64,000 nucleotides of DNA, taken from Acetomicrobium flavidum (lineage in GTDB: Bacteria > Synergistota > Synergistia > Synergistales > Acetomicrobiaceae). Positions 1 through 64,000 of this stretch are shown piece by piece. The notes under the pieces were generated by a model. It saw only the letters and a list, made by a program, of their open reading frames with translations. It searched no databases and had not been told where the DNA came from. The stretch spans positions 1,698,001-1,762,000 of the forward strand of contig NZ_FSQZ01000001.1 of the NCBI RefSeq assembly GCF_900129645.1. Direction: 5' to 3'. The translations under genes and the position numbers were made by a program. Each line of letters opens with the position of its first letter. Position 1 is the first letter of the stretch.

Positions 1-281
1 CTTTCCGTTGGACAAAACCCGGCACACATAAGGCATCCTACGCACTTGCTCTCGTCAATTCTGACAACTCCCTGAGCATCTCTACCTATGGCTAGAGTGG
101 GGCAGGTATCGATACACACACCGCATTGGTTGCATACGTTAATCACGTACCCCGAATCGCCCTGTGTCACCCTGATTCTGGACAGCTCCTTATCTTCTTC
201 TTTGAACCAAGTCTTGGAGCAAGTTAACATACAGCTTTCGCATCCTACGCATCGTTCCGGATAAGCTGCAAGCCGCTTCAT
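1..281 (-). CDS. 4Fe-4S ferredoxin-type electron carrier, 3' end cut by window edge
   Basis: Reading from an ATG at 281 on the minus strand gives an open frame to the window edge that begins MKRLAAYPERCVGCESCMLT. Three Cys-rich motifs are visible (CVGCESCMLTC, CNQCGVCIDTCP, CVGCLMCAGFCP), so at least two and probably more [4Fe-4S] clusters are bound. A run of G residues just upstream (about 285-291) serves as the ribosome binding site. It is a soluble polyferredoxin of the kind that partners tungsten aldehyde:ferredoxin oxidoreductases or other oxidoreductases. The partner would lie outside the window, so the specific role is not determined. The C-terminus is missing. Confidence 0.85.
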   Translation of the reverse strand, partial: MKRLAAYPERCVGCESCMLTCSKTWFKEEDKELSRIRVTQGDSGYVINVCNQCGVCIDTCPTLAIGRDAQGVVRIDESKCVGCLMCAGFCPTE

Positions 282-441
282 GGCTTCCCCCCCTTGTTCT
301 TCGGATGTAAACCATTTCCCCCTAAGGTAGTATACTTAATGGTAATTATACCGTATAAATTATTATGAAACTACTATCGAAGGTGCAATTTACGTTGATT
401 CATATAAGATAAAAAAATAAAGCCTATGGGAGGCAATTTTC

Positions 442-1770
442 ATGATCAGAGCTGTGGATGTCATTAGAAAAAAGAGGGACGGTGTGCCCCTGGGAGACGA
501 TGAAATAGATTACTTTCTAAAGGGCTGCTGCAGTGGTGATATTCCCGATTATCAAACGGCAGCATTCTTAATGGCCACGTATTTTAGGGGAATGAACGAG
601 AAAGAAGTATTCTCGCTTACTGATTCTATGGTACGTTCTGGCAAAGTGGTTGACCTTTCTGGCATTAAAGGCACGAAAGTAGATAAACACAGCACTGGCG
701 GAGTGGCCGATACCACGACCTTAGTCGTGTGTCCACTTGTCGCGTCATGCGGAGCGCCCATATCCAAGATGTCTGGCAGGGGGCTCGGTCATACTGGAGG
801 TACTCTCGATAAGCTCGAAGCGATCCCCGGCATGAAGGTCTCTCTAACGCTTGATGAGTTCGTCAATATCGTAAATTCAGTTGGAATTTCGATAATAAGC
901 CAGACTGACGATCTCGTTCCCGCGGATAAAAAGCTTTACTCCTTAAGAGATGTTACGGCCACTGTCGATTCCATTCCCCTCATAGCCAGTTCCGTCATGA
1001 GCAAGAAGATCGCCGGCGGTTCTGATGTCATTGTTTTGGACGTAAAGGTCGGCAAGGGCGCCTTCATGAAGGATTTGAAGGACGCCATGGCGTTGGCTAA
1101 GATGATGGTAAACATCGGTGAAACTTCTGGCAGGCGTACGGTGGCAGTTTTGACGGACATGAATCAACCTCTGGGCAGGGCAATAGGTAATTCCTTGGAA
1201 GTAATAGAGGCATGTGAGGCTTTAAAGGGCAGAGGGCCATCCGAGTTGATGGAAGTGTGTCTGGCTCTTGGTAGCTATATGCTTATTTTAGCTGGTATAG
1301 CGCAAAGTTTTGATATTGCCTCAAAGATGTTGCAAGATGCTTTGGTGAGTGGAAGAGGGATGGACAAACTGAAGGAGATGGTGAAAGCGCAAGGCGGTGA
1401 TATTAACGCTTTAGAAGATTATTCCTTGTTGCCCCAAGCAAAGATAAAGTATGAGTTAAAGGCTCAGGAAGACTTCTATATTTCGGAGCTGGATGCGGAA
1501 AAGCTTGGGCTGTGCGCCATGAAGCTTGGTGCGGGAAGAGCTAAAAAGGAAGATAAAATTGACCTTGCCGTTGGCATGGTCGTCAATAAAAAGGTTGGAG
1601 ATTACGTTAGTAGCGGTGAAAGCGTCGTTACCATTCATGGAAATGATGAAAGGCTTGTCGAAGAAGTGTTGCCTGAGATCAAAAGTGCAGTTAAAACGTC
1701 GAAACAAAAGGTGGCAAAAGGAAAGTTAATACATGCAGTAGTCCAACGAGGCTTGGCGCAATTTCTTTGA
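442..1770 (+). CDS. pdp: pyrimidine-nucleoside (thymidine) phosphorylase
   Basis: This 442-residue protein phosphorolyses uridine/thymidine-type nucleosides to the free base and (deoxy)ribose-1-phosphate in the cytosol. The family signature KHSTGGVAD is at residues 82-90, followed by a SGRGLGHTGGTLDKLE segment, and the C-terminal alpha/beta domain is full length. In relatives known to me the motif reads KHSTGGVGD, so the Ala at 89 is a small deviation next to the phosphate site. The ATG is preceded by GGGAGG with suitable spacing. The gene stands alone between the ferredoxin gene and tRNA-Pro. Whether it is deoA-like (thymidine only) or pdp-like (broad) cannot be decided by eye; the length and sequence fit Firmicutes-type PyNP. 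Confidence 0.93.
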   Translation: MIRAVDVIRKKRDGVPLGDDEIDYFLKGCCSGDIPDYQTAAFLMATYFRGMNEKEVFSLTDSMVRSGKVVDLSGIKGTKVDKHSTGGVADTTTLVVCPLVASCGAPISKMSGRGLGHTGGTLDKLEAIPGMKVSLTLDEFVNIVNSVGISIISQTDDLVPADKKLYSLRDVTATVDSIPLIASSVMSKKIAGGSDVIVLDVKVGKGAFMKDLKDAMALAKMMVNIGETSGRRTVAVLTDMNQPLGRAIGNSLEVIEACEALKGRGPSELMEVCLALGSYMLILAGIAQSFDIASKMLQDALVSGRGMDKLKEMVKAQGGDINALEDYSLLPQAKIKYELKAQEDFYISELDAEKLGLCAMKLGAGRAKKEDKIDLAVGMVVNKKVGDYVSSGESVVTIHGNDERLVEEVLPEIKSAVKTSKQKVAKGKLIHAVVQRGLAQFL

Positions 1771-1826
1771 TCTACCAGGTCGGGTTAAGTTCGATGGGTT
1801 ACTGCGAGATTTTTAGAAACTTGTGG

Positions 1827-1855
1827 TTGAAAGCCGTGCTTGTTAATGATAATAT
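1827..1855 (+). promoter_or_regulatory. sigma70-type promoter of tRNA-Pro
   Basis: TTGAAA at 1827-1832 and TAATAT at 1850-1855 are separated by exactly 17 bases and lie ten bases before the mature tRNA start at 1865. Confidence 0.7.
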
Positions 1856-1864
1856 GATCGCGTT

Positions 1865-1942
<78 letters not shown>

Positions 1943-1957
1943 TTTTTTTGATCAATA

Positions 1958-1986
1958 TTGACTATTCTAGCGGGTTTCGGTATACT
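1958..1986 (+). promoter_or_regulatory. sigma70-type promoter of smpB-ssrA
   Basis: TTGACT (1958-1963) and TATACT (1981-1986) are spaced by 17 bases. The predicted start near 1993 falls just before the GGAGG ribosome binding site at about 1994-1998, so the smpB leader is nearly absent. This also argues against an upstream TTG start at 1958, because that codon lies in the -35 box. Confidence 0.7.
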
Positions 1987-2005
1987 TTGCATTGGAGGAA
2001 AGGTG

Positions 2006-2464
2006 ATGGACAAAAAGATAATTGCCCAAAACAGAAAAGCTCGTCATGATTATTTTATATTAGAGACATTCGAAGCCGGCATCGTCCTTACTGGAACCGA
2101 AATTAAATCGGTACGGGAAGGGCGGGTTAATCTAAAAGATGGGTATGCCAAGATAGAAAATGGTGAATGCTGGTTATATAACGTCCATATATCACCTTAT
2201 GAGAAAGGAACTTACTACAATCACGATCCTTTAAGGCCAAGGAAGTTGTTGCTTCGCAAAGATGAGATTCGAAGGCTTATCGGCAAAACACAACAGAAAG
2301 GCTTAACTCTCATACCGCTTTCGATATACATAAAAGACGGTAAATGGGCAAAGGTTGAACTGGCTTTGGCCCAGGGTAAAAAGATTTACGACAAACGTCA
2401 TGCTATCGCTGAAAGAGATGCACGCATTGAAATGGAAAGGGCACGAAAGGTCGCAAAACGTTAA
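2006..2464 (+). CDS. smpB: SsrA-binding protein SmpB
   Basis: This 152-residue protein binds the tRNA-like domain of tmRNA and delivers it to stalled ribosomes for trans-translation. Typical segments are visible: [10 protein letters not shown] near the N-terminus, [21 protein letters not shown], then LLLRKDEI, and a basic C-terminal tail ending in ARKVAKR. The ATG at 2006 is preferred because GGAGG lies seven bases upstream and earlier in-frame codons overlap the promoter. The stop codon at 2462-2464 is immediately followed by the first base of mature tmRNA, so the two partner genes are probably co-transcribed and the RNA is released by processing. Confidence 0.97.
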
Positions 2465-2818
2465 GGGGGCGAATGGTGTCGACGGCATGTGGAGGGTCGT
2501 GAGGAGCGGGCCGAGGTCCCCGCAAGCCTCGTAAAACAGGCGGGAAAACAATAAGTGCCAACGAAAATTACGCACTGGCTGCTTAGTTAGCGGTCACGCT
2601 TGCGATGCCGTCGCCACCGCGGCGTCGACAGGCGTCACAAAAGGTGGCTAGCTTTCAGGCAGTTCCTCCCTGCCTGAAGGGGACACCGCAGGAGGATAGG
2701 CTAACGCGATCCTGTCCCTGGGAGAGCGCTTAGCCGAAACCTAAAACAGGGACTACGCCCGTAGAACTTCACGGCTGGCCCTTGTCGGACGGGGGTTCGA
2801 TTCCCCCCGCCTCCACCA
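2465..2818 (+). ncRNA. ssrA: transfer-messenger RNA (tmRNA)
   Basis: The 5' end GGGGGCGA and the 3' end with TTCGATTCCCCCCGCCTCCACCA form the tRNA-like domain; GGGGGCG pairs with CGCCTCC including a G-U pair, and CCA is encoded. A resume codon GCC at 2557 opens the tag reading frame ANENYALAA ending at TAG 2584-2586, the expected hydrophobic degradation tag. GC-rich pseudoknot segments follow. The RNA begins at the base after the smpB stop. Confidence 0.97.
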
Positions 2819-2825
2819 GAAAATA

Positions 2826-2868
2826 AAAACGGTCCTTGTGCAAGATTGCAAGGGCCGTTTTTTATTGT
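2826..2868 (+). terminator. Rho-independent terminator after ssrA
   Basis: ACGGTCCTTG pairs with CAAGGGCCGT (one G-U) across a short loop, followed by a T-rich run. Confidence 0.85.
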
Positions 2869-2886
2869 AAAGATCCTTAAATCTCC

Positions 2887-2915
2887 TTGAACTTTCGAAA
2901 ATAGTGGGGTATCCT
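2887..2915 (+). promoter_or_regulatory. promoter of the NEW3/ABC-2 transporter operon
   Basis: TTGAAC at 2887-2892 and TATCCT at 2910-2915 are spaced by 17 bases, about 48 bases before the start codon of the NEW3 protein. Confidence 0.55.
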
Positions 2916-2962
2916 TTCCATTGATATGAACTCAACCAACTTTGGAGGGTGAGGGGACATTC

Positions 2963-4228
2963 ATGAATATGATAACTAATGCACAAAAATTTCGTTCTAT
3001 ATTTCTGATGATTTTTATAGTTGGTTTGTTATTTCCCTTATGTGCCTACGATAAGGCCTTTGCTCAGCAAGGGAGTTTTATTGTTCATATTCCGTTTACC
3101 GGTATAGAGATGGGCACGGAAGATGAGGTCTACATAGATGTCAGTTTTCGAAATCCAACTAACACCGAAATGGAAGTCAAGCTCGATCTGGAGCGCGACC
3201 CCAAAGCCAAAAACTGGGATGTCAAATTCGTTAGCTCTCAATGGGGCGGTTTTGGAGTTAACCGGGTCCGCTTGGACGCAGGAAGCGGAAGTGAAAATAA
3301 CGAAAACAAAGAAGTCAACATAAAATTGCACATTAAACCAGGGGATAACGCACATCCCGGGAATTATAGGTTTGTGGTAAAGGCTTCAGGCGGTGGGACT
3401 GTGAGGGAATATCCGATCTATGTATATCTTAAGGGCGGTAAAGTAGCCGTAAATGCGGGGGCTGGGAAACTAATAGAGCTGGAGTCCAAATATCCTGTCC
3501 TGGAAGGCGCTGCCGGCCAACCTATTAGCTTTGAGATTAAGGTCAACAACAACTCCGACAAGGATACGGTGGTGGATTTTGTCACTGTAGCCCCATCTGG
3601 CTGGAATTCCTATATAACTCCGCGATGGGAGACCGATAAGCGAGTAAACTCGATAAAGATCAGTGCGAACTCGAGCGAGACCCTTAATTTCACTGTTGTT
3701 CCTCCCATAGAGGCAGAAAAGGGAGAGTATCCTCTAGAATTTCACGCTAAAGTTGGAAATAGCGATACAAAGTTGAACCTCAAGGTTAAAGTGGAGGGCA
3801 CTTATAAGCTCCAAATTGCTCCTGAAACTAGAAGGCTTAACTTCGACATGGTGGCGGGCAAGGAAAGCCAACAGATATTTTATGTTTGGAATGAAGGTTC
3901 CGCTCCCATCGAAAATATATCCTTTTTGGTCACAAGCAAGCCTGAGGATTGGGAGATAACCTTTAAGCCCGACAAGCTGGGAGTGCTTGAGCCGCTGGCC
4001 AAGACGGAAAAACCTGAGACAATTCAGATCACCTTTAAAGCCCCCGAAAGGACTATCCCTGGCGACTATCAGGTAGTCCTTACCGCAGCTGGTGATCAGG
4101 ACAAACGAACCATAGAGCTTAGGGCAACAGTTAAAGTGCCAACCACGTGGGGATGGATAGGCGTTGGCGTTATCGTAGTGGTAATAGCTTTGCTGTTTGG
4201 GATATTTGCTAAGCTGAAGAGGCGGTAA
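2963..4228 (+). CDS. exported, membrane-anchored NEW3-domain protein
   Basis: The 421-residue product has a signal peptide (hydrophobic FLMIFIVGLLFPLCAY, cleavage after the AFA/QQ region) and a large extracytoplasmic part with repeated beta-sandwich units resembling NEW3 (alpha-galactosidase associated) domains, for example EDEVYIDVSFRNPTNTEMEV. A C-terminal membrane helix (WGWIGVGVIVVVIALLFGIF) ends in a basic stop-transfer tail KLKRR. It is the first gene of an operon with an ABC ATPase and an ABC-2 permease, separated from the ATPase by two bases. NEW3 proteins often accompany such transporters, so it is probably an extracytoplasmic subunit; substrate unknown. ATG 2963 is chosen over an upstream TTG because the signal peptide starts there. 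Confidence 0.8.
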   Translation: MNMITNAQKFRSIFLMIFIVGLLFPLCAYDKAFAQQGSFIVHIPFTGIEMGTEDEVYIDVSFRNPTNTEMEVKLDLERDPKAKNWDVKFVSSQWGGFGVNRVRLDAGSGSENNENKEVNIKLHIKPGDNAHPGNYRFVVKASGGGTVREYPIYVYLKGGKVAVNAGAGKLIELESKYPVLEGAAGQPISFEIKVNNNSDKDTVVDFVTVAPSGWNSYITPRWETDKRVNSIKISANSSETLNFTVVPPIEAEKGEYPLEFHAKVGNSDTKLNLKVKVEGTYKLQIAPETRRLNFDMVAGKESQQIFYVWNEGSAPIENISFLVTSKPEDWEITFKPDKLGVLEPLAKTEKPETIQITFKAPERTIPGDYQVVLTAAGDQDKRTIELRATVKVPTTWGWIGVGVIVVVIALLFGIFAKLKRR

Positions 4229-4230
4229 AT

Positions 4231-5163
4231 ATGAATGTCGTGGTCGAAGCCCAGGATCTGGTAAAGGATTACAATGGTTTTAGAGCCGTTAATGGCGTAA
4301 GCTTTAGCGTAGCTCAAGGCGAGATCTTTGGGTTATTGGGACCTAACGGTGCCGGAAAGACGACGACCATACTTATGCTTTTGGGGATGACTGAGCCGAC
4401 ATCTGGGGTCGTTCGCATTTGTGGATATGACCCAACCAAGGAACCCCTAAAAGTGAAGAGAATTACGGGTTATTTGCCGGAAAACGTTGGTTTTTACGAG
4501 GATTTGACGGCCAAAGAAAACCTACTCTATCTAGCTAAACTTAACGGTATTAAGGAGGACGTGGCACTCAAGAAGATCGATGAGGTTTTGGCCACGGTAG
4601 GTCTTTTGGATGTAAGAGACAAATTGGTGGGCACCTATTCTAAGGGGATGAGACAAAGGCTTGGATTAGCCTCTGTCTTGATAAAAGATCCAAAGCTTGT
4701 GATCTTGGACGAACCTACGACTGGCATAGACCCCGAAGGCACGGAACAGGTGCTGGATCTTATACGTAGGATGAGCAGGGAGATGGGCGTAAGCATTTTG
4801 CTGAGCTCCCATCTCCTTTATCAAGTCCAGCAGGTCTGCGATCGAGTGGGAATAATGTTCAAGGGCAAGATGGTAGCTCAAGGAAGCATAGAAGATATCG
4901 GAAGACAGGTCTTGGGCGAACGAGAGGGCGTTATGAAGTTGACATATAGTTTCATTAATGAAGAAGCATTAAAGAAGCTCGATGGAATAGAAGGCATAAC
5001 AGAAAAAAGAATCGCAAACAACACTATAATTGTGAAGTTTGATGAAACTAGAAAGCTTGATATAGTCCGAGAAGTTGTCATGAGGGGATTTCTTCCTATA
5101 GAGGTTAAGGGTAAGGAGTACAGCCTGGAAGAAATTTACATTCGCTATTTCCGAGAGGGGTGA
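4231..5163 (+). CDS. ABC transporter ATP-binding protein (ABC-2/CcmA type)
   Basis: This 310-residue ATPase carries Walker A GPNGAGKTT, the signature YSKGMRQRLGLA and Walker B LVILDEPTTGIDPEG, plus a C-terminal extension of about 90 residues typical of drug/Na+ export (NatA-like) ATPases. It energises the permease encoded next; the genes overlap by four bases (GTGA). With the NEW3 protein upstream it forms a three-component exporter or membrane-remodelling system. The substrate cannot be inferred. Confidence 0.92.
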   Translation: MNVVVEAQDLVKDYNGFRAVNGVSFSVAQGEIFGLLGPNGAGKTTTILMLLGMTEPTSGVVRICGYDPTKEPLKVKRITGYLPENVGFYEDLTAKENLLYLAKLNGIKEDVALKKIDEVLATVGLLDVRDKLVGTYSKGMRQRLGLASVLIKDPKLVILDEPTTGIDPEGTEQVLDLIRRMSREMGVSILLSSHLLYQVQQVCDRVGIMFKGKMVAQGSIEDIGRQVLGEREGVMKLTYSFINEEALKKLDGIEGITEKRIANNTIIVKFDETRKLDIVREVVMRGFLPIEVKGKEYSLEEIYIRYFREG

Positions 5164-6110
5164 TCGGAAAAATGAATGGTTTGCTGCCAGTGTTCCTCAA
5201 GGAATTAACGGATCAATTCGGAAGCAGGCGCTTTATGCTGATAACTTTAATAATTGTGATAACAGGATTGTTTTCTTCATACACAGCTTCGGGAGCGTTA
5301 GGCGAGGAGCAATTCTTAAGTGAGGAATATCTGTTTTTGAACTTGTTTACCTCGGCAGGGGGAGGTCTCCCTTCATTTCTATTTTTTATCAGTTTTTTTG
5401 GCCCTTTGCTGGGGATTATCCTTGGATTTGACGCCATTAATGGAGAGCGCACAAGAGGTACGTTGAGCCTAATACTTTCTCAACCAGTTTATCGTGATGT
5501 CATAATAAACGGGAAGTTTCTTGCCTCTATAGCCACCGTTGCCATAATGATAGCCAGCATCATGGTCATGATCGCAGGAATATCGATCGCAAAGCTTGGA
5601 GTGGTGCCTAATGGCCAAGAAGTGATGAGGGCTTTGCTGTTTTTTGTGGCTTGCGTTCTGTATGTGGCCTTTTGGACTAGCCTTGCGATTCTTTTTTCCA
5701 TCGTTTTCGAAAAAAGCTCTACCTCTGCCTTGATGTCAATAGCCCTTTGGATATTCTTGGCCTTTTTCGTCTACATGATAGCGGGTGTCATAGCAGATGA
5801 GGTATATCCCATAACTCAGCAATCTGATCCTGAATTGTTAGCAAAACATGAAAGTTTGCGGACTATGTTGCTTAGATTTTCGCCGGCGGTATTGCTTGAG
5901 GAGATATCGATTGCCCTTTTGAATCCCACCGTTAGGGTATTTGGCCCGATGTTTGAAAGCCAGCTTAAAGGCCTGATCTTGACCCCACTTTCGCTTGGCC
6001 AAAGCGTATTGGTCATATGGCCTCAATTTGTTGCCCTGATTGCAGCATCTATAGTGTGCTTTGCCGTGTCATACCTGGCCTTTATGAGAAAAGAAATTAG
6101 GTCAGTCTAA
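5160..6110 (+). CDS. ABC-2 family transporter permease
   Basis: The 316-residue membrane protein contains about six hydrophobic segments, including LITLIIVITGLFSSY near the N-terminus and FLFFISFFGPLLGIILGFDA, followed by the NGERTRGTLSLILSQP segment characteristic of ABC-2/NatB-type permeases. It pairs with the preceding ATPase. The GTG at 5160 overlaps the ATPase stop codon but sits right against the GAGAGGGG ribosome binding site. ATG 5172, twelve bases from that site, is an alternative start that removes four residues. Confidence 0.88.
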   Translation: MIGKMNGLLPVFLKELTDQFGSRRFMLITLIIVITGLFSSYTASGALGEEQFLSEEYLFLNLFTSAGGGLPSFLFFISFFGPLLGIILGFDAINGERTRGTLSLILSQPVYRDVIINGKFLASIATVAIMIASIMVMIAGISIAKLGVVPNGQEVMRALLFFVACVLYVAFWTSLAILFSIVFEKSSTSALMSIALWIFLAFFVYMIAGVIADEVYPITQQSDPELLAKHESLRTMLLRFSPAVLLEEISIALLNPTVRVFGPMFESQLKGLILTPLSLGQSVLVIWPQFVALIAASIVCFAVSYLAFMRKEIRSV

Positions 6111-6302
6111 TATGTGTTGCATTATAATGGCACGTATTTTTTATTTTTGGTTGAAATAGTGGTAAAATAAGTCGTTATTTAAAATATAAAATGTTTGTAA
6201 AATAAATATATTTAATTAAACTTATTGTTGTTTGTGGTTTAAAGTTTTTCATTGCGCAGTATACATTATGATTTTCGCTTTTAAGCAGGACCAAGAGGGG
6301 GT
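6111..6302. other. AT-rich intergenic region upstream of the hydrogenase operon
   Basis: About 190 bases of very AT-rich DNA separate the transporter operon from mbhA. It should hold the operon promoter. TATGAT at 6267-6272 with a poor -35 (TTTTTC at 6245) is the best candidate found, but it is weak. A strong ribosome binding site (AGAGGGGG, about 6293-6300) ends the region. Confidence 0.4.
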
Positions 6303-6800
6303 GTGCGTCATATGGTTATTTTCGTAGCCTCAGTTGTCATGTATTTGCTTATTGTTTGGTCGGGCGGGGCAATTCCCCTAAACGAGTTGGTGATAGCAGT
6401 TGCTTTAGGTGTAGTAATCACTTTGGCTTGTCGTTCGTGGAGTCCGGGATTATACAGATTAACGGCTCTGCGGCCGGATCGATGGATTAAGCTAATCGCG
6501 TTTATTTTTGGCCCCTTTTTATGGGGAATGACGAAGGCAAATCTCGATGTGGCTTACAGAGTGATCACCGGAAAGATCAATCCAGGGATCGTACGCGTTC
6601 AAACCTCTTTGAAAAATTCTTACGCGATGACCATGTTGGCCAATTCCATAACATTGACTCCTGGCACTTTAACGGTCGATGTAGACGAAAACAACGGTAC
6701 CTATTACATACACTGGATTAATATCACTAAAGTCGAGCCGACAGGCGAGGATATTTATGGCTCCTTTGAGGAGTGGGCAAAGAGGGTGGTTGAGTCGTGA
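6303..6800 (+). CDS. mbhA: Mbh hydrogenase antiporter-module subunit A (MrpE-like)
   Basis: This 165-residue MrpE/MnhE-family membrane protein is the first gene of the 14-gene mbh operon. Two N-terminal helices (VIFVASVVMYLLIVW and LVIAVALGVVITLAC) are followed by the conserved soluble part with NSITLTPGTLTVDV, a hallmark of MnhE proteins. In the archaeal Mbh complex this subunit belongs to the Na+/H+ antiporter half. GTG 6303 or ATG 6312 can be the start; the ribosome binding site AGAGGGGG is two or eleven bases away respectively. It overlaps mbhB by four bases. Confidence 0.87.
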   Translation: MRHMVIFVASVVMYLLIVWSGGAIPLNELVIAVALGVVITLACRSWSPGLYRLTALRPDRWIKLIAFIFGPFLWGMTKANLDVAYRVITGKINPGIVRVQTSLKNSYAMTMLANSITLTPGTLTVDVDENNGTYYIHWINITKVEPTGEDIYGSFEEWAKRVVES

Positions 6801-7051
6801 GTACGTTTGTATTTGCGTTCCTGATTCTAAGTGTTTCCGTTTTTTCCATGTCTGTTCGTTTGGTGATGGGGCCCACCGTTCCCGATAGGGTTGTAGCTTT
6901 GGATACCATGAATACCTTTGTTGTGGCGATGATGATAATTCTTGGAGCTGTATATGACTCCATCGTCATGGTAGATATAGCTATAGTGTATGCTGCCCTG
7001 TCCTTTGTTGGCACATTGTTCATCGCCCGTTATATCGAAGGGGGGTTTTAG
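6797..7051 (+). CDS. mbhB: Mbh antiporter-module subunit B (MrpF-like)
   Basis: This 84-residue protein has three predicted membrane helices and the MrpF signature MGPTVPDRVVALDTMN, in which the Asp after P is conserved. It forms part of the cation-translocating module. The GTG start lies inside the end of mbhA (GTGA overlap), and the stop is one base before mbhC, consistent with translational coupling. Confidence 0.88.
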   Translation: MSTFVFAFLILSVSVFSMSVRLVMGPTVPDRVVALDTMNTFVVAMMIILGAVYDSIVMVDIAIVYAALSFVGTLFIARYIEGGF

Positions 7052-7052
7052 C

Positions 7053-7421
7053 TTGAGCGGATCGACGGAGTTCCTTATTAAATTATTTTTGGGAATAGGA
7101 TTGGTATTCAATGTGCTAGGTACCATTGCGTTGTATAGGTTCCCAGATGTATATACCCGTCTTCACGGAACGACAAAATGCACCACCTTTGGTTCTATAT
7201 TTACGTCTCTATCAGTGCTGGTATATGCGATATCTAAATACGCAATGACAGGTGAAGCCAGGTTTATGACCTTTGCCATCCATGTAGTAGTTGCGATATT
7301 TGCACTTCTGATAACAAACCCTACAGGTGCGCATGCCATAGCGCGTGCAGCTCACAGGAGTGGAGTAAAACCTCTAGGTAATATTGATAGGTTGGCCGAG
7401 AAAGAGGCAGGTGAAAAATAG
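7053..7421 (+). CDS. mbhC: Mbh antiporter-module subunit C (MrpG-like)
   Basis: This 122-residue MrpG/MnhG-family protein has three helices and the family segment LYRFPDVYTRLHGTTKCTT followed by FAIHVVVAIFALLITNPTGAHAIARAA. A TTG start at 7053 is chosen because GAAGGGGGG ends seven bases upstream and the sequence from there matches the family N-terminus. Earlier in-frame codons lie inside mbhB. It is part of the membrane antiporter half of the Mbh complex. Confidence 0.87.
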   Translation: MSGSTEFLIKLFLGIGLVFNVLGTIALYRFPDVYTRLHGTTKCTTFGSIFTSLSVLVYAISKYAMTGEARFMTFAIHVVVAIFALLITNPTGAHAIARAAHRSGVKPLGNIDRLAEKEAGEK

Positions 7422-7423
7422 CC

Positions 7424-7699
7424 ATGATGGACGCAGGTCATATTTTCATATTGCTGATGATTGCAGTGAGCGGGTTCTTTGCAATATGGTTCGATAATTT
7501 GCTGAATGCGGTAATATCCTCATGTGTGATGAGCCTCCTCATTTCCTTGGAGTTTTACATTCTCCAGGCACCGGATGTGGCTATAGCTGAGGCTGCTATT
7601 GGAGCCGGGTTGTCTACCGCCATATATATTATGGCTTTAAGGGCTTGCAACTCGCTTGGATGGCGCAGAAAGGGGAACGATCAAGATGAAAGGTCCTAG
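7424..7699 (+). CDS. mbhD: Mbh subunit D (DUF4040, MrpA-fragment-like)
   Basis: This 91-residue, three-helix protein corresponds to the region of MrpA carried separately as MbhD in archaeal hydrogenases. The conserved [19 protein letters not shown] segment supports the assignment. In Mrp and Mbh complexes this part contributes to the ion path, with the Glu in AEAAIG conserved. An adjacent ATG (7427) could equally be the start. It overlaps mbhE by 14 bases. Confidence 0.86.
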
Positions 7700-7955
7700 G
7701 GTGCTTTTTCTGATCTTTTTCGTGGTCTTCGCGGGGATCTTTTGCCAGGGATTGCTCGATATTCATCCCTTTGGAGAGCCCAGAGATTCCAGCATGGACG
7801 ATTATTTCATAGCTAACGCTCAAAGCGAATGTGCAGCTAACAACGTAGTTACTTCAATAGTATTTGATTACCGTGGTTTCGACACATTGGGCGAAGCTGC
7901 TGTGCTGCTTACAGCAGTGATGTCCGTCGCTGCGCTCTTTCGAAAGGAGGAGTAG
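7686..7955 (+). CDS. mbhE: Mbh subunit E (MrpA C-terminal-like)
   Basis: This 89-residue protein has a helix at each end and the strongly conserved stretch [19 protein letters not shown], which matches the C-terminal domain of MrpA (MbhE in Pyrococcus). The ATG at 7686 is preferred since AGGGGAAC lies about ten bases upstream and the hydrophobic N-terminal helix [14 protein letters not shown] follows directly. Its stop codon abuts the GTG of mbhF. Confidence 0.86.
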
Positions 7956-8453
7956 GTGGACATGAAGCCTATGTCGATAGTTGTAAGGACTATATGCAAT
8001 ATATTTGCCTGGTTTGTGGTTGTCTTCGGTGCCTACGTGATCATACACGGACATCTTTCCCCGGGAGGAGGATTCCAGGGCGGTGCCATTGTTGCGACCT
8101 TTGTCGCTCTTTTGCTCGTGGCCCACGGCGGGAAGCGTTTTATGGAATGGCTTAGGAGCGATATTTTAACGGTATTTGAGTGCGTTGGATTGATCGCCTT
8201 TATTGGGATCGGATTCTTGGGATTGCGCACCACATATTTGTACAATTTTTTGGCGCTGAAAGGTGGTCTATTTGGCAGTCCTGTACCCCTTGGACCAAAT
8301 GCAGGTGTCCTGAACAGCGCGGGTACGATCGCCTTTGCAAACATGGCAGTAGGCATTGAAGTGGTCGGTGGGTTGTCCACGATAATTGTGTTCATGTTTT
8401 TGGGAATGCGCCACGTCATCGAAAGCCGCAAGGGGGTAAAGAGAAATGATTGA
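7956..8453 (+). CDS. mbhF: Mbh antiporter-module subunit F (MrpB-like)
   Basis: This 165-residue MnhB-family protein has four helices and the diagnostic motif GHLSPGGGFQGGAI, found in MrpB subunits. A GTG start at 7956 has an AGGAGG site five bases upstream; an ATG at 7962 is the alternative. It overlaps mbhG by eight bases. MrpB-type subunits belong to the ion-translocating membrane module. Confidence 0.88.
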   Translation: MDMKPMSIVVRTICNIFAWFVVVFGAYVIIHGHLSPGGGFQGGAIVATFVALLLVAHGGKRFMEWLRSDILTVFECVGLIAFIGIGFLGLRTTYLYNFLALKGGLFGSPVPLGPNAGVLNSAGTIAFANMAVGIEVVGGLSTIIVFMFLGMRHVIESRKGVKRND

Positions 8454-8793
8454 CAACTTGCCCATGATCGTAGTCGGTGCTCTATTTGTCATAGGACTTT
8501 ACGGAATCATGTTCAAACGCAATATTATAAAAATAGCGATTGCAGTGAGCGTAGTTGAATCTTCCACGAATCTTTTCCTGATAGTGTTGGGCTACAGGAC
8601 CGGAGGGTCTATTCCGGTATATACCCTGGCTGGAGAGTTCAAGAAAATGGTCTTGCCCACCCCACAGGCTTTGACGCTTACGGCTATCGTTATTGGGTTG
8701 GCTACCACAGCTCTACTGTTGTCCTTGATAATGCTTCTATATAAACACTATAAAACTTTGGATGTCTACGAGATAAGGAGGCTAAGGGGATGA
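8446..8793 (+). CDS. mbhG: Mbh antiporter-module subunit G (MrpC/NuoK-like)
   Basis: This 115-residue protein has three helices and resembles MrpC/NuoK: FVIGLYGIMFKRNIIKIAI at the N-terminus and LTLTAIVIGLATTALLL near the C-terminus. In MrpC/MbhG the subunit sits next to the MrpD-like channel subunit, which is encoded immediately downstream with a four-base overlap. Confidence 0.88.
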   Translation: MIDNLPMIVVGALFVIGLYGIMFKRNIIKIAIAVSVVESSTNLFLIVLGYRTGGSIPVYTLAGEFKKMVLPTPQALTLTAIVIGLATTALLLSLIMLLYKHYKTLDVYEIRRLRG

Positions 8794-10352
8794 GCTGGCA
8801 AGTACACCTTCCCGCCCTAATTTTGACTATTCCCTTGCTGGGGGCTTTTGTGTCAATAGCGTTGACTAAACCGCTATTGCGCAACCTTTGGTTCACCTTC
8901 ATTTTGGCTGTAACTACTGTATTGGCCTTTCTTTTGTGGAGGCGAGTTGGGATATATGGCACTTTGATATACGTCATGGGGGGGCAGAGTTGGAATTTTA
9001 CGTTGCCTTCGGGCATGTCTTTGCCTATACGTATCATCATGGAAGTCGACGCCTTTGGCGCCTTTATGGTCTTGACAGGTTCTATAAGCGCTTTAGCCAG
9101 CGGTTTGTTTTCCATCAGGTTTTTGGACCGCGTTCATGACGGAAACAAATTCGTATCACTGTTTCTCCTGCTTCTTACGGCGATGCTGGGCTTGGAAGTT
9201 ACGGGAGACCTTTTTAACTTCTTCGTATTTCTTGAGATAGCCTCTGTGGCATCCTATGGCCTCATAGCTTTTTGGCGAGATACGCCGGAGGCAATTGAAG
9301 CCAGCTTCAAGTATACAGTTTTGTCTACCTTCGTTGCCCTTCTGTTTCTCATCGGAGTAGGCATCCTTTACGGGGTATATGGAACGCTTAACATGGCAGC
9401 GCTTGCCAAGAACATACAGGTTGGTTTCCTCGAAAAGGTGGCATTGGTGCTCTTTATCACCTCAATGGCCATGAAGTGCGGAGCCGTTCCGCTGCACATG
9501 TGGGAACCGGATGCATACGGCCAGGCACCGGCAGGAATACCTTGTTTTTTGGTCGTGGTTGGCCAGGCTTCCCTTTACGGCATGTTTAGGATTGCATTTT
9601 CGATATATGGGCAGGCCTTTCATGGATCAATCCTGGCATGGATCGTAGTGGTCTTTGGCTTGCTTTCGATGTTCATAGGCGTCGTCATGGCGGTCATACA
9701 AAAGGAAGCAAAACGGTTAATGGCTTACCATTGTATCTCGCAGACCGGCTATATGCTCATGGGAATTGGCCTGGGCCTGCTTGCCCTGTCAAGTCCACAA
9801 GCAATGAGCGAGTTTGGCTTTACGGCTATGAAAGGTGGCATCTTTCACATCATTAACAATGCCATGTATAAGGGATTGTTGTTTTTGACAGCAGGTTCCC
9901 TCTTTTACGCTACGGGAACGACGGACTTGAACAAACTGGGTGGCCTTTCTAGGAATATGCCATACACCACTGTCATGTTTGCAGTGGCAGCTGCTGCCAT
10001 TGCCGGTTTGCCGCCTTTCAACGGTTTTGTCTCAAAGCTTTTGATATATGAATCTTCTTTCGTCGTACACCCCTTTTTGGCCGTCGTAGCTATGGTGACA
10101 TCCATACTGACGCTCGCGTCGTTCGTCAAGGTCTTCCAGTCGGGATTTTTGGGGCCATCCAGGGAGAACATGACGAACGTAAGGGAAGTCCCACTGAGCA
10201 TGATCATAGGCATGTCGGTCTTGTGTCTGATGATCTTGACTTTGAGCTTAATGCCTAATTGGGTATTATCCAATTTGATTGAGCCTGCTGCGCGAGATTT
10301 GGTCAATCAGGCCAGCTACATTCAGGCAGTGATGGGGAGTGGTTTACAATGA
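8790..10352 (+). CDS. mbhH: Mbh antiporter-module subunit H (MrpD/NuoN-like)
   Basis: This 520-residue protein has about fourteen hydrophobic segments and is the antiporter-like channel of the complex. Residues used for proton or Na+ movement in the NuoL/M/N-MrpD family are present: a Glu in FNFFVFLEIASVASYG and a Lys in MAMKCGAVPLHMWEPDAY, followed by the QTGYMLMGIGLG segment. Length and order match MbhH of archaeal membrane-bound hydrogenases. It overlaps both neighbours by four bases. Confidence 0.93.
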   Translation: MSWQVHLPALILTIPLLGAFVSIALTKPLLRNLWFTFILAVTTVLAFLLWRRVGIYGTLIYVMGGQSWNFTLPSGMSLPIRIIMEVDAFGAFMVLTGSISALASGLFSIRFLDRVHDGNKFVSLFLLLLTAMLGLEVTGDLFNFFVFLEIASVASYGLIAFWRDTPEAIEASFKYTVLSTFVALLFLIGVGILYGVYGTLNMAALAKNIQVGFLEKVALVLFITSMAMKCGAVPLHMWEPDAYGQAPAGIPCFLVVVGQASLYGMFRIAFSIYGQAFHGSILAWIVVVFGLLSMFIGVVMAVIQKEAKRLMAYHCISQTGYMLMGIGLGLLALSSPQAMSEFGFTAMKGGIFHIINNAMYKGLLFLTAGSLFYATGTTDLNKLGGLSRNMPYTTVMFAVAAAAIAGLPPFNGFVSKLLIYESSFVVHPFLAVVAMVTSILTLASFVKVFQSGFLGPSRENMTNVREVPLSMIIGMSVLCLMILTLSLMPNWVLSNLIEPAARDLVNQASYIQAVMGSGLQ

Positions 10353-10690
10353 CGATTGGGACCGTATACACGGGTTTCGGGTTTTGGAACGTATATGCCT
10401 GGATGATGTTTTTTGCCCTTGGGGCATTAATAGTTCTATACATTCGCTCGACGGGCAGAAGCGACTACGAGAAGGGCACATACCAGGACGAGGTATTTTA
10501 CGGTGGCAACCCTGTTCCGCAAAATGGGCAAGATTTGGCCGTTCCAGCCAGCTCTTCCTATTGGGGATTTACTAAGGCCATCGCCTCCTTTTATAACCTG
10601 CTCGTGGGCGTTCACACAGGAATTCTTTCGGACTACATGGGGCTTTTGATCGCTACGGCAGCCGTCATTTCGATATTAATTTTGTTATAG
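10349..10690 (+). CDS. mbhI: Mbh subunit I (linker between antiporter and hydrogenase modules)
   Basis: This 113-residue protein has an N-terminal helix (WNVYAWMMFFALGALIVLYI), a polar middle with KGTYQDEVFYGGN, and a C-terminal helix (GLLIATAAVISILILL). It fits the MbhI family, which bridges the Mrp-like and hydrogenase halves. The gene sits exactly between the MrpD-like and the small-subunit genes. Assignment rests on position plus the general pattern, so it is slightly less sure than its neighbours. Confidence 0.8.
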   Translation: MTIGTVYTGFGFWNVYAWMMFFALGALIVLYIRSTGRSDYEKGTYQDEVFYGGNPVPQNGQDLAVPASSSYWGFTKAIASFYNLLVGVHTGILSDYMGLLIATAAVISILILL

Positions 10691-10703
10691 GGAGGATCTA
10701 GAC

Positions 10704-11180
10704 ATGTTTAAGGTGGATATAAAGAAGGAACTAGGAATCCTGCCCAGATCGATTTGGGCGTTTCACTGCAACAGCGGATCCTGCAACGGTTGCGACATAG
10801 AGATAGTAGCTCTTCTTACACCGAGGTATGACATAGAACGTTTCGGGATGAAGCTGGTCGGCACCCCCAGGCATGCCGATGCGCTTTTGGTAACTGGCCC
10901 TGTGACGAAGTACATGACGGATCGTCTCAGGAGGATTTATGCCCAGATGCCAAATCCGAAGGTCGTCATAGTCGTAGGCAACTGCGGTGCATCGGGCGAT
11001 GTATTCTATAAGTCGTACAACCTGGACGGACCTGTCGATCAGATACTTCCCGTTGACGTATACGTCCATGGTTGTCCGCCAAGGCCTGAGGCCATCATAG
11101 ATGGCGTGGCAAAGGCCATCTTAAAGCTCGAGGAAAAAAGAGAGGAACTTTTAAAGACTGGAGGCGCCACAAATGCATAA
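10704..11180 (+). CDS. mbhJ: Mbh [NiFe]-hydrogenase small subunit (MbhJ, NuoB-like)
   Basis: This 158-residue subunit carries the proximal [4Fe-4S] cluster. Ligand cysteines are visible at C27 and C30 (GSCNGCD), C94 (VVGNCGASG) and C124 (VHGCPPRP), the NuoB/MbhJ pattern. It transfers electrons from ferredoxin, via MbhN clusters, to the Ni-Fe site in MbhL. A GGAGG ribosome binding site precedes the ATG. The 3' end overlaps mbhK by eight bases. Confidence 0.95.
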   Translation: MFKVDIKKELGILPRSIWAFHCNSGSCNGCDIEIVALLTPRYDIERFGMKLVGTPRHADALLVTGPVTKYMTDRLRRIYAQMPNPKVVIVVGNCGASGDVFYKSYNLDGPVDQILPVDVYVHGCPPRPEAIIDGVAKAILKLEEKREELLKTGGATNA

Positions 11181-11718
11181 AGCGATGCTTAACGTGGTTG
11201 CCAAATCGCCCGAGGAGTTTAAATCCTCATTGGAGAAGAAGTTCGGTGACAAAATCCATAACGTTGAGGTAAGGGGCAGAGTGGCAGGCAAGCAAGACGA
11301 AGTTTCGTTTTACGATGTTTGGATTTCCTGTCGAAAGGACGATTTAGAAGAACTAGTCGAATTTCTTTTTTCATTCGATTTCCCCATCTTCCATGTCATG
11401 TCGGGGGACGACATTGGGAATGCTGTGTTGCTGAACTATCACTTTTCGCTGTTTTCCGGGGCCGGTCGAGGAAAGAGGATCGGCGTAGTTCTGTCCGTTG
11501 AGGTGCCCAAAGAGGATTTAGTCATGCCTTCTTTGTACGACAAGATTCCTGGTATAGAGTATAGCGAGCGTGAGATGCACGAAATGCTTGGCGTGTCCTT
11601 CAATGGCTTGCCAAATCAGTCGTTGGTGTTTTTGCCGGAGAACTGGGACGAGAAAGTCCATCCCTGGAGGCGGGACGATTCGGGGCTTTCTCCTAAACAT
11701 ATTAGGGAACTTTCTTGA
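11173..11718 (+). CDS. mbhK: Mbh subunit K (NuoC-like)
   Basis: This 181-residue soluble protein resembles the NuoC/30-kDa subunit family. The C-terminal part holds the family pattern PGIEYSEREMHEMLGVSFNG followed by LPENWDEKVHPWRRDD. It is a structural partner of the large subunit, encoded next. As in archaeal Mbh operons it is a separate polypeptide rather than fused to the large subunit. Confidence 0.9.
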   Translation: MHKAMLNVVAKSPEEFKSSLEKKFGDKIHNVEVRGRVAGKQDEVSFYDVWISCRKDDLEELVEFLFSFDFPIFHVMSGDDIGNAVLLNYHFSLFSGAGRGKRIGVVLSVEVPKEDLVMPSLYDKIPGIEYSEREMHEMLGVSFNGLPNQSLVFLPENWDEKVHPWRRDDSGLSPKHIRELS

Positions 11719-11729
11719 AAAGGTGATGA

Positions 11730-12968
11730 ATGATGGCTCTTGGTGAAAATAAAACCTACACCATTCCAATTGGCCCCGTTCACGTCGGCTTAAAGGAGCC
11801 CATAACCGCTTGGTTGCAAGTGGACGGCGAGAGGATAGTCGACGTGCGCATCAGGCCGGGTGCAATACATAGGGGAATAGAATATATGGCAAGGGAAAGG
11901 AATCCCATACAGGTCATATATCTGGCAGAAAGGATATGCGGTATCTGTTCGTTTGCTCATATCATTTCCTTTGTCAGAGCTGTGGAGGATGCGGCGGGCA
12001 TCCCCGTGCCGTCCAGGGCGAAATATATACGGACCATATTATTGGAGCTTGAGCGTGTCCATTCTCATATATTGTGGGCTGGGGTTGCATGCTATACCTT
12101 TGGTTATGACTCGGCCTTTAACCTTGGGATGCTCCTCAGGGAAAAAGTCATGGACGTATTGGAGGCCATGACGGGCAACAGGGTAAACTATGGCGTAGGC
12201 ACCGTTGGGGGAGTGCGACGCGATATTACACCTAAAGTAGCAGATGCCATAAAAGAAATGCTCGATTACTACAATCGCGAGTTCTCGTACTTCTATAATG
12301 CCGTTACAGAAGACCCTATCGTAAAGGCTAGGATGAGAGATATAGGCGTATTGTCCTATGAAGATGCCGTTAGGTATTGTGCGGTAGGGCCCACTGCCAG
12401 AGCAAGTGGGCTTCGAACCGACCTTAGATGGTCGTCTCCTTACGAGGCTTACGCAGATCTCGAAGTAGAGCCTATCGTCCCTCAGGATTATTTCGGGAAG
12501 GCCCGCGGAGATATCTTTGACAGATTTTTTGTGAGGGTAATGGAGGTCTATCAGTCCCTGGAGATAATAAAGAAGTGCATGGACGGCCTGCCGGAAGGGC
12601 CCATCATGCATGAGCCAAAGCCTGCAAAGCTGCTGAACATATTGAAAGATGCAGACGGGGTGGGGCAGTCCTCCATAGAGGCTCCAAGGGGCGATGACAC
12701 CCACGTCATTAGGCTGAAAAAAGGCGAGGAAAACGTGACATGGTGGAAGGTCAGGGCTCCAACTTACGCCAACGCAATGTCATGGCCGATAATGTTTAAG
12801 AACCAGGAAATAGCCGATGCGCCTTTGATCATAAATAGCATAGATCCCTGCATATCCTGCATGGAAAGAGTGCTGGTTGTGGACGAAAAAGGTTCCTCTT
12901 CTGTAGCAACTAAAGAAGAGCTTATCAAGATGTGTCGCGACAAGACTAGGAGGCTGATGCGTCGATGA
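11730..12968 (+). CDS. mbhL: Mbh [NiFe]-hydrogenase catalytic large subunit (MbhL, NuoD-like)
   Basis: This 412-residue subunit holds the Ni-Fe active site. Both Cys pairs needed for the metal are present: C70/C73 in ERICGICSFAH and C374/C377 in DPCISCMER, plus the helix LELERVHSHILW. Retention of all four ligands marks a true hydrogenase rather than the sulfane-sulfur reductase Mbs/Mbx branch or complex I NuoD, which lack them. ATG 11730 and 11733 are both possible starts. The sequence continues about 35 residues beyond the last Cys pair, so a classic short C-terminal cleavage peptide is not evident. It overlaps mbhM by four bases. Confidence 0.95.
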   Translation: MMALGENKTYTIPIGPVHVGLKEPITAWLQVDGERIVDVRIRPGAIHRGIEYMARERNPIQVIYLAERICGICSFAHIISFVRAVEDAAGIPVPSRAKYIRTILLELERVHSHILWAGVACYTFGYDSAFNLGMLLREKVMDVLEAMTGNRVNYGVGTVGGVRRDITPKVADAIKEMLDYYNREFSYFYNAVTEDPIVKARMRDIGVLSYEDAVRYCAVGPTARASGLRTDLRWSSPYEAYADLEVEPIVPQDYFGKARGDIFDRFFVRVMEVYQSLEIIKKCMDGLPEGPIMHEPKPAKLLNILKDADGVGQSSIEAPRGDDTHVIRLKKGEENVTWWKVRAPTYANAMSWPIMFKNQEIADAPLIINSIDPCISCMERVLVVDEKGSSSVATKEELIKMCRDKTRRLMRR

Positions 12969-13960
12969 ACCTGCTTTTTTCCAAAATCATATCCGGCTTT
13001 GCTCTCTTTTGTCTCGTCATAATCATTGCCCTTCTGTATGAGGGGATCGACAGGATCCTGCACGCCAGGATGCAGAAACGCTTTGGTCCGCCCCTGCTGC
13101 AGCCATTTTATGACGTGATAAAGCTTCTTGGTAAGGAATCGATAGTCCCAAGGAGGGCGGTAAGGGCTATATTTCAGGCATCTCCGTGGATGTCTATGGC
13201 ATTGGTGTTACTGATATTTCTTTACATACCCATTGGGTCCATCCCGCCCATAATGGCCGGGAACGGCGACATCATCCTGATCCTTTACCTGCTGGCGGCA
13301 TCGGCAGTGATGATGGTCATTGGAGGATTCGCCAGCGGTTCGCCTTACGCGAACGTTGGTTCTCAACGTGAGATGGTCCTCATGATGAGCTATGAACTTC
13401 CTTTAGCTCTAGTGACGCTTACTTTAGCGTGGGTGATGTATAAAAAGGGAGTCCCTGGAGCGCCATTTAGCTTAGAGACGTTCGTTACCGTGCCGGTTTG
13501 GAACACCGTCGGGTTCATAGGCGGCATGGGCTTGTTCTCTTTGCTTCTGGCGTTGCTTGGCGTGGTTCCGGCAGAGGTGGGCAAGGTTCCCATGGATATC
13601 GCTGAGGCGAAGACCGAGATCCTCGAAGGTCTTTTGGTCGAGTATTCGGGGAGAAATTTAGCGCTTTTTAAGCTGACCTTTGCCTTGAGATCCCTTGCGA
13701 TGTCGGCATTGCTGGTTCCCTTGTTTTTCCCCTTCTCGTTGGGCAAAATCCTTGGCCTGCACGGCGCATACTTTGTTGTGGTTGACTTTTTATGGTTTTG
13801 GGTAAAGGTCTTACTTGTTCAAATTGCGGCCATAACGATAGTTAGGACGATGTACGGAAGATTTAAAATATGGCAGGCCTCACAGTTTTACTGGTTTCAA
13901 ATGGGGGGACTGGCATTGGCGGGCATGATACTCGTTACGCTCGATGTGGTGCTCTTTTAG
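12965..13960 (+). CDS. mbhM: Mbh subunit M (NuoH-like membrane subunit)
   Basis: This 331-residue protein has eight or so membrane helices and NuoH-family loops, for example ERDIALRPRFGP-like LHARMQKRFGPPLLQPFYD after the first helix, PMDIAEAKTEILEGLLVEYSG, and VRTMYGRFKIWQ. It links the peripheral hydrogenase arm to the membrane antiporter module. In Mbh the quinone role of NuoH is not required because electrons go to protons. Confidence 0.95.
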   Translation: MNLLFSKIISGFALFCLVIIIALLYEGIDRILHARMQKRFGPPLLQPFYDVIKLLGKESIVPRRAVRAIFQASPWMSMALVLLIFLYIPIGSIPPIMAGNGDIILILYLLAASAVMMVIGGFASGSPYANVGSQREMVLMMSYELPLALVTLTLAWVMYKKGVPGAPFSLETFVTVPVWNTVGFIGGMGLFSLLLALLGVVPAEVGKVPMDIAEAKTEILEGLLVEYSGRNLALFKLTFALRSLAMSALLVPLFFPFSLGKILGLHGAYFVVVDFLWFWVKVLLVQIAAITIVRTMYGRFKIWQASQFYWFQMGGLALAGMILVTLDVVLF

Positions 13961-13972
13961 GAGGGATAAACT

Positions 13973-14380
13973 TTGATAAACAAAATGTTGTTCATCATCT
14001 TAAAGCAACTTTTTAAGAAGCCCTTTACTAACCTGTTTCCCCTTGCGCATATACCGGATCGATTGTCCACTGTGATAAAAAAAGCTGAATCCGGCGAGCT
14101 CGAGATCAATCCACCTCTGCCTACTCCCGAAAACTTCAGGGGAAGGATTTCGTACGATAAAAACAAATGCATAGGATGCAGGTTGTGCATCAGAGTATGT
14201 CCTGCAAATGCCATATCCTACGTTGCTGAGGAGAAGAAGATCAAAGTGCATGTGGACAGATGCTGTTTTTGTGCCCAGTGTACCGAGATTTGTCCTGTGC
14301 AGTGTTTGTCCATGAGCGATGAGTTCTTGTTGGCCTCTTACAATCGAAAAGAGCAGGTTGTGACGGGAAATAACGGCTAA
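13973..14380 (+). CDS. mbhN: Mbh subunit N (NuoI-like 2x[4Fe-4S] ferredoxin subunit)
   Basis: This 135-residue protein is the electron entry subunit. Two [4Fe-4S] motifs are visible: C66-x2-C69-x2-C72-x3-C76 (CIGCRLCIRVCP) and C97/C98-C100-C103-C107 (CCFCAQCTEICP). The family N-terminus lies against the membrane. A TTG start at 13973 follows GAGGG by about seven bases. It is the last gene of the operon, twelve bases after mbhM, and a strong hairpin follows seven bases after the stop. Confidence 0.94.
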   Translation: MINKMLFIILKQLFKKPFTNLFPLAHIPDRLSTVIKKAESGELEINPPLPTPENFRGRISYDKNKCIGCRLCIRVCPANAISYVAEEKKIKVHVDRCCFCAQCTEICPVQCLSMSDEFLLASYNRKEQVVTGNNG

Positions 14381-14386
14381 GATTAA

Positions 14387-14420
14387 ATATGGGCCTCGAT
14401 GACTTTATCGAGGCCCATAT
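14387..14420. terminator. bidirectional terminator between mbhN and gltX
   Basis: A perfect 14-base-pair stem (ATATGGGCCTCGAT with its complement) closes over the six-base loop GACTTT. It lies between convergent genes and can serve both, although the T run on the plus side is short. Confidence 0.85.
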
Positions 14421-14432
14421 TGTTTATGAAGA

Positions 14433-15743
14433 TCATAAAATTTCCCAGTAAGCAAGTCTCTTTTTGGTTTCCTCCGGACCGAGCAGCTCTATTACCTCAA
14501 ATATGCCTGGGCTGACTTTGGTGCCGGTCAAAAGTATCCTTAAGGGCATCGCGATCTTTTTAAGCGGCACTTGTCTTTCCTCGCTCCACCTTCTGGCAAA
14601 TTCCTCCAAGGTCTTGGTATCCCATTGAGGAAGCTTTATCATCTCCTCGCAGAAAGGGCGAAGGATATCCTTTGAAGTTTCGACATACTCCCTGTCCACC
14701 CTTGCCTTAACGGGCTCGAAGGTAAGGAAGTAGTCTGTATACTCTGCAAGCTCCCTTAAAGTTTGCCCTCTTCCTTCCATTATTTCCAGGACCTTTGCAA
14801 GGTATTGAGGGTCATGCTGCTCAAAGGGGAGACCCAGGGCCTTCCAAAAAGGTTTAACTGCCTCAAGCCGGCTTTGCGGGTCCATGAGCTTGATGTGTTC
14901 CTGGTTAATGTGGCGTAATTTGTCCATGTCGAAAACGGCAGCACGTTTGTTTACGTCCTTTATGTCGAACCATTCGATCGCTTCCTGAATGGAAAATATC
15001 TCCCTGTCATTTCCCGGCGACCAACCTAGTAGTGATAGGAAGTTGAACAATGCCTCCGGCAAAAAGCCCATGTCCTTGTATTCGAGGACGTTTGTTGCTC
15101 CATGGCGCTTGGAGAGCTTCTTTTTGTCCTTTCCCAGTATCATGGGAAGATGGGCAAACTGAGGAACGTCCCAGCCAAAGGCCTTGTATAGCAAAATCTG
15201 TTTTGGGGTATTGGCTATATGATCCTCGCCCCTTATCACGTGAGTGATCCACATTGTAAAATCGTCGATGACTACGGCGTAGTTGTATGTGGGCATGCCG
15301 TCGCTTTTTATGAGGACGATGTCCTTTAAGGTCTCGCTTTTGACCTCGATATGGCCATAGACGATATCATCAAAGGATACGACTTCCCCGGGAATTACCC
15401 TGAAAATGATGGCCTCTCCTTCTCTGTAGGCAAGCCCATCGTTTAAGAGTTTTTCTGCATAGCTGTGATAGATGTCTAGCCTTTCTGATTGCCGATAAGG
15501 TCCATGAGGGCCACCAACCTCAGGGCCTTCGTCCCAAAGCAATCCCAGCCATCTTAAGCCCAAATATATGCTTTCCTCAAATTCCTTGGTTGAACGTTCT
15601 CTGTCCGAGTCCTCTATGCGAAGCACAAATTTGCCGCCCGTGTGCCTGGCCCAGAGCCAGTTAAAAAGAGCAGTGTGAGCACCTCCAATGTGAAGGTTTC
15701 CCGTTGGGCTTGGAGCAAAACGAACCCTTACCTCTTCATTCAT
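14433..15743 (-). CDS. gltX: glutamyl-tRNA synthetase
   Basis: This 436-residue class I synthetase charges tRNA-Glu. The N-terminus VRFAPSPTGNLHIGGAHTAL contains the HIGH-type motif, and the KMSKS-type loop appears as KLSKRHG. The anticodon-binding helical region follows. It is somewhat shorter than the usual 460-490 residues. An AGGAGG site precedes the ATG on the minus strand. Whether it is discriminating (Glu only) or also makes Glu-tRNA-Gln cannot be read from the sequence by eye. Confidence 0.95.
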   Translation of the reverse strand: MNEEVRVRFAPSPTGNLHIGGAHTALFNWLWARHTGGKFVLRIEDSDRERSTKEFEESIYLGLRWLGLLWDEGPEVGGPHGPYRQSERLDIYHSYAEKLLNDGLAYREGEAIIFRVIPGEVVSFDDIVYGHIEVKSETLKDIVLIKSDGMPTYNYAVVIDDFTMWITHVIRGEDHIANTPKQILLYKAFGWDVPQFAHLPMILGKDKKKLSKRHGATNVLEYKDMGFLPEALFNFLSLLGWSPGNDREIFSIQEAIEWFDIKDVNKRAAVFDMDKLRHINQEHIKLMDPQSRLEAVKPFWKALGLPFEQHDPQYLAKVLEIMEGRGQTLRELAEYTDYFLTFEPVKARVDREYVETSKDILRPFCEEMIKLPQWDTKTLEEFARRWSEERQVPLKKIAMPLRILLTGTKVSPGIFEVIELLGPEETKKRLAYWEIL

Positions 15744-15816
15744 GACGTATACCTCCTATGCTGAAGACGTCTGATGCTATATGTCAGTAAATGCCGAAAC
15801 GCCACAGGAATTACCT

Positions 15817-15845
15817 TTGCCGTAAAATATTACATATACTACAAT
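15817..15845 (+). promoter_or_regulatory. promoter of polA
   Basis: TTGCCG (15817-15822) and TACAAT (15840-15845) are spaced by 17 bases, 33 bases before the polA start. Confidence 0.6.
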
Positions 15846-15877
15846 TGTATCAAAAACAACAAGGAGGACATCATCTT

Positions 15878-18442
15878 TTGAGCGGAGAAAGGATCCTTTT
15901 GGTAGATGGACATGCCTTGGCGTTTAGGGCCTACTACGCCTTGCCCGAACTTAATGCCCCAGATGGCACTCCTACCAATGCCGTGCTTGGCTTTATAAAC
16001 ATGCTTCTTAAGATAATAAACGACGAAGCTCCCGATCGTGTAGTGGTATTTTTCGATGCTAAGGGCGAAACCTTTAGACACGAGGCATATAAGGAATATA
16101 AAGAAAATAGACCCCCCGCACCGGAGGAATTTAAGTCTCAGATCTTCATAATCAAGGAACTCATGAAGCGTTTCGGCTACCCCGTTATTGAGATCGAGGG
16201 GGTTGAGGCGGATGATGCCATAGCTTCATGTGCCCATCGCTTGAAAGAAAAGGGAGAAATCCTCGTCTTAACGGCTGATAAGGACATGCTTCAACTGATA
16301 CGAACAAACGTCAAAGTATTAAGGCCGATAAAGGGTGTCTCGGTGTTTAAGACGTATGACGAAAAGGCCTTTGAAGACGAGTTCGGCTTTCCGCCTTCTT
16401 CCTTCCCTGATTACTTAGCCCTGATCGGTGATAAGGTCGATAACATACCGGGGGTTCCTGGGATCGGACCTAAAAGGGCGTCAGCGTTGATCCAAAAATA
16501 CGGTACCTTGGAGAATTTATTTGAGCACCTGGACGAGCTTCCCGAAAAGATAGCTCATCTTTTGAGGGACAGAAAAGAAGAGCTGTTTCAGTGGAGGGAG
16601 CTTATCCGTCTGCGCGATACCCTAAACATAGATCCTAAAACATTAGAACATAACGGTAGACGCGATGACGAGGCCTTGGTCGAGATATTTAACAAGCTGG
16701 GTTTTAAACAAATACCCGAGAGGCTTGGGCTAACGGCGAAAAAAGAAGAAGCAAGAAGGGGCGTTTCAGGGACTTTAAGCGAGACCGAGGACATAAGGCC
16801 AGATGTATACAGCGGCAAAGCTGTTGCCTTGGCCTATGCCGGCGAGGGACGTTACCCCCAAGGATACAAGGTTTCTGAATGCGTCATAGCTGAAGGCGAC
16901 GACTCGCTGAATGTGGTTGATCTGACGGAGACGGCAGGCCTTGAGGCTTTGATCGAAAAGATCAGAGGCCGAAAGGTGTTGCTTTGGGGTTACAAGGAGC
17001 TTACCACTGCCCTGAGGCGTCCCCCCTGTGCCCCCCATGAGGCATGGGACGGAAAAATCGCTTACTATCTTCTCCATCCGGATTATGCCACCTCCAAGGA
17101 AGGATTAAGCGAGATAAAAAGACTTCGACAATGCGAGATGGGGCTTGATAGGGAAGCTCTATCGCTTTTTGATATATACGAAAAGCTAACATCACAGTTC
17201 GATCAGGAACTTAACGAACTCATGTATAAGATAGATATGCCCCTATCGGTCGTGCTCTCCAAGATGGAGGTACACGGCATACGACTGAATTTGGACCTCC
17301 TGTGGGAGATTAAGGGCGAACTTGAAAGGACACTTGAGGACGTCGAGGCATCCATCGATATGGCTGCCGGATCTAAGGTTAACCTGAATTCCCCGAAGCA
17401 GGTCGGGTGGCTCCTTTTCGATCATCTGAAGTTGCCCGTCATAAAGAGGACCAAGACAGGTTATTCTACTGACGTGACGGTACTTGAGGAACTAAGCCGT
17501 TTAAACAGGCCCGAGGCCCTGGTTGCGAAATTATTACTGGACCATAGAGAGCTTTCCAAGATGTTGTCGGGTTTTGTTCAACCGCTAATCGATGCCATAG
17601 ATCCCAAGACCGGCAAGGTACACACTACCTTTGAACATACAAGCACCGGTACGGGTCGCTTAAGCAGCAGGGATCCAAACTTGCAAAACCTTCCTGCATA
17701 TGGAGATTGGGCTAAAAAACTGAAAGAGGCCTTTATCCCCAGCAATTCTGACGGGATTTTCATTGGAGCAGATTATTCGCAGATAGAGCTTAGGGTGTTG
17801 GCCCATATATCGGGTGACGAGAAGCTCCGAGAGGCCTTTGAAAGAGGAAGGGATATTCATGCCGAGACGGCGGCGTGGGTATTTGGAGTTGAGCCGGAAG
17901 ATGTCACAAGTGAGCTTAGAAGGATGGCCAAGATGATAAACTTCGGACTGCTTTACGGCATGACACCCTACGGCTTGGCTTCGAGGCTTGGAATAAGCAG
18001 GGACGAAGCCAAGGCAATAATAGACCGCTATTTTTCTGGTTTTCCAAGGGTAAAGGAGTACATAGAGAAAAGTTACGAGGAAGCCAAAAATAGAGGTTAT
18101 AGCCTTTCAATCTTTGGCAGGAGAAGGCCATTGAACGAGGTGACAACCGTAGAGGGAAACAGTACTGCTGCACTAAAAAGGGTTGCCATAAACACGCCAA
18201 TTCAAAGCAGTGCAGCGGATATAGCAAAGATGGCCATGATACGTTTTGACGAGGCCTTACAAAAAGAGCATATCGACGCTGCATTGGTGCTGCAAATCCA
18301 CGATTCGCTGATATGCGAGTGTCACGAGAAAGACGAAGGGGCGGTTTCTGATCTGCTTAAAAGAAGCATGGAGCACGTCATAAGGCTTTCAGTGCCCTTG
18401 GAAGTCAACCTGAAAAGCGGGCGTTCCTTGGCAGAAGTGTAA
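15878..18442 (+). CDS. polA: DNA polymerase I
   Basis: This 854-residue polymerase fills gaps and removes primers. Order of domains: 5'-3' exonuclease (residues 1 to about 290, starting GERILLVDGHALAFRAYYAL), a degenerate 3'-5' exonuclease-like middle (about 300-470), and the palm/fingers domain. Motif A is DYSQIELRVLAHISG and motif B RRMAKMINFGLLYGM. Motif C reads QIHDSLICE, with Ser810 where most family members have Glu after the catalytic Asp809. No DxE proofreading motif was found in the middle domain, as in Taq-like enzymes. The TTG at 15878 is chosen since AAGGAGG (15861-15867) lies ten bases upstream and matches the family N-terminus. Confidence 0.96.
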   Translation: MSGERILLVDGHALAFRAYYALPELNAPDGTPTNAVLGFINMLLKIINDEAPDRVVVFFDAKGETFRHEAYKEYKENRPPAPEEFKSQIFIIKELMKRFGYPVIEIEGVEADDAIASCAHRLKEKGEILVLTADKDMLQLIRTNVKVLRPIKGVSVFKTYDEKAFEDEFGFPPSSFPDYLALIGDKVDNIPGVPGIGPKRASALIQKYGTLENLFEHLDELPEKIAHLLRDRKEELFQWRELIRLRDTLNIDPKTLEHNGRRDDEALVEIFNKLGFKQIPERLGLTAKKEEARRGVSGTLSETEDIRPDVYSGKAVALAYAGEGRYPQGYKVSECVIAEGDDSLNVVDLTETAGLEALIEKIRGRKVLLWGYKELTTALRRPPCAPHEAWDGKIAYYLLHPDYATSKEGLSEIKRLRQCEMGLDREALSLFDIYEKLTSQFDQELNELMYKIDMPLSVVLSKMEVHGIRLNLDLLWEIKGELERTLEDVEASIDMAAGSKVNLNSPKQVGWLLFDHLKLPVIKRTKTGYSTDVTVLEELSRLNRPEALVAKLLLDHRELSKMLSGFVQPLIDAIDPKTGKVHTTFEHTSTGTGRLSSRDPNLQNLPAYGDWAKKLKEAFIPSNSDGIFIGADYSQIELRVLAHISGDEKLREAFERGRDIHAETAAWVFGVEPEDVTSELRRMAKMINFGLLYGMTPYGLASRLGISRDEAKAIIDRYFSGFPRVKEYIEKSYEEAKNRGYSLSIFGRRRPLNEVTTVEGNSTAALKRVAINTPIQSSAADIAKMAMIRFDEALQKEHIDAALVLQIHDSLICECHEKDEGAVSDLLKRSMEHVIRLSVPLEVNLKSGRSLAEV

Positions 18443-18445
18443 CCG

Positions 18446-19930
18446 TCATCTTACGATAAATGCACACATCAGCATCCATAGGGCAAACCAATAGAAATGT
18501 GCCCCTTGCGGCAAGATCCAAAAACCCGCTCCGAAAAGTAGAAACATGAACGCCATGGAAAGACGGGAGATGCTACCGGATTTTTCTTCCGTCTTTTTGC
18601 CTGCTCCTACGGATACCGTCATGGATATGTCGAAGAAGGCCTGTTTAATTTTTTCTTTGCCAAGCTCCATCATGAGCAGGGGTTTAAGATGCAATATAGA
18701 CGTAACCTCTTGGAAGCTTTCGTCCAACAGCTCTTCGAAACCTATATTCGGGTCAAGCGTATGCAGTGTTCCCTCCAGCATAGACAAAGCCTTGACCTGA
18801 TAGAGAAGCGGCTTGGGGATCTTTATACCCCAGATCTGGCTTTGAGAGACCATATCCTTCAACATGTCAGGCAGGGAAAGCTGGCCCAAGGGCCTGTGCA
18901 GGTAGTCCTCAAGGAAGTCGTATATCTCATTTTCTATGGCCATGGGATCGACGTGCCCCTGGATCACCCCAAGCGATGCCAGGCTGCTGTAAACCAAGCT
19001 TATATCTCTGCGCAAAAGCCCCCAAAACAATAGCATCGATTTATGCCTTATCTTTTCGGACAAAAAGCAGGTTGCGCCATAATCTAGCAGTACGAGATGT
19101 CCATCGTCGTCTATGAGTATGTTGCCGAAGTGTGGGTCGGAATGGACCATGCCGTCCTTCAGGAATTTGTACAGGTAAGTTTTAGTTAGCGATAGGGCCA
19201 GGAAACGACGCCTGAACCTGGACAAGGCAGGTACCGCCCTGTCCAGCCTTTGTCCGCTGTGAAAGGTCATGGTCAAAATATTTTTAGTGCATAATGAGGG
19301 ATATCCCTTTGGAACCTTGACCTCCCATTCGACGGGGAGTCCCTCTCCATATTTTCTCATGCAGGCAAGCTCCCTAAGCAGGTCCAACTCCTTGATGATG
19401 TTTGTCGAGAACTCATCTACCATATCCTTTAAGTCTATGGGAAAACTTTGGGTGTCGGGGAGCCTTTTTATCAGAAAGCGCATTATCCTGATGTCCTCGT
19501 CGATTACCTGTTCCACGCCGGGCCTTAAAATCTTCATGGCAGCGACCGGACCGTTTTTCAAGTTGCACTTGTGCACCTGAGCCAGGCTTGCGGCTCCGAT
19601 GGGTTGGGGATCCCAGTAGGCGACCTCTTCCATGGATCCTCCCAGCTCATCTTTAACCAAGTTTAAAACCTTATTGGTGGGGGATGGAGGCAATTCGTCC
19701 AATAAGTGCGACAAGGCCTCCGCGATAATTGGAGGCAATACGTCGTAATGACAGCTCAACATTTGGCCAAGCTTTATAAAGGAAGGCCCCAGGCGCTCAA
19801 ACCTTGCCTTGAGGTCTTCTACTTCTTCTTCTGGGATGGTCTTGTAGCTTCGCATGCTTAAGCGACGAAGCTTTACAAATAAAGGTATGGCGTTTAGGGC
19901 TAATTCGCTACCTCTCGTTAAAATGCTCAA
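18446..19930 (-). CDS. ABC1/UbiB-family atypical kinase-like membrane protein
   Basis: This 494-residue protein has the UbiB/ADCK signature FERLGPSFIKLGQMLS, the Ala-rich PIGAASLAQVHK nucleotide loop, a Lys in AAMKILRPG, and catalytic-type HSDPHFGNILID and LLDYGAT motifs. Two hydrophobic helices form the C-terminus. UbiB proteins support ubiquinone or other lipid pathways, but no quinone genes are seen here and the host is probably anaerobic, so the substrate is unknown. The TTG start is preceded by AGAGGTGG. The stop is three bases from the polA stop, so the two genes converge with no room for a terminator. Confidence 0.88.
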   Translation of the reverse strand: MSILTRGSELALNAIPLFVKLRRLSMRSYKTIPEEEVEDLKARFERLGPSFIKLGQMLSCHYDVLPPIIAEALSHLLDELPPSPTNKVLNLVKDELGGSMEEVAYWDPQPIGAASLAQVHKCNLKNGPVAAMKILRPGVEQVIDEDIRIMRFLIKRLPDTQSFPIDLKDMVDEFSTNIIKELDLLRELACMRKYGEGLPVEWEVKVPKGYPSLCTKNILTMTFHSGQRLDRAVPALSRFRRRFLALSLTKTYLYKFLKDGMVHSDPHFGNILIDDDGHLVLLDYGATCFLSEKIRHKSMLLFWGLLRRDISLVYSSLASLGVIQGHVDPMAIENEIYDFLEDYLHRPLGQLSLPDMLKDMVSQSQIWGIKIPKPLLYQVKALSMLEGTLHTLDPNIGFEELLDESFQEVTSILHLKPLLMMELGKEKIKQAFFDISMTVSVGAGKKTEEKSGSISRLSMAFMFLLFGAGFWILPQGAHFYWFALWMLMCAFIVR

Positions 19931-19986
19931 AGGTTACCACCTCTTCGTTCGATGAATATATTATATACGGAAATGTACTTATTTTG

Positions 19987-20015
19987 TTACAATAATCGCT
20001 GGCATATACTATAAT
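19987..20015 (+). promoter_or_regulatory. promoter of the SurA-like foldase gene
   Basis: TTACAA (19987-19992) and a perfect TATAAT (20010-20015) are separated by 17 bases. The start codon follows about 70 bases later. Confidence 0.65.
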
Positions 20016-20085
20016 CTATTGAGCCTAAATTGACTTTGGCGTATCATGGTTTGCGAATCAGAAGGGAAGAAAGGGGAAGGTAGTA

Positions 20086-21198
20086 ATGATTTTAAAAGCA
20101 CTTCGTACCAGGACAAAAGGGATCATGATTGCCGTGGCTGTGGCATTTGTGATTTCTATCTTTGCCGGATACGGTATCTATACGAGGAGGGGAACCCAGT
20201 CGGCTGGAAAGGATCATGTGGTGGCAAAGGCCAACGGCACTAAAATTACGCTTTCACAGATCGATGCCGGGGTTAAGCAGCTTATGGATCAAATGGGGAT
20301 AAGCAATTTGCCTCAAGAGCAGTATTATGTGTTAAGGAAGCATGTTTTGGATCAGATGGTCCTGGATATGGAGTTGGATAAGGAAGTCAAGAAAAATAAG
20401 ATAGAAGTCACGGATGACGAAATAAAGACAGCTATGGACCGGATAATAGCCCAGTTTCCAACAAAGGAAGCCTATCAGGATTACCTAAAATCCTACAACA
20501 TCAAGGAAGAGGATTTGAAGAAGGAACTCAAGAGGCAACTCGCTCAACAGAAATTGCTTCAGGTTGCCGTGAAAGTGGATGAAACTGTAACAGATGAAGA
20601 TGTAAAGAAGTTCTATGCGGATAATGGGGATACCTACTTTGTCAGGCCGGAGGGGCTTTGGGTTAATTACGTTGTCTTCTCTGAGGGTAGTGTTGCACAG
20701 GAAGCAAGAGATGCCTTGGCTGCAAAGCAGCCTTGGGATGATGTCATGAAGCGCTATGCCGACAAGATAGTACATAGCACTCCCTATGACAATCCTTTGT
20801 TGGTGCCAATGACAACGATTGAAGCACAGAAGGAACTGGCTCCCCTGAAAGATCTGAAAGTCGGACAGATAAGTCAGCCCATTCAACTGGATTCTGATCA
20901 CGTGGCAATATATTTGGTTAAAAAATATCAGAATCAGGAAAAGATTCCTTTTGAAGAAGTAAAGGACAATATCAAATTGGCGTTAAGCCAACAGAAGGTT
21001 CAGGCACAGCGACAGGCATATCTACAGGGATTGATCGATAGCGCTAATATCGAGATAGTCGATCCTTCCGTCTTTGAAGCCCCGCAACAAAGTGGGCAAC
21101 CTGCAGATCAGGAAGAAAGCGGAAAGCAAGAAGCAACAACGCAAAACGGCTCTCAAGCTCCGACGTCTCAACCCGATAACCAGCAATCTCAGCAGTAG
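20086..21198 (+). CDS. membrane-anchored SurA/PpiD-like periplasmic foldase
   Basis: This 370-residue protein has one N-terminal helix (IMIAVAVAFVISIFAGYGIY) after a basic stretch, then a SurA_N-type helical chaperone region (about 45-170, with YVLRKHVLDQMVLDMELDKE), a PpiC/parvulin-like region that is divergent (about 180-290), and a low-complexity Gln/Ser/Pro tail of about 40 residues. It probably helps fold exported proteins at the outer face of the membrane. Parvulin active-site residues could not be recognised confidently, so isomerase activity is uncertain. A hairpin terminator follows the stop. Confidence 0.82.
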   Translation: MILKALRTRTKGIMIAVAVAFVISIFAGYGIYTRRGTQSAGKDHVVAKANGTKITLSQIDAGVKQLMDQMGISNLPQEQYYVLRKHVLDQMVLDMELDKEVKKNKIEVTDDEIKTAMDRIIAQFPTKEAYQDYLKSYNIKEEDLKKELKRQLAQQKLLQVAVKVDETVTDEDVKKFYADNGDTYFVRPEGLWVNYVVFSEGSVAQEARDALAAKQPWDDVMKRYADKIVHSTPYDNPLLVPMTTIEAQKELAPLKDLKVGQISQPIQLDSDHVAIYLVKKYQNQEKIPFEEVKDNIKLALSQQKVQAQRQAYLQGLIDSANIEIVDPSVFEAPQQSGQPADQEESGKQEATTQNGSQAPTSQPDNQQSQQ

Positions 21199-21201
21199 TT
21201 A

Positions 21202-21238
21202 ATCATGAGGGGGCATTTGCCCCCTCATGATCTTTGTT
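21202..21238. terminator. terminator between the foldase gene and iorB
   Basis: A 13-base-pair perfect stem (ATCATGAGGGGGC with its complement) closes over the loop ATTT and is followed by a T-rich stretch. It lies between convergent genes. Confidence 0.9.
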
Positions 21239-21248
21239 TCGGCTATTC

Positions 21249-21815
21249 TCATAGAAGAGACCTAAAAAGAGCAAGGTTTGACTCAAGCACTTTCCCGGAT
21301 AAAAGGTCTTCTAAGGCCATTTCGTAGTGCTTTACGTCAATCGTAGGGATAAGGTTTTCCCTTGCGAGGGTGGCAAGTATCGTCATGTTCTGCATTCGCG
21401 GATCGGGCACCTTTGCCGTCACTGAGTATTCTTTGATGGAGCGTCTTTTGCATTCCCTGGTTATATCTTCGCATGTTACAGGCCTTTCCCTGCCAAGGCG
21501 AACGTTTAGAGGTTGTAATGATACATTGTAGTAAACCAGTATACCACCATCCTTAAGGTGGCTGCTTAACCCTCTTAAGGCTTCGTGTATCTCCAAGGCC
21601 AAAACCATATCCGCCTGTCCAGGCATGATCAGAGGCGAAAAAGCCCCATCTCCTATTCTAATATGCGATGTAACCATGCCCCCTCGTTGAGCCAATCCGT
21701 GTGTATCTACCCCTTTTACCGGCAAGCCCGCGTAATTTGCAGCCCGTATTATTGTTTCGCTTAGCAGACCTATACCTTGGCCCCCCACGCCGATCACAAA
21801 GATGTCCCGTTTCAT
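21249..21815 (-). CDS. iorB: indolepyruvate:ferredoxin oxidoreductase, beta subunit
   Basis: The 188-residue gamma-domain subunit of the two-subunit 2-oxoacid oxidoreductase contains the VIGVGGQGIGLLSETI N-terminal motif of the pyruvate:ferredoxin oxidoreductase gamma family and HGLAQRGGMVTSHIRIG. With IorA it oxidises aryl pyruvates (from Trp, Phe, Tyr) to aryl-acetyl-CoA, reducing ferredoxin. ATG 21815 is chosen since GGAGGGGG lies about seven bases upstream. It follows iorA by 34 bases on the same strand, so the genes form an operon. Confidence 0.94.
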   Translation of the reverse strand: MKRDIFVIGVGGQGIGLLSETIIRAANYAGLPVKGVDTHGLAQRGGMVTSHIRIGDGAFSPLIMPGQADMVLALEIHEALRGLSSHLKDGGILVYYNVSLQPLNVRLGRERPVTCEDITRECKRRSIKEYSVTAKVPDPRMQNMTILATLARENLIPTIDVKHYEMALEDLLSGKVLESNLALFRSLL

Positions 21816-21849
21816 CTTTATCCCCCTCCAGTCATCTCTCAAAATACGA

Positions 21850-23727
21850 CTAGTCCTCGTACCTTAAGGCCTTTACGGGACAGGTTTGAACACAAGAGCC
21901 ATCTCCTATACACAACTCTTCTGATACCTCAACCGAGCCGTCATCTTTCAACTGAAAACTGGGGCATGCAAAGGCCTTTACGCATTCATATATGCGCTTG
22001 CATTTTTCTTGATCAACGGATACCTGTCTTTTTGTCAATTTGCCCTTTCGGCGTTGTTCTCTCGTGAACTTGAGCATACATGGATGTGAGGCAATTACGA
22101 CGGAAAACCCTTCCTCTAATACTGCCTCTCGGACTGCCTCTGTCAGTTTTTGTTGTGAATAGGCATCGACCACCCTTATGGACTTGACCCCAAGGCCTTC
22201 GAGCATTTTCTTTATGGAGATTGCGTCCGTGGGACCATTAAAATTCTTTCCCGATCCGGGATGATCTTGATGACCCGTCATTGCCGTCGTGCCATTTTCC
22301 ATTATTACCAGCGTCATATTGTGGCGGTTAAAGACTGCGTTGATAATCCCTGGTAGCCCTGCATGAAATAGGGTGGAGTCGCCTATAAAGGCCACGACCT
22401 TTCGTTCATCGTTAAAAAGCGAAAGCCCCGACCCTGTGCCTGTGGAATGTCCCATGCATAACATAACTTGCCCCATCTCGTGAGGTTCAAGGTAGCCCAA
22501 AGTGTGACAACCTATATCTGCCACTGTTATGTCGGTATCTTTTAAGGCGCGTATTATCGCGTAAAATGCAGATCTATGCCCGCATCCAGGACATAGCTGA
22601 GGGGGTCTCGGCGAGGGCATAGGGCCTTTAGGCGAGAAGCCCATATCCGGAAGCATGTCCGGCCAAGTCTTTTTCATGACACTGTAGACCTTTTCCGGCA
22701 CGTATTCGCCAACCCAATCTTCCAGGTCCTTTTTACCGATGATCCTGCTTTTTATGCCTGAATCAAAGGCTATGGATTTTACCTCAACTTCTATGAAGTT
22801 ATCCAGTTCTTCAAGAACCTTGACCTCATCGTGAGAGGCTAAAAAGTCGGCAACTAGCTTTCGGGGTAAGGGGTAGGCCATGCCCAACTTTAAGATGTCC
22901 GGCTTTTCATCAGCAAATTGAAGGACGTCCATCAAAGAAAGAAACGGAAGTCCTGCCGTTATTATTCCGCGCCTGTTGTTGTCGTTTTTAACAAACAAAT
23001 TAAAAGGCGAAAATTCGGCGTATTCTCGAAGTCTTTCGACATTTTCAAGCGCCCTTCGTTTCATCGGGTACACGGTAGCTGCCGTTAGAGGGATATAGCT
23101 ATCGGATTTTGGATCAAATCGCGGCGTGGGATCGAGAGGTTTGGGATTCCAGCGACCAAACCGCACCTTTTCCTTGGCGTGGCATACATGCGTCGTGAGC
23201 CTTACTATGACGGGCATGTTATGTTCTTTCGACAACTTTGCTGCCTCAAGAAACATCTCGTATGACTCTTTGGGCGATGCAGGTTCGAAAACAGGCACAT
23301 ACGCCAAACGAGCAAGATGTCTGTTGTCCTGCTCGTTTTGAGAGGAGTTTGCACCAGGGTCGTCGCCCAATACTATTACCATCCCCCCCAGAAGATTCAT
23401 CATCGACAATTGCACGAAGGAGTCGGCAGCGACATTTAACCCTACGCTTTTAAAAAAGCAACAAGACAGATGTCCATTTATGCTACCGCCAAACGCTACT
23501 TCAAGTGCAACTTTCTCATTTGTCGAAAACTCAAAGTAAAATGGGCGTCTTTCGTGTGGAATGGAAGCTATTGCTTCAGCGATCTCAGGGGTTGGAGATC
23601 CTGGATAGGATGAAGCTACCCTAACGCCAGCTTCCACCATAGCTCTAACTATGGCAGTGTCACCCATAACTATCTCGCTGAAGGGTTCCTCCCTCAAAAG
23701 CATTTCTCCCATATCCTTCAAGGCCAT
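21850..23727 (-). CDS. iorA: indolepyruvate:ferredoxin oxidoreductase, alpha subunit
   Basis: This 625-residue subunit contains the pyrimidine-binding domain at the N-terminus (SSYPGSPTPEIAEAI), the thiamine-diphosphate-binding segment (IGDSTLFHAGLPGIINAVFN and TTAMTGHQDHPGSG), and a C-terminal ferredoxin domain with Cys-rich motifs CKRIYECVKAFACP and CIGDGSCVQTCP. The first motif is loosely spaced, as in other IorA proteins. It catalyses CoA-dependent oxidative decarboxylation of aryl pyruvates, typical of amino-acid fermenters. It is transcribed divergently from the GntR-type regulator gene. Confidence 0.95.
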   Translation of the reverse strand: MALKDMGEMLLREEPFSEIVMGDTAIVRAMVEAGVRVASSYPGSPTPEIAEAIASIPHERRPFYFEFSTNEKVALEVAFGGSINGHLSCCFFKSVGLNVAADSFVQLSMMNLLGGMVIVLGDDPGANSSQNEQDNRHLARLAYVPVFEPASPKESYEMFLEAAKLSKEHNMPVIVRLTTHVCHAKEKVRFGRWNPKPLDPTPRFDPKSDSYIPLTAATVYPMKRRALENVERLREYAEFSPFNLFVKNDNNRRGIITAGLPFLSLMDVLQFADEKPDILKLGMAYPLPRKLVADFLASHDEVKVLEELDNFIEVEVKSIAFDSGIKSRIIGKKDLEDWVGEYVPEKVYSVMKKTWPDMLPDMGFSPKGPMPSPRPPQLCPGCGHRSAFYAIIRALKDTDITVADIGCHTLGYLEPHEMGQVMLCMGHSTGTGSGLSLFNDERKVVAFIGDSTLFHAGLPGIINAVFNRHNMTLVIMENGTTAMTGHQDHPGSGKNFNGPTDAISIKKMLEGLGVKSIRVVDAYSQQKLTEAVREAVLEEGFSVVIASHPCMLKFTREQRRKGKLTKRQVSVDQEKCKRIYECVKAFACPSFQLKDDGSVEVSEELCIGDGSCVQTCPVKALRYED

Positions 23728-23801
23728 CACCTCGCCTCGTGTTAATTGAACTAAATTTATTTTAGCATAAACATCAAGATACTTTTATAAAGAAATATTA
23801 C

Positions 23802-23830
23802 TTGACAAAAAATCATATAATGCGTATCCT
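23802..23830 (+). promoter_or_regulatory. promoter of the regulator/tricarboxylate cluster
   Basis: A consensus TTGACA (23802-23807) and TATCCT (23825-23830) are spaced by 17 bases, about 66 bases before the regulator start. Confidence 0.7.
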
Positions 23831-23853
23831 TGTATCCAGGATCCTGGAATACA
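23831..23853. promoter_or_regulatory. palindromic operator candidate for the FCD/GntR regulator
   Basis: Directly after the -10 box, outer arms TGTAT (23831-23835) and ATACA (23849-23853) flank a perfect 12-base palindrome CCAGGATCCTGG (23836-23847). The site would cover the transcription start, which suits autorepression by the regulator encoded 43 bases downstream. GntR-family operators often use GTAT/ATAC-type arms. Confidence 0.55.
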
Positions 23854-23895
23854 TTTATAAATACGACATTCATTGTTCTTTTGGAGGGGGTACTA

Positions 23896-24609
23896 ATGAG
23901 CGAACTGAAGTTTATCGAACCGATATCTTACGATGAATTCCGACCAATAAGGGATTTAGTGCTCGAACGTTTACGTGAAGCAATACTTAATAAAAAGTTA
24001 AAGCCAGGAGATCGTATAGTTGAATCTGAACTTGCTCAGGCACTAAACGTCAGCCGCACTCCGGTACGTGAAGCTTTGCGAGTTCTTGAAGCCGAAGGCC
24101 TTTTAAAGAGAGCGCCGAGGAAAGGTCTATTTGTTAAAGGCATTATGATTGAAGATGTAGTGGAAATTTATTCAATTCGTATTGCATTAGAAACGCTAGC
24201 CGTTTCAAAGGCCGTCAACTCCATAAGCTTGCCAGAGATAAACAGACTTAAATCTCTTGTCGAACAAATGAAAGAATATACGGATTCCAGGCAATCAGAG
24301 AAGCTTTTTTCAGTTTGCCAGGAGTTTAACGACATCCTGATTAGAGCTTGCAGAATGCCAAGGCTAATCAAACTTGTCAAAGTCTATATGGAATACTTGG
24401 AAGATTTTCGTGCCATCTCGATGGCAAAGCATGAAAGACAAGTAGCAGCTCTGAAAGAACATGAAGATATTTTGCAGGCTGTAATCGATAGAGATCCGCA
24501 AAAAGCCGAAAGAGCAGTTAGAAAGCATCTACAAGGGGCTTTAGAGTCTTTCTTGAAGGAAGAAGGGCTTTATGAAGAGCATGAAGCAGATAAAAAGGTG
24601 GTGAAATAG
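23896..24609 (+). CDS. GntR-family transcriptional regulator, FadR/FCD subfamily
   Basis: This 237-residue protein has an N-terminal winged helix (about 20-85; LKPGDRIVESELAQALNVSRTPVREALRVLEAEGLL) and a helical FCD effector domain (about 95-225) that usually binds an organic acid through a metal. ATG 23896 is preferred since GGAGGGGG precedes it and earlier in-frame codons overlap promoter and operator. The gene leads a co-directional series through isocitrate dehydrogenase, so it probably senses a carboxylic acid handled by that cluster. Confidence 0.9.
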   Translation: MSELKFIEPISYDEFRPIRDLVLERLREAILNKKLKPGDRIVESELAQALNVSRTPVREALRVLEAEGLLKRAPRKGLFVKGIMIEDVVEIYSIRIALETLAVSKAVNSISLPEINRLKSLVEQMKEYTDSRQSEKLFSVCQEFNDILIRACRMPRLIKLVKVYMEYLEDFRAISMAKHERQVAALKEHEDILQAVIDRDPQKAERAVRKHLQGALESFLKEEGLYEEHEADKKVVK

Positions 24610-24614
24610 AAATC

Positions 24615-25970
24615 ATGGATGAAATTCGTGTCCTTACGCCAAATGGAATGTTGGGTTATGGTTTTCCTGTTAAGTGGTTTGAGCGGGCTTTATCTATGAA
24701 TCCTCACGTTATAGCAGTAGATTCTGGTTCTACAGACAGTGGTCCCCATAAACTTGCGACTGGTGTCATGACTTGTTCGAGAGCGGCTTATACTAAGGAC
24801 ATATCACTTCTTTTGGATGCTGTGAACGAAAAGAAAATTCCTCTTTTTATCACTTCAGCTGGTGGGGCCGGTACTAATGATCAAGTTGACATTTTTTTGG
24901 ATATCATTAGGGCTATATCAGAAGAAAGAGGCTACCACTTCAGAATAGCGGCTATATATAGTGAAATAAATAAAGAAATCATAAAGAAAAAACTGAGAAA
25001 CAACGAGATCGCTCCGTGTGGACCGGCTTCACCTCTTACAGAAGAGGAAATAGACTTGGCTACAACTATAGTAGCTCAAATGGGAGTAGAACCACTTTTA
25101 AAGGTGTTAAATGAAAGTGAAGTAGATGTTGTAGTTGCTGGTAGAGCCTACGACCCTGTTTCGATAGCAGCCATCCCTATTAATAATGGATTTGATCCGG
25201 GACTCGCCTGGCATATGGGGAAAATTATGGAGTGTGGAGCCCTTTGCGCTGAACCAGCAGGCAAAGTGATGTTTGGAATAATACGTAAAGATCACTTTAT
25301 TCTAGAACCTGGCAGCCTTGAAGAGCGATGCACTGCATGGTCGGTGGCTGCGCATACTTTATATGAAAAATCTCACCCCTATATGTTGCCTGGTCCCGGT
25401 GGTACGTTAGACTTGTCTAATGCCAAGTTTGAACAGGTAGATGATCGAAGGGTTAAGGTATCTGGCAGTAAATTTATACCTTCTGATAAATATACAGTTA
25501 AACTAGAAGGAGCTAAAAGAGTTGGGTTTCGTTCGATATTTATTGCCGGGGTCAGAGACCCCATTTTAATAGAGCATATCGATGATGTTATAACTCAGGT
25601 TACTGAAGATGTAAAGGATTATTTCAAAGACATATCGGCTGATCAATATAAGATGATATATCACATATATGGCAAAAATGGGGTTATGGCCGAATATGAG
25701 CCCATGAAGGATTTCAAGCCTCTTGAATTATGCATTATTTTAGAGGTTGCTGCATCTACACAGGAATTGGCCACCGCAATATGCTCTAGGGCTAGGACGG
25801 AACTTTTACATTGTCCTTATGAAGGACGCATAGGTACAGCGGGCAACATAGCACTTCCATTTACACCTCTTGAGATCCCTTTAGGAGAAGTATGTGCTTT
25901 TAATGTTTATCATCTTATGGAGATTGATAATCCTGCAAATCTTTTTCCCGTCAAGTATTTGGAGGTGTAG
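24615..25970 (+). CDS. AtuA-like (DUF1446) protein of unknown reaction
   Basis: This 451-residue cytosolic protein belongs to the acyclic terpene utilisation AtuA/DUF1446 family. Typical features are IAVDSGSTDSGPHKLATG near the N-terminus, ITSAGGAGTNDQVD, and VAGRAYDPVSIAAIP with GTLDLSNAKFEQVDDRRVKV. The reaction of the family is not established to my knowledge. It begins five bases after the regulator stop and is followed two bases later by its usual partner DUF4387. Linkage to a tricarboxylate transporter, aconitase and isocitrate dehydrogenase suggests it acts on an imported di- or tricarboxylic acid or its derivative; this is inference only. Confidence 0.85.
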   Translation: MDEIRVLTPNGMLGYGFPVKWFERALSMNPHVIAVDSGSTDSGPHKLATGVMTCSRAAYTKDISLLLDAVNEKKIPLFITSAGGAGTNDQVDIFLDIIRAISEERGYHFRIAAIYSEINKEIIKKKLRNNEIAPCGPASPLTEEEIDLATTIVAQMGVEPLLKVLNESEVDVVVAGRAYDPVSIAAIPINNGFDPGLAWHMGKIMECGALCAEPAGKVMFGIIRKDHFILEPGSLEERCTAWSVAAHTLYEKSHPYMLPGPGGTLDLSNAKFEQVDDRRVKVSGSKFIPSDKYTVKLEGAKRVGFRSIFIAGVRDPILIEHIDDVITQVTEDVKDYFKDISADQYKMIYHIYGKNGVMAEYEPMKDFKPLELCIILEVAASTQELATAICSRARTELLHCPYEGRIGTAGNIALPFTPLEIPLGEVCAFNVYHLMEIDNPANLFPVKYLEV

Positions 25971-25972
25971 GT

Positions 25973-26305
25973 ATGAATAAAAAAACTGTAAAACTTAAAG
26001 ATATAGCAAAGGTTATAAGGAGCAAAAACGCTGGTCCATTTGAGATAACTTTCGACATAATATTCAAAACGAAAGAGGATTACGAAAAGGTCAAAGCTTC
26101 AGGTGTGCTGAACAAAGAACTTATAGCCCGTATATATAGCTTAGATCCGCAAAGAATTTTAACATTTGTGTTTTATGATGCAGCCAACGCCGTAAAGATC
26201 ACCATACCGCGAATGCGACCTCAAGGGTCAGTTGGAGAGGTTGATATGCACGGCGCACAGCAATATGTGCCACTATTTGACATTGAAGTCCCGATAGGTG
26301 CATGA
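25973..26305 (+). CDS. DUF4387 protein, partner of the AtuA-like protein
   Basis: This 110-residue soluble protein starts with LKDIAKVIRSKNAGPFEITFDIIF, the DUF4387 pattern, and ends with a QQYVPLFDIEVPIGA segment. DUF4387 genes usually lie next to, or are fused with, AtuA-like genes, so the two probably form one enzyme. A GGAGGTG ribosome binding site overlaps the end of the upstream gene. The function is unknown. Confidence 0.83.
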   Translation: MNKKTVKLKDIAKVIRSKNAGPFEITFDIIFKTKEDYEKVKASGVLNKELIARIYSLDPQRILTFVFYDAANAVKITIPRMRPQGSVGEVDMHGAQQYVPLFDIEVPIGA

Positions 26306-26356
26306 CATTGTTTTATGGGGCAATACAAAAATATACATTATAAGGGAGGTATGGCA

Positions 26357-27349
26357 ATGAAAGGGAAGGCGGTCTGGATCATAGGAATCGTCGCAGCTGT
26401 TCTCCTTATAGGGACTATGGCTGTCGCAAAGCAGGAATATCCCAGTAAACCCTTCGAGTTTATAGCACCGGCCGGTCCAGGTGGGGGGTGGGATACTACC
26501 ATTAGGATGGTAGCAAGGGTGTTGCAGGAGGAAAAGTTGGTACCTGTTCCGATGCCGGTTGTTAACAAGCCGGGAGGGGGTGGCGGTGTTGCTTTGGCTT
26601 ATCTGCAACAGCGTAAGGGAGATCCATATACTGTGGCAGTTTATTCACCGCCACTCTTGTTAATTAACCTGACAGGTCAAACCAAGCTTTCCTTTAAGGA
26701 TACCACTCCAATAGCCATGCTGATCAGTGACTATGGTGCTTTCGCAGTGCCAAAAAATTCTCCTTATAAAACGATCAATGATGTTATGAATGCTTTAAAG
26801 AAAGATCCTAAAAGCGTTAAAATTGGAGGCCTCTCATCTCCTGGATCAATGGACCACGTGCAATTTCTCATTGTCGCCAAGGCTGCAGGAGTAAAAGATT
26901 TGGCACAGATTCCCTATATCGCTTTCCAGGAGGGTCAGCATTTAGCCGCCCTACTTGGCGGGCATATCGATCTTTTGAGCACAGGATTAGCTGAAGTGCA
27001 AGGACCCATGCTGTCGGGTGACATCAGAGTGCTGGCTCTTTCAAGGCCCGAACCGTATGCGGATGGTCCTTTCAAAGAGGTTCCTACCCTTCGTCAGGCT
27101 GGAATTAATGCCGAATTCATAAATTGGCGAGGCTTGTTTGGCCCTCCAGAAATGCCTGACTATGCAGTCAAATATCTTGAAGAAAAGCTCGCACAAATGG
27201 AAAAGACGAAACTGTGGGATGAAGTATGCAGAACGAACGGATGGGATAAGAGTTTTATGCCCTCAAGTGATTTCAAGGCATTTTTAGCGAGGACAAATGA
27301 CGAATATAAAGAAGTTTTGAAAGCAATAGGTTTCTATAAAGGCGAGTAA
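26357..27349 (+). CDS. tctC: tripartite tricarboxylate transporter substrate-binding protein
   Basis: This 330-residue exported protein has a signal peptide (hydrophobic AVWIIGIVAAVLLIGTMAVA, then KQEYPSKPFEF). Family segments are PAGPGGGWDTTIRMVARVL and VVNKPGGGGGVALAYL in the ligand-binding region. It captures a carboxylate outside the membrane and delivers it to TctA/TctB. ATG 26357 is chosen over 26351 since AGGGAGGT ends six bases before it. Confidence 0.93.
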   Translation: MKGKAVWIIGIVAAVLLIGTMAVAKQEYPSKPFEFIAPAGPGGGWDTTIRMVARVLQEEKLVPVPMPVVNKPGGGGGVALAYLQQRKGDPYTVAVYSPPLLLINLTGQTKLSFKDTTPIAMLISDYGAFAVPKNSPYKTINDVMNALKKDPKSVKIGGLSSPGSMDHVQFLIVAKAAGVKDLAQIPYIAFQEGQHLAALLGGHIDLLSTGLAEVQGPMLSGDIRVLALSRPEPYADGPFKEVPTLRQAGINAEFINWRGLFGPPEMPDYAVKYLEEKLAQMEKTKLWDEVCRTNGWDKSFMPSSDFKAFLARTNDEYKEVLKAIGFYKGE

Positions 27350-27417
27350 TTTTTAAGATACAAGGGGACAGCTTGGAATATAAAAGGCTGTCCTCTTGTA
27401 AAAGGAGGCAGTGTAAG

Positions 27418-27852
27418 ATGAATCCTGATATTATCGTTGGCATTGCAGGGTTTGTCCTTGGAATATCTTACCTAATTCAAAGCCTTAGCATACCGAAAGC
27501 ATTTATAGGTAATCCATGGGCACCTATTTATTTTCCTTTGTCTTTAGGAGCTTTAATGACCTTGTGTAGTATCATGCTTTTGTTTCAGGCTTTGCGACAA
27601 AAAAAGAAAGGTATGAAGTTAAGCACTAAAGCCCCCTGGTTTCTGATTATGGGCACGATAGCAATAGGGTCTCTTTACGCTGTCTTGTTTAATAGAATAG
27701 GCTTTATCTCATCTACCATTATATTCATAGGAGCAATGTTATTTTTGGTTAACGGTACAAAGGGCTGGTTTCTAAACATCGTGTTGGCGATTTGTTTAAC
27801 GCTAAGTGTTTGGTATTGCTTTGAGAAGGTCTTGTATATTACATTGCCTTAA
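27418..27852 (+). CDS. tctB: tripartite tricarboxylate transporter small membrane subunit
   Basis: This 144-residue, four-helix protein fits TctB (for example IIVGIAGFVLGISYLIQ and the C-terminal helix IVLAICLTLSVWYCFEKVL). TctB is the small integral subunit of the Na+- or H+-driven tripartite transporter. AGGAGG precedes ATG 27418. It is placed between tctC and tctA as in known operons. Confidence 0.88.
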   Translation: MNPDIIVGIAGFVLGISYLIQSLSIPKAFIGNPWAPIYFPLSLGALMTLCSIMLLFQALRQKKKGMKLSTKAPWFLIMGTIAIGSLYAVLFNRIGFISSTIIFIGAMLFLVNGTKGWFLNIVLAICLTLSVWYCFEKVLYITLP

Positions 27853-27869
27853 CGGTGAGGTGGGCGATA

Positions 27870-29381
27870 TTGGAGACAATTAATAATTTATTATATGGAT
27901 TATCTATTGTCGTTCAACCAGTTAATATAATTTTTATGTCAATAGGGTGCATCCTTGGAACGGTACTTGGAATGTTGCCAGGGGTCGGTCCGGCAACTGG
28001 AGTAGCTTTATTGCTTCCGTTAACATTTACTATGGAGCCCGAGACAGCATTGATTACTATGGCAGCAGTATATTATGGTGCGATGTTTGGTGGTTCTAGA
28101 AGTGCGATACTTTTAAATGTCCCTGGCGATGGCGCTGCGGTAGCTTCATGCTTTGATGGATATCCCATGGCAATGAATGGAAAAGCTGAATCTGCTTTGG
28201 CCATATCTGCGGTGGCTTCTTTTATAGGTGGCTTGGTTGCTGCAGTTATTTTTCTCTTTTTGGCAATGCCTGTGGCCAGGTTTGCTCTGCGTTTTGGGCC
28301 TCCCGAGTACTTTATGTTGATGGTCTTTGCCCTATCTGCTACTGCCTCTTTAACTGAAGAAAGCCCTATAAAAGGTTTTATGTCATTGCTCTTTGGTCTT
28401 ATGATAACGACCATAGGAATAGATCTCCAGTCGGGAGTTTTGCGTTTCACTTACGGGATTCCCGAACTTCAGACAGGGATCGATTTTGTGGTGGTTATTG
28501 TAGGAATATACGGTATAGGAGAAGTATTCAAGAACTATGAAAACATAAAAGAAACAGGAATGTATGCTTTAAAAACGACTTTTGGACGCATATGGTTCAC
28601 GTTGGAAGAATGGCGTAGGTGTGTGTGGCCTATACTTAGAGAGTCTATTGTGGGGTTTATTGTTGGAGTTTTGCCTGGCGCTGGCGGAACCATTGCGGCG
28701 ATGATGGCTTATAGTAACGAAAAGCGATTGTCTAAGGAGCCAGAACGTTTTGGTACAGGTGTACCGGAAGGTTTGGCGGCTCCGGAATCGGCCAATAATG
28801 CAGCTTCTATTGGGGCAATGATACCAATGCTTACGCTTGGTGTACCCGGTTCGGGTACAACGGCGGTAATGCTAGGTGCGTTGATGATTTATGGATTGCA
28901 GCCTGGCCCTCTTCTTTTTCAGCAACATCCTGAGATAGCATGGGGAGTAATAGCAAGCTTATTTGTGGGAGATTTGATTTGTATAATAATTAACCTCCCA
29001 TTGGCGGGATTATTGGTCAGGTTGCTGTCAGTACCAGGGCGTCTACTTTATCCGCTAATAGTTGTAATAGCTTTCTTTGGAGTGTACACTATAAATTTTT
29101 CGATCGTAGATTTTTATTTGCTTCTTATCTTTGGATTTGTAGGATATTTTATGAGAAGGTATAAAGTTCCATTGGCACCCATGGTATTGTCAGTTGTCTT
29201 GGGGTCTTCAATGGAAAATTCGTTTCGTCAGTCGCTGATGCTTTCGGACGGAAGTTTAACGATTTTTCTAAGGTCAGGTATAAGTATAACGCTTATGGTA
29301 CTAACTTTGTTGTCGGTAATATGGCCCATAATATCAAGAAATATAAAAATGCGGCGTGTTTCAACCAAAGGTGTTAGTTAG
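27870..29381 (+). CDS. tctA: tripartite tricarboxylate transporter large membrane subunit
   Basis: This 503-residue protein has about twelve helices and TctA motifs LGMLPGVGPATGVALLLPLTF and the internal repeat VGVLPGAGGTIAAMMAY plus LGVPGSGTTAVMLGAL. It is the translocating subunit. A TTG at 27870 is chosen because AGGTGG lies six bases upstream and the resulting N-terminus aligns with TctA; a GTG at 27855 is the alternative. The stop is 54 bases before aconitase, so transcription may continue. Confidence 0.93.
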   Translation: METINNLLYGLSIVVQPVNIIFMSIGCILGTVLGMLPGVGPATGVALLLPLTFTMEPETALITMAAVYYGAMFGGSRSAILLNVPGDGAAVASCFDGYPMAMNGKAESALAISAVASFIGGLVAAVIFLFLAMPVARFALRFGPPEYFMLMVFALSATASLTEESPIKGFMSLLFGLMITTIGIDLQSGVLRFTYGIPELQTGIDFVVVIVGIYGIGEVFKNYENIKETGMYALKTTFGRIWFTLEEWRRCVWPILRESIVGFIVGVLPGAGGTIAAMMAYSNEKRLSKEPERFGTGVPEGLAAPESANNAASIGAMIPMLTLGVPGSGTTAVMLGALMIYGLQPGPLLFQQHPEIAWGVIASLFVGDLICIIINLPLAGLLVRLLSVPGRLLYPLIVVIAFFGVYTINFSIVDFYLLLIFGFVGYFMRRYKVPLAPMVLSVVLGSSMENSFRQSLMLSDGSLTIFLRSGISITLMVLTLLSVIWPIISRNIKMRRVSTKGVS

Positions 29382-29435
29382 TGTGAATATTATTTAAAAT
29401 AATAAGAACAAAATTTAAATAAGGAGGTATTTTTT

Positions 29436-31373
29436 GTGGCTTTAACTATAACTGAAAAGATAATAAAACATCACTTAATAAATGGGACATTGGATAGGGG
29501 AAGACCTATAACAATCAAGATAGATCAAACTTTGGTCCATGATGCGACAGGAACTATGGCCATGTTAGAGCTTGAGGCCACGGGGATTAAACGTGTTAAA
29601 ACAGACCTATCTGTCGCTTATATTGATCACAACATGATTCAAGAGGACTTTAAAAATCCCGATGACCATAGATTTTTGCAGGATATGGCTGCAAAATATG
29701 GGGTCATGTTTTCAAGGCCTGGTAATGGTATTTGTCATCATGTCCATCTCGAGCGTTTCGCAGTTCCAGGTAAGACGCTCCTTGGCAGTGACTCTCATAC
29801 GCCAACGGCAGGTGGCATTGGCATGCTTGCCATTGGTGCCGGAGGTTTGGATGTGGCACTTGCTATGGCTGGTGAACCATTTACGTTGATAATGCCAAAG
29901 ATTGTTAAAGTGAACCTAATAGGCAAGCTTCCATCTTTCGTTTCGGCAAAAGATGTAATATTAGAAGTACTGCGTCGTGTTTCGGTCAAAGGTGGAGTGG
30001 GGAAGGTCTTTGAGTATTGCGGCCCTGGCGTTAAATCCTTAAGCGTGAGTGAGAGGGCTACGATAACCAACATGGGAGCAGAGACTGGAGCTACCACATC
30101 TATCTTTGAAAGCGACGAAGTAACTCGTCAATGGTTAAGAGCACAAGGAAGAGAGCGTGAGTGGGTCTCCTTACACCCAGATATAGATGCCGTTTACGAC
30201 GAAGAGATCAATATTGACCTGTCATTGCTTGAACCACTTGTAGCAAGGCCATTCTTGCCTGACAACGTAGTGCCAGTTAAGGAAGTTACAGGTATTCGGG
30301 TTGACCAGGTAATGTTCGGTTCATGTACAAACTCCTCGCTACGGGATATTTTGACTATAGCTCATATGCTTAAGGGCAAAAGAATACACCCTAATGTTGA
30401 TGCCGGTCTTTCCCCCGGAAGCAGGCAAATTTTACTACAAGCAGGAGCTGAAGGTGCACTTGAAGATTTGATCACTGCAGGAGTGAGAATTTTAGAGGCA
30501 AGCTGCGGGGCCTGTGTTGGTATGGGATTTGCTCCTCCCTCGGAGGGCGTTTCTGTTCGGACTATAAACCGTAATTTCTATGGGAGGTGTGGGCATACCA
30601 GCGGCAAGGTTTACCTTGCTAGCCCTGAGGTGGCGGCGGCGGCGTGCATCACAGGTGAAATAGCTGACCCTAGGGACGTATTTGTGGAGCCATTTTATTT
30701 TGAGATGCCTTCGGGTCTTATCGTAGATGAAGGAATGTTCATAGCACCCTCGCCAGAACCTGAAAAGATTGTCGTTAGAAGAGGGCCAAACATCAAGCCT
30801 TTGCCTGAAATGGGTCCATTGCCCGACAAGCTTGAAGGAAAGGCCTTGATAAAAGTTGGTGACGATATCACTACAGACCACATCATGCCAGCAGGAGCCA
30901 AGTTTTTGCCGTTGCGATCCAATATTCCTGCGATCTCAGACCACGTCTTTGAGGTCTTGGATCCCACCTTTGCTAAAAGGGCTAAGGAATTAAACGGTGG
31001 ATTCATAGTAGCTGGAGCAAATTACGGACAAGGGTCAAGCAGGGAACACGCAGCACTGGCGCCCAAGTACTTAGGAATCAAAGCCGTTGTCGCCAAAAGC
31101 TTTGCGCGCATCCATCTAGCGAATCTAGTTAACTTTGGGATACTCCCATTGATTTTTGCTGATGTCAAAGATTATGAAAAAATAGATCAAGGAGATGACT
31201 TTTTCTTCGATGTCACTCAATTGGATGCTGAATTTCGCGGAACTTTGCACGATTTGACTAAAAATATTGAAATTGAGGTCGTATGCCCCCTAAGTGCTGA
31301 CGACTTGAAGGTCGTAAAGGCTGGCGGCAGGCTTAATTGGATAAAATTAAACGCTTCCAATGACAGGAGGTAA
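29436..31373 (+). CDS. acn: aconitate hydratase (short, monomeric type)
   Basis: This 645-residue enzyme isomerises citrate and isocitrate via cis-aconitate. [4Fe-4S] ligands lie in FGSCTNSSL and in ASCGACVGMG, and the C-terminal swivel domain carries QGSSREHAALAPKYLG. The length and arrangement fit the short Aquifex-type aconitase. A GTG start follows AAGGAGGT by about eight bases. Its position between TctCBA and isocitrate dehydrogenase suggests the transporter brings in citrate or a related tricarboxylate. Confidence 0.94.
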   Translation: MALTITEKIIKHHLINGTLDRGRPITIKIDQTLVHDATGTMAMLELEATGIKRVKTDLSVAYIDHNMIQEDFKNPDDHRFLQDMAAKYGVMFSRPGNGICHHVHLERFAVPGKTLLGSDSHTPTAGGIGMLAIGAGGLDVALAMAGEPFTLIMPKIVKVNLIGKLPSFVSAKDVILEVLRRVSVKGGVGKVFEYCGPGVKSLSVSERATITNMGAETGATTSIFESDEVTRQWLRAQGREREWVSLHPDIDAVYDEEINIDLSLLEPLVARPFLPDNVVPVKEVTGIRVDQVMFGSCTNSSLRDILTIAHMLKGKRIHPNVDAGLSPGSRQILLQAGAEGALEDLITAGVRILEASCGACVGMGFAPPSEGVSVRTINRNFYGRCGHTSGKVYLASPEVAAAACITGEIADPRDVFVEPFYFEMPSGLIVDEGMFIAPSPEPEKIVVRRGPNIKPLPEMGPLPDKLEGKALIKVGDDITTDHIMPAGAKFLPLRSNIPAISDHVFEVLDPTFAKRAKELNGGFIVAGANYGQGSSREHAALAPKYLGIKAVVAKSFARIHLANLVNFGILPLIFADVKDYEKIDQGDDFFFDVTQLDAEFRGTLHDLTKNIEIEVVCPLSADDLKVVKAGGRLNWIKLNASNDRR

Positions 31374-31379
31374 CATTAA

Positions 31380-32642
31380 ATGTTGAGTTTCCCAGGACTT
31401 AAACTTAGTAATATCGATGCGCCTTCTGCTGGTTCTCCAATTACCGTGACAGATGAGGGTATGCTAGTTGTGCCAGACGATCCTGTTATTCCTTTTATCG
31501 AAGGAGATGGTATTGGTCCTGATATAACTAGAGCAATGAAGCTTGTTGTGGAAAGTGCGGTTAATAAGGCGTACGATGGTAAAAGACAGCTCTTCTTTTG
31601 GGAAGTATATGCTGGCGAAAAGTGTAATAAAATGTTTGGTAACTGGCTAATTGATGATACTTTGAAGGCAATTAAGTATTTCAAGGTTGCTATCAAGGGA
31701 CCTCTAACGACACCCGTAGGAGAAGGTATACGCAGCATCAACGTCAGACTCAGGCAAGCGCTTGAGTTGTATGCATGCATTAGACCGGTTCGTTATTTTG
31801 ATGGAGTACCGTCTCCTCTAAAAGAACCCTGGAAAGTCAACATGGTGGTATTTAGGGAAAATATGGAAGATGTCTATGCTGGTATAGAATGGCCAAATGG
31901 CAGCGTCGACTGCGCGAAAGTCCGCAATTTTTTAACGAATGAAATGGGAATTACTTTGCGAGAAGATGTTGGGCTTGGCCTTAAACCTATATCGGTATTT
32001 GGGTCTAAACGAATTATGCGAAAGGCATTGAAGTATGCCATTGAACAAGGCAGATCGAGCATAACAATAGTACATAAAGGAAACATCATGAAATATACCG
32101 AAGGGTTGTTTCGAGCCTGTTGTTACGAGGTGGCAAGGGAAGAATTTTCAGGTCTAACTGTTATTGAGGAAGAAGCTCAACAAAAGGCGACGAGTAGTTT
32201 GCCTCGTAGTAAGGTATTGGTAAAGGATAGGATTGCGGATGCCATGTTCCAGCAGATCTTGCTCAGACCTGAAGATTACGATGTCATAGTTACTCCCAAT
32301 TTAAACGGAGACTACCTCTCCGATGCAATAGCAGCTACGGTTGGAGGATTGGGCATTGCTCCTGGGGCCAATGTTGGCGACGAAGTGGCTGTGTTTGAGG
32401 CCACCCACGGTACAGCTCCAAAGTACGCAGGTATGGATAAAGTAAATCCGACTTCATTGATCCTTTCATCTGTTATGATGTTGGAGCATATTGGCTGGAA
32501 AGAGGCAGCTGCACTTATCATTAAGGGCATAGAAAGGGCTATACAATCTCGAATCGTGACTTATGATTTGGCAAGGCAAATGGAAAATGCAACGGAAGTG
32601 TCGTGTTCTAAGTATGCAGAGACAATATGCAAGAATATGTAA
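31380..32642 (+). CDS. icd: isocitrate dehydrogenase, NADP-type
   Basis: This 420-residue enzyme oxidises isocitrate to 2-oxoglutarate. Visible are the substrate loop [13 protein letters not shown] with the Ser that AceK phosphorylates in enteric bacteria, the Tyr-containing [12 protein letters not shown] segment, [12 protein letters not shown] metal site, and [11 protein letters not shown], whose Lys-Tyr pair is typical of NADP+ specificity. It begins six bases after the acn stop and closes the cluster. Supplying 2-oxoglutarate and NADPH is the expected role. Confidence 0.95.
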
Positions 32643-32684
32643 AAGACCTACGATGGGCAATCATGCTTGTTTGTAAAATAGGGA

Positions 32685-32713
32685 TTGACACAAAGCTGGT
32701 TAATTTCTAGAAT
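32685..32713 (+). promoter_or_regulatory. strong promoter of the tRNA-Ser/tRNA-Arg pair
   Basis: A consensus TTGACA (32685-32690) and TAGAAT (32708-32713) are spaced by 17 bases. The tRNA begins eleven bases after the -10 box. Confidence 0.75.
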
Positions 32714-32723
32714 GACTATGCAG

Positions 32724-32817
32724 GGTGGGATGGCCGAGCGGCTGAAGGCACTCGCCTGCTAAGCGAGTAGGGTGGCTAAAACCGCCCTCGAGGGTTCGAA
32801 TCCCTCTCCCACCGCCA
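32724..32817 (+). tRNA. tRNA-Ser (anticodon GCT)
   Basis: A class II tRNA with a long variable arm: acceptor GGTGGGA pairs with TCCCACC, anticodon loop CTGCTAA (anticodon GCT, AGC/AGU codons), discriminator G and encoded CCA at 32815-32817. Confidence 0.96.
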
Positions 32818-32832
32818 TAGTTCCTAGGGGGT

Positions 32833-32909
32833 GCGCCGGTAGCTCAACTGGATAGAGCATCGGACTACGGATCCGAAGGTTGGGGGTTCAAGTCCTCTCC
32901 GGCGCGCCA
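32833..32909 (+). tRNA. tRNA-Arg (anticodon ACG, TadA substrate)
   Basis: Acceptor GCGCCGG pairs with CCGGCGC, the anticodon stem TCGGA/TCCGA encloses loop CTACGGA (anticodon ACG), discriminator G, CCA encoded at 32907-32909. The A34 would be deaminated to inosine by TadA, whose gene is at 46.5 kb. Confidence 0.96.
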
Positions 32910-32930
32910 TGATTACGAAATCAAAATTAA

Positions 32931-32965
32931 ATGCTCCCTCGCTATGAAGCGATGGAGCATTTTTA
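32931..32965. terminator. terminator after the tRNA pair
   Basis: ATGCTCCCTCGCT pairs with AGCGATGGAGCAT (one mismatch) around the loop ATGA, followed by five T. It also faces the end of the convergent DUF3798 gene. Confidence 0.8.
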
Positions 32966-32991
32966 TCGTCATAGAGCCTAATATTTTAAGG

Positions 32992-34182
32992 TTAGCGAAT
33001 GCTCAAGTACTTTTTGGGCACTTGGATGTTTGTCATGCCCAAAAATCCTTTTCCAAAGACATAAGTATCTTGATATAGGAGTATATGTCGCTTGTTTTCT
33101 ATGCCGGTGTTTAAGTCCACATAGTAACTTCCGTTCCATTTAGCTCCCGGAGTATATTTTTCGAAGGCAACCACTAAGCTTTCGAGATCTAGCTTGGCTT
33201 TGCCATCTATCACTCGCTTGGCAAGTTCGACCAGGCCGGCGGAATTGGTGTATCCATAAGAGTAGGCCCATGTTCCCAGCCGCCCCGATGCGCCCTTCTC
33301 TTTAATGACTTGCTCGATCTTTTTTATTATCGCAGGAAAATCTCCCTTCTCAGCAGACAGGTCTATTCCCAGCGCTCCGGGGTATCCCATGAGAGGGGAA
33401 GGAAGATCGGCCTCGACGAAATAACCGCCGTAAGCCACTATCTGTCTGATCAAAGGTTCGGTATGGGCATCGTTGGTGCAGAAAAATGCAGTGTTTTTGC
33501 CGTACTTCTGCAGCCATGCAGGGACCTTCTCGAGTATGAACTGCTGAGCTCCGGCTACTCCTACGTCGCTGACCGGGTCCGGTGCCGTCTCGAAGTGGAA
33601 CTTGAGGCCTAGATCATTACATGCTACCTCCATGATGTTGCGCCTTCTTGAAAGAAGCTCATAACTCATGTGGCGGGGGAAGGAGATGTGGACGAAGTCG
33701 GTCGCGCCCATCTTTTTAGCTGCCATAGGGATCAAATATCCCCTATGAATGTTATTGACGTTGGTGATTAGGTCCGCTATGGAGCCGATAACTCCCGGGT
33801 CTTCATGTGCCTCTGCCGCAATGCACAAAATGTCCGGCCTTTTTTCCTTTATGCGCCTGAAGGCCTCGGTAGTGCCGGGGATAGCGTTGTTGACGATTAT
33901 AGCTTTCATCAAAGGATCATCAGCTAAACCTACAATTTGGCTTATGACCGTCTCCATCTCCTGCATGAAGTTATCGGGATATGTGATGTGTTGGATCATG
34001 CCGCCGCGAGCTACATCGCCATACTCGCGTATGGCTCGCTCCGCTCCTCGCAAGTCATCCTCGGCCTGCGATACCGTCTCGGTGCAAATGCCGATGTGAT
34101 AGGGAGCATTTGCTGAGGCTGGCAGCACGAAATACCCAAAAATCATCATGCAGATAAATGCAAATGCAAAAAACCTCTTCAT
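32992..34182 (-). CDS. exported DUF3798 protein, periplasmic-binding-protein-like
   Basis: This 396-residue protein starts with a signal peptide (MKRFFAFAFICMMIFGYFVL, cleavage near ASANA). The mature part begins HIGICTETVSQAEDDLRGAE and shows alternating strand-helix segments such as KAIIVNNAIPGT and NTAFFCTNDAHTEPLIRQI, a fold like type I periplasmic binding proteins. DUF3798 members occur in Synergistota and Firmicutes with no proven ligand. GGAGGG precedes the ATG. No transporter genes adjoin it on the same strand. Confidence 0.82.
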   Translation of the reverse strand: MKRFFAFAFICMMIFGYFVLPASANAPYHIGICTETVSQAEDDLRGAERAIREYGDVARGGMIQHITYPDNFMQEMETVISQIVGLADDPLMKAIIVNNAIPGTTEAFRRIKEKRPDILCIAAEAHEDPGVIGSIADLITNVNNIHRGYLIPMAAKKMGATDFVHISFPRHMSYELLSRRRNIMEVACNDLGLKFHFETAPDPVSDVGVAGAQQFILEKVPAWLQKYGKNTAFFCTNDAHTEPLIRQIVAYGGYFVEADLPSPLMGYPGALGIDLSAEKGDFPAIIKKIEQVIKEKGASGRLGTWAYSYGYTNSAGLVELAKRVIDGKAKLDLESLVVAFEKYTPGAKWNGSYYVDLNTGIENKRHILLYQDTYVFGKGFLGMTNIQVPKKYLSIR

Positions 34183-34399
34183 CCCTTATCCCTCCAAACG
34201 AAATGTAAATATTGATTTAAATTATCCTATGCCGTATTTGGTTGTCAATCGCTTGTTAGTGTCGGGTATCAAATTTGGGCAACATATCATGGCATTGGGG
34301 ATCTTTAAATATCCTAGGGAATATTTTTGACGTTTCATAGACGGCAACATGTCATATTAACAGACAATTCGAACGCAGTTTTTTGAAGGAGAGCTTGAA

Positions 34400-34873
34400 A
34401 TGGAGATAAAGATGATTTTAAACGGCAGGGACGAGTTTTTTGACGTGGATCCGAGCATAAGGTTGATAGATTTTTTAAGGTCGAGAGGGCTTACAAGCGT
34501 TAAGGAGGGTTGCGGCGAGGGCGAATGTGGTGCTTGTACCGTTTTGTTGGACGGCAAAGCCGTCACCGCCTGTACTCTATTTGCCTTTCAAGCACATGGA
34601 CATGAGATAACAACGCTAGAAGGATTGCAAAAAGATGGAGAATTAGATGTGATTCAAAGAGCTTTTATCGAAAACGATGCAGTCCAATGTGGCTTTTGTA
34701 CTCCAGGCATGATTATGGCAGTCAAAGCCTTGCTTAAAGAAAATCCAAATCCTACCGCTGAAGATATATACATTGCAATAGAGGGAAACTTGTGCCGATG
34801 CACTGGCTATCTCCCGATAGTGAAAGCGGTGTTGCAAATCGTTAGAGAGGGTGCAGGTAAAGAATGTCTTTAG
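34400..34873 (+). CDS. molybdenum hydroxylase [2Fe-2S] subunit (xanthine dehydrogenase family)
   Basis: This 157-residue electron-transfer subunit binds two [2Fe-2S] clusters: plant-type C38, C43, C46 and C58 (CGEGECGAC...C) and the second set C97, C100, C132 and C134 (QCGFC and CRC). It passes electrons from the Mo cofactor to the FAD subunit. Order here is FeS-FAD-Mo with overlaps of ten and four bases, so the three polypeptides should be made in equal amounts. A GGAGAG ribosome binding site precedes the ATG. Confidence 0.93.
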   Translation: MEIKMILNGRDEFFDVDPSIRLIDFLRSRGLTSVKEGCGEGECGACTVLLDGKAVTACTLFAFQAHGHEITTLEGLQKDGELDVIQRAFIENDAVQCGFCTPGMIMAVKALLKENPNPTAEDIYIAIEGNLCRCTGYLPIVKAVLQIVREGAGKECL

Positions 34874-35730
34874 ATATCATGAATTTGATGCCAAAAGATA
34901 AGAAAGAGCTCATAGAGTGTTTGTCGCAAATGAACGAGGATACCCGTTTTGTTGCCGGTGGAACGGATGTACTACCTTCCCTTGAAGGAGGGTTAAAAAA
35001 ATTTACGTATATCGATATAACGCATGTTAGTGACATGGATGCAATTAAGGTGACCGAAGATAAAGTGATTGTAGGAGCTACAGCCACTTTCTCTGACATC
35101 GCAAGAAATCAATTTATTAGAACATATGCGCAAGCCCTATCAATGGCCGCATCTCAAATAGGTTCCGTACAAATTCGAAATAGAGCGACCATAGGAGGAA
35201 ATGTAGCTAACGCTTCGCCTGCAGCTGACTCCTTGCCTGCGTTGGCCTTGCTGAATTCTGAGGTTGAAATCTTGGGCCCAAATGGCCAATCCAAAATGAT
35301 TTCTGTCTTGGATGTTATAGAAGACGTGGGAGTTAGTGCGTTAAGGCCTTATGAAGTGATATGGGCTTTTCATATCCCTATACGACCGCATGTGCGTTCG
35401 GCATTTGTGAAGATTGGAAGCAGGAAGCGCGTAACCATATCACGTCTTAATTTAGCAATTTCTGCCAAGTTTAGCGGGGAAGGTTTAAGCGACGTTAATG
35501 TCTGCCTTGGCACTTTGGGGCCCCGTCCGCTGCTGATCGCCAATATAGATCGCGACTTCAAGGGCATAAGCACCAAAGACTTTCCAATTGATTTTTTTCT
35601 GAACCTCTTGACTAATGTAGTAGATCTGGCCATACCAAACAGACCATCCAGGGCATACAAAAGAACGGCCGTAAGAGGTCTGGGCATTGACGTTTTAGAT
35701 GTCCTGTTTGGACGGAGGTGTATGCTTTGA
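34864..35730 (+). CDS. molybdenum hydroxylase FAD-binding subunit
   Basis: This 288-residue subunit has the FAD-binding motifs of the XDH-B/CoxM family: FVAGGTDVLPSL near the N-terminus and IRNRATIGGNVANASPAADS in the middle. The C-terminal CO-dehydrogenase flavoprotein domain follows. It passes electrons from [2Fe-2S] clusters to an acceptor. Start and stop overlap both neighbours. Confidence 0.93.
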   Translation: MSLDIMNLMPKDKKELIECLSQMNEDTRFVAGGTDVLPSLEGGLKKFTYIDITHVSDMDAIKVTEDKVIVGATATFSDIARNQFIRTYAQALSMAASQIGSVQIRNRATIGGNVANASPAADSLPALALLNSEVEILGPNGQSKMISVLDVIEDVGVSALRPYEVIWAFHIPIRPHVRSAFVKIGSRKRVTISRLNLAISAKFSGEGLSDVNVCLGTLGPRPLLIANIDRDFKGISTKDFPIDFFLNLLTNVVDLAIPNRPSRAYKRTAVRGLGIDVLDVLFGRRCML

Positions 35731-38009
35731 GTGCTCAAGGGAAGACGATTAGGGAAGTCCAAAAAGATGCTTATAGAAAAGAGGCCTATAGATACGTAGG
35801 GCAAAATGTCACCCGGTTGGATGCCAAAGAAAAGATAACCGCAGCGATAAAGTATATCGATGACATTGACATGAGAGGGATGCTCCACATTAAGCTGCTT
35901 CTTTCTCCTTATGCAAATGCAATTGTAAAGTCAATCGATTCAACAGAAGCAGAATCCATGCCAGGCGTCGTTAAAGTGTATAGCTGGGTTAATACCCCTA
36001 AAATACGTTACAATAGTGCGATTTTTTATCCTGGCCAAACGGACTTGGAAGACGAAACGCTCTTTTCGGAACATATGCGATATGTGGGCGACAGAGTAGC
36101 TGCCGTAGTGGCTGAATCTAAAGAAGCTGCCGAGGAGGGGATGAACAGGCTTAAAGTGGAGTACGATAAGCTTATTCCCCTCCTAGATCCGGTCAAAGCT
36201 TTGGACCAACAACATGAGGAGCGTCGGGAAGTCAATCTCTCCTGCGGTGACATTGAGAAGATAAAAGGCGATACGACTGATCTGGTTGTCGTAGAAGATG
36301 AAGTACGTACACAGAAGATTCATCATGCAGCCCTCGAGCCTCACGCCTGCATCGCTTATATGGAACCTGGGGACATCGTGACGGTGCTGTCGCCATGCCA
36401 ACTTATTTTTGGAGTCAGATATATCGTGTCTAAGGTTTTAGATCATCCCCTTAGCAAGGTTCGGGTTATCAAGTGGGCAATGGGTGGGACTTTTGGAGGT
36501 AAACAGGAAGTGATCCTTGAACCATTATGCGCCTATATAGCTAAAGATTTGGGTCGCCCTGTTAAATTATCGTTAAATCGCAGCGAGACCATAGTGGCAA
36601 CACGGACCCGTGCGGCAACTGTGGGCAAGGTCAAGACAATAGTATCAAAAGCTGGCAGATTCATCGGTCGTGAAGTCGATATAGTCACAGATGCAGGAGC
36701 TTATATGACAGGTGCACATCGCGTTACTACGGCCATGGGTAAAAAACTCTTTAGACTTTATCGTATACCTCATCAATCATATAAGGGAACGACAGTGCGG
36801 ACGAATACGACCCCTTCAGGTGCCTGCCGAGGTTATGGCTCCCCTCAAATACATACTATCACCGAAATAAACGTGGATCATATCGCAAGAGAGTTAAAGC
36901 TAGATCCCGTCAAGCTAAGGTTGAGAAACCTTGTAGTTCCTTTTGACGATGATCCTTCTGGAGGCCCTAACTTGGGAAATGCCAGGATCATCGAATGCGT
37001 TAATCGTGGTGCAGAAGCCTTTTGTTGGAAAGAAAGGTTTTCGTTCGTTCCCCAAGGAGGTAGGTTTAGGCGTGGCGTTGGCATGGCCTGTTCCACTCAC
37101 AGTAACGGATACGCGGGGTCCATATATCCGGATTTCACGGCCATGAATATGAGATTGACAGAAGATGGTGCTGTTTTGGTCAATGCCGGACTTCATGAAT
37201 TAGGCAACGGTACTTTGACGGTCATCGCCCAGATTGTAGCTGAAGTCCTTGATGTAAATATTAAGAAAGTCGTGGTTAGCGAAGGGGACACCACGCATTC
37301 TCCATATGATGTAGGATGCGTAGCAAGCAGGGTCACCTATGTATGCGGAAATTGTGCGAAAAAGCTTGCCGAGGAAATCAGAGAAAAGTTTCGCGCACTG
37401 GCTTCTATCGTTTTAAGGGTGCCTTTAAATGAGATAACGTTTTATGATGGCAATATCATAGTGAAGTCAAATAAAGATAGGGCTTTTTCTTACGGGGAAG
37501 TTATATCTGAGATCGGAAGGACCTTACAGGAAGAGGTGGGGGGATACCTATCGTATAAGTCGGTGGCAAATCCTGGGTCTTACGCTGCGCACTTTACTGA
37601 AGTTGAGGTCGATACGCTGACGGGATCTGTTGCGGTCATTGACTATCTGGCTGTTCATGACGTGGGTAAGGCAATTAATCCCAAATTGGTCGAGGGGCAA
37701 ATCTACGGTGGGGTTCAAATGGGCATAGGAATGGCTTTATTTGAGGAGCTTACGTATGATTCGCAAGGTAACCCTCGAAATGCATCCTTCAGTCGTTATA
37801 CCATGGTCAATGCTCCGGAAATGCCCAACGTCAAGGTCATGCTTGTTGAAGACGAAGAACCATCCGGGCCGTTTGGGGCCAAAAGCGTTGGAGAGATAGC
37901 GACCGTTCCTGTAGCATCTGCGGTTGTCAATGCAGTAAATTGGGCTCTTGGGACTCATTTAGCACAGCTGCCACTGACTCCTGCCAGTATCATTTCATCT
38001 ATTAAATAA
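35727..38009 (+). CDS. molybdenum hydroxylase catalytic (molybdopterin) subunit
   Basis: This 760-residue protein carries the aldehyde-oxidase/xanthine-dehydrogenase domains. Mo-cofactor segments are GGTFGGKQE (about residue 252), ACRGYGSPQ (about 365) and GAKSVGEIATVP (about 720), whose Glu fits the catalytic Glu of the family. The CO-dehydrogenase Cys loop was not found, so it is a hydroxylase of a purine, N-heterocycle or similar substrate. TTG 35727 overlaps the FAD-subunit stop (TTGA), with GGAGG eight bases upstream. The substrate is unknown; the linked carrier and ammonia-lyase homologue may handle the same compound. Confidence 0.9.
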   Translation: MSAQGKTIREVQKDAYRKEAYRYVGQNVTRLDAKEKITAAIKYIDDIDMRGMLHIKLLLSPYANAIVKSIDSTEAESMPGVVKVYSWVNTPKIRYNSAIFYPGQTDLEDETLFSEHMRYVGDRVAAVVAESKEAAEEGMNRLKVEYDKLIPLLDPVKALDQQHEERREVNLSCGDIEKIKGDTTDLVVVEDEVRTQKIHHAALEPHACIAYMEPGDIVTVLSPCQLIFGVRYIVSKVLDHPLSKVRVIKWAMGGTFGGKQEVILEPLCAYIAKDLGRPVKLSLNRSETIVATRTRAATVGKVKTIVSKAGRFIGREVDIVTDAGAYMTGAHRVTTAMGKKLFRLYRIPHQSYKGTTVRTNTTPSGACRGYGSPQIHTITEINVDHIARELKLDPVKLRLRNLVVPFDDDPSGGPNLGNARIIECVNRGAEAFCWKERFSFVPQGGRFRRGVGMACSTHSNGYAGSIYPDFTAMNMRLTEDGAVLVNAGLHELGNGTLTVIAQIVAEVLDVNIKKVVVSEGDTTHSPYDVGCVASRVTYVCGNCAKKLAEEIREKFRALASIVLRVPLNEITFYDGNIIVKSNKDRAFSYGEVISEIGRTLQEEVGGYLSYKSVANPGSYAAHFTEVEVDTLTGSVAVIDYLAVHDVGKAINPKLVEGQIYGGVQMGIGMALFEELTYDSQGNPRNASFSRYTMVNAPEMPNVKVMLVEDEEPSGPFGAKSVGEIATVPVASAVVNAVNWALGTHLAQLPLTPASIISSIK

Positions 38010-38035
38010 TCCATACGTGAAAGGAGAAAAGAGAG

Positions 38036-39433
38036 ATGAGAAAAAAGATGATGTTTAAGGCATTCCCTCATGCTTATGTCTTGCTTTTTGGGATCATTGT
38101 ATTGATGGCAATAATGACATGGATAATACCGGCAGGGGAATATGCTCGCGTTCAGGTCGGTGGGCGGACTATAGTGGACCCATCCAGCTTTCATTATATA
38201 CAGCGTTCGCCCGTAGGCTTTTTTAAAATGTTCGTAGCGATTCCGAAGGGCATAAATTCGGCTTCGTCTTTGTTGTTCATGATAATGATAATAGGTGCTT
38301 CCATTCAGCTTTTCGATAGCACCGGAGCCATTAGAGCTGCAGTATTTAAGCTATTGGACATAATAGGTCAACAAAGAAAGTCTTGGGTAATAGTGGTAAT
38401 CATGTTGTTTTTTGGTTGCCTTGGGGCTTTTCCCGGCATGCTTGAAGCTGCTATCCCCTTTGCGCCGCTTTGTATAGGTATCGCTTTGGCGTTAGGTTAC
38501 GATGTATTGGTAGGAATATCTGTTCCGGTAATTTCCATCGTCGTAGGATGGACCGCGGGGCCAACTAACCCATGGACCGTGGGCATCGGTCAAAATTTAG
38601 GCGAGCTTCCGCTTTTTTCGGGGCTTGGTTATCGGCTCGTGGTTTTTGTAGCGTTGATGATGCTAGCGATCAGGTTTGTACTAGCATATGGCGAACGGGT
38701 ACAGAGGGATCCAACTTTAAGCATCGCCGATGGCCTGGATATGTCTCATCTGAGAGACCTACAAAATATGAATGTCGAAGCCTTTACGACCAGGCACGGG
38801 CTTATTTTACTGACCTTCGCCGCGACAATTTTCGTCGTAGTCTATGGAGCCATAAGATGGAACTTCGGGTTTTTCGAGATGTCGGCGGTGTACATCATAG
38901 GTTCTATTATTGGTGGCATAATAGCAGGTTATGACGGCAATGAGATCGCCGAGAAGCTGATAGGGGGAGGCCAATCCATATTTGTTGGTGCCATTGCTGT
39001 GGGCCTTGCGAGGGGTATCAGCGTAGTTATGGAGGAAGGCAAAATCATAGATACTATAGTCATGGGACTTGCACGTGTGATGGATTTCCTTCCCTCGTGG
39101 TTGTGTGCGATCGGAATGTTTGTAATGCAGACCTTCATCAACTTTTTCATTCCTTCCGGCAGCGGTCAGGCTTTGGCAACTTTGCCGATAGCGTTGCCAG
39201 TGGCAGATATAATAAACCTCAATAGACAGATTGCAATTTTAGCATTCCAATTTGGAGATGGGTTATCAAATCTTTGCTATCCGACCGTTGGCGTTTTAAT
39301 TGCCTATCTCATTTACACAAAGGTTCCTTTTAATCGGTGGCTTAGGTTCATCATGCCTTTTATGTGGAGCTCCTGGTTATTGGCAATTATCCTATTGTTG
39401 ATTGCAACTTGGATGGACTACGGGCCTTTTTAG
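38036..39433 (+). CDS. YfcC/C4-dicarboxylate-carrier-like membrane transporter
   Basis: This 465-residue protein has about twelve helices; it begins FPHAYVLLFGIIVLMAIMTWIIPAGEY, a hallmark of the YfcC/ArcD-like family, and includes NFFIPSGSGQALATLP near the C-terminus. Members carry amino acids, peptides or dicarboxylates across the inner membrane. It lies 26 bases after the Mo subunit and 45 bases before the exported ammonia-lyase homologue, so it probably imports the product or substrate used by this unit. Confidence 0.86.
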   Translation: MRKKMMFKAFPHAYVLLFGIIVLMAIMTWIIPAGEYARVQVGGRTIVDPSSFHYIQRSPVGFFKMFVAIPKGINSASSLLFMIMIIGASIQLFDSTGAIRAAVFKLLDIIGQQRKSWVIVVIMLFFGCLGAFPGMLEAAIPFAPLCIGIALALGYDVLVGISVPVISIVVGWTAGPTNPWTVGIGQNLGELPLFSGLGYRLVVFVALMMLAIRFVLAYGERVQRDPTLSIADGLDMSHLRDLQNMNVEAFTTRHGLILLTFAATIFVVVYGAIRWNFGFFEMSAVYIIGSIIGGIIAGYDGNEIAEKLIGGGQSIFVGAIAVGLARGISVVMEEGKIIDTIVMGLARVMDFLPSWLCAIGMFVMQTFINFFIPSGSGQALATLPIALPVADIINLNRQIAILAFQFGDGLSNLCYPTVGVLIAYLIYTKVPFNRWLRFIMPFMWSSWLLAIILLLIATWMDYGPF

Positions 39434-39478
39434 GCTTAAAGCAAATTAATCTTAATATAGGGAAAAGGAGTGAGGACG

Positions 39479-41155
39479 ATGCGAGGAAAGAGTTTGGTTA
39501 GGATAGCTTTTTTGTCGTCAATCGTAGTGATGCTTTTTGCGTTGCCATCGATGGCGGCCACGACAAAAGTTGTCCTGGATGGACACAGTTTGACAATCGA
39601 CGAAGTTCTTAGCGTTTCAAAGGGAGAAGTTGAGGTCGCAATATCACCGGAAGCGATGAAGCAGGTTGAGGCCGGCTTTGCTGTGGTGATGGAGGCAGCT
39701 TTACAGGGAAAACCCGTTTATGGCCTAACCACTGGAGTGGGGTGGAACAAGGATAAGTCAGTTTTCGAAGAAAGGGACGGCAAGAAGGTATTGTCAGAGG
39801 AGCTCTTGGCGCGCTCAAGGGAATTTAACATTCTTTCGTTGCGCGCTCATGGTGGCGGTGTTGGACCTGACCTTCCCGCAGATGTCGTTCGGGCAGCCAT
39901 GTTAATACGCCTAAATACTTTTCTGACAGGAATCCCGGGAGTGCAACCTGCCGTTGTTAACCAGTATCGGGACTTTCTGAACAAAAAGATCACGCCTGTT
40001 GTGCCTTCAAGGGGCTCCGTCGGAGAAGCTGATATTACCATTGCATCTCATATAGGCCTTGCGATGATAGGGGAGTGGCAGGTTGATTATAGAGGGAAAC
40101 GTATGGCGGCTGCTGACGCCTTGAAGGAAGCTGGTCTTTCTCCGATCAAGCCGGTGGGCAAAGATTTTCTGTCCATGCTTAGTACTAATGCGGTAGCAGC
40201 AGGACAAGCAGTATTGGCTGTTGAAGAAGCCAAAAATTATGCCAATAAAGCTATAGTGGTATTTGGTTTAACTTTGGAAGGACTTAACGGTAATATAGCC
40301 CCTTTTCTAAAGGCCACGACGGAGATTCGCCCTTTTCCGGGAATGCTTAAAGCTTCTAAAATGATTCGCGATACTTTAGAAGGAAGTTATTTGTGGCAAC
40401 CGGCAGAAGGAAGACCACTTCAGGACCCTTTGTCGTTTAGGACAATGGGTTATGCCCTCGGGAATGTCTTGGATGCAATTGAAGAAGCGGAAAAAGCCCT
40501 CATTATTCAAATAAACAGCAGCGACGATAACCCAGCTGTTATTGCAGGAGTAACTGAAGTTGAACGACCGGACAGCGAGTACATCACTAACTATTTGGTG
40601 AAAGGCGAGCAAAAAGGGGCGATCTATCCTACCGCCAATTTCGATATGCTGCCCGTAGTTGCGAGAATTGAGCAATTATCTCATTCGTTAGCCCGCATGT
40701 CTCAGAACATAGTCATGCAGACTATAAGGTTTGAAAATCCAAATATTACAGGGTTAAGCAGATTTTTGGCTTCAGAGGAGAATACGTTGGGCCATGCCTT
40801 TGGAGCCATCCAGAAGCCTTTGGGAGAGTTGTATGCAGAAAACAGGCAATTGGCAATGCCCGTTTCCATGGATGGCTTTGCCCTTGCGGGCAACATAGAA
40901 GATACATTTGCAAACAGCTTATTGGCCATTCGCAACCTGGAAAAGATAACTGATAATATGTACTACATCTCCTCGATTCAGATGCTACATACCGCCCAAG
41001 CAGTTGACCTTCGCGGTAAGGTTCAATTGGCCAAAAAGACAAAGGCGTTGTACGATGCATATCGCAAGGTAGTTCCCTTCGTATCGTTTGACAGAATATA
41101 TACTGCTGACTTTACTAAGGGATATGAATTCTTGAAATCTTATACTGTTAAATAA
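39479..41155 (+). CDS. exported histidine/aromatic ammonia-lyase homologue lacking the MIO triad
   Basis: This 558-residue protein has the fold signature of the HAL/PAL family: PVYGLTTGVGW near the N-terminus, VPSRGSVG, NSSDDNPAV and RIEQLSHSLARMSQN. Two things are odd. It starts with a good signal peptide (basic start, IAFLSSIVVMLFAL core, cleavage after SMA). The Ala-Ser-Gly triad that forms the electrophilic MIO cofactor is replaced: G179-S180-V181-G182 is followed by E183-A184-D185, one residue shorter than HAL. L318 replaces the catalytic Tyr of the HAL DPYSxR motif, though R321 stays. Ordinary ammonia-lyase chemistry is therefore doubtful. It may be a binding protein or an enzyme with another mechanism. 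AAGGAG precedes ATG 39479. Confidence 0.85.
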   Translation: MRGKSLVRIAFLSSIVVMLFALPSMAATTKVVLDGHSLTIDEVLSVSKGEVEVAISPEAMKQVEAGFAVVMEAALQGKPVYGLTTGVGWNKDKSVFEERDGKKVLSEELLARSREFNILSLRAHGGGVGPDLPADVVRAAMLIRLNTFLTGIPGVQPAVVNQYRDFLNKKITPVVPSRGSVGEADITIASHIGLAMIGEWQVDYRGKRMAAADALKEAGLSPIKPVGKDFLSMLSTNAVAAGQAVLAVEEAKNYANKAIVVFGLTLEGLNGNIAPFLKATTEIRPFPGMLKASKMIRDTLEGSYLWQPAEGRPLQDPLSFRTMGYALGNVLDAIEEAEKALIIQINSSDDNPAVIAGVTEVERPDSEYITNYLVKGEQKGAIYPTANFDMLPVVARIEQLSHSLARMSQNIVMQTIRFENPNITGLSRFLASEENTLGHAFGAIQKPLGELYAENRQLAMPVSMDGFALAGNIEDTFANSLLAIRNLEKITDNMYYISSIQMLHTAQAVDLRGKVQLAKKTKALYDAYRKVVPFVSFDRIYTADFTKGYEFLKSYTVK

Positions 41156-44100
41156 CGCGAAATATCTTCATGGGACAAAAGGCTTGTCAACAACTTGCAA
41201 GCCTTTTGTCTCTCGTGTTCTATATGAAGGCCTTCGAGGATACAAACTGCTTCTTTAGCATATTCTACGGCACTTTCAGGAAGCTCATCGATCCATAAAT
41301 GTTTGAATTCATCGCGATTATCCATAATATTCCGCATTATTCCCTTAGTATATAACAACATACCTATCCAGTATTTTTTATTTAATGTTGCACAGATATG
41401 ATTTGCCTTGCGAAGGTTATCGATAGCCCTTCCTGGTTCGCCTTCTGTGGCCCAATATAAAGCTAAGAGGGTGTGCGATATCGCGGCCCCTCTTCCGCCA
41501 TTATGTTGTTCGTTTAGCTGTATCGATTTATTGAGATGATAAAGCATAAGCGAATGGTCTTTTAAATCGAAGGCAACATGGCCGGCATTTGCGTGAAACA
41601 AGCTTAAGCCATGATATAGACCTTGTTTATTACATAAGGATATACAATATTCATAGAGACTTAGCGCTTCTTCGAATCGACCTTCCCAGTGCCTTACATC
41701 GCCAAGGTAGTTTAGAGCTGCTATAATGCTTAAGCTGTTTCTGGGCCTAGTAGTGTTCAGTCTTTCGAAAGTTTTTATCGATGCCTTAAATAATCTCTCT
41801 GCCCTTTTCAGATCTCCAGTTAACAGATATCCTAGCCCAAGAAATCTCAGTGAGACTCCTATATAAGAATCTAAAAAGTTTGACTGAGCAGCCTTAAGCA
41901 TGTCCAGTGCATATTTTTTAAGCATTTGTCCATTCTCAGTTTGTATGCCGAAATAGCAAAGGCCAAGGAGGCAATCCAATTCCAATTTAGTTTCTCCTCT
42001 ATTTTTGGCCCAGTACAAGGTATCGTAGATTTTCTTTAATCCTTCCCTGTATTTTCCATACCATATAAGATAGCTGCCATCCAGCCAGTAATATGTCCTT
42101 TCTAGAACTTCAAGTTCATGGCTTTCCCCAATAGTACAGTGAATTTCATAAAGTAAATCTCGAACATCCTTTCCATACGTAGCCATAGACTCCATTTCGG
42201 AGAAGGGAACCCTAGCTGATTTTAGCGTTTCGTCACTCAGCATTGGAAACAGTTCATGGTTAAAGCTTAAGTGCAATTTGAGCAAATTTAACCTAGCTTT
42301 AAGTTCCTCTATCAATAAATTAGCTTGATGTAAATGGTAAATTGAATTTAAACCTTCTTTCCATTTTATGTTTGACCAATCGCCCATGTCTTCTCGAGTT
42401 AAATATGCCAATCTTTCGTGAAGGGATCGCTTGTGTTCTCGTTCAATAAAGTTGTATATAATACTTTTGATCTCTGAGTGCGAAAAGGCATAATGTCGAT
42501 CGCCGTCCTCTATTTTTTCGATGATAAAACCTTTATTCATCAGAGAGTTGATTGCCTCGGCGAGTTCCTGTTCATCTGCATTATTTAGGATTGATTTGAG
42601 TAATTTATAACTGGCATCAACATTGAAGACGGATATGACCTTGAGAAGTTCGCCCTCGAGCTTGGGAAGTAAAACAAAGTGCTCTTTTACTATATCTTGC
42701 AGTTTTTGAGAAAACAAATTTAGATTTTTGCCTTCTGCAATTAAACTTGCGATCTCCTTTAAAAATAACGGAGTTCCTTTTGTGTAATTGTAAATTACCT
42801 CAAGTTGTTCTGGTGACACCTTGTAGGAGGGGAGCAAAAATCTGCAAAAATTCTCTGTGCCCTCTTTTGTAAATGGATAAATTTTTATGTGCATATAATC
42901 TAGGCTATCTCTTCGATAAGCGCTTTTAAGCAATGCGTCGATATGGTGAGCATCATCGTTACGAGATTCGATTATTATCCTAATATAGGCGGGTAAACGA
43001 TTTAAAAAACAGCGAAATACCTCTATGGAAGCAGAATCGAAATCGTGCAAATTTTCCATGTACAGAACTACCTTGTTGTCCCTTTTCCTCTTTTGCTCTA
43101 TGCTTTTCGCGAGCATATCGGATAGCGTGCCGGGTGTATGAAGGCCAACTAGAGAAAGGTTTGATGTTGATAATCTGGATAGTAGCTCATGCCACGGACC
43201 CAAAGGATATTGGGAGCCATTGATCTCGATCGCTTTGCATGATAGCAACAAGTCACCCGCTTCTAAATATGTATCTAAAAAGTGGCGTATTAGATGGCTC
43301 TTGCCGACTCCGGGCACTCCGGTTATTAAGATGCATTTAGGAATTCGCGATGGATCTGATATCTTGCAGAAGGCGTGTAACCGGGCAAGCTCGTCCTCCC
43401 TTCCGAAAATTGAACCATACAAAGACAAAGGCCTCGTATTGTTTAGGCGATCGACCATATTCTTTTGATGCATCAGACATATTTCATCATATAGTGATTC
43501 TGTCGATACATCGGGACTGACTCCTAAAATTTCGATAACTTTTGATTTGAATATTTGGTATGTTTGCAAAGCTTTCGTAATTTGTCCCAGGGAAACGTAT
43601 ATATTCATGGTCGACTTAATGACTTCCTCATCAAATTCGTCAAGCTTTAAAATTAGCTTGGCCATCTCGAGGGCGGTGTCGTATGATTTGCTTTTGCAAC
43701 ACAATGCGAGGCGAGATTTGAGATTTTCGATACAAAAGCTCTTAATTTGCGTCCTTTTGGCAAAAACCCATTCCTCGAATTCGGGACATTTGGATATGTA
43801 AAAGCCGTCCAAAAATTCGTCTGCGATGCCTTCAAGCGAGTGTCTATGAATTTTGTTCAAGTCATGCAACATATCTATGTCAAGTGATAGGGGCGCAGAA
43901 TCGTTGATACGGATCCACTGATTGTCCTGTATTATTAAGTCTGGTGACAATGTTTTATGGAGGACATAGAGAGCATTTCTCAAATTTTTTAGCGCATAAA
44001 CCTGATCCAAATCGCCCCAGAAGATTCCGGCCAATTTTTCTCTAGACACTACTTTTTCGACGATTAGGTAATAGAAAAGACCTTCTGCTTTTCGAAATGG

Positions 44101-44166
44101 AAACTGGATAATATGTTCATCGCAAAACACCTGAGGCGATCCCAAAAGTTTAACTCGTAAATGCAT
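41140..44166 (-). CDS. large transcriptional activator: BTAD, ATPase and TPR domains
   Basis: This protein of about 1008 residues begins with an OmpR-like DNA-binding and BTAD segment (about 1-240, RKAEGLFYYLIVEKVVSREK and LGDIYIxxG-like repeats), then an AAA/STAND-type ATPase with Walker A ITGVPGVGKS (about residue 285) and Walker B VVLYMENLHDFD, and a long C-terminal TPR-like helical region. Such proteins activate adjacent catabolic or biosynthetic genes on an inducer. It converges on the ammonia-lyase homologue with a 16-base overlap of the 3' ends. ATG 44166 is favoured because AGGAG lies twelve bases upstream; a TTG at 44178 would touch it. A TATAAT-like box lies at 44202-44207 on this strand. 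Confidence 0.86.
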   Translation of the reverse strand: MHLRVKLLGSPQVFCDEHIIQFPFRKAEGLFYYLIVEKVVSREKLAGIFWGDLDQVYALKNLRNALYVLHKTLSPDLIIQDNQWIRINDSAPLSLDIDMLHDLNKIHRHSLEGIADEFLDGFYISKCPEFEEWVFAKRTQIKSFCIENLKSRLALCCKSKSYDTALEMAKLILKLDEFDEEVIKSTMNIYVSLGQITKALQTYQIFKSKVIEILGVSPDVSTESLYDEICLMHQKNMVDRLNNTRPLSLYGSIFGREDELARLHAFCKISDPSRIPKCILITGVPGVGKSHLIRHFLDTYLEAGDLLLSCKAIEINGSQYPLGPWHELLSRLSTSNLSLVGLHTPGTLSDMLAKSIEQKRKRDNKVVLYMENLHDFDSASIEVFRCFLNRLPAYIRIIIESRNDDAHHIDALLKSAYRRDSLDYMHIKIYPFTKEGTENFCRFLLPSYKVSPEQLEVIYNYTKGTPLFLKEIASLIAEGKNLNLFSQKLQDIVKEHFVLLPKLEGELLKVISVFNVDASYKLLKSILNNADEQELAEAINSLMNKGFIIEKIEDGDRHYAFSHSEIKSIIYNFIEREHKRSLHERLAYLTREDMGDWSNIKWKEGLNSIYHLHQANLLIEELKARLNLLKLHLSFNHELFPMLSDETLKSARVPFSEMESMATYGKDVRDLLYEIHCTIGESHELEVLERTYYWLDGSYLIWYGKYREGLKKIYDTLYWAKNRGETKLELDCLLGLCYFGIQTENGQMLKKYALDMLKAAQSNFLDSYIGVSLRFLGLGYLLTGDLKRAERLFKASIKTFERLNTTRPRNSLSIIAALNYLGDVRHWEGRFEEALSLYEYCISLCNKQGLYHGLSLFHANAGHVAFDLKDHSLMLYHLNKSIQLNEQHNGGRGAAISHTLLALYWATEGEPGRAIDNLRKANHICATLNKKYWIGMLLYTKGIMRNIMDNRDEFKHLWIDELPESAVEYAKEAVCILEGLHIEHERQKACKLLTSLLSHEDISRYLTV

Positions 44167-44178
44167 ATATTTGCTCAA

Positions 44179-44422
44179 CTCCTAGTTAGAGCTTGCTTAT
44201 CATTATAGCATTACGAAGTTTCATATGCCCATACAAAAGAGACAACTTGCCAAGCATAAAGCTTTAACGGAGCTTCTAAATGAGCGCATGCGTTACGTTG
44301 TTTATCATTTTTGGTCATTTAGCTTTGTGGATTACCCACTAAATCCAAGGAGTGAGCCTTTTCTGCTGCGGGCGTCGGAAAACCTGTGGTGGTGTTGAAA
44401 CGACCCATTTTCGACACCTCGA
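44179..44422. other. intergenic region with a small inverted repeat
   Basis: No convincing gene was found in this stretch. It holds the likely promoter of the BTAD regulator and, near 44390-44420, an imperfect hairpin (GGTGTTGAAA with TTTTCGACACC). Together with the neighbouring umuC fragment it looks like DNA left from a rearrangement or a lost mobile element, but no transposase could be recognised. Confidence 0.4.
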
Positions 44423-44941
44423 CTAGACCTTTATAGTAGGTAGTTCATCCCAATATGATGTGTAACGAGGCGAACGCATGGATGCACTGGTGACCCATTT
44501 TTGGCTTTCTGGTTTGCCTCCAGCGGCAAGCCAAACTAAGGGCTTATTGGCTTCGAGGTTGATTTTATCAATTTCTCGCATTAATATATCTAATTTCTTG
44601 GATTGTTTTATGTCGCAGAATAACCCCTTTTGCAGTTCTTTACATGAGGAGATTTCAGAAAGCAGGACGCCAACCCTTTTATATTTCTTTCCTTCAATGT
44701 ATGCTAGCCTTAGCCCCTCTAATGCGGCCCTTACAATAGAGGGGGAATCGTTTTTAGGAGTTGCAAGGCAAACCCTTTTGCTGCCCCAGTAGCAATCTGG
44801 AACGTGAAAGCTCGTGGATATGTAGGTTGTAACAACATTAGCCAGCGACCTCTGTGTCCTCGCTGCGATATTATATATGCCTTCGTCAGCCTGCTTTGCA
44901 ATCTTGATGGCAATCGGGAACGAGTGGACCGTTAAGTACAT
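44423..44941 (-). pseudogene. umuC fragment (C-terminal part of a Y-family DNA polymerase)
   Basis: The 172 readable codons match the UmuC C-terminal little-finger and DUF4113 regions: ADEGIYNIAARTQRSLANVV, then YKRVGVLLSEI, KKLDILMREIDKIN and SPRYTSYWDELPTIKV at the end. UmuC proteins are about 420 residues long and carry the catalytic palm at the N-terminus; none of that is here. An in-frame stop lies directly before the first ATG, and no palm-domain coding was seen upstream. It is best called a remnant that cannot polymerise DNA. Confidence 0.8.
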
Positions 44942-45038
44942 CTACACCAGGGCTGTCATAGGAAAGCCGAAGAAGGAATTTTGATATCTCATTTCCAATG
45001 AAAGGCCCTCAAATAATTAGCCATACCTAAAATTTTTC

Positions 45039-45067
45039 TTGTCCATTCCGATGTGGGATGTTAAAAT
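45039..45067 (+). promoter_or_regulatory. promoter of the acetamidase/formamidase gene
   Basis: TTGTCC (45039-45044) and TAAAAT (45062-45067) are spaced by 17 bases, 45 bases before the start codon. Confidence 0.55.
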
Positions 45068-45111
45068 CATTTTAAAAGATCTTAATATTGCGACCATGGA
45101 GGTGGGGTTAA

Positions 45112-46416
45112 ATGGCGCAAACAATAATCAATGCAAAAGAAATGGTCTGGGTGTTGGATCCAAATCAGCCCTTCGCAGGGCCGGTCAGGGATGGAGGAAT
45201 TATAGTCGCAAGGGTTAGTCCCGGATGTTGGGGAGCTATGATAACTCCCGATTACCCGAGCGGACATGAAGTCACGAAACCCATAGCAGTAGAAGGAGCA
45301 GACGTTGGGGATTCCATAATGATAAGGGTCAGGAAGATCAACGTCCTTTCGCTTGCCACGACGTCGGGTACCGATGTGCCTCAGGAAGGGCATTTCGTGG
45401 GCGATCCCTTTGTTGCCAAAAAATGTCCCTCTTGCGGCACGATAAATCCCGAGACATACGTCGAAGGCGTTGGCGAAGATGCCATACGTTGCAAGAAATG
45501 CGGAGCTCCCGTACATCCGTTCCTTTATGGCAACACTTATACAATACTCATGGATGACGAAAGGAAAGTTGGAGTGACAGTCCCACCGCAGGTCGCGAGG
45601 GAAATAGCCTGTGATGCAGCTCATTTTAGCGCACTGCCGCCTGAGTCTAAACAATACTCGGCCAACTTAATGGCAAGGGGAGACCTTCCTGGTCTTATAG
45701 CTCCTCTGCGCCCAATGGTTGGAAACCTTGGAACTTGTCCTGCCGTAGCGATGCCATCTTCTCATAACGCAGGTGATTTTGGAAGCTTTCTCGTGGGTGC
45801 GCCCCATGAATATGGCCTTACCGAAGAACAGCTGCGACTTCGCACCGATGGGCACATGGACATAAACGAAGTCGTAGAAGGTTCCGTCGTAATTGCTCCT
45901 GTAAAGGTCAAAGGTGGTGGAGTATACGTCGGTGATGTCCACGCCATGATGGGAGATGGGGAGATAGCCGGGCATACCACCGATGTAACAGCTGAGGTGA
46001 TACTGGAGGTAAAAGTATTAAAGGGCCTTTCTCTGGACGGTCCTATCGTCTTGCCCAGGGCTTGCGATCTTCCGGCTATAGTTGCAAGGCGAAGCGAAGA
46101 AATATTGAATAGGGCAAGGCGAATTGCAAGCCTTTATGGTTTCGAGGTGGAGGACGAAGCTCTTCCAATACAAATGGTAGGGAGCGGTAAAAACCTTAAC
46201 GAGGCTTGTGACAATGGCCTAAAGAGATTATCTGAGTTGACGGGGTTATCGCTGGATGAGGTCAAAAACAGGTGCACGATCACCGGACAGGTGGAAATTG
46301 GAAGGCTTCCGGGGGTCGTCCACGTTTCCATGCTCGTTCCTCGAAAGATACTCGAAAAAGTTGGCCTGTGGAATGTCGTAGCTTCACAATATGACTACGC
46401 ATGTCAAAGGGCTTGA
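45112..46416 (+). CDS. acetamidase/formamidase family protein with zinc-ribbon insertion
   Basis: This 434-residue amidase-fold protein carries FmdA/AmdA features: GGIIVARVSPGCWGAMITPDY, GHMDINEVVEGSVV and GDVHAMMGDGEIAGHTTDVT. Between residues 105 and 130 there is a four-Cys zinc-ribbon (C105, C108, C127, C130; CPSCG and CKKCG) that is not part of the classic formamidase core. The enzyme would release ammonia from a small amide, but the actual substrate is unknown. GGAGGTGGGG precedes the ATG. It is a single gene with its own promoter. Confidence 0.87.
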   Translation: MAQTIINAKEMVWVLDPNQPFAGPVRDGGIIVARVSPGCWGAMITPDYPSGHEVTKPIAVEGADVGDSIMIRVRKINVLSLATTSGTDVPQEGHFVGDPFVAKKCPSCGTINPETYVEGVGEDAIRCKKCGAPVHPFLYGNTYTILMDDERKVGVTVPPQVAREIACDAAHFSALPPESKQYSANLMARGDLPGLIAPLRPMVGNLGTCPAVAMPSSHNAGDFGSFLVGAPHEYGLTEEQLRLRTDGHMDINEVVEGSVVIAPVKVKGGGVYVGDVHAMMGDGEIAGHTTDVTAEVILEVKVLKGLSLDGPIVLPRACDLPAIVARRSEEILNRARRIASLYGFEVEDEALPIQMVGSGKNLNEACDNGLKRLSELTGLSLDEVKNRCTITGQVEIGRLPGVVHVSMLVPRKILEKVGLWNVVASQYDYACQRA

Positions 46417-46538
46417 GATTAATATCCACAGCCAATACGTTTAGCGCTGACGATCTTTGTTGACGTTTTTGTGAGCTCGTGGTATCTTTCTAGAGCGTCG
46501 GTCATTGCCGGCACTATGCGGGGAGCAGTGATACATAG

Positions 46539-47048
46539 GTGCAGGATCGCAGTGTAGATGAGAGCTTTATGAGGATTGCCCTCCAGGAGGCAAATAAGGC
46601 CTTCGACGAAGGGGAAATCCCAGTGGGTGCCGTGATAGTGCTTAACGATACGGTAATTGCTAGTGCCCATAATACCAAGGAGCGTAATGGCGATCCAACT
46701 GCTCATGCTGAAATTAACGTGATCAGGGCTGCATCTTTGAAGCTGTCCAAGGAAGAGTTTGCTCGATGCACATTATACGTAACGCTTGAACCCTGCGTAA
46801 TGTGTGCCGGCGCTGTCCTGCAGGCCAGGTTTGAAAGGATCGTTTTTGGTACCCTAGATCCTAGGGCAGGTGCATGTTGGTCTCTTTATAGAATACCAGA
46901 GGATAAAAGGCTTCCCTGGCGCTGCAAGATACAAGGCGGAGTGCTTGCTGTAGAATGCAAGAAGATCTTGGATGACTTTTTTCGGTTGCTACGTGGCGGA
47001 TGGAGAGGTGGCCGAGCGGTCGAAGGCGGTCGACTCGAAATCGACTAG
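46539..47048 (+). CDS. tadA: tRNA-specific adenosine deaminase
   Basis: This 169-residue deaminase makes inosine at A34 of tRNA-Arg(ACG). Zinc ligands are in TAHAEINV and LEPCVMCAGA, and the Glu of HAE is the proton shuttle. GTG 46539 gives the normal N-terminus (DESFMRIALQEANKAFDEGE IPVG region); ATG 46569 is the alternative. The frame runs on into tRNA-Ser(CGA): the last 15-16 residues and the stop codon at 47046-47048 lie within the tRNA gene. The substrate tRNA is encoded at 32833-32909. Confidence 0.93.
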   Translation: MQDRSVDESFMRIALQEANKAFDEGEIPVGAVIVLNDTVIASAHNTKERNGDPTAHAEINVIRAASLKLSKEEFARCTLYVTLEPCVMCAGAVLQARFERIVFGTLDPRAGACWSLYRIPEDKRLPWRCKIQGGVLAVECKKILDDFFRLLRGGWRGGRAVEGGRLEID

Positions 47049-47094
47049 GCGGTGATGAGCCGTCTCGTGGGTTCAAATCCCACCCTCTCCGCCA
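47002..47094 (+). tRNA. tRNA-Ser (anticodon CGA)
   Basis: Acceptor GGAGAGG pairs with CCTCTCC, the anticodon loop is CTCGAAA (anticodon CGA), a long variable arm is present, discriminator G, CCA encoded at 47092-47094. The 5' half overlaps the tadA 3' end by 47 bases. Confidence 0.95.
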
Positions 47095-47147
47095 AATGAT
47101 ATAAATTATGCTACAATTGACGCGTAAGGGTGGTTAAATTTGCATGA

Positions 47148-47241
47148 GGAGAGGTGGCCGAGCGGTCGAAGGCGCTCGCCTGGAGAGCGAGTAAGCGGCT
47201 ACAAAACCGCTTCGTGGGTTCAAATCCCACCCTCTCCGCCA
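47148..47241 (+). tRNA. tRNA-Ser (anticodon GGA)
   Basis: The same acceptor and T arms as the preceding tRNA-Ser, with anticodon stem CTCGC/GCGAG and loop CTGGAGA (anticodon GGA), long variable arm, discriminator G and encoded CCA at 47239-47241. Confidence 0.95.
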
Positions 47242-47258
47242 ATTTTTTGGGGTCAAGT

Positions 47259-47384
47259 TGCGGTCCTCTGTAGGCTCAGTTCCATGCGGCGATGTCCTGT
47301 GAAACCCGCCAGGCCCGGAAGGGAGCAACGGTAAGCAGTGTACATCGGGTGCCATGGAAAAGCTGGGTCGAAAGAGGGCCGCAT
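47259..47384 (+). ncRNA. ffs: signal recognition particle RNA (small bacterial type)
   Basis: The conserved SRP core GCCAGGCCCGGAAGGGAGCA followed by ACGGTAAGC is present near 47308-47336. The ends GCGGTCCTCT and AGAGGGCCGC pair to close a long hairpin, and a T run at about 47384 terminates it. It assists co-translational targeting of membrane proteins together with Ffh. Confidence 0.95.
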
Positions 47385-47428
47385 TTTTATTTTCCAATAA
47401 ACGAGGGCGTATTTTATTTGCGCTCATA

Positions 47429-47740
47429 TCATTTCGTTGCCTGAGGTGCTGAATCTATGAGTGCGCTTATGAGTTTTTCCAGTTGCCCTATATTTTCTTC
47501 GGTATTGGTGTTCTCTCTTATGCATTTATAGAGGTTGTTTTTTACTATCTCCACGCACGCCTGTTGCATGGCGTTTCTTGCTGCCGTCAGCTGAGTCAGC
47601 ACTTCCACGCAGGGTTTTTCCTCTATGATCATTCGCTGTATTCCCCTGAGTTGTCCTTCTATCCTCTTGAGCCTGTTCAGTACGGCCTTACGTTCGGCGG
47701 GTAATTCTTCTATATTATTTTCGGCGGGCCTTTTTGCCAT
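47429..47740 (-). CDS. CsoR/RcnR-family repressor, CstR-like
   Basis: This 103-residue all-helical repressor has the family core LNRLKRIEGQLRGIQRMI. The sensing positions, spaced as C36-H61-C65 of CsoR, read C44, N69 and C73. The Asn in place of His removes a Cu(I) ligand and is, from memory, the pattern of persulfide sensors of the CstR type, so sulfur sensing is more likely than copper. An extra C62 is present. The gene is transcribed away from rpsB and no obvious target gene adjoins it here. Confidence 0.88.
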   Translation of the reverse strand: MAKRPAENNIEELPAERKAVLNRLKRIEGQLRGIQRMIIEEKPCVEVLTQLTAARNAMQQACVEIVKNNLYKCIRENTNTEENIGQLEKLISALIDSAPQATK

Positions 47741-47812
47741 TTATAATGCCTCCTTTATTAATGTGATACACTCTTAAAAAACCATTTTATTCACATTTTA
47801 ACAATAATAACC

Positions 47813-47842
47813 TTGATGGTCAATTGGGTTATATGCTATACT
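47813..47842 (+). promoter_or_regulatory. promoter of the rpsB operon
   Basis: TTGATG (47813-47818) and TATACT (47837-47842) are spaced by 18 bases, placing the start near 47849 and leaving a leader of about 100 bases. Confidence 0.65.
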
Positions 47843-47848
47843 TCCCAT

Positions 47849-47948
47849 TGGCTTCTACAAAGCACACGGTTGGACGGCATCGGGGTGCCCTTTGGGTTCC
47901 GAAGCCGGATGATGGCCGTGGAAGAATAAAACCGTGGGAGGGATTAGC
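47849..47948 (+). promoter_or_regulatory. structured rpsB leader RNA (candidate S2 autoregulatory site)
   Basis: The leader can fold with nested arms: ACGGTT pairs with AACCGT at the end, and inside it ACGGCATC pairs with GATGGCCGT (one bulge), enclosing a GC-rich hairpin region around GGGGTGCCC. Leaders of rpsB in several bacteria bind protein S2. The match to that motif was not confirmed. Confidence 0.45.
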
Positions 47949-48800
47949 GTGTCTGTAGTTTCCATGAAGCAACTTTTGGAATGCGGAGTCCACTTTGGGC
48001 ATCAGACTCGAAGATGGGATCCGAAGATGAAGCCCTATATCTTCGCGGAACGCAACGGTATCTACATAATTGACCTGCAGAAGACTGTTAGGGCCATAGA
48101 AAGGGCGTATGATTTCTTAAGGGAGGTTTCCAAGGGTGGGGGTACCGTGCTTTTCGTAGGCACTAAGCGCCAGGCCCAGGAGACCATCCAGGAGGAAGCC
48201 CAGCGCTGTGGACAATTCTATATCAACCAGAGATGGCTCGGTGGACTTTTAACCAATTTTTCCACCATCTCTAAAAGAGTACGTCGCATGATCGAACTTC
48301 AGGAGATGGAGGAAAAAGGGGAGTTTCTGAAGTACCCCAAAAAGGAAGCCATAAAGCTCCGCAAGGAAAAGGAAAGGCTTGAAAAATATCTGGGTGGCAT
48401 TAGGGATATGAAGGACGTGCCAGATGCCCTGTTTGTGATCGATCCTCGGAGAGAATACATTGCCGTTGCTGAAGCCAGAAGGCTTTACATCCCGATAATT
48501 TCAGTCGTCGACACCAACTGTGATCCGACCCTGATCGATTACCCGATTCCCGGAAACGATGATGCGATAAGGGCTATAAAGTTGATAACTTCCCTAATGG
48601 CAGACGCCATCATCGAAGGTCGCCAGGGCGTCGACAGCGTTGCTGCTCCAAAGGCAGCTGTCGCCACAGCTTCCGGCGAAGAGGAAGAGCCTTCTGATGA
48701 GATAGAAGTGCGGGAGAAGCTGCACGAGGTTTACGGCGAATTCGAAGAAGAACTCGTCGAGGATGAACTTGAAGAGCGTAAAGGCTGGAAGGAGGAATAA
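47949..48800 (+). CDS. rpsB: 30S ribosomal protein S2
   Basis: This 283-residue protein starts [20 protein letters not shown], the S2 family N-terminus, and contains [17 protein letters not shown] and the [19 protein letters not shown] segment. The C-terminus has an acidic extension of about 40 residues (many Glu). GTG 47949 is chosen because GGAGGG is six bases upstream. tsf follows three bases after the stop. Confidence 0.97.
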
Positions 48801-48803
48801 TCG

Positions 48804-49397
48804 ATGTCCGTTGATACAGAGCTAGTAAAACAGTTACGTGAACGTACGGGTGCAGGTATCCTTGATTGTAAAAAAGCCTTGGAGGAATGCCAAGGCGACA
48901 TAGAGAAGGCCATAGATTATCTGCGAGAGAAGGGCATTGCAAAGGCCGCCAAGAAGGCCGGAAGGGTTGCATCTGAGGGCCTGATATTCAGCTATATACA
49001 TATGACTGGCAAAATCGGAACGCTTCTTGAGCTAAACTGCGAGACTGATTTCGTGGCCAGGACCAAGGAATTCCAGACCCTTGGCAAGGAGATAGCGATG
49101 CATATCGCTGCTGCTTCCCCTTATTATATTTCACCGGAAGATGTGCCTGCCGAGGATCTGGAGCGGGAAAAGGAGATATATCGCAAGCAAGCTTTGGAGG
49201 AAGGTAAGCCTCAGCACATAGTTGACAAGATAGCCGAAGGCCGCATTCAGAAGTTTTATGAGAGCACTTGTTTGCTCGAACAGGCTTGGATAAGGGATCC
49301 CGAGAAGAAGATCAAGGATCTCATCACCGAGGCTATCGCGAAATTGGGCGAAAACATAGTGGTAAGAAGGTTTGCCAGATTTGCCATAGGAGAATAG
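48804..49397 (+). CDS. tsf: translation elongation factor Ts
   Basis: This 197-residue factor exchanges GDP on EF-Tu. The UBA-like N-terminus is [20 protein letters not shown], followed by the core with [16 protein letters not shown]. At 197 residues it is the short type known from Thermus-like and other lineages, compared with about 283 in E. coli. A terminator hairpin follows. Confidence 0.96.
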
Positions 49398-49407
49398 CTT
49401 AGTTTTT

Positions 49408-49445
49408 AAGAGGGGTTGGGTTTTTCCTGGCCCCTCTTTTATTTA
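49408..49445 (+). terminator. terminator after tsf
   Basis: AAGAGGGG (49408-49415) pairs with CCCCTCTT (49431-49438) over a 15-base loop, and a T-rich run follows. pyrH starts about 35 bases later, so the terminator may be partial. Confidence 0.6.
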
Positions 49446-49476
49446 ATAAATATACGATATCGGAGGTAGACGTGCT

Positions 49477-50232
49477 TTGGAGGGCGACAAACTCAAGTAT
49501 AAGCGCGTATTGCTTAAATTATCGGGCGAGGTATTGGCAGGCACCAGGACATTTGGCATCGATTTTGATGCCGTCTCAAAGATTTGCAGGGAAATACTCG
49601 AAGTTGCCCGACATGGAATTCAGATAGCCATGGTTGTAGGGGGAGGAAATATATTTCGCGGTGCTCAAGCCGTTAGCATGGGCATGGACAGGCCCCAGGC
49701 GGATTACATGGGAATGCTTGCCACCGTCATAAATGCCCTGGCGCTTCAGGATAACCTCGAGCGTCTAGGGTTGCCTACTCGTGTTCAAACGGCCGTCGTG
49801 ATGCAGGAAATTGCCGAACCCTTTATAAGAAGACGAGCCTTAAGACACTTGGAAAAGGGGCGCGTGGTGATTTTTGCTGCCGGGACAGGTTCTCCCTATT
49901 TTTCTACGGACACCGCCGCTTCGCTTCGTGCCGCCGAGATAGGGGCAGATTGCTTGCTTAAGGCAACCAAGGTGGATGGCATTTACGATAAGGACCCAAT
50001 GAAGTACGATGACGCAAGAAAGCTCAACTTTATCACGTATCTCGAGGCGCTGAGTAAACAGCTTAAGGTGATGGATGCCACGGCCTTTTCGCTTTGCATG
50101 GAGAATTCAATTCCGATTATAGTTTTTGATATACTTCAAGAGGGAAATTTAAAGAAGCTGCTGATAGATGGAGAACCGATCGGCACGCTAGTCTCATCAA
50201 AAAGGGGGAATGACGGCTATGGTTGTGGATAG
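49477..50232 (+). CDS. pyrH: UMP kinase
   Basis: This 251-residue amino-acid-kinase-fold enzyme makes UDP from UMP. Family segments are [15 protein letters not shown] at the N-terminus, [12 protein letters not shown], and [19 protein letters not shown]. The TTG at 49477 is preceded by GGAGGT with nine bases of spacing. The order rpsB-tsf-pyrH-frr is the conserved bacterial arrangement. It overlaps frr by 14 bases. Confidence 0.96.
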
Positions 50233-50782
50233 AAAGATTTTGAAGGAAATGCAGGAGTCTATGAAGAGGGCCGTTGAACACTTTAGAGCCGAGATGGTAG
50301 GCATAAGGGCGGGAAGAGCCCATCCGGCGTTGGTGGAAAACATCAAGGTGGATTACTACGGAGTGCAGACCCCGATCAAACAGATGGGGACCATCTCTAT
50401 CCCCGAACCGCGACAGATCTTGATATCCCTCTGGGACAAGACGGCCACAAAGGCAGTAGAAAAGGCCATACAGGCATCACAGCTTGGAGTTATGCCCCAA
50501 GTGGACGGCGAAAATATCAGAATCACGTTACCGGAGCTGACCAAGGAAAGAAGGGCGGAGCTGCTGCGGATAGTTAAAAAATACGCCGAGGATGCGAGGG
50601 TGGCAATACGCAACATAAGACGTGATGTCCTCGATGAATTGAGACGTCAGGAAAAGGAAGGCATCATTAGCGAGGACGAGTTTAAGCGCATCCAAGAGGA
50701 GATCCAGGATATAACCGATGAGCATATCGAAATGGTGAACAAGGTGCTCGAGGAAAAAGAGAAAGAAATTATGGAAGGATAA
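50219..50782 (+). CDS. frr: ribosome recycling factor
   Basis: This 187-residue protein dismantles post-termination ribosomes with EF-G. Typical segments are [40 protein letters not shown], and VRNIRRD-like [18 protein letters not shown] 50219 is chosen because AAGGGGG is ten bases upstream; ATG 50210 would sit only one base from that site. The C-terminus ends in the acidic [12 protein letters not shown]. Confidence 0.97.
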
Positions 50783-50826
50783 CGGTTACGTACCTTTAGC
50801 GCGCTTTCTTAATTTAATTTTACCAA

Positions 50827-50878
50827 AAACCAATATGAGCAAGGATACCAAGGTGCTCATATTGGTTTATTTTTTTTA
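50827..50878 (+). terminator. strong terminator after frr
   Basis: A 14-base-pair stem (AAACCAATATGAGC with its complement at 50855-50868) and a long T run form a classic Rho-independent terminator. Confidence 0.9.
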
Positions 50879-50887
50879 AATGACCAG

Positions 50888-50915
50888 TGGACAATTACTT
50901 GAAAGATAGTATAAT
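50888..50915 (+). promoter_or_regulatory. promoter of arcC
   Basis: TGGACA (50888-50893) and a perfect TATAAT (50910-50915) are spaced by 16 bases, about 50 bases before the start codon. Confidence 0.6.
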
Positions 50916-50966
50916 GACCTTGTTCTATCGACTTTGAATAAAACCTGAGATAACGGAGGGTTTAGA

Positions 50967-51935
50967 ATGGCTGAAAAGGTGGTAGTCGCCCTTGGCGGCA
51001 ATGCGATACTTCAAAGCGGGCAAAAGGGAACCTTTGAAGAGCAGATGGAAAATGTTCATGCTACGGCAGTGCAGATAGTAAGGATGCTTGAGGCTGGTTA
51101 TGAAGTGATCATCACGCACGGCAACGGCCCACAAGTGGGCGCTATCTTAATACAGAATGAAGCCGGCAGCAGCTTGGTGCCGTCCATGCCTATGGACGTG
51201 TGCGGGGCCGAAAGCCAGGGCATGATAGGATACATGTTTTGCCAGGCTTTAAGGAATTGTATGCGTGGCAAGAATTTGATCGGATGGGAGCCCTGTTGTG
51301 TAGTGACTCAAGTGGAAGTTGATCCGAATGATCCTGCCTTTCTCAAGCCCACAAAGCCTGTTGGTCCTTTCTATACGGCTGAAGAAGCCAAAAAAAGGAT
51401 GAGCGAAAGGGATGAAGTTTGGATCGAGGATTCCGGTAGAGGGTGGCGCCGAGTAGTCCCCTCACCCGATCCCAAGCGCATAGTAGAGGGTCAGATAATA
51501 AAACACCTTTTTGACGAGAGATATTTGGTGATCGCCTGCGGTGGTGGCGGTATTCCCGTCGTCAGACAAAAAGATGGCACTTACCGGGGCGTGGAGGCCG
51601 TCATCGATAAGGACCTGGCAGGCGAAAGGCTTGCGCAGGAAGTTGGAGCTGACGTGTTCATGATATTGACGGATGTGCCTAAGGTTGCCATTAACTTCAG
51701 GAAGCCTGACGAGAAATGGCTTGACGTCGTTACGCCAGAGGAATTAAGGGCTTACGAGGCCGAAGGCCACTTTAAGGCCGGAAGCATGGGGCCAAAGGTA
51801 AAGGCAGCCTTGAGGTTCGTCGAAGGCGGCGGTAAAAGGGCTATCATAGCCAAACTTGACTCCGCCCTTGAGGCCCTGGAGGGTAAATCTGGAACACAGG
51901 TAGTTCCGGTTAAAGAAAAAACTTGTGTTATATAA
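50967..51935 (+). CDS. arcC: carbamate kinase
   Basis: This 322-residue enzyme makes ATP from carbamoyl phosphate. Family signatures are [15 protein letters not shown] at the N-terminus, HGNGPQVGA, and [10 protein letters not shown] with the [14 protein letters not shown] segment. Arginine deiminase and ornithine carbamoyltransferase genes are not adjacent, so its source of carbamoyl phosphate lies elsewhere. It has its own promoter and terminator. Confidence 0.96.
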
Positions 51936-51968
51936 AAAACAGGCTACGGTTAATTAAGAGCTTATAAG

Positions 51969-52016
51969 ATATAAAACCGCGAGAAAGTGGATTTAAAGCT
52001 TCTCGCGGTTTTATAT
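51969..52016. terminator. bidirectional terminator between arcC and aspC
   Basis: A long stem of about 17 pairs (ATATAAAACCGCGAGAA with TTCTCGCGGTTTTATAT) lies between convergent genes, AT-rich on both flanks so it serves both strands. Confidence 0.85.
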
Positions 52017-52078
52017 ATATGCATTTGCTACAAGCAGGAGCTAAAAAGATCAAGCTATCGGCGTAGGTTGTAGAAGCG

Positions 52079-53272
52079 CTATTTTATCTCGCTTACCATT
52101 TCCTTGAAACGCCTTACTCCTTCCTCAATCTCTTCCATGGAGTTTGCGTAGGAGAACCTGACGAAACCCGGGGCCAGAAAAGCGCTTCCCGGTACTAAGG
52201 CTATGTATTTATTCTCCAAAGCCATCTCACAAAATTTGATATCGTCATCGATGGTTTTGCCTTCGTAGGTCTTCCCTAAGCAATTTCTTGTGTCGACAAA
52301 CACGTAAAAGGCCCCCTTAGGTTCGACGAAGGAGATGTTCGGGACCTCTTTGAGGAGCGCAATCATCTTTTTACGCCTTTCGTCGAAGGCCTCATGCATC
52401 CTTTTAACATCTTCCTCAGCTCCCCTTAAGGCTCCAACAGCAGCCCACTGAGATATGGAAGACGCATTTGATGTCAGATGTCCCTGAAAATCTCCAACCT
52501 TAGACATGATTTCCTGAGGGCCAAGGGCATATCCTATTCTCCATCCCGTCATGGCGAAGGCCTTGCTGGCTCCGTTGATTATTATCGTACGATCGCGCAG
52601 TTCCGGCCTAATTGAAACGATGTTTATATGTTCCAAACCGTCGTAGACCAGCCTTTCGTATATCTCGTCATATATTATCCACAGGTCGTGTTTTATCGCC
52701 AGGTCTGCTATGACGTTTAAAGTTTCCTTAGGATATATGACGCCAACCGGATTGGAGGGTGTATTGATTATCATGCCACGGGTATGAGAGCTCAGCGAAG
52801 CCTCGATCAGCGAAGCGGTGGGCAAAAAACCTGATCGTGTGGTATCTATGATAACGGGCTTTCCGTCGCATAATTTAATCTGTTCCACGTAGCTCACCCA
52901 TGCGGGTGCAAATATCATGACCTCGTCGCCGGGATCTACAAGACATCCAAGCGCCTCATATATGAGCGGCTTAGCGCCTGAACCTATGATGACCTCTTTT
53001 GAAAAGTTGTATTTAAGGCCAAAGCGCCTCTCGTAATATTTTGCTACTTCCTCTTTTAGCTCGGGTATTCCCGTTGCTGGTGTGTAGTGGGTTTCTCCTC
53101 GCTCCATTGCTTCCCTTGCCGCGTCTAAAGCTGCCCTCGGAGAAGTAAAATCGGGTTCGCCTGCGCCAAAGGATATCACTGGTTTTCCCTCGCGCTTCAT
53201 CGCCTTGGCCTTTGCGCTGATCGCTAAGGTCGCAGATGGCTCCATGTTCATTGCCCTTGTCGATAACTTCAT
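52079..53272 (-). CDS. aspartate aminotransferase family enzyme (type I beta)
   Basis: This 397-residue PLP enzyme has the Schiff-base Lys in GASKAFAMTGWRIGYALG, the family N-terminal ISFGAGEPDFTSP, and YDEIYERLVYDG. It matches the aspartate/prephenate-type aminotransferase group of thermophiles. Side-chain preference cannot be told from sequence; Asp, aromatic amino acids or prephenate are all possible. A GGAGGG site precedes the ATG on the minus strand. Confidence 0.92.
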   Translation of the reverse strand: MKLSTRAMNMEPSATLAISAKAKAMKREGKPVISFGAGEPDFTSPRAALDAAREAMERGETHYTPATGIPELKEEVAKYYERRFGLKYNFSKEVIIGSGAKPLIYEALGCLVDPGDEVMIFAPAWVSYVEQIKLCDGKPVIIDTTRSGFLPTASLIEASLSSHTRGMIINTPSNPVGVIYPKETLNVIADLAIKHDLWIIYDEIYERLVYDGLEHINIVSIRPELRDRTIIINGASKAFAMTGWRIGYALGPQEIMSKVGDFQGHLTSNASSISQWAAVGALRGAEEDVKRMHEAFDERRKKMIALLKEVPNISFVEPKGAFYVFVDTRNCLGKTYEGKTIDDDIKFCEMALENKYIALVPGSAFLAPGFVRFSYANSMEEIEEGVRRFKEMVSEIK

Positions 53273-53443
53273 CGAAACATCCCTCCTGAAATCTCATGCT
53301 TTAAATTTATTATAGAGCATTAAAACGGACCACAACAGCTTAACAGGCATTCAGCGGCAAATTTAGCTTGTGGCTCGAGGAAAATACATATCCATGGTAA
53401 AATAATTGTACCATTGCACCGGAGACAACGGGAGGCGATATTG

Positions 53444-53980
53444 ATGGATATCAGGTTCGTTACGCGTAATGTTGAGATATCGGACGCATCTAAGGGGTAT
53501 ATGGAGTCGAAGCTGTCAAAGCTGGAGAAGTTCTTCGATCGCATTCTCGACACTCAAGTAGTGGTGAGCTTCACGCGAGGAATGCACGTCGTCGAGATAA
53601 CGTCTAACGTAAACGGAGTCATCATGAGAGGCGAGGATTACGCTCCCGATATCCGCAAGGCCTTTGACAAGGCGCTGAAGAATATTGAGCGCCAGATCAA
53701 GCGCCACAAGTCTTATTTGCAGGACAGGGTCCAGTTGAAGACCCACGATATTTCCTTCGGCATAGAGCCGATGGAAGTTTATCCGGAGCAGGAAGAGACG
53801 ATAATCTTCGAGAGAAAAAAGAGAGTTCCCGTAAAATCCATGACTCCCGAGGAGGCTACGCTGCAGATGAACTTGCTGGGCCACGATTTCTTCGTCTTTA
53901 AGAATGCCGATACGGGATTGATAAACGTAGTATACAGGAGAAAAAACGGGGGTTATGGCCTGATCGAGCCCGAGGCATAA
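53444..53980 (+). CDS. hpf: ribosome hibernation promoting factor, long form
   Basis: This 178-residue protein has the N-terminal ribosome-binding domain (MDIRFVTRNVEISDASKGYM, VVVSFTRGMHVVEIT) and a C-terminal dimerisation domain (about 115-178, VKSMTPEEATLQMNLLGHDF, YRRKNGGYGLIEPEA), which links 70S ribosomes into 100S dimers. ATG 53444 follows GGGAGGCG at six bases. A hairpin terminator follows. Confidence 0.95.
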   Translation: MDIRFVTRNVEISDASKGYMESKLSKLEKFFDRILDTQVVVSFTRGMHVVEITSNVNGVIMRGEDYAPDIRKAFDKALKNIERQIKRHKSYLQDRVQLKTHDISFGIEPMEVYPEQEETIIFERKKRVPVKSMTPEEATLQMNLLGHDFFVFKNADTGLINVVYRRKNGGYGLIEPEA

Positions 53981-54019
53981 ATTTTTACACTAAAACTGCT
54001 GGTTGAAGTTGAACTTTGC

Positions 54020-54048
54020 TAAGGGGGCGATCGGCCCCCTTAATTTTG
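54020..54048 (+). terminator. terminator after hpf
   Basis: TAAGGGGGC pairs with GCCCCCTTA (nine pairs) over the loop GATCG, followed by a short T run. Confidence 0.8.
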
Positions 54049-54077
54049 GTATAAAATCGAATTAAGGTGTCCATGAT

Positions 54078-54446
54078 ATGCATGAAATGTCCATTGTAGA
54101 GGCATTGATGGAACAAATAATGAAAATGGCCGAAGAAGGAAAATGGGAGGCCGTAACTAGGGTGCGGCTAAAAGTTGGGGTTATGCGACAGATCGTACCC
54201 GACATACTTGAGTTTTGCTTTGAGGTTGCCTCTAAGGGAACGATAATGGACGGCGCTATACTCGATATAGAAGAGGTGCCTTTAAGCATAAAGTGCGATG
54301 AGTGCGGATATGAATGGGACGATAAGGAATTTTTGGGTTTGTGTCCAAAATGCAATTCAATAGACGTGAACGTCTTAAATGGAATGGAACTGGAGCTGAC
54401 CAACCTGGAGGTGGAAATTAGAAATGCCGAAGCTTGTGGACGTTAG
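54078..54446 (+). CDS. hypA: hydrogenase nickel-insertion protein HypA
   Basis: This 122-residue protein delivers Ni to [NiFe] hydrogenase. The N-terminal MHEMSIVEAL carries the Ni-binding His-Glu, and the zinc domain holds CDECGYEW and CPKCNS. It overlaps hypB by 23 bases. The likely client is the Mbh large subunit at 11.7 kb; no hypCDEF is in the window. Confidence 0.95.
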   Translation: MHEMSIVEALMEQIMKMAEEGKWEAVTRVRLKVGVMRQIVPDILEFCFEVASKGTIMDGAILDIEEVPLSIKCDECGYEWDDKEFLGLCPKCNSIDVNVLNGMELELTNLEVEIRNAEACGR

Positions 54447-55083
54447 GAAGTCCGTCATGGCGGCGGACGAAGAGCACGCTTCTTTTATAAGAAGCCTGAT
54501 GAGACAAAAAGGTATACTGATGATAAATATGATAGGTTCTCCCGGATCTGGCAAGACGACCTTACTCGAAAAGCTATTGCCACAGTTGGACCTTCGATGT
54601 GCCGTGATCGAAGGCGATGTAGCTACGTCCAGGGATGCCGAGCGGATAGCTGCCACCGGTACGCCCGTCGTTCAGATAAATACCCAGGGAGGCTGTCACT
54701 TAGAGGCTCATCTCGTAAGAAAAGCCCTCCGAGAGATACCCATTGACGACATAGATGTCCTATTTATAGAAAACGTCGGAAATTTGGTGTGTCCAGCTGA
54801 ATTTGACTTGGGAGAATCGTTTAAGATGGCCATTTCAAGCGTGCCGGAGGGGGACGATAAGCCCCTGAAATATCCATCCCTCTTTCATAAGGCGAAGGCC
54901 GTATTGCTTACGAAGATTGACGTGCTGCCCTTCATAAAGTTCGATAAGTCGGCCTTTTGGAGTGACGTCGAAAAGCTCAATCCGAAGGCCGCCAGGTTTG
55001 AGCTCGCTGTTCTTGAGGGCAAAGGCTTAGATGAAGTTAGTGTCTCGATAAAGACGTGGTTGAGCGAGGTAAGGGGAAATTAA
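54424..55083 (+). CDS. hypB: hydrogenase nickel-insertion GTPase HypB
   Basis: This 219-residue SIMIBI-class GTPase has the P-loop GSPGSGKTTLLEK, the switch segment IEGDVATSRDAERIA, and IENVGNLVCPAEFDLGE with the metal-site Cys. The His-rich N-terminal Ni-storage stretch of some HypB proteins is missing. It works with HypA to load Ni into the hydrogenase. The helicase gene begins two bases after the stop. Confidence 0.95.
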   Translation: MPKLVDVRKSVMAADEEHASFIRSLMRQKGILMINMIGSPGSGKTTLLEKLLPQLDLRCAVIEGDVATSRDAERIAATGTPVVQINTQGGCHLEAHLVRKALREIPIDDIDVLFIENVGNLVCPAEFDLGESFKMAISSVPEGDDKPLKYPSLFHKAKAVLLTKIDVLPFIKFDKSAFWSDVEKLNPKAARFELAVLEGKGLDEVSVSIKTWLSEVRGN

Positions 55084-55084
55084 G

Positions 55085-57070
55085 TTGCGCGTTGAAGAGA
55101 TTGTTTCTGGTCTGAATCCGAAGCAGAGGGAAGCCGTTTTATATACGAAAGGCCCTCTATTGGTCTTAGCTGGCGCAGGAAGCGGCAAGACAAGGGTGTT
55201 GACCTACAAATTTGCCTACTTGGTTGCCTCAGGGTTGGCACTTCCTTGGCAGATTTTGGCAGTCACCTTCACCAATAAAGCTGCCAAGGAGATGAAGGAA
55301 AGGGTTCAAAGTTTATTGGGTTCAAGCATCAAAAATTTGCAGATCTCGACGTTTCATTCATATGGAGTAGAGATGCTTTATCGTTACGCCAAGGAGGCCA
55401 ACGAAGCGGGCATAAAAGTGCCTTTTACCGTCTTCGACAAGGGTGACGCTCAAAAGGTCATAGAAAAATTGATGAAGGACTTCAACATCGACAAAAAGCG
55501 CTTTGAGGTCTCCTTTATGGTCGATATGATCTCTAGGGCAAAGGCCAGCGCCGATCCGAAGACGCTTTCGCCGGGCTTTGGACTTGAGGCTAGGTGGAAG
55601 GAATTTTATGATGCATATAATGAAGAACTGAAGAAACAGGGAGCAGTTGATTTCGACGATTTGCTTCTTCTGCCGCTACATCTGCTTAGCGTAAATGAAA
55701 AGGTGATCTCCAAGGAGCGCGATCGCTTTAAGTGGGTGCTGGTAGATGAATATCAGGACGTAAATACTCCGCAGTACAGGTTGATACAGATGTTGGCCAA
55801 ATCGGGCAACATAATGGTCGTAGGAGATCCTGACCAATCCATTTACGGCTGGCGCGGTGCGGACATGTCGATAATCATGAACTTCGAGCGCGATTTCCCA
55901 GGAGCCAGGGTCATCACTCTAGACCAAAATTACAGATCTACGGGCATGATATTGGATGCCGCGAACGCGGTGATCAAGCATAACATCGAAAGGAGACCTA
56001 AGGAGCTGTGGACCGCAAATCAACGCGGTACCCCTGTATCAGTCTACCTGGCGGGCAACGACCGTCAGGAGGCGCAATTTATCGCCGACGAGATTAGAAG
56101 GCTGTGTCAGTCGGGATATTCTTACGACGACATGGCCATCCTTTACAGGATAAACGCGATGAGCCGAAGCTACGAGCAGGATCTCATGACCCGGGGCATC
56201 CCCTATAAAATCGTGAGGGGCGTATCCTTCTACGAAAGAAGGGAAGTTAAGGACGTATTGTCCTACATGAGGTTGGCAGTCAACCCCTTAGACGGTGCCG
56301 CGCTCAACAGGATTGGAAACGTGCCGCCTCGCGGTTTGGGCCCAAAGAGCTTACAGGCATTGGGAAATTGGATCGCGAGTATATCCAGCAAATTCGAAAA
56401 TCCCCTGGATCTCTGGCAATGGCTTGTCCAGGCAGAAGATCTGCCTCTTAAGGGAAAGGCGAAGGCGGGAGCTAAGGAAATTGCCGGCTACATGATCCAA
56501 ATTTTGTCGCGCAGCGATGACGTAAGGGATGTCATTTCCTTTATAGTGGAAGAGACGGGTTACGGCACATATTTGAGAGAGGAATACCCTGACGATTGGG
56601 AATCCAGGATGGAAAACATATATGAGCTGCTTTCGGTCAACGCGGAAGGCGGTGATTTGGCCAAGTTTCTGTCCATGGTCACCCTTTATTCCGACGCCGA
56701 TGTAGAAGATGGCGGTGGAAACAGGGTCAATTTGCTTACGCTTCATGCTGCCAAAGGGCTTGAGTTTCCCGTAGTCTTTTTGGTGGGGATGGAGGAGGGT
56801 ATCTTTCCGCACGCAAGGGCAAAGATGGAGGAGTCGCAGCTTGAAGAGGAAAGAAGGCTGTGCTATGTGGGGATGACTCGCGCCATGGAAAAGCTGTACC
56901 TGACCGGTGCACAAAGAAGGATGTTATTCGGCAATGTGCAGTACAATGCCTTTTCAAGGTTTTTGGAAGAGATCCCCGATAGGTATAAGGTAGTTTACGA
57001 TGCGAGCTTGGAAGAAGAGGTGCCTGCAGATGTTGGTCATAGGTCTAACAGGAGATATTGGAGCTGGTAA
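55085..57070 (+). CDS. UvrD/PcrA/Rep-family DNA helicase
   Basis: This 661-residue superfamily 1A helicase begins LNPKQREAVLYTKGPLLVLAGAGSGKT (Q motif and Walker A), then VLVDEYQDVNTPQY (motif II), GDPDQSIYGWRGAD (motif III), LDQNYRST (motif IV), NLLTLHAAKGLEFPVVFLVG and YVGMTRAMEKLYLTGA (V, VI). It translocates 3'-5' in repair or replication restart. A TTG start follows an AGGGG site. It is slightly shorter than typical PcrA/UvrD (about 720), lacking the usual long C-terminal tail. The 3' end overlaps coaE by 41 bases. Confidence 0.94.
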   Translation: MRVEEIVSGLNPKQREAVLYTKGPLLVLAGAGSGKTRVLTYKFAYLVASGLALPWQILAVTFTNKAAKEMKERVQSLLGSSIKNLQISTFHSYGVEMLYRYAKEANEAGIKVPFTVFDKGDAQKVIEKLMKDFNIDKKRFEVSFMVDMISRAKASADPKTLSPGFGLEARWKEFYDAYNEELKKQGAVDFDDLLLLPLHLLSVNEKVISKERDRFKWVLVDEYQDVNTPQYRLIQMLAKSGNIMVVGDPDQSIYGWRGADMSIIMNFERDFPGARVITLDQNYRSTGMILDAANAVIKHNIERRPKELWTANQRGTPVSVYLAGNDRQEAQFIADEIRRLCQSGYSYDDMAILYRINAMSRSYEQDLMTRGIPYKIVRGVSFYERREVKDVLSYMRLAVNPLDGAALNRIGNVPPRGLGPKSLQALGNWIASISSKFENPLDLWQWLVQAEDLPLKGKAKAGAKEIAGYMIQILSRSDDVRDVISFIVEETGYGTYLREEYPDDWESRMENIYELLSVNAEGGDLAKFLSMVTLYSDADVEDGGGNRVNLLTLHAAKGLEFPVVFLVGMEEGIFPHARAKMEESQLEEERRLCYVGMTRAMEKLYLTGAQRRMLFGNVQYNAFSRFLEEIPDRYKVVYDASLEEEVPADVGHRSNRRYWSW

Positions 57071-57923
57071 AAGCACTGTATGCAGTTTACTGCAACAGAT
57101 GGGGGCCGTCGTTGTAGAGGCTGACAGGATAGTGAGGCAGATCTGGTTAAGGCCGGAGATAATAGAAGCAGCGCGCAAGCGCTGGGGAAACGACATCTTA
57201 GACAGCGAAGGCCGCATCGTTGCTAGCGAAGTTGCCTCTAAAGGATTTTGCAACGAGGCCGAATACAGGTGGATGTGTGACCTGATACATCCTCTGGTTA
57301 TGGCGGAGATGGAAAGATCGTTGCTCGAAGGCGGTGAAGGTCTCAAGGTCTTTGAGATTCCATTGCTTTTCGAGGTCGGAAGGCCCGATTGGATAGATTT
57401 CGCGATCTACGTAACGGCACCCAAGGACGTTAGGGCAAGGAGAAATGCGATGCGAGGCCTTGACGAGGAAGCCATTGCCGCTAGGGAAAGATGGCTTTTG
57501 CCCGCAGAAGAGAAGAAAAAGATGTCCGATTGGGTCATAGAAAATGGCGGAGACCTAAAAGCGCTTCGAGAAGAGGTCGAAAGACTGGGTGAGCTTTTGC
57601 TAAAAATTGCCTACCCAATGCTGGTCTCCGTGACCTGCGGCAGTGAAAGTGAAGCCCAGGCCATAGCCAGAACATGTGTCGAAAAAAGGCTGGCCGCGTG
57701 CGTCAATATTGTTCCCGTAAGGAGCATCTACTCATGGCATGGAGACATAGAAGATGAGGGAGAATGGAAAGCCGAGCTAAAGACCCTTCGATGTAAGCTG
57801 TATCAGTTGAAAAAGGAGATATTAAGCAGACACAGCTATGACACTCCGGTCATACTTGCTCATTCCTTGACCTGGGTTAACCCAAAGGCGTTGTTGTGGC
57901 TTAGGGAGGTTTTGGATATTTGA
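57030..57923 (+). CDS. coaE: fusion of dephospho-CoA kinase (CoaE) and CutA1-like domain
   Basis: This 297-residue protein joins two families. Residues 1-190 are CoaE, which phosphorylates dephospho-CoA in the last step of CoA synthesis: LVIGLTGDIGAGKSTVCSLL (P-loop), then EIPLLFEV and VTAPKDVRARRNAMRG. Residues about 196-297 are a complete CutA1 domain: VEKRLAACVNIVPVRSIYSW, then HGDIEDEGEWKAELKT and a C-terminal VNPKALLWLREVL. CutA1 proteins are trimeric and of uncertain metal-related role. The frame is open through the junction with no stop. ATG 57030 follows GAGGTG. Confidence 0.9.
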   Translation: MLVIGLTGDIGAGKSTVCSLLQQMGAVVVEADRIVRQIWLRPEIIEAARKRWGNDILDSEGRIVASEVASKGFCNEAEYRWMCDLIHPLVMAEMERSLLEGGEGLKVFEIPLLFEVGRPDWIDFAIYVTAPKDVRARRNAMRGLDEEAIAARERWLLPAEEKKKMSDWVIENGGDLKALREEVERLGELLLKIAYPMLVSVTCGSESEAQAIARTCVEKRLAACVNIVPVRSIYSWHGDIEDEGEWKAELKTLRCKLYQLKKEILSRHSYDTPVILAHSLTWVNPKALLWLREVLDI

Positions 57924-60550
57924 AGGTAATTACTACTCATATCGGGGCCGACTTCGACTCTCTTGCCAGCATGGTTGCCGCCACTAAGCTGTATCCTGGG
58001 GCTGTCGCGTGTTTTTCAGGTTCGGCCTCAAGGAACGTTAGGGATTTTCTGAAACGATACCCGAGCAGATATAACGTGTTGACGCCACGCAAGGTTAAGA
58101 TGGACGAAGTCACGACATTGATAGTCGTGGATACACGTTCTATTTCGCGCATAGGTCCCTTTGCCTCTCTTGTAGGCAAAAAGGACGTAGTTATTCACGT
58201 CTATGACCATCATCCGGGGACCGTGCTCGACGAACTGCCCGCTTCCTACAGCAGAATAGAGACGCTTGGGGCATGTACCACATTGCTCGTCGAGGTTATC
58301 CTCGAGAAAGGCATAGCCATTTCTCCACACGAAGCGACGCTATTTGCCATGGGCATATACGAGGATTCCGGAGCCCTTACCTTTGGGGGTACCTGCAGAA
58401 AGGATTACGAGACCATCGCAACATTGAAGGAATTGGGAGCGGACCTTACGCAGATTCCCATATTTGTCGAGCAATCACTCACTCCCGCGGAAAGGCAGCT
58501 CTTGAACGATCTCATAGACAATTCATGGGAGAGGTACATCAACGGAGCTAAAGTGGTGCTGTCGGCATTGAATGCAAGCCGATACGTTGAAGGTTTATCG
58601 CTTTTTGTACATCGCTTGCGCGATTACTTCGATGCGGACGTGGCTGTGGCCGCAGTTTCAATGGGTCAAAAGACTTACATCGTGGCAAGGAGCAGAGAAG
58701 AGATACTGAACGTGGCGGATTTTTTGGCATGGTGGGGTGGAGGCGGACACCCTCAGGCTGCAGCTGTAACGCTTGAACGTATAGATCCTTACGCTTTGAT
58801 CAAGGATATTGAGAAAAAGCTGGCCCACGATATAAGACCACTGCTGACCGTATCAAGCGTCATGACAAGCCCCGTCATGGCCATAGCCCCAGAGCTTCAA
58901 GTTGACGAGGCCTATAAACTCATGATTCGTTATGGACATTCGGGGCTACCCATTGTCCAGGATGGCAACTTGATTGGCATCATAACCCGAAAAGATTTGG
59001 ACAAGGCTCACCTTCACGGATTTGGAGGTGCCCAGGTGCGGGAGTTTATGACTGAGGGAGTCATTACAGTGCATCCCGATGCTTCGATCTCAGAAGCTCA
59101 CAGATTGATGGTCTTTCACAACATAGGACGCCTGCCGGTCAAGGAAAATGGCTCACTCGTTGGCATCGTGACCAGGACCGATATGCTTAGGGCTCTTTAT
59201 CCCATATCCATCCCCGTCGAGGAGAGATCCTTGGGGAGCGTACTGCCTTGGACGGAAGATGTATCGCAGCTTATGGCGCAAAGGCTTTCTCCGTGGATAA
59301 CACAAACCCTCAGGCGTTTGGGCAGGAGAGCCGAGGAGATGTCTCTTAAGGCATACGTTGTCGGCGGTTTCGTCAGGGACTTGCTTTTGGGGAAGGAAAA
59401 TCAAGACCTTGACATAGTGATCGAAGGTGACGCTTTAGCTTTCATCAAGTCATGGGAAACTGACGGTTGCAAGGTGGCCGTACATGAGCGCTACAAGACG
59501 GGTACGATAGTATTTCCGGGCGACAAGAAGGTTGACGTGGCCACGGCGAGGAGGGAGTTTTACGAGTATCCCGTTGCCCTTCCCAAAGTTGCGGGAGACA
59601 GTCTCAAGCATGACCTTTATAGGAGGGACTTCACCGTAAACTCAATGGCCATATCCATAAACAGGACGTCATGGGGTACTTTGATCGACTACTTTGGCGG
59701 ACGACGTGACCTCCAAAGCAGACAACTGCGCGTTTTACACAATCTGAGCTTCGTGGAAGATCCTACCAGGGTATTGAGGGGGCTTCGTCTCAAACAAAGG
59801 CTTGGTTTTGAGTTCGAGGACAACACCTTCAGATTGATCAAAAGCGCCGTTAAAGGCGGATTGCTTGGACTTCTTTCCGGCACTCGGGTTAAAAACGAGC
59901 TAAAGTTAATCTTTATGGAAGAAAAAGTTTATCCAATAGTACTTGAGATGGTGCGTTTAAACATATTCGAGGCGTTATTTTCGGGGATCAAGGTCGACCG
60001 AAATTGCATCAGGATAGTTCGAAGGTTGTCGTTTTTTTTAAGGCGGCTTCGCTATGATCTGCCAGATATAGAAGAAGATGTTTGGCTTGCTTTTTTGGCA
60101 GCCGTAATTTTTTCGTCGGCCGATTGGGTGCAACACGCTACCTTGGATAAGCTTCATTTGTCCAAATCAAACAGGGAGATCGTAGAAAAGGCCTTGGATG
60201 ATCTTGGCACAGCAGAAAACGCCATTGGCGGAAAGGGCATGAGAAGCTACGAGGAGATTTACCTGTTTTTGCGGGACGCTCCTTACGTGACTGCCCTTTT
60301 TTGGGCTGCCGCTACGCAGCAGTGGCGCGTAAGAAGGAGGATATTGCTTTATTTGACGAGGCTGCACAGGGTCAATCCTATACTAATGGGGAGGGATCTG
60401 GTAGAGTTAGGCTACCCGAAGGGTCCCTTGATCGGGAAAATACTGGAGGAATTGCTGCTGGCTCGTCTTAGAGGTGAAGTCGAGACGAGGGAGGACGAGA
60501 TCAAGTGGGTAAAAAGCAATTACCCTCTTTATGTTTTGAAGAAAGGATAG
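57920..60550 (+). CDS. DHH-CBS-tRNA nucleotidyltransferase (CCA- or A-adding) fusion
   Basis: This 876-residue protein has, in order, a DHH phosphoesterase domain (about 1-300, THIGADFDSLASMVAATKL and the motif YDHHPG), two CBS domains (about 310-440, VMTSPVMAIAPELQVDEA and MTEGVITVHPDASISEAHR), and a class II polymerase-beta head (about 475 onward, KAYVVGGFVRDLLLGKENQDLD) with the RRDFTVNSMAI and VEDPTRVLRGLRLKQRLGF segments. It should repair or mature tRNA 3' ends; whether it adds CCA or only A cannot be settled. Similar fusions are known in deep-branching bacteria. TTG 57920 overlaps the upstream stop. Confidence 0.92.
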   Translation: MKVITTHIGADFDSLASMVAATKLYPGAVACFSGSASRNVRDFLKRYPSRYNVLTPRKVKMDEVTTLIVVDTRSISRIGPFASLVGKKDVVIHVYDHHPGTVLDELPASYSRIETLGACTTLLVEVILEKGIAISPHEATLFAMGIYEDSGALTFGGTCRKDYETIATLKELGADLTQIPIFVEQSLTPAERQLLNDLIDNSWERYINGAKVVLSALNASRYVEGLSLFVHRLRDYFDADVAVAAVSMGQKTYIVARSREEILNVADFLAWWGGGGHPQAAAVTLERIDPYALIKDIEKKLAHDIRPLLTVSSVMTSPVMAIAPELQVDEAYKLMIRYGHSGLPIVQDGNLIGIITRKDLDKAHLHGFGGAQVREFMTEGVITVHPDASISEAHRLMVFHNIGRLPVKENGSLVGIVTRTDMLRALYPISIPVEERSLGSVLPWTEDVSQLMAQRLSPWITQTLRRLGRRAEEMSLKAYVVGGFVRDLLLGKENQDLDIVIEGDALAFIKSWETDGCKVAVHERYKTGTIVFPGDKKVDVATARREFYEYPVALPKVAGDSLKHDLYRRDFTVNSMAISINRTSWGTLIDYFGGRRDLQSRQLRVLHNLSFVEDPTRVLRGLRLKQRLGFEFEDNTFRLIKSAVKGGLLGLLSGTRVKNELKLIFMEEKVYPIVLEMVRLNIFEALFSGIKVDRNCIRIVRRLSFFLRRLRYDLPDIEEDVWLAFLAAVIFSSADWVQHATLDKLHLSKSNREIVEKALDDLGTAENAIGGKGMRSYEEIYLFLRDAPYVTALFWAAATQQWRVRRRILLYLTRLHRVNPILMGRDLVELGYPKGPLIGKILEELLLARLRGEVETREDEIKWVKSNYPLYVLKKG

Positions 60551-60557
60551 GGATGTA

Positions 60558-61160
60558 ATGGGATTTCCAAGTTGGGCAGATATACTACTGAGCTTGCCGG
60601 CCGTGCTTTGGGCTATTACATTTCATGAGTTTTGCCACGGTTACGTGGCTTACAAGCTGGGAGACGATACTCCCTTGAAATCAGGACGGCTTACGCTCAA
60701 TCCACTTGCGCACCTGGATCCGATTGGGGCGTTGATGCTTTTGATATTCAGGTTCGGATGGGCAAAGCCCGTGCCGATTAGCACTAGAAATTTCAAGAAC
60801 CCGCGGAGAGACCTTGTCTTGGTGTCCCTTGCAGGGGCAGCGGGCAACCTTATTACGGCCATAGTCTGTGCGCTAATTGTGAGGTTTTTTCCTTCCGTGT
60901 TCTTGACGAACTTCGCTCTTTCGAGGTTCGCGTTACTCATGATCATGATAAACGTTGGTTTGGCGGTATTTAACCTCATACCCATACCACCCCTGGACGG
61001 TTCCAGGATCCTTTATGTCATCTTGCCACCTAAGGCCATGAATGCATATTTTTTCTTGGAGCGGTACGGCATGTTGATAATACTCCTTTTGGTTTTGTTG
61101 GGAGTCATCCAGGTTATCATGACGCCTGTGATCATGGCCATATTTCAGATCATGCTATAA
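60558..61160 (+). CDS. site-2-type metalloprotease, M50 family
   Basis: This 200-residue membrane protease has zinc ligands H23-E24-x2-H27 (TFHEFCHGYV) and the C-terminal NLIPIPPLDGSRILY with the third ligand Asp. About five helices are present. This compact M50B type lacks PDZ domains and its substrate is unknown. The gene begins eight bases after the nucleotidyltransferase stop. Confidence 0.9.
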   Translation: MGFPSWADILLSLPAVLWAITFHEFCHGYVAYKLGDDTPLKSGRLTLNPLAHLDPIGALMLLIFRFGWAKPVPISTRNFKNPRRDLVLVSLAGAAGNLITAIVCALIVRFFPSVFLTNFALSRFALLMIMINVGLAVFNLIPIPPLDGSRILYVILPPKAMNAYFFLERYGMLIILLLVLLGVIQVIMTPVIMAIFQIML

Positions 61161-61195
61161 TGAATGACAAGTTTTACAAGAGAGGTCTTTGGTAA

Positions 61196-61975
61196 ATGAG
61201 GATATTGGTGACTAATGACGACGGCGTCCTTTCTCCCGGCATAATTACCTTGGCTACCTTCCTAAAGAAAGAAGGACATGAGGTGTTGGTCGTGGCTCCC
61301 GAAAGACAGCATAGCAGCGTAGGACACGCAATAACACTTCATCGTCCCTTGAGGCTATGGCAAGTCAGTAACGGGCCTTATCCGGTCGGGGTAACGGTCT
61401 ATGCCTGTAACGGCACGCCTTCAGATAGCGTTGTCCTGGGCCTTGAGGAGTTAGATCCCTCCGTTGAACTGGTATGTTCCGGCATAAATATAGGTCCAAA
61501 CTTAGGTGATGACCTAACCTATTCAGGGACGGTTTCGGCAGCAATGGAGGGAGTTGTGCTTGGACGTCCGTCGATAGCCTTTTCCTTGGACTGCGAAGAT
61601 GAGACGAGCGCACACTTTGAAGCTGCAGGCGTCGTTGCGGCCAAGTTGGTGAGATGGATCGAGGGTCATCCGTTGGAGAAAGGGTTGCTTTTGAACGTAA
61701 ACGTCCCAAACAAGGAGACGGGTATGCTAGCAGGTTTTAAAGTTACTAAGAAGGGCCTAAGGATATACGAGGGCAAAGTCACAAAGTTGCGGGACCCTCA
61801 CGGAAGGGTGTTTTATTGGATAGCAGGAAAACCGACAGATCAGCTTATTGAGGGCACCGACGTCTGGGCGGTGGCCAATGGCTACGTATCGATAACGCCG
61901 GTACATTTGGATATGACCCATTATCCTTCTTTAAGAAAGTTAAAAAATGAAGGTTTAGAGGAAGTGAGGCTGTAA
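61196..61975 (+). CDS. surE: 5'/3'-nucleotidase SurE
   Basis: This 259-residue phosphatase acts on nucleoside monophosphates and short RNA ends. Metal-binding residues are D8-D9 in VTNDDGVLSPGI, then APERQHSSVGHA and GINIGPNLGDDLTYSGTV. It lies immediately before archease (ATG follows the stop directly), in a run of RNA-processing genes. AGAGAGG precedes the ATG. Confidence 0.95.
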   Translation: MRILVTNDDGVLSPGIITLATFLKKEGHEVLVVAPERQHSSVGHAITLHRPLRLWQVSNGPYPVGVTVYACNGTPSDSVVLGLEELDPSVELVCSGINIGPNLGDDLTYSGTVSAAMEGVVLGRPSIAFSLDCEDETSAHFEAAGVVAAKLVRWIEGHPLEKGLLLNVNVPNKETGMLAGFKVTKKGLRIYEGKVTKLRDPHGRVFYWIAGKPTDQLIEGTDVWAVANGYVSITPVHLDMTHYPSLRKLKNEGLEEVRL

Positions 61976-62380
61976 ATGCCTTGGAAGGAATTACCGCATA
62001 CGGCTGATGCCGGGTTGGAGATAGAGGCCGACTCGGCTGAAGGATTAGTCTTGGAGTCGGCGAAGGCGTTGTATTCCTTTATGTTTGGCGAATTTTCCGA
62101 CTTAAAGCCCGACCAGGAAGATACCATAAAGATCGAATCTTTAGATTTGCTGGAGCTTTTCGTTTCCTGGCTTAATGAACTTCTTTATATATACGACGTC
62201 AGGGAAAGAATATTTTATCCGAGAGACGTGAGCATAGACCTGCAAGGCATGAGGTTAAGCGTCAATGGAAATTTGTGTATTCCACCTAAACCGGTCAGGG
62301 CCATAAAGGCTGTTACATACGGTAGTGCAGAGATAACGACCAAGCCGACGTGGAGGTTTCGGGTATATCTCGACCTTTGA
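61976..62380 (+). CDS. archease, activator of RtcB
   Basis: This 134-residue protein has the archease core ELPHTADAGLEIEADSAEGL with the metal-binding His-Asp and ends AEITTKPTWRFRVYLDL. Archease helps RtcB ligase guanylylation and multiple turnover. It sits 16 bases before rtcB and starts at the base after the surE stop, so translational coupling is likely. Confidence 0.93.
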   Translation: MPWKELPHTADAGLEIEADSAEGLVLESAKALYSFMFGEFSDLKPDQEDTIKIESLDLLELFVSWLNELLYIYDVRERIFYPRDVSIDLQGMRLSVNGNLCIPPKPVRAIKAVTYGSAEITTKPTWRFRVYLDL

Positions 62381-62396
62381 GGGGGAGGAAAGTATC

Positions 62397-63824
62397 ATGG
62401 CGTTAAAACAGTTGGACCACGTCAGATGGTTGCTGGACAAGGATTTCAAGGCCGGGATGAGAGTTACAGGGTTGATATATGGTGACTCGTATATAATCCA
62501 GAAATTGGAAAAGGAAGGCGCCTTGGAGCAGATCGCAAATGTTGCCTGCTTGCCTGGCATATTGAAACACAGCTATGCAATGCCCGATGTCCATTGGGGG
62601 TACGGTTTTCCCATAGGCGGGGTTGCTGCCTTTTCCATGGATGATGGAATCATTTCGCCTGGAGGAGTAGGCTACGACATATCTTGTGGCGTTAGGGTAA
62701 TGCTCACCTTCCTGGATCAGGACGAGGTGAAACCCCATATCGATGAGCTTACTGCGGCTATATTCACCAAGGTTCCATGCGGCGTAGGCTCTAAGGGTGC
62801 CATAAAGATAGGGGAATCTGATTTGCTTGATGTGCTTGCAAACGGTGCCCTTTGGGCAGTAAAGAAAGGATATGGAACTAAGGAAGACCTAGAATGCATC
62901 GAAGAGAGTGGCAGGCTCCCGCACGCTAACGCCTCTTACGTCTCCAAAAAAGCGCTTGAAAGGGGCAAGCCTCAACTTGGGACGTTGGGAAGTGGCAATC
63001 ATTTCCTTGAGATACAAGTGATAGATGAGATTTACGACGAAAACGTAGCAAGGCGATTTGGTCTAAACCTAGGACAAGTTACCGTGATGATACACTGTGG
63101 AAGCCGCGGGTTGGGCCATCAGGTGTGTGATGACTATATCAAGGTCATGCTTAGGGCCATGACCAAGTACGGCATAAAGGTTCCGGATCGGCAACTGTGT
63201 TGCGCACCATTGAAGTCGCAAGAAGCACGTGAATATCTTGGGGCTATGCAGGCAGCGGCAAATTACGCGCTGGCAAACAGGGAGATTATCGGCCATATGG
63301 TAAGGGATGTATTCTTGAGGTTTTTCCCAAAGGCTGAGTTGAAGCTCCTTTATGACGTCAGTCACAATATGGCCCATATAGAAAAACACGAGCTGGACGG
63401 AATAATTATGGACGTATGCGTCCACAGGAAGGGCGCCACAAGGGCGTTTCCTCCCGATCATCCGTCGTTGCCCGAAAAGTATCGCCCTGTAGGTCAGCCC
63501 GTGATAATACCCGGGAGCATGGGCACAGAAAGCTACATTCTCGTGGGTACCAAACGGGGCATGGAGGAATGTTTTGCCTCGACCTGTCATGGCGCAGGAA
63601 GGGTCTTGAGCAGAAAGGCTGCGATGAAGTCCGAGGATGCGGATACGGTTTTAAAACGGCTTGAACAAAAGGGCATAAAGGTCATGGCCGACCAAATGGG
63701 CACAATCAGGGAAGAAATACCTGAGGCCTATAAGGACGTCTCTCGCGTGGTGGATGTCGTGGAGAAAGCAGGAATTAGCAGAAAAGTCGCACGTTTGCGC
63801 CCGCTGGCCGTCATCAAGGGGTAA
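62397..63824 (+). CDS. rtcB: RNA-splicing ligase RtcB
   Basis: This 475-residue ligase joins 3'-phosphate or 2',3'-cyclic phosphate RNA ends to 5'-hydroxyl ends using GTP. Mn-binding and active-site residues are present: PGGVGYDISCGVR, GSGNHFLEIQ, and the guanylated His398 in STCHGAGRVLSRK. GGGGGAGG precedes the ATG. With archease and no known bacterial tRNA introns, it probably repairs cleaved RNA, such as tRNA or rRNA. Confidence 0.96.
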   Translation: MALKQLDHVRWLLDKDFKAGMRVTGLIYGDSYIIQKLEKEGALEQIANVACLPGILKHSYAMPDVHWGYGFPIGGVAAFSMDDGIISPGGVGYDISCGVRVMLTFLDQDEVKPHIDELTAAIFTKVPCGVGSKGAIKIGESDLLDVLANGALWAVKKGYGTKEDLECIEESGRLPHANASYVSKKALERGKPQLGTLGSGNHFLEIQVIDEIYDENVARRFGLNLGQVTVMIHCGSRGLGHQVCDDYIKVMLRAMTKYGIKVPDRQLCCAPLKSQEAREYLGAMQAAANYALANREIIGHMVRDVFLRFFPKAELKLLYDVSHNMAHIEKHELDGIIMDVCVHRKGATRAFPPDHPSLPEKYRPVGQPVIIPGSMGTESYILVGTKRGMEECFASTCHGAGRVLSRKAAMKSEDADTVLKRLEQKGIKVMADQMGTIREEIPEAYKDVSRVVDVVEKAGISRKVARLRPLAVIKG

Positions 63825-63826
63825 GC

Positions 63827-63874
63827 AAAGTTGCAAGGCCAAAAGCAATTGCTTTTGGCCTTGCAACTTTTTTT
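63827..63874. terminator. very strong terminator after rtcB
   Basis: A perfect 20-base-pair stem (63827-63846 with 63851-63870) around the loop AATT is followed by T residues; it sits between convergent genes and is nearly symmetric. Confidence 0.9.
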
Positions 63875-63880
63875 GATGTT

Positions 63881-64000
63881 TTACCGAGGGTTGGGATTTT
63901 GCTTTCCTGTGATGTCGTCTACCTTGATTTTCCATACTAACACACGGTCCAACATGGGCTTTGGAAGCTCGAAATCCCCTTGGACGAAGGTTTCAGCGAA
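63881..64000 (-). CDS. 3' end of an unidentified gene cut by the window edge
   Basis: An open frame on the minus strand ends with TAA at 63881-63883 and reads through to the edge (39 residues, ending VDDITGKQNPNPR). The start lies outside the window. The convergent position after a strong terminator supports a real gene, but the product could not be recognised. Confidence 0.5.
   Translation of the reverse strand, partial: FAETFVQGDFELPKPMLDRVLVWKIKVDDITGKQNPNPR

Follow-up and report, generated by a model that had tools for sequence, protein, structure and literature searches.

Ergothioneine is a dietary antioxidant whose microbial breakdown yields trimethylamine, a precursor of TMAO. Trimethylamine/trimethylammonium leaves more easily than ammonia, and MIO, the electrophile for expelling ammonia, is dispensable here because trimethylammonium is a good leaving group. 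Ergothionase does lack MIO (PMC13405746). A thiourocanate desulfhydrase is named in the same paper, and PMC12771579 cites a xanthine oxidase homolog of the thiourocanate desulfhydrase pathway in anaerobic gut bacteria. Thiourocanate has been reported to support Bacteroides growth and ATP synthesis via cross-feeding (PMC13405746). This 2026 survey, a BLAST search with one ergothionase, judged the enzyme to be rare, though it allowed that divergent or poorly annotated homologues had been left uncounted (PMC13405746).

Here the analysis was directed at a lyase gene in the window, i.e. the whole 64,000-nucleotide stretch of DNA that was analysed (Table 1). The ORF is intact. Its product has 558 aa if translation begins at the ATG (39479) and 561 aa if it begins at the GTG (39470); the ATG is the better choice, being preceded at about 8 nt by a Shine-Dalgarno-like AAGGAG and available as a start in the ortholog too. 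A promoter and terminator scan gave no signal above chance. Comparison with an 88%-identical Acetomicrobium ortholog (L039/L023) revealed strong purifying selection on the gene, with omega about 0.01 around the MIO-site stretch. The protein scored 444 bits against Pfam Lyase_aromatic (cut-off 27), its best PDB sequence match was ergothionase 6s7j (E=3.6e-98, 332 bits, the next match reaching 170 bits) and a profile search favored ergothionase with 630 versus 335 bits. An AlphaFold model (pLDDT 91.6, pTM 0.90) retrieved 6s7j first in Foldseek (E=4.6e-38), the best HAL giving 6e-29. In the NCBIfam search, the protein reached 277 bits against the curated HutH cut-off of 539, and no ergothionase model scored it; a separate, normal HutH is encoded in the same genome (G000:C1:388290). 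The product of this gene is very probably an exported ergothionase.

Table 1. Features of the lyase locus, with positions in the window.
Feature	Position	Strand	Basis or remark
Xanthine-oxidase-family small [2Fe-2S] subunit, candidate thiourocanate desulfhydrase	34400..34873	+	Conserved beside ergothionases
Xanthine-oxidase-family FAD subunit	34864..35730	+	
Xanthine-oxidase-family Mo subunit	35718..38009	+	Groups with the lyase-linked subunits of Blautia, Acidaminobacter and Clostridium
DcuC/YfcC-family carrier, candidate (thio)urocanate importer	38036..39433	+	Pfam DcuC; 45 nt upstream of lyase
Exported MIO-less lyase, predicted ergothioneine trimethylamine-lyase (ergothionase), 558 aa	39479..41155	+	6s7j best by sequence and Foldseek; tree
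Predicted Sec signal peptide, cleavage SMA-A	39479..39556	+	Sequence; clade-wide score; kept in L039 ortholog
GVGWNKD motif	39734..39754	+	Its Val, Asn, Lys and Asp distinguish MIO-less lyases and are invariant in 91 sequences
E183-A184-D185 replacing HAL Ala-Ser-Gly-Asp, one residue fewer	40025..40033	+	Sequence, alignment
L318...R321 of LQDPLSFR, Leu for HAL Tyr280, Arg kept	40430..40441	+	Alignment; identical in 6s7j
BTAD/AAA/TPR regulator, convergent	41140..44178	-	Conserved near lyases in 17 loci

The earlier note on this DNA had described, with coordinates and residue numbers that proved correct, a HAL/PAL homologue whose MIO triad is missing and in which a leucine stands for the catalytic HAL Tyr while R321 is retained. 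The alignment and the fold comparison bear out this description, the nearest structure by both being 6s7j. At the MIO site the lyase reads G182-E183-A184-D185 (ATG numbering), one residue shorter than the HAL GASGD, so that no MIO can form. The active-site residues common to HAL and the MIO-less group (Tyr81, His124, Gln315, Arg321 and Glu474) are all retained. In addition, the window lyase carries the residues that are invariant or nearly so among 91 MIO-less sequences and differ from HAL, namely Val87, Asn90, Lys91, Asp92, Asp229, Leu318, Arg428, His504 and Arg512; the counterparts of the (near-)invariant set in Treponema denticola ergothionase are Y53, N62, K63, D64, H83, D188, L277, R280, R366, E411, H441 and R449. 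The kept Tyr, His, Arg and Glu together with the MIO-less-specific residues (Asn-Lys-Asp, Asp229, Arg428, His504 and Arg512) argue for a live enzyme rather than a binding protein.

Export was assessed with a home-made three-part (n/h/c-region) signal-peptide score. The N-terminus, MRGKSLVRIAFLSSIVVMLFALPSMA followed by A at the cleavage site, combines a positive n-region with a hydrophobic core (mean hydropathy 2.7), and residues 1-25 are the sole stretch with pLDDT <50 in the fold model. About 90 MIO-less relatives were gathered by a genome scan, related-genome searches and a plasmid search. In a maximum likelihood tree (short search) all MIO-less proteins, including ergothionase, form one clade (branch value 100) apart from HAL, within which the exported lyases make up one subclade (99) that is sister to the cytosolic ergothionases, the location label changing once. 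The score was passed by 31 of the 38 exported-clade representatives and by 0/20 cytosolic relatives, the signal being seemingly weakened or lost in L087 and L091. Both the signal peptide claimed in the earlier note and the further signal-peptide-bearing members without ASG that it proposed to search for were recovered, the latter as a predominantly signal-peptide-bearing clade that spans Synergistota, Proteobacteria, cyanobacteria and others. The window lyase falls in a 15-member subclade (100) with lyases from other Synergistota, Agrobacterium, Paracoccus, Martelella and Photobacterium, which includes lyases of ergothioneine clusters. A literature search for an exported ergothionase returned only generic signal-peptide papers. 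Lack of MIO is normal for an ergothionase, and what looks new is the predicted action of such an enzyme outside the cell. A further MIO-less HAL-like lineage from proteobacterial MAGs (L116 and L117), on a long branch, has YWFNRG, QDPESLR and the same one-residue deletion and is without GVGxNKD.

Three gene contexts recur at the MIO-less lyase loci. In Alphaproteobacteria and some others, the exported lyase is accompanied by thiourocanate hydratase, thiohydantoin desulfurase, ErtD (hydantoin-propionate amidohydrolase) and ErtE (N-carbamoyl-glutamate amidohydrolase), a set for ergothioneine utilisation whose members pass their NCBIfam equivalog cut-offs; that of thiourocanate hydratase (NF058530) was passed in 7/8 tested loci (L040 counted), with L061 just below. 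In anaerobes, the lyase occurs with a three-subunit xanthine-oxidase-family enzyme and the BTAD/AAA/TPR regulator. The third context (34 loci in Gammaproteobacteria and Parasutterella) consists of the exported lyase, a twin-arginine-type flavoprotein and a tetrahaem cytochrome c; a sigma-54 activator is usual, 33 loci having a gene of that cluster. On a Paracoccus saliphilus plasmid (L035, 6642-13695) the exported lyase closes a hutI-hutH-hutG-hutU cluster that has TRAP transporters nearby, and downstream of the Acidaminobacter hydrogenoformans ergothionase cluster there are two further HAL-family ORFs in tandem (L107:15011-17844).

The window shows the second of these contexts in an operon-like arrangement. 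The earlier note had pointed to the molybdenum hydroxylase and transporter genes in front of the lyase, and rightly so, since they probably encode the two steps that follow the lyase reaction. Xanthine-oxidase trios lie near MIO-less lyases in 23-24 loci, and the lyase-linked large Mo subunits form one clade (19 rows, 100) uniting the window, Blautia, Acidaminobacter and Clostridium, with five paralogs from the window's own genome falling outside it. The window Mo enzyme is thereby an ortholog of the ergothionase-linked Blautia enzyme (42% identity), and the nearest solved relative of its Mo subunit is the reductive 4-hydroxybenzoyl-CoA reductase. The trio is most likely a thiourocanate C-S-cleaving enzyme, its identity with the characterised enzyme being presumed. 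The Mo enzyme of G020 (L025), with 31% identity and a long branch, was excluded from this support. The DcuC carrier adjoins the lyase also in L023/L039 and L024, the nearest Synergistota loci, and L106 has one within its ergothioneine cluster; it could instead import another acid. Two other neighbors found no support as pathway members. The exported DUF3798 protein (32992-34182, minus strand) is divergent from the lyase operon and has no counterpart at the ortholog locus L023/L039, and the acetamidase/formamidase (45112-46416) recurs only at that same-genus locus. With six xanthine-oxidase-family Mo subunits (G000:C1 1804816-1817818, 45411, 145224 and 1734225), the genome is rich in them for its 2.0 Mb. 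At 44423-44941 (minus strand) the window also holds a remnant of a UmuC-type polymerase C-terminus (IMS_C and DUF4113, 172 aa) that looks like part of a pseudogene; a copy that seems to be full-length lies elsewhere in same-genus L023.

The predicted location of the lyase coincides with a switch in transporter. A BCCT betaine transporter is encoded near the lyase in 20 of 22 cytosolic loci and in 0/68 exported loci (p=4.5e-18, uncorrected for relatedness), and among Mo-enzyme loci in 18/19 cytosolic and 0/4 exported cases, three of those four with an orthologous enzyme. Because the tree shows a single location switch, this association rests on few independent events. The pattern is that expected if the betaine is imported in the cytosolic case and the de-aminated carboxylate in the exported case. 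One BCCT gene is found elsewhere in the window genome, and this was counted against an exported ergothionase.

From these data a pathway can be proposed in which the lyase would act outside the inner membrane, where its HAL/PAL-type active site would eliminate trimethylamine from ergothioneine by an acid/base mechanism, independently of MIO, and leave thiourocanate. In the window organism, an Acetomicrobium-like member of the Synergistota, the adjacent DcuC-type carrier would take up thiourocanate, the adjacent Mo enzyme would convert it by reductive desulfurisation to urocanate and sulfide, and urocanate would pass to urocanase and the Hut enzymes encoded elsewhere in the genome. Catalysis, substrate, export, direction of transport and each catalytic step are predictions, and we consider this pathway probable and the best explanation for what was computed, namely homology, the loss of MIO, conserved residues, a signal peptide, the operon-like gene order, Mo-enzyme orthology and co-occurrence with ergothioneine genes. 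Neither a thiohydantoin desulfurase nor ErtD was found above cut-off in the window genome and urocanase HutU is present (G000:C1:1868150), which fits the desulfhydrase route.

Among competing substrates, other betaines with a trimethylammonium group come first, above all hercynine (histidine betaine), which the exported lyase would convert directly to urocanate. The ordinary urocanase beside the lyase in the complete hut cluster of L035, and likewise the ordinary HutU near that of Agrobacterium L093, would be better explained by hercynine at those loci; the L035 enzyme is possibly a hercynine lyase, and hercynine is a live alternative in such a P. saliphilus-like context. In the window organism it is less likely than ergothioneine and on the whole unlikely to be the main substrate, as the window carries a Mo enzyme of C-S-cleaving type that would be useless on a sulfur-free substrate, and the closest relatives of the lyase mostly adjoin thiourocanate hydratase. 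The earlier note read the gene as encoding a binding protein or an enzyme with new chemistry. This reading is not supported, since HAL relatives that lack MIO through precisely this deletion are already known as an enzyme class, ergothionase (6s7j/6s7q). The missing MIO and the substituted Tyr280 equivalent would suit an inactive HAL descendant that is exported to bind a ligand. Such a protein is very improbable: residues invariant in the MIO-less group and found in the active T. denticola enzyme are retained, purifying selection on the gene is strong, and the gene sits among those of pathway enzymes. We give hardly more than a slight chance, and a smaller one still, to a lyase that releases ammonia from a primary amino acid without MIO, or to other new chemistry on such a substrate, for which only the HAL/PAL homology speaks; the tree groups the lyase with ergothionase and not HAL, the HutH score falls short of its cut-off, and the association is with a betaine transporter and ergothioneine genes. 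As for a sequencing error or frameshift concealing a normal ASG triad, which the earlier note had allowed for, nothing was counted in its favor and its probability is negligible, since the identical deletion recurs in the L039/L023 ortholog, in about 90 aligned relatives and in the T. denticola crystal structure; purifying selection on the gene likewise speaks against it.

An exported ergothionase may have a further consequence in the third context. The reductase-cytochrome loci come from Shewanella, Ferrimonas, Citrobacter, Hafnia, Parasutterella and others (L046-L080, though not all, L096, L100, L110 and L115; e.g. L063:8356-12081), and the best solved relative of their twin-arginine-type flavoprotein is urocanate reductase. 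The gammaproteobacterial reductase retains the equivalents of UrdA Arg411 and Arg560, two positions that have been probed by mutation in UrdA, and is without Tyr373, Asp388 and Glu177 at the imidazole end. A plain urocanate reductase was rejected on these grounds, and the missing imidazole-site residues make another substrate more likely; their absence is what one might expect if the ring bound there differs, for instance by carrying a 2-thio group. The lyase, flavoprotein and cytochrome locus is a candidate periplasmic thiourocanate respiration operon. We regard it as about an even chance that in the widespread exported clade ergothioneine breakdown begins outside the inner membrane and that, with a dedicated periplasmic flavoprotein reductase and tetrahaem cytochrome, ergothioneine acts in these bacteria as the source of an electron acceptor for respiration with no need for import. 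If all three proteins are periplasmic, cross-feeding respiration would become import-free and confined to a single organism. The literature searched held no description of import-free single-organism ergothioneine respiration and nothing joining ergothioneine with urocanate reductase. The predicted module is directly testable in culturable Shewanella.

The exported clade is a divergent group of the kind that went uncounted in the 2026 survey, and it includes gut-associated Citrobacter, Hafnia and Parasutterella. Where annotated, its members are called histidine or aromatic amino-acid lyases; the signature GVGxNKD, the one-residue MIO deletion and LQDPLSxR together enable their re-annotation.

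Compared with known systems, the window lyase shares with HutH the fold and several active-site residues, but it is without the MIO triad, has Leu for Tyr280 and is predicted to be exported. The Ert clusters of Agrobacterium and Paracoccus house the closest exported lyases, with the thiohydantoin desulfurase and ErtD that the window genome appears to lack. The thiourocanate desulfhydrase pathway of gut anaerobes resembles the window organism in its Mo trio, BTAD regulator, adjoining MIO-less lyase and urocanase in the genome, whereas in the window a DcuC-type carrier and a predicted exported lyase replace the BCCT importer and cytosolic lyase. T. denticola ergothionase (6s7j/6s7q, 37% identity) has the same HAL/PAL fold, one-residue MIO-site deletion (SIGEGDIT versus SVGEADIT in the window), GVGWNKDK and LQDPLSFR motifs and residues invariant in the MIO-less group; unlike this enzyme, whose chain has no signal peptide, the window lyase carries a signal peptide, two insertions (about residues 93-106 and 357-382) and residues specific to the exported clade.
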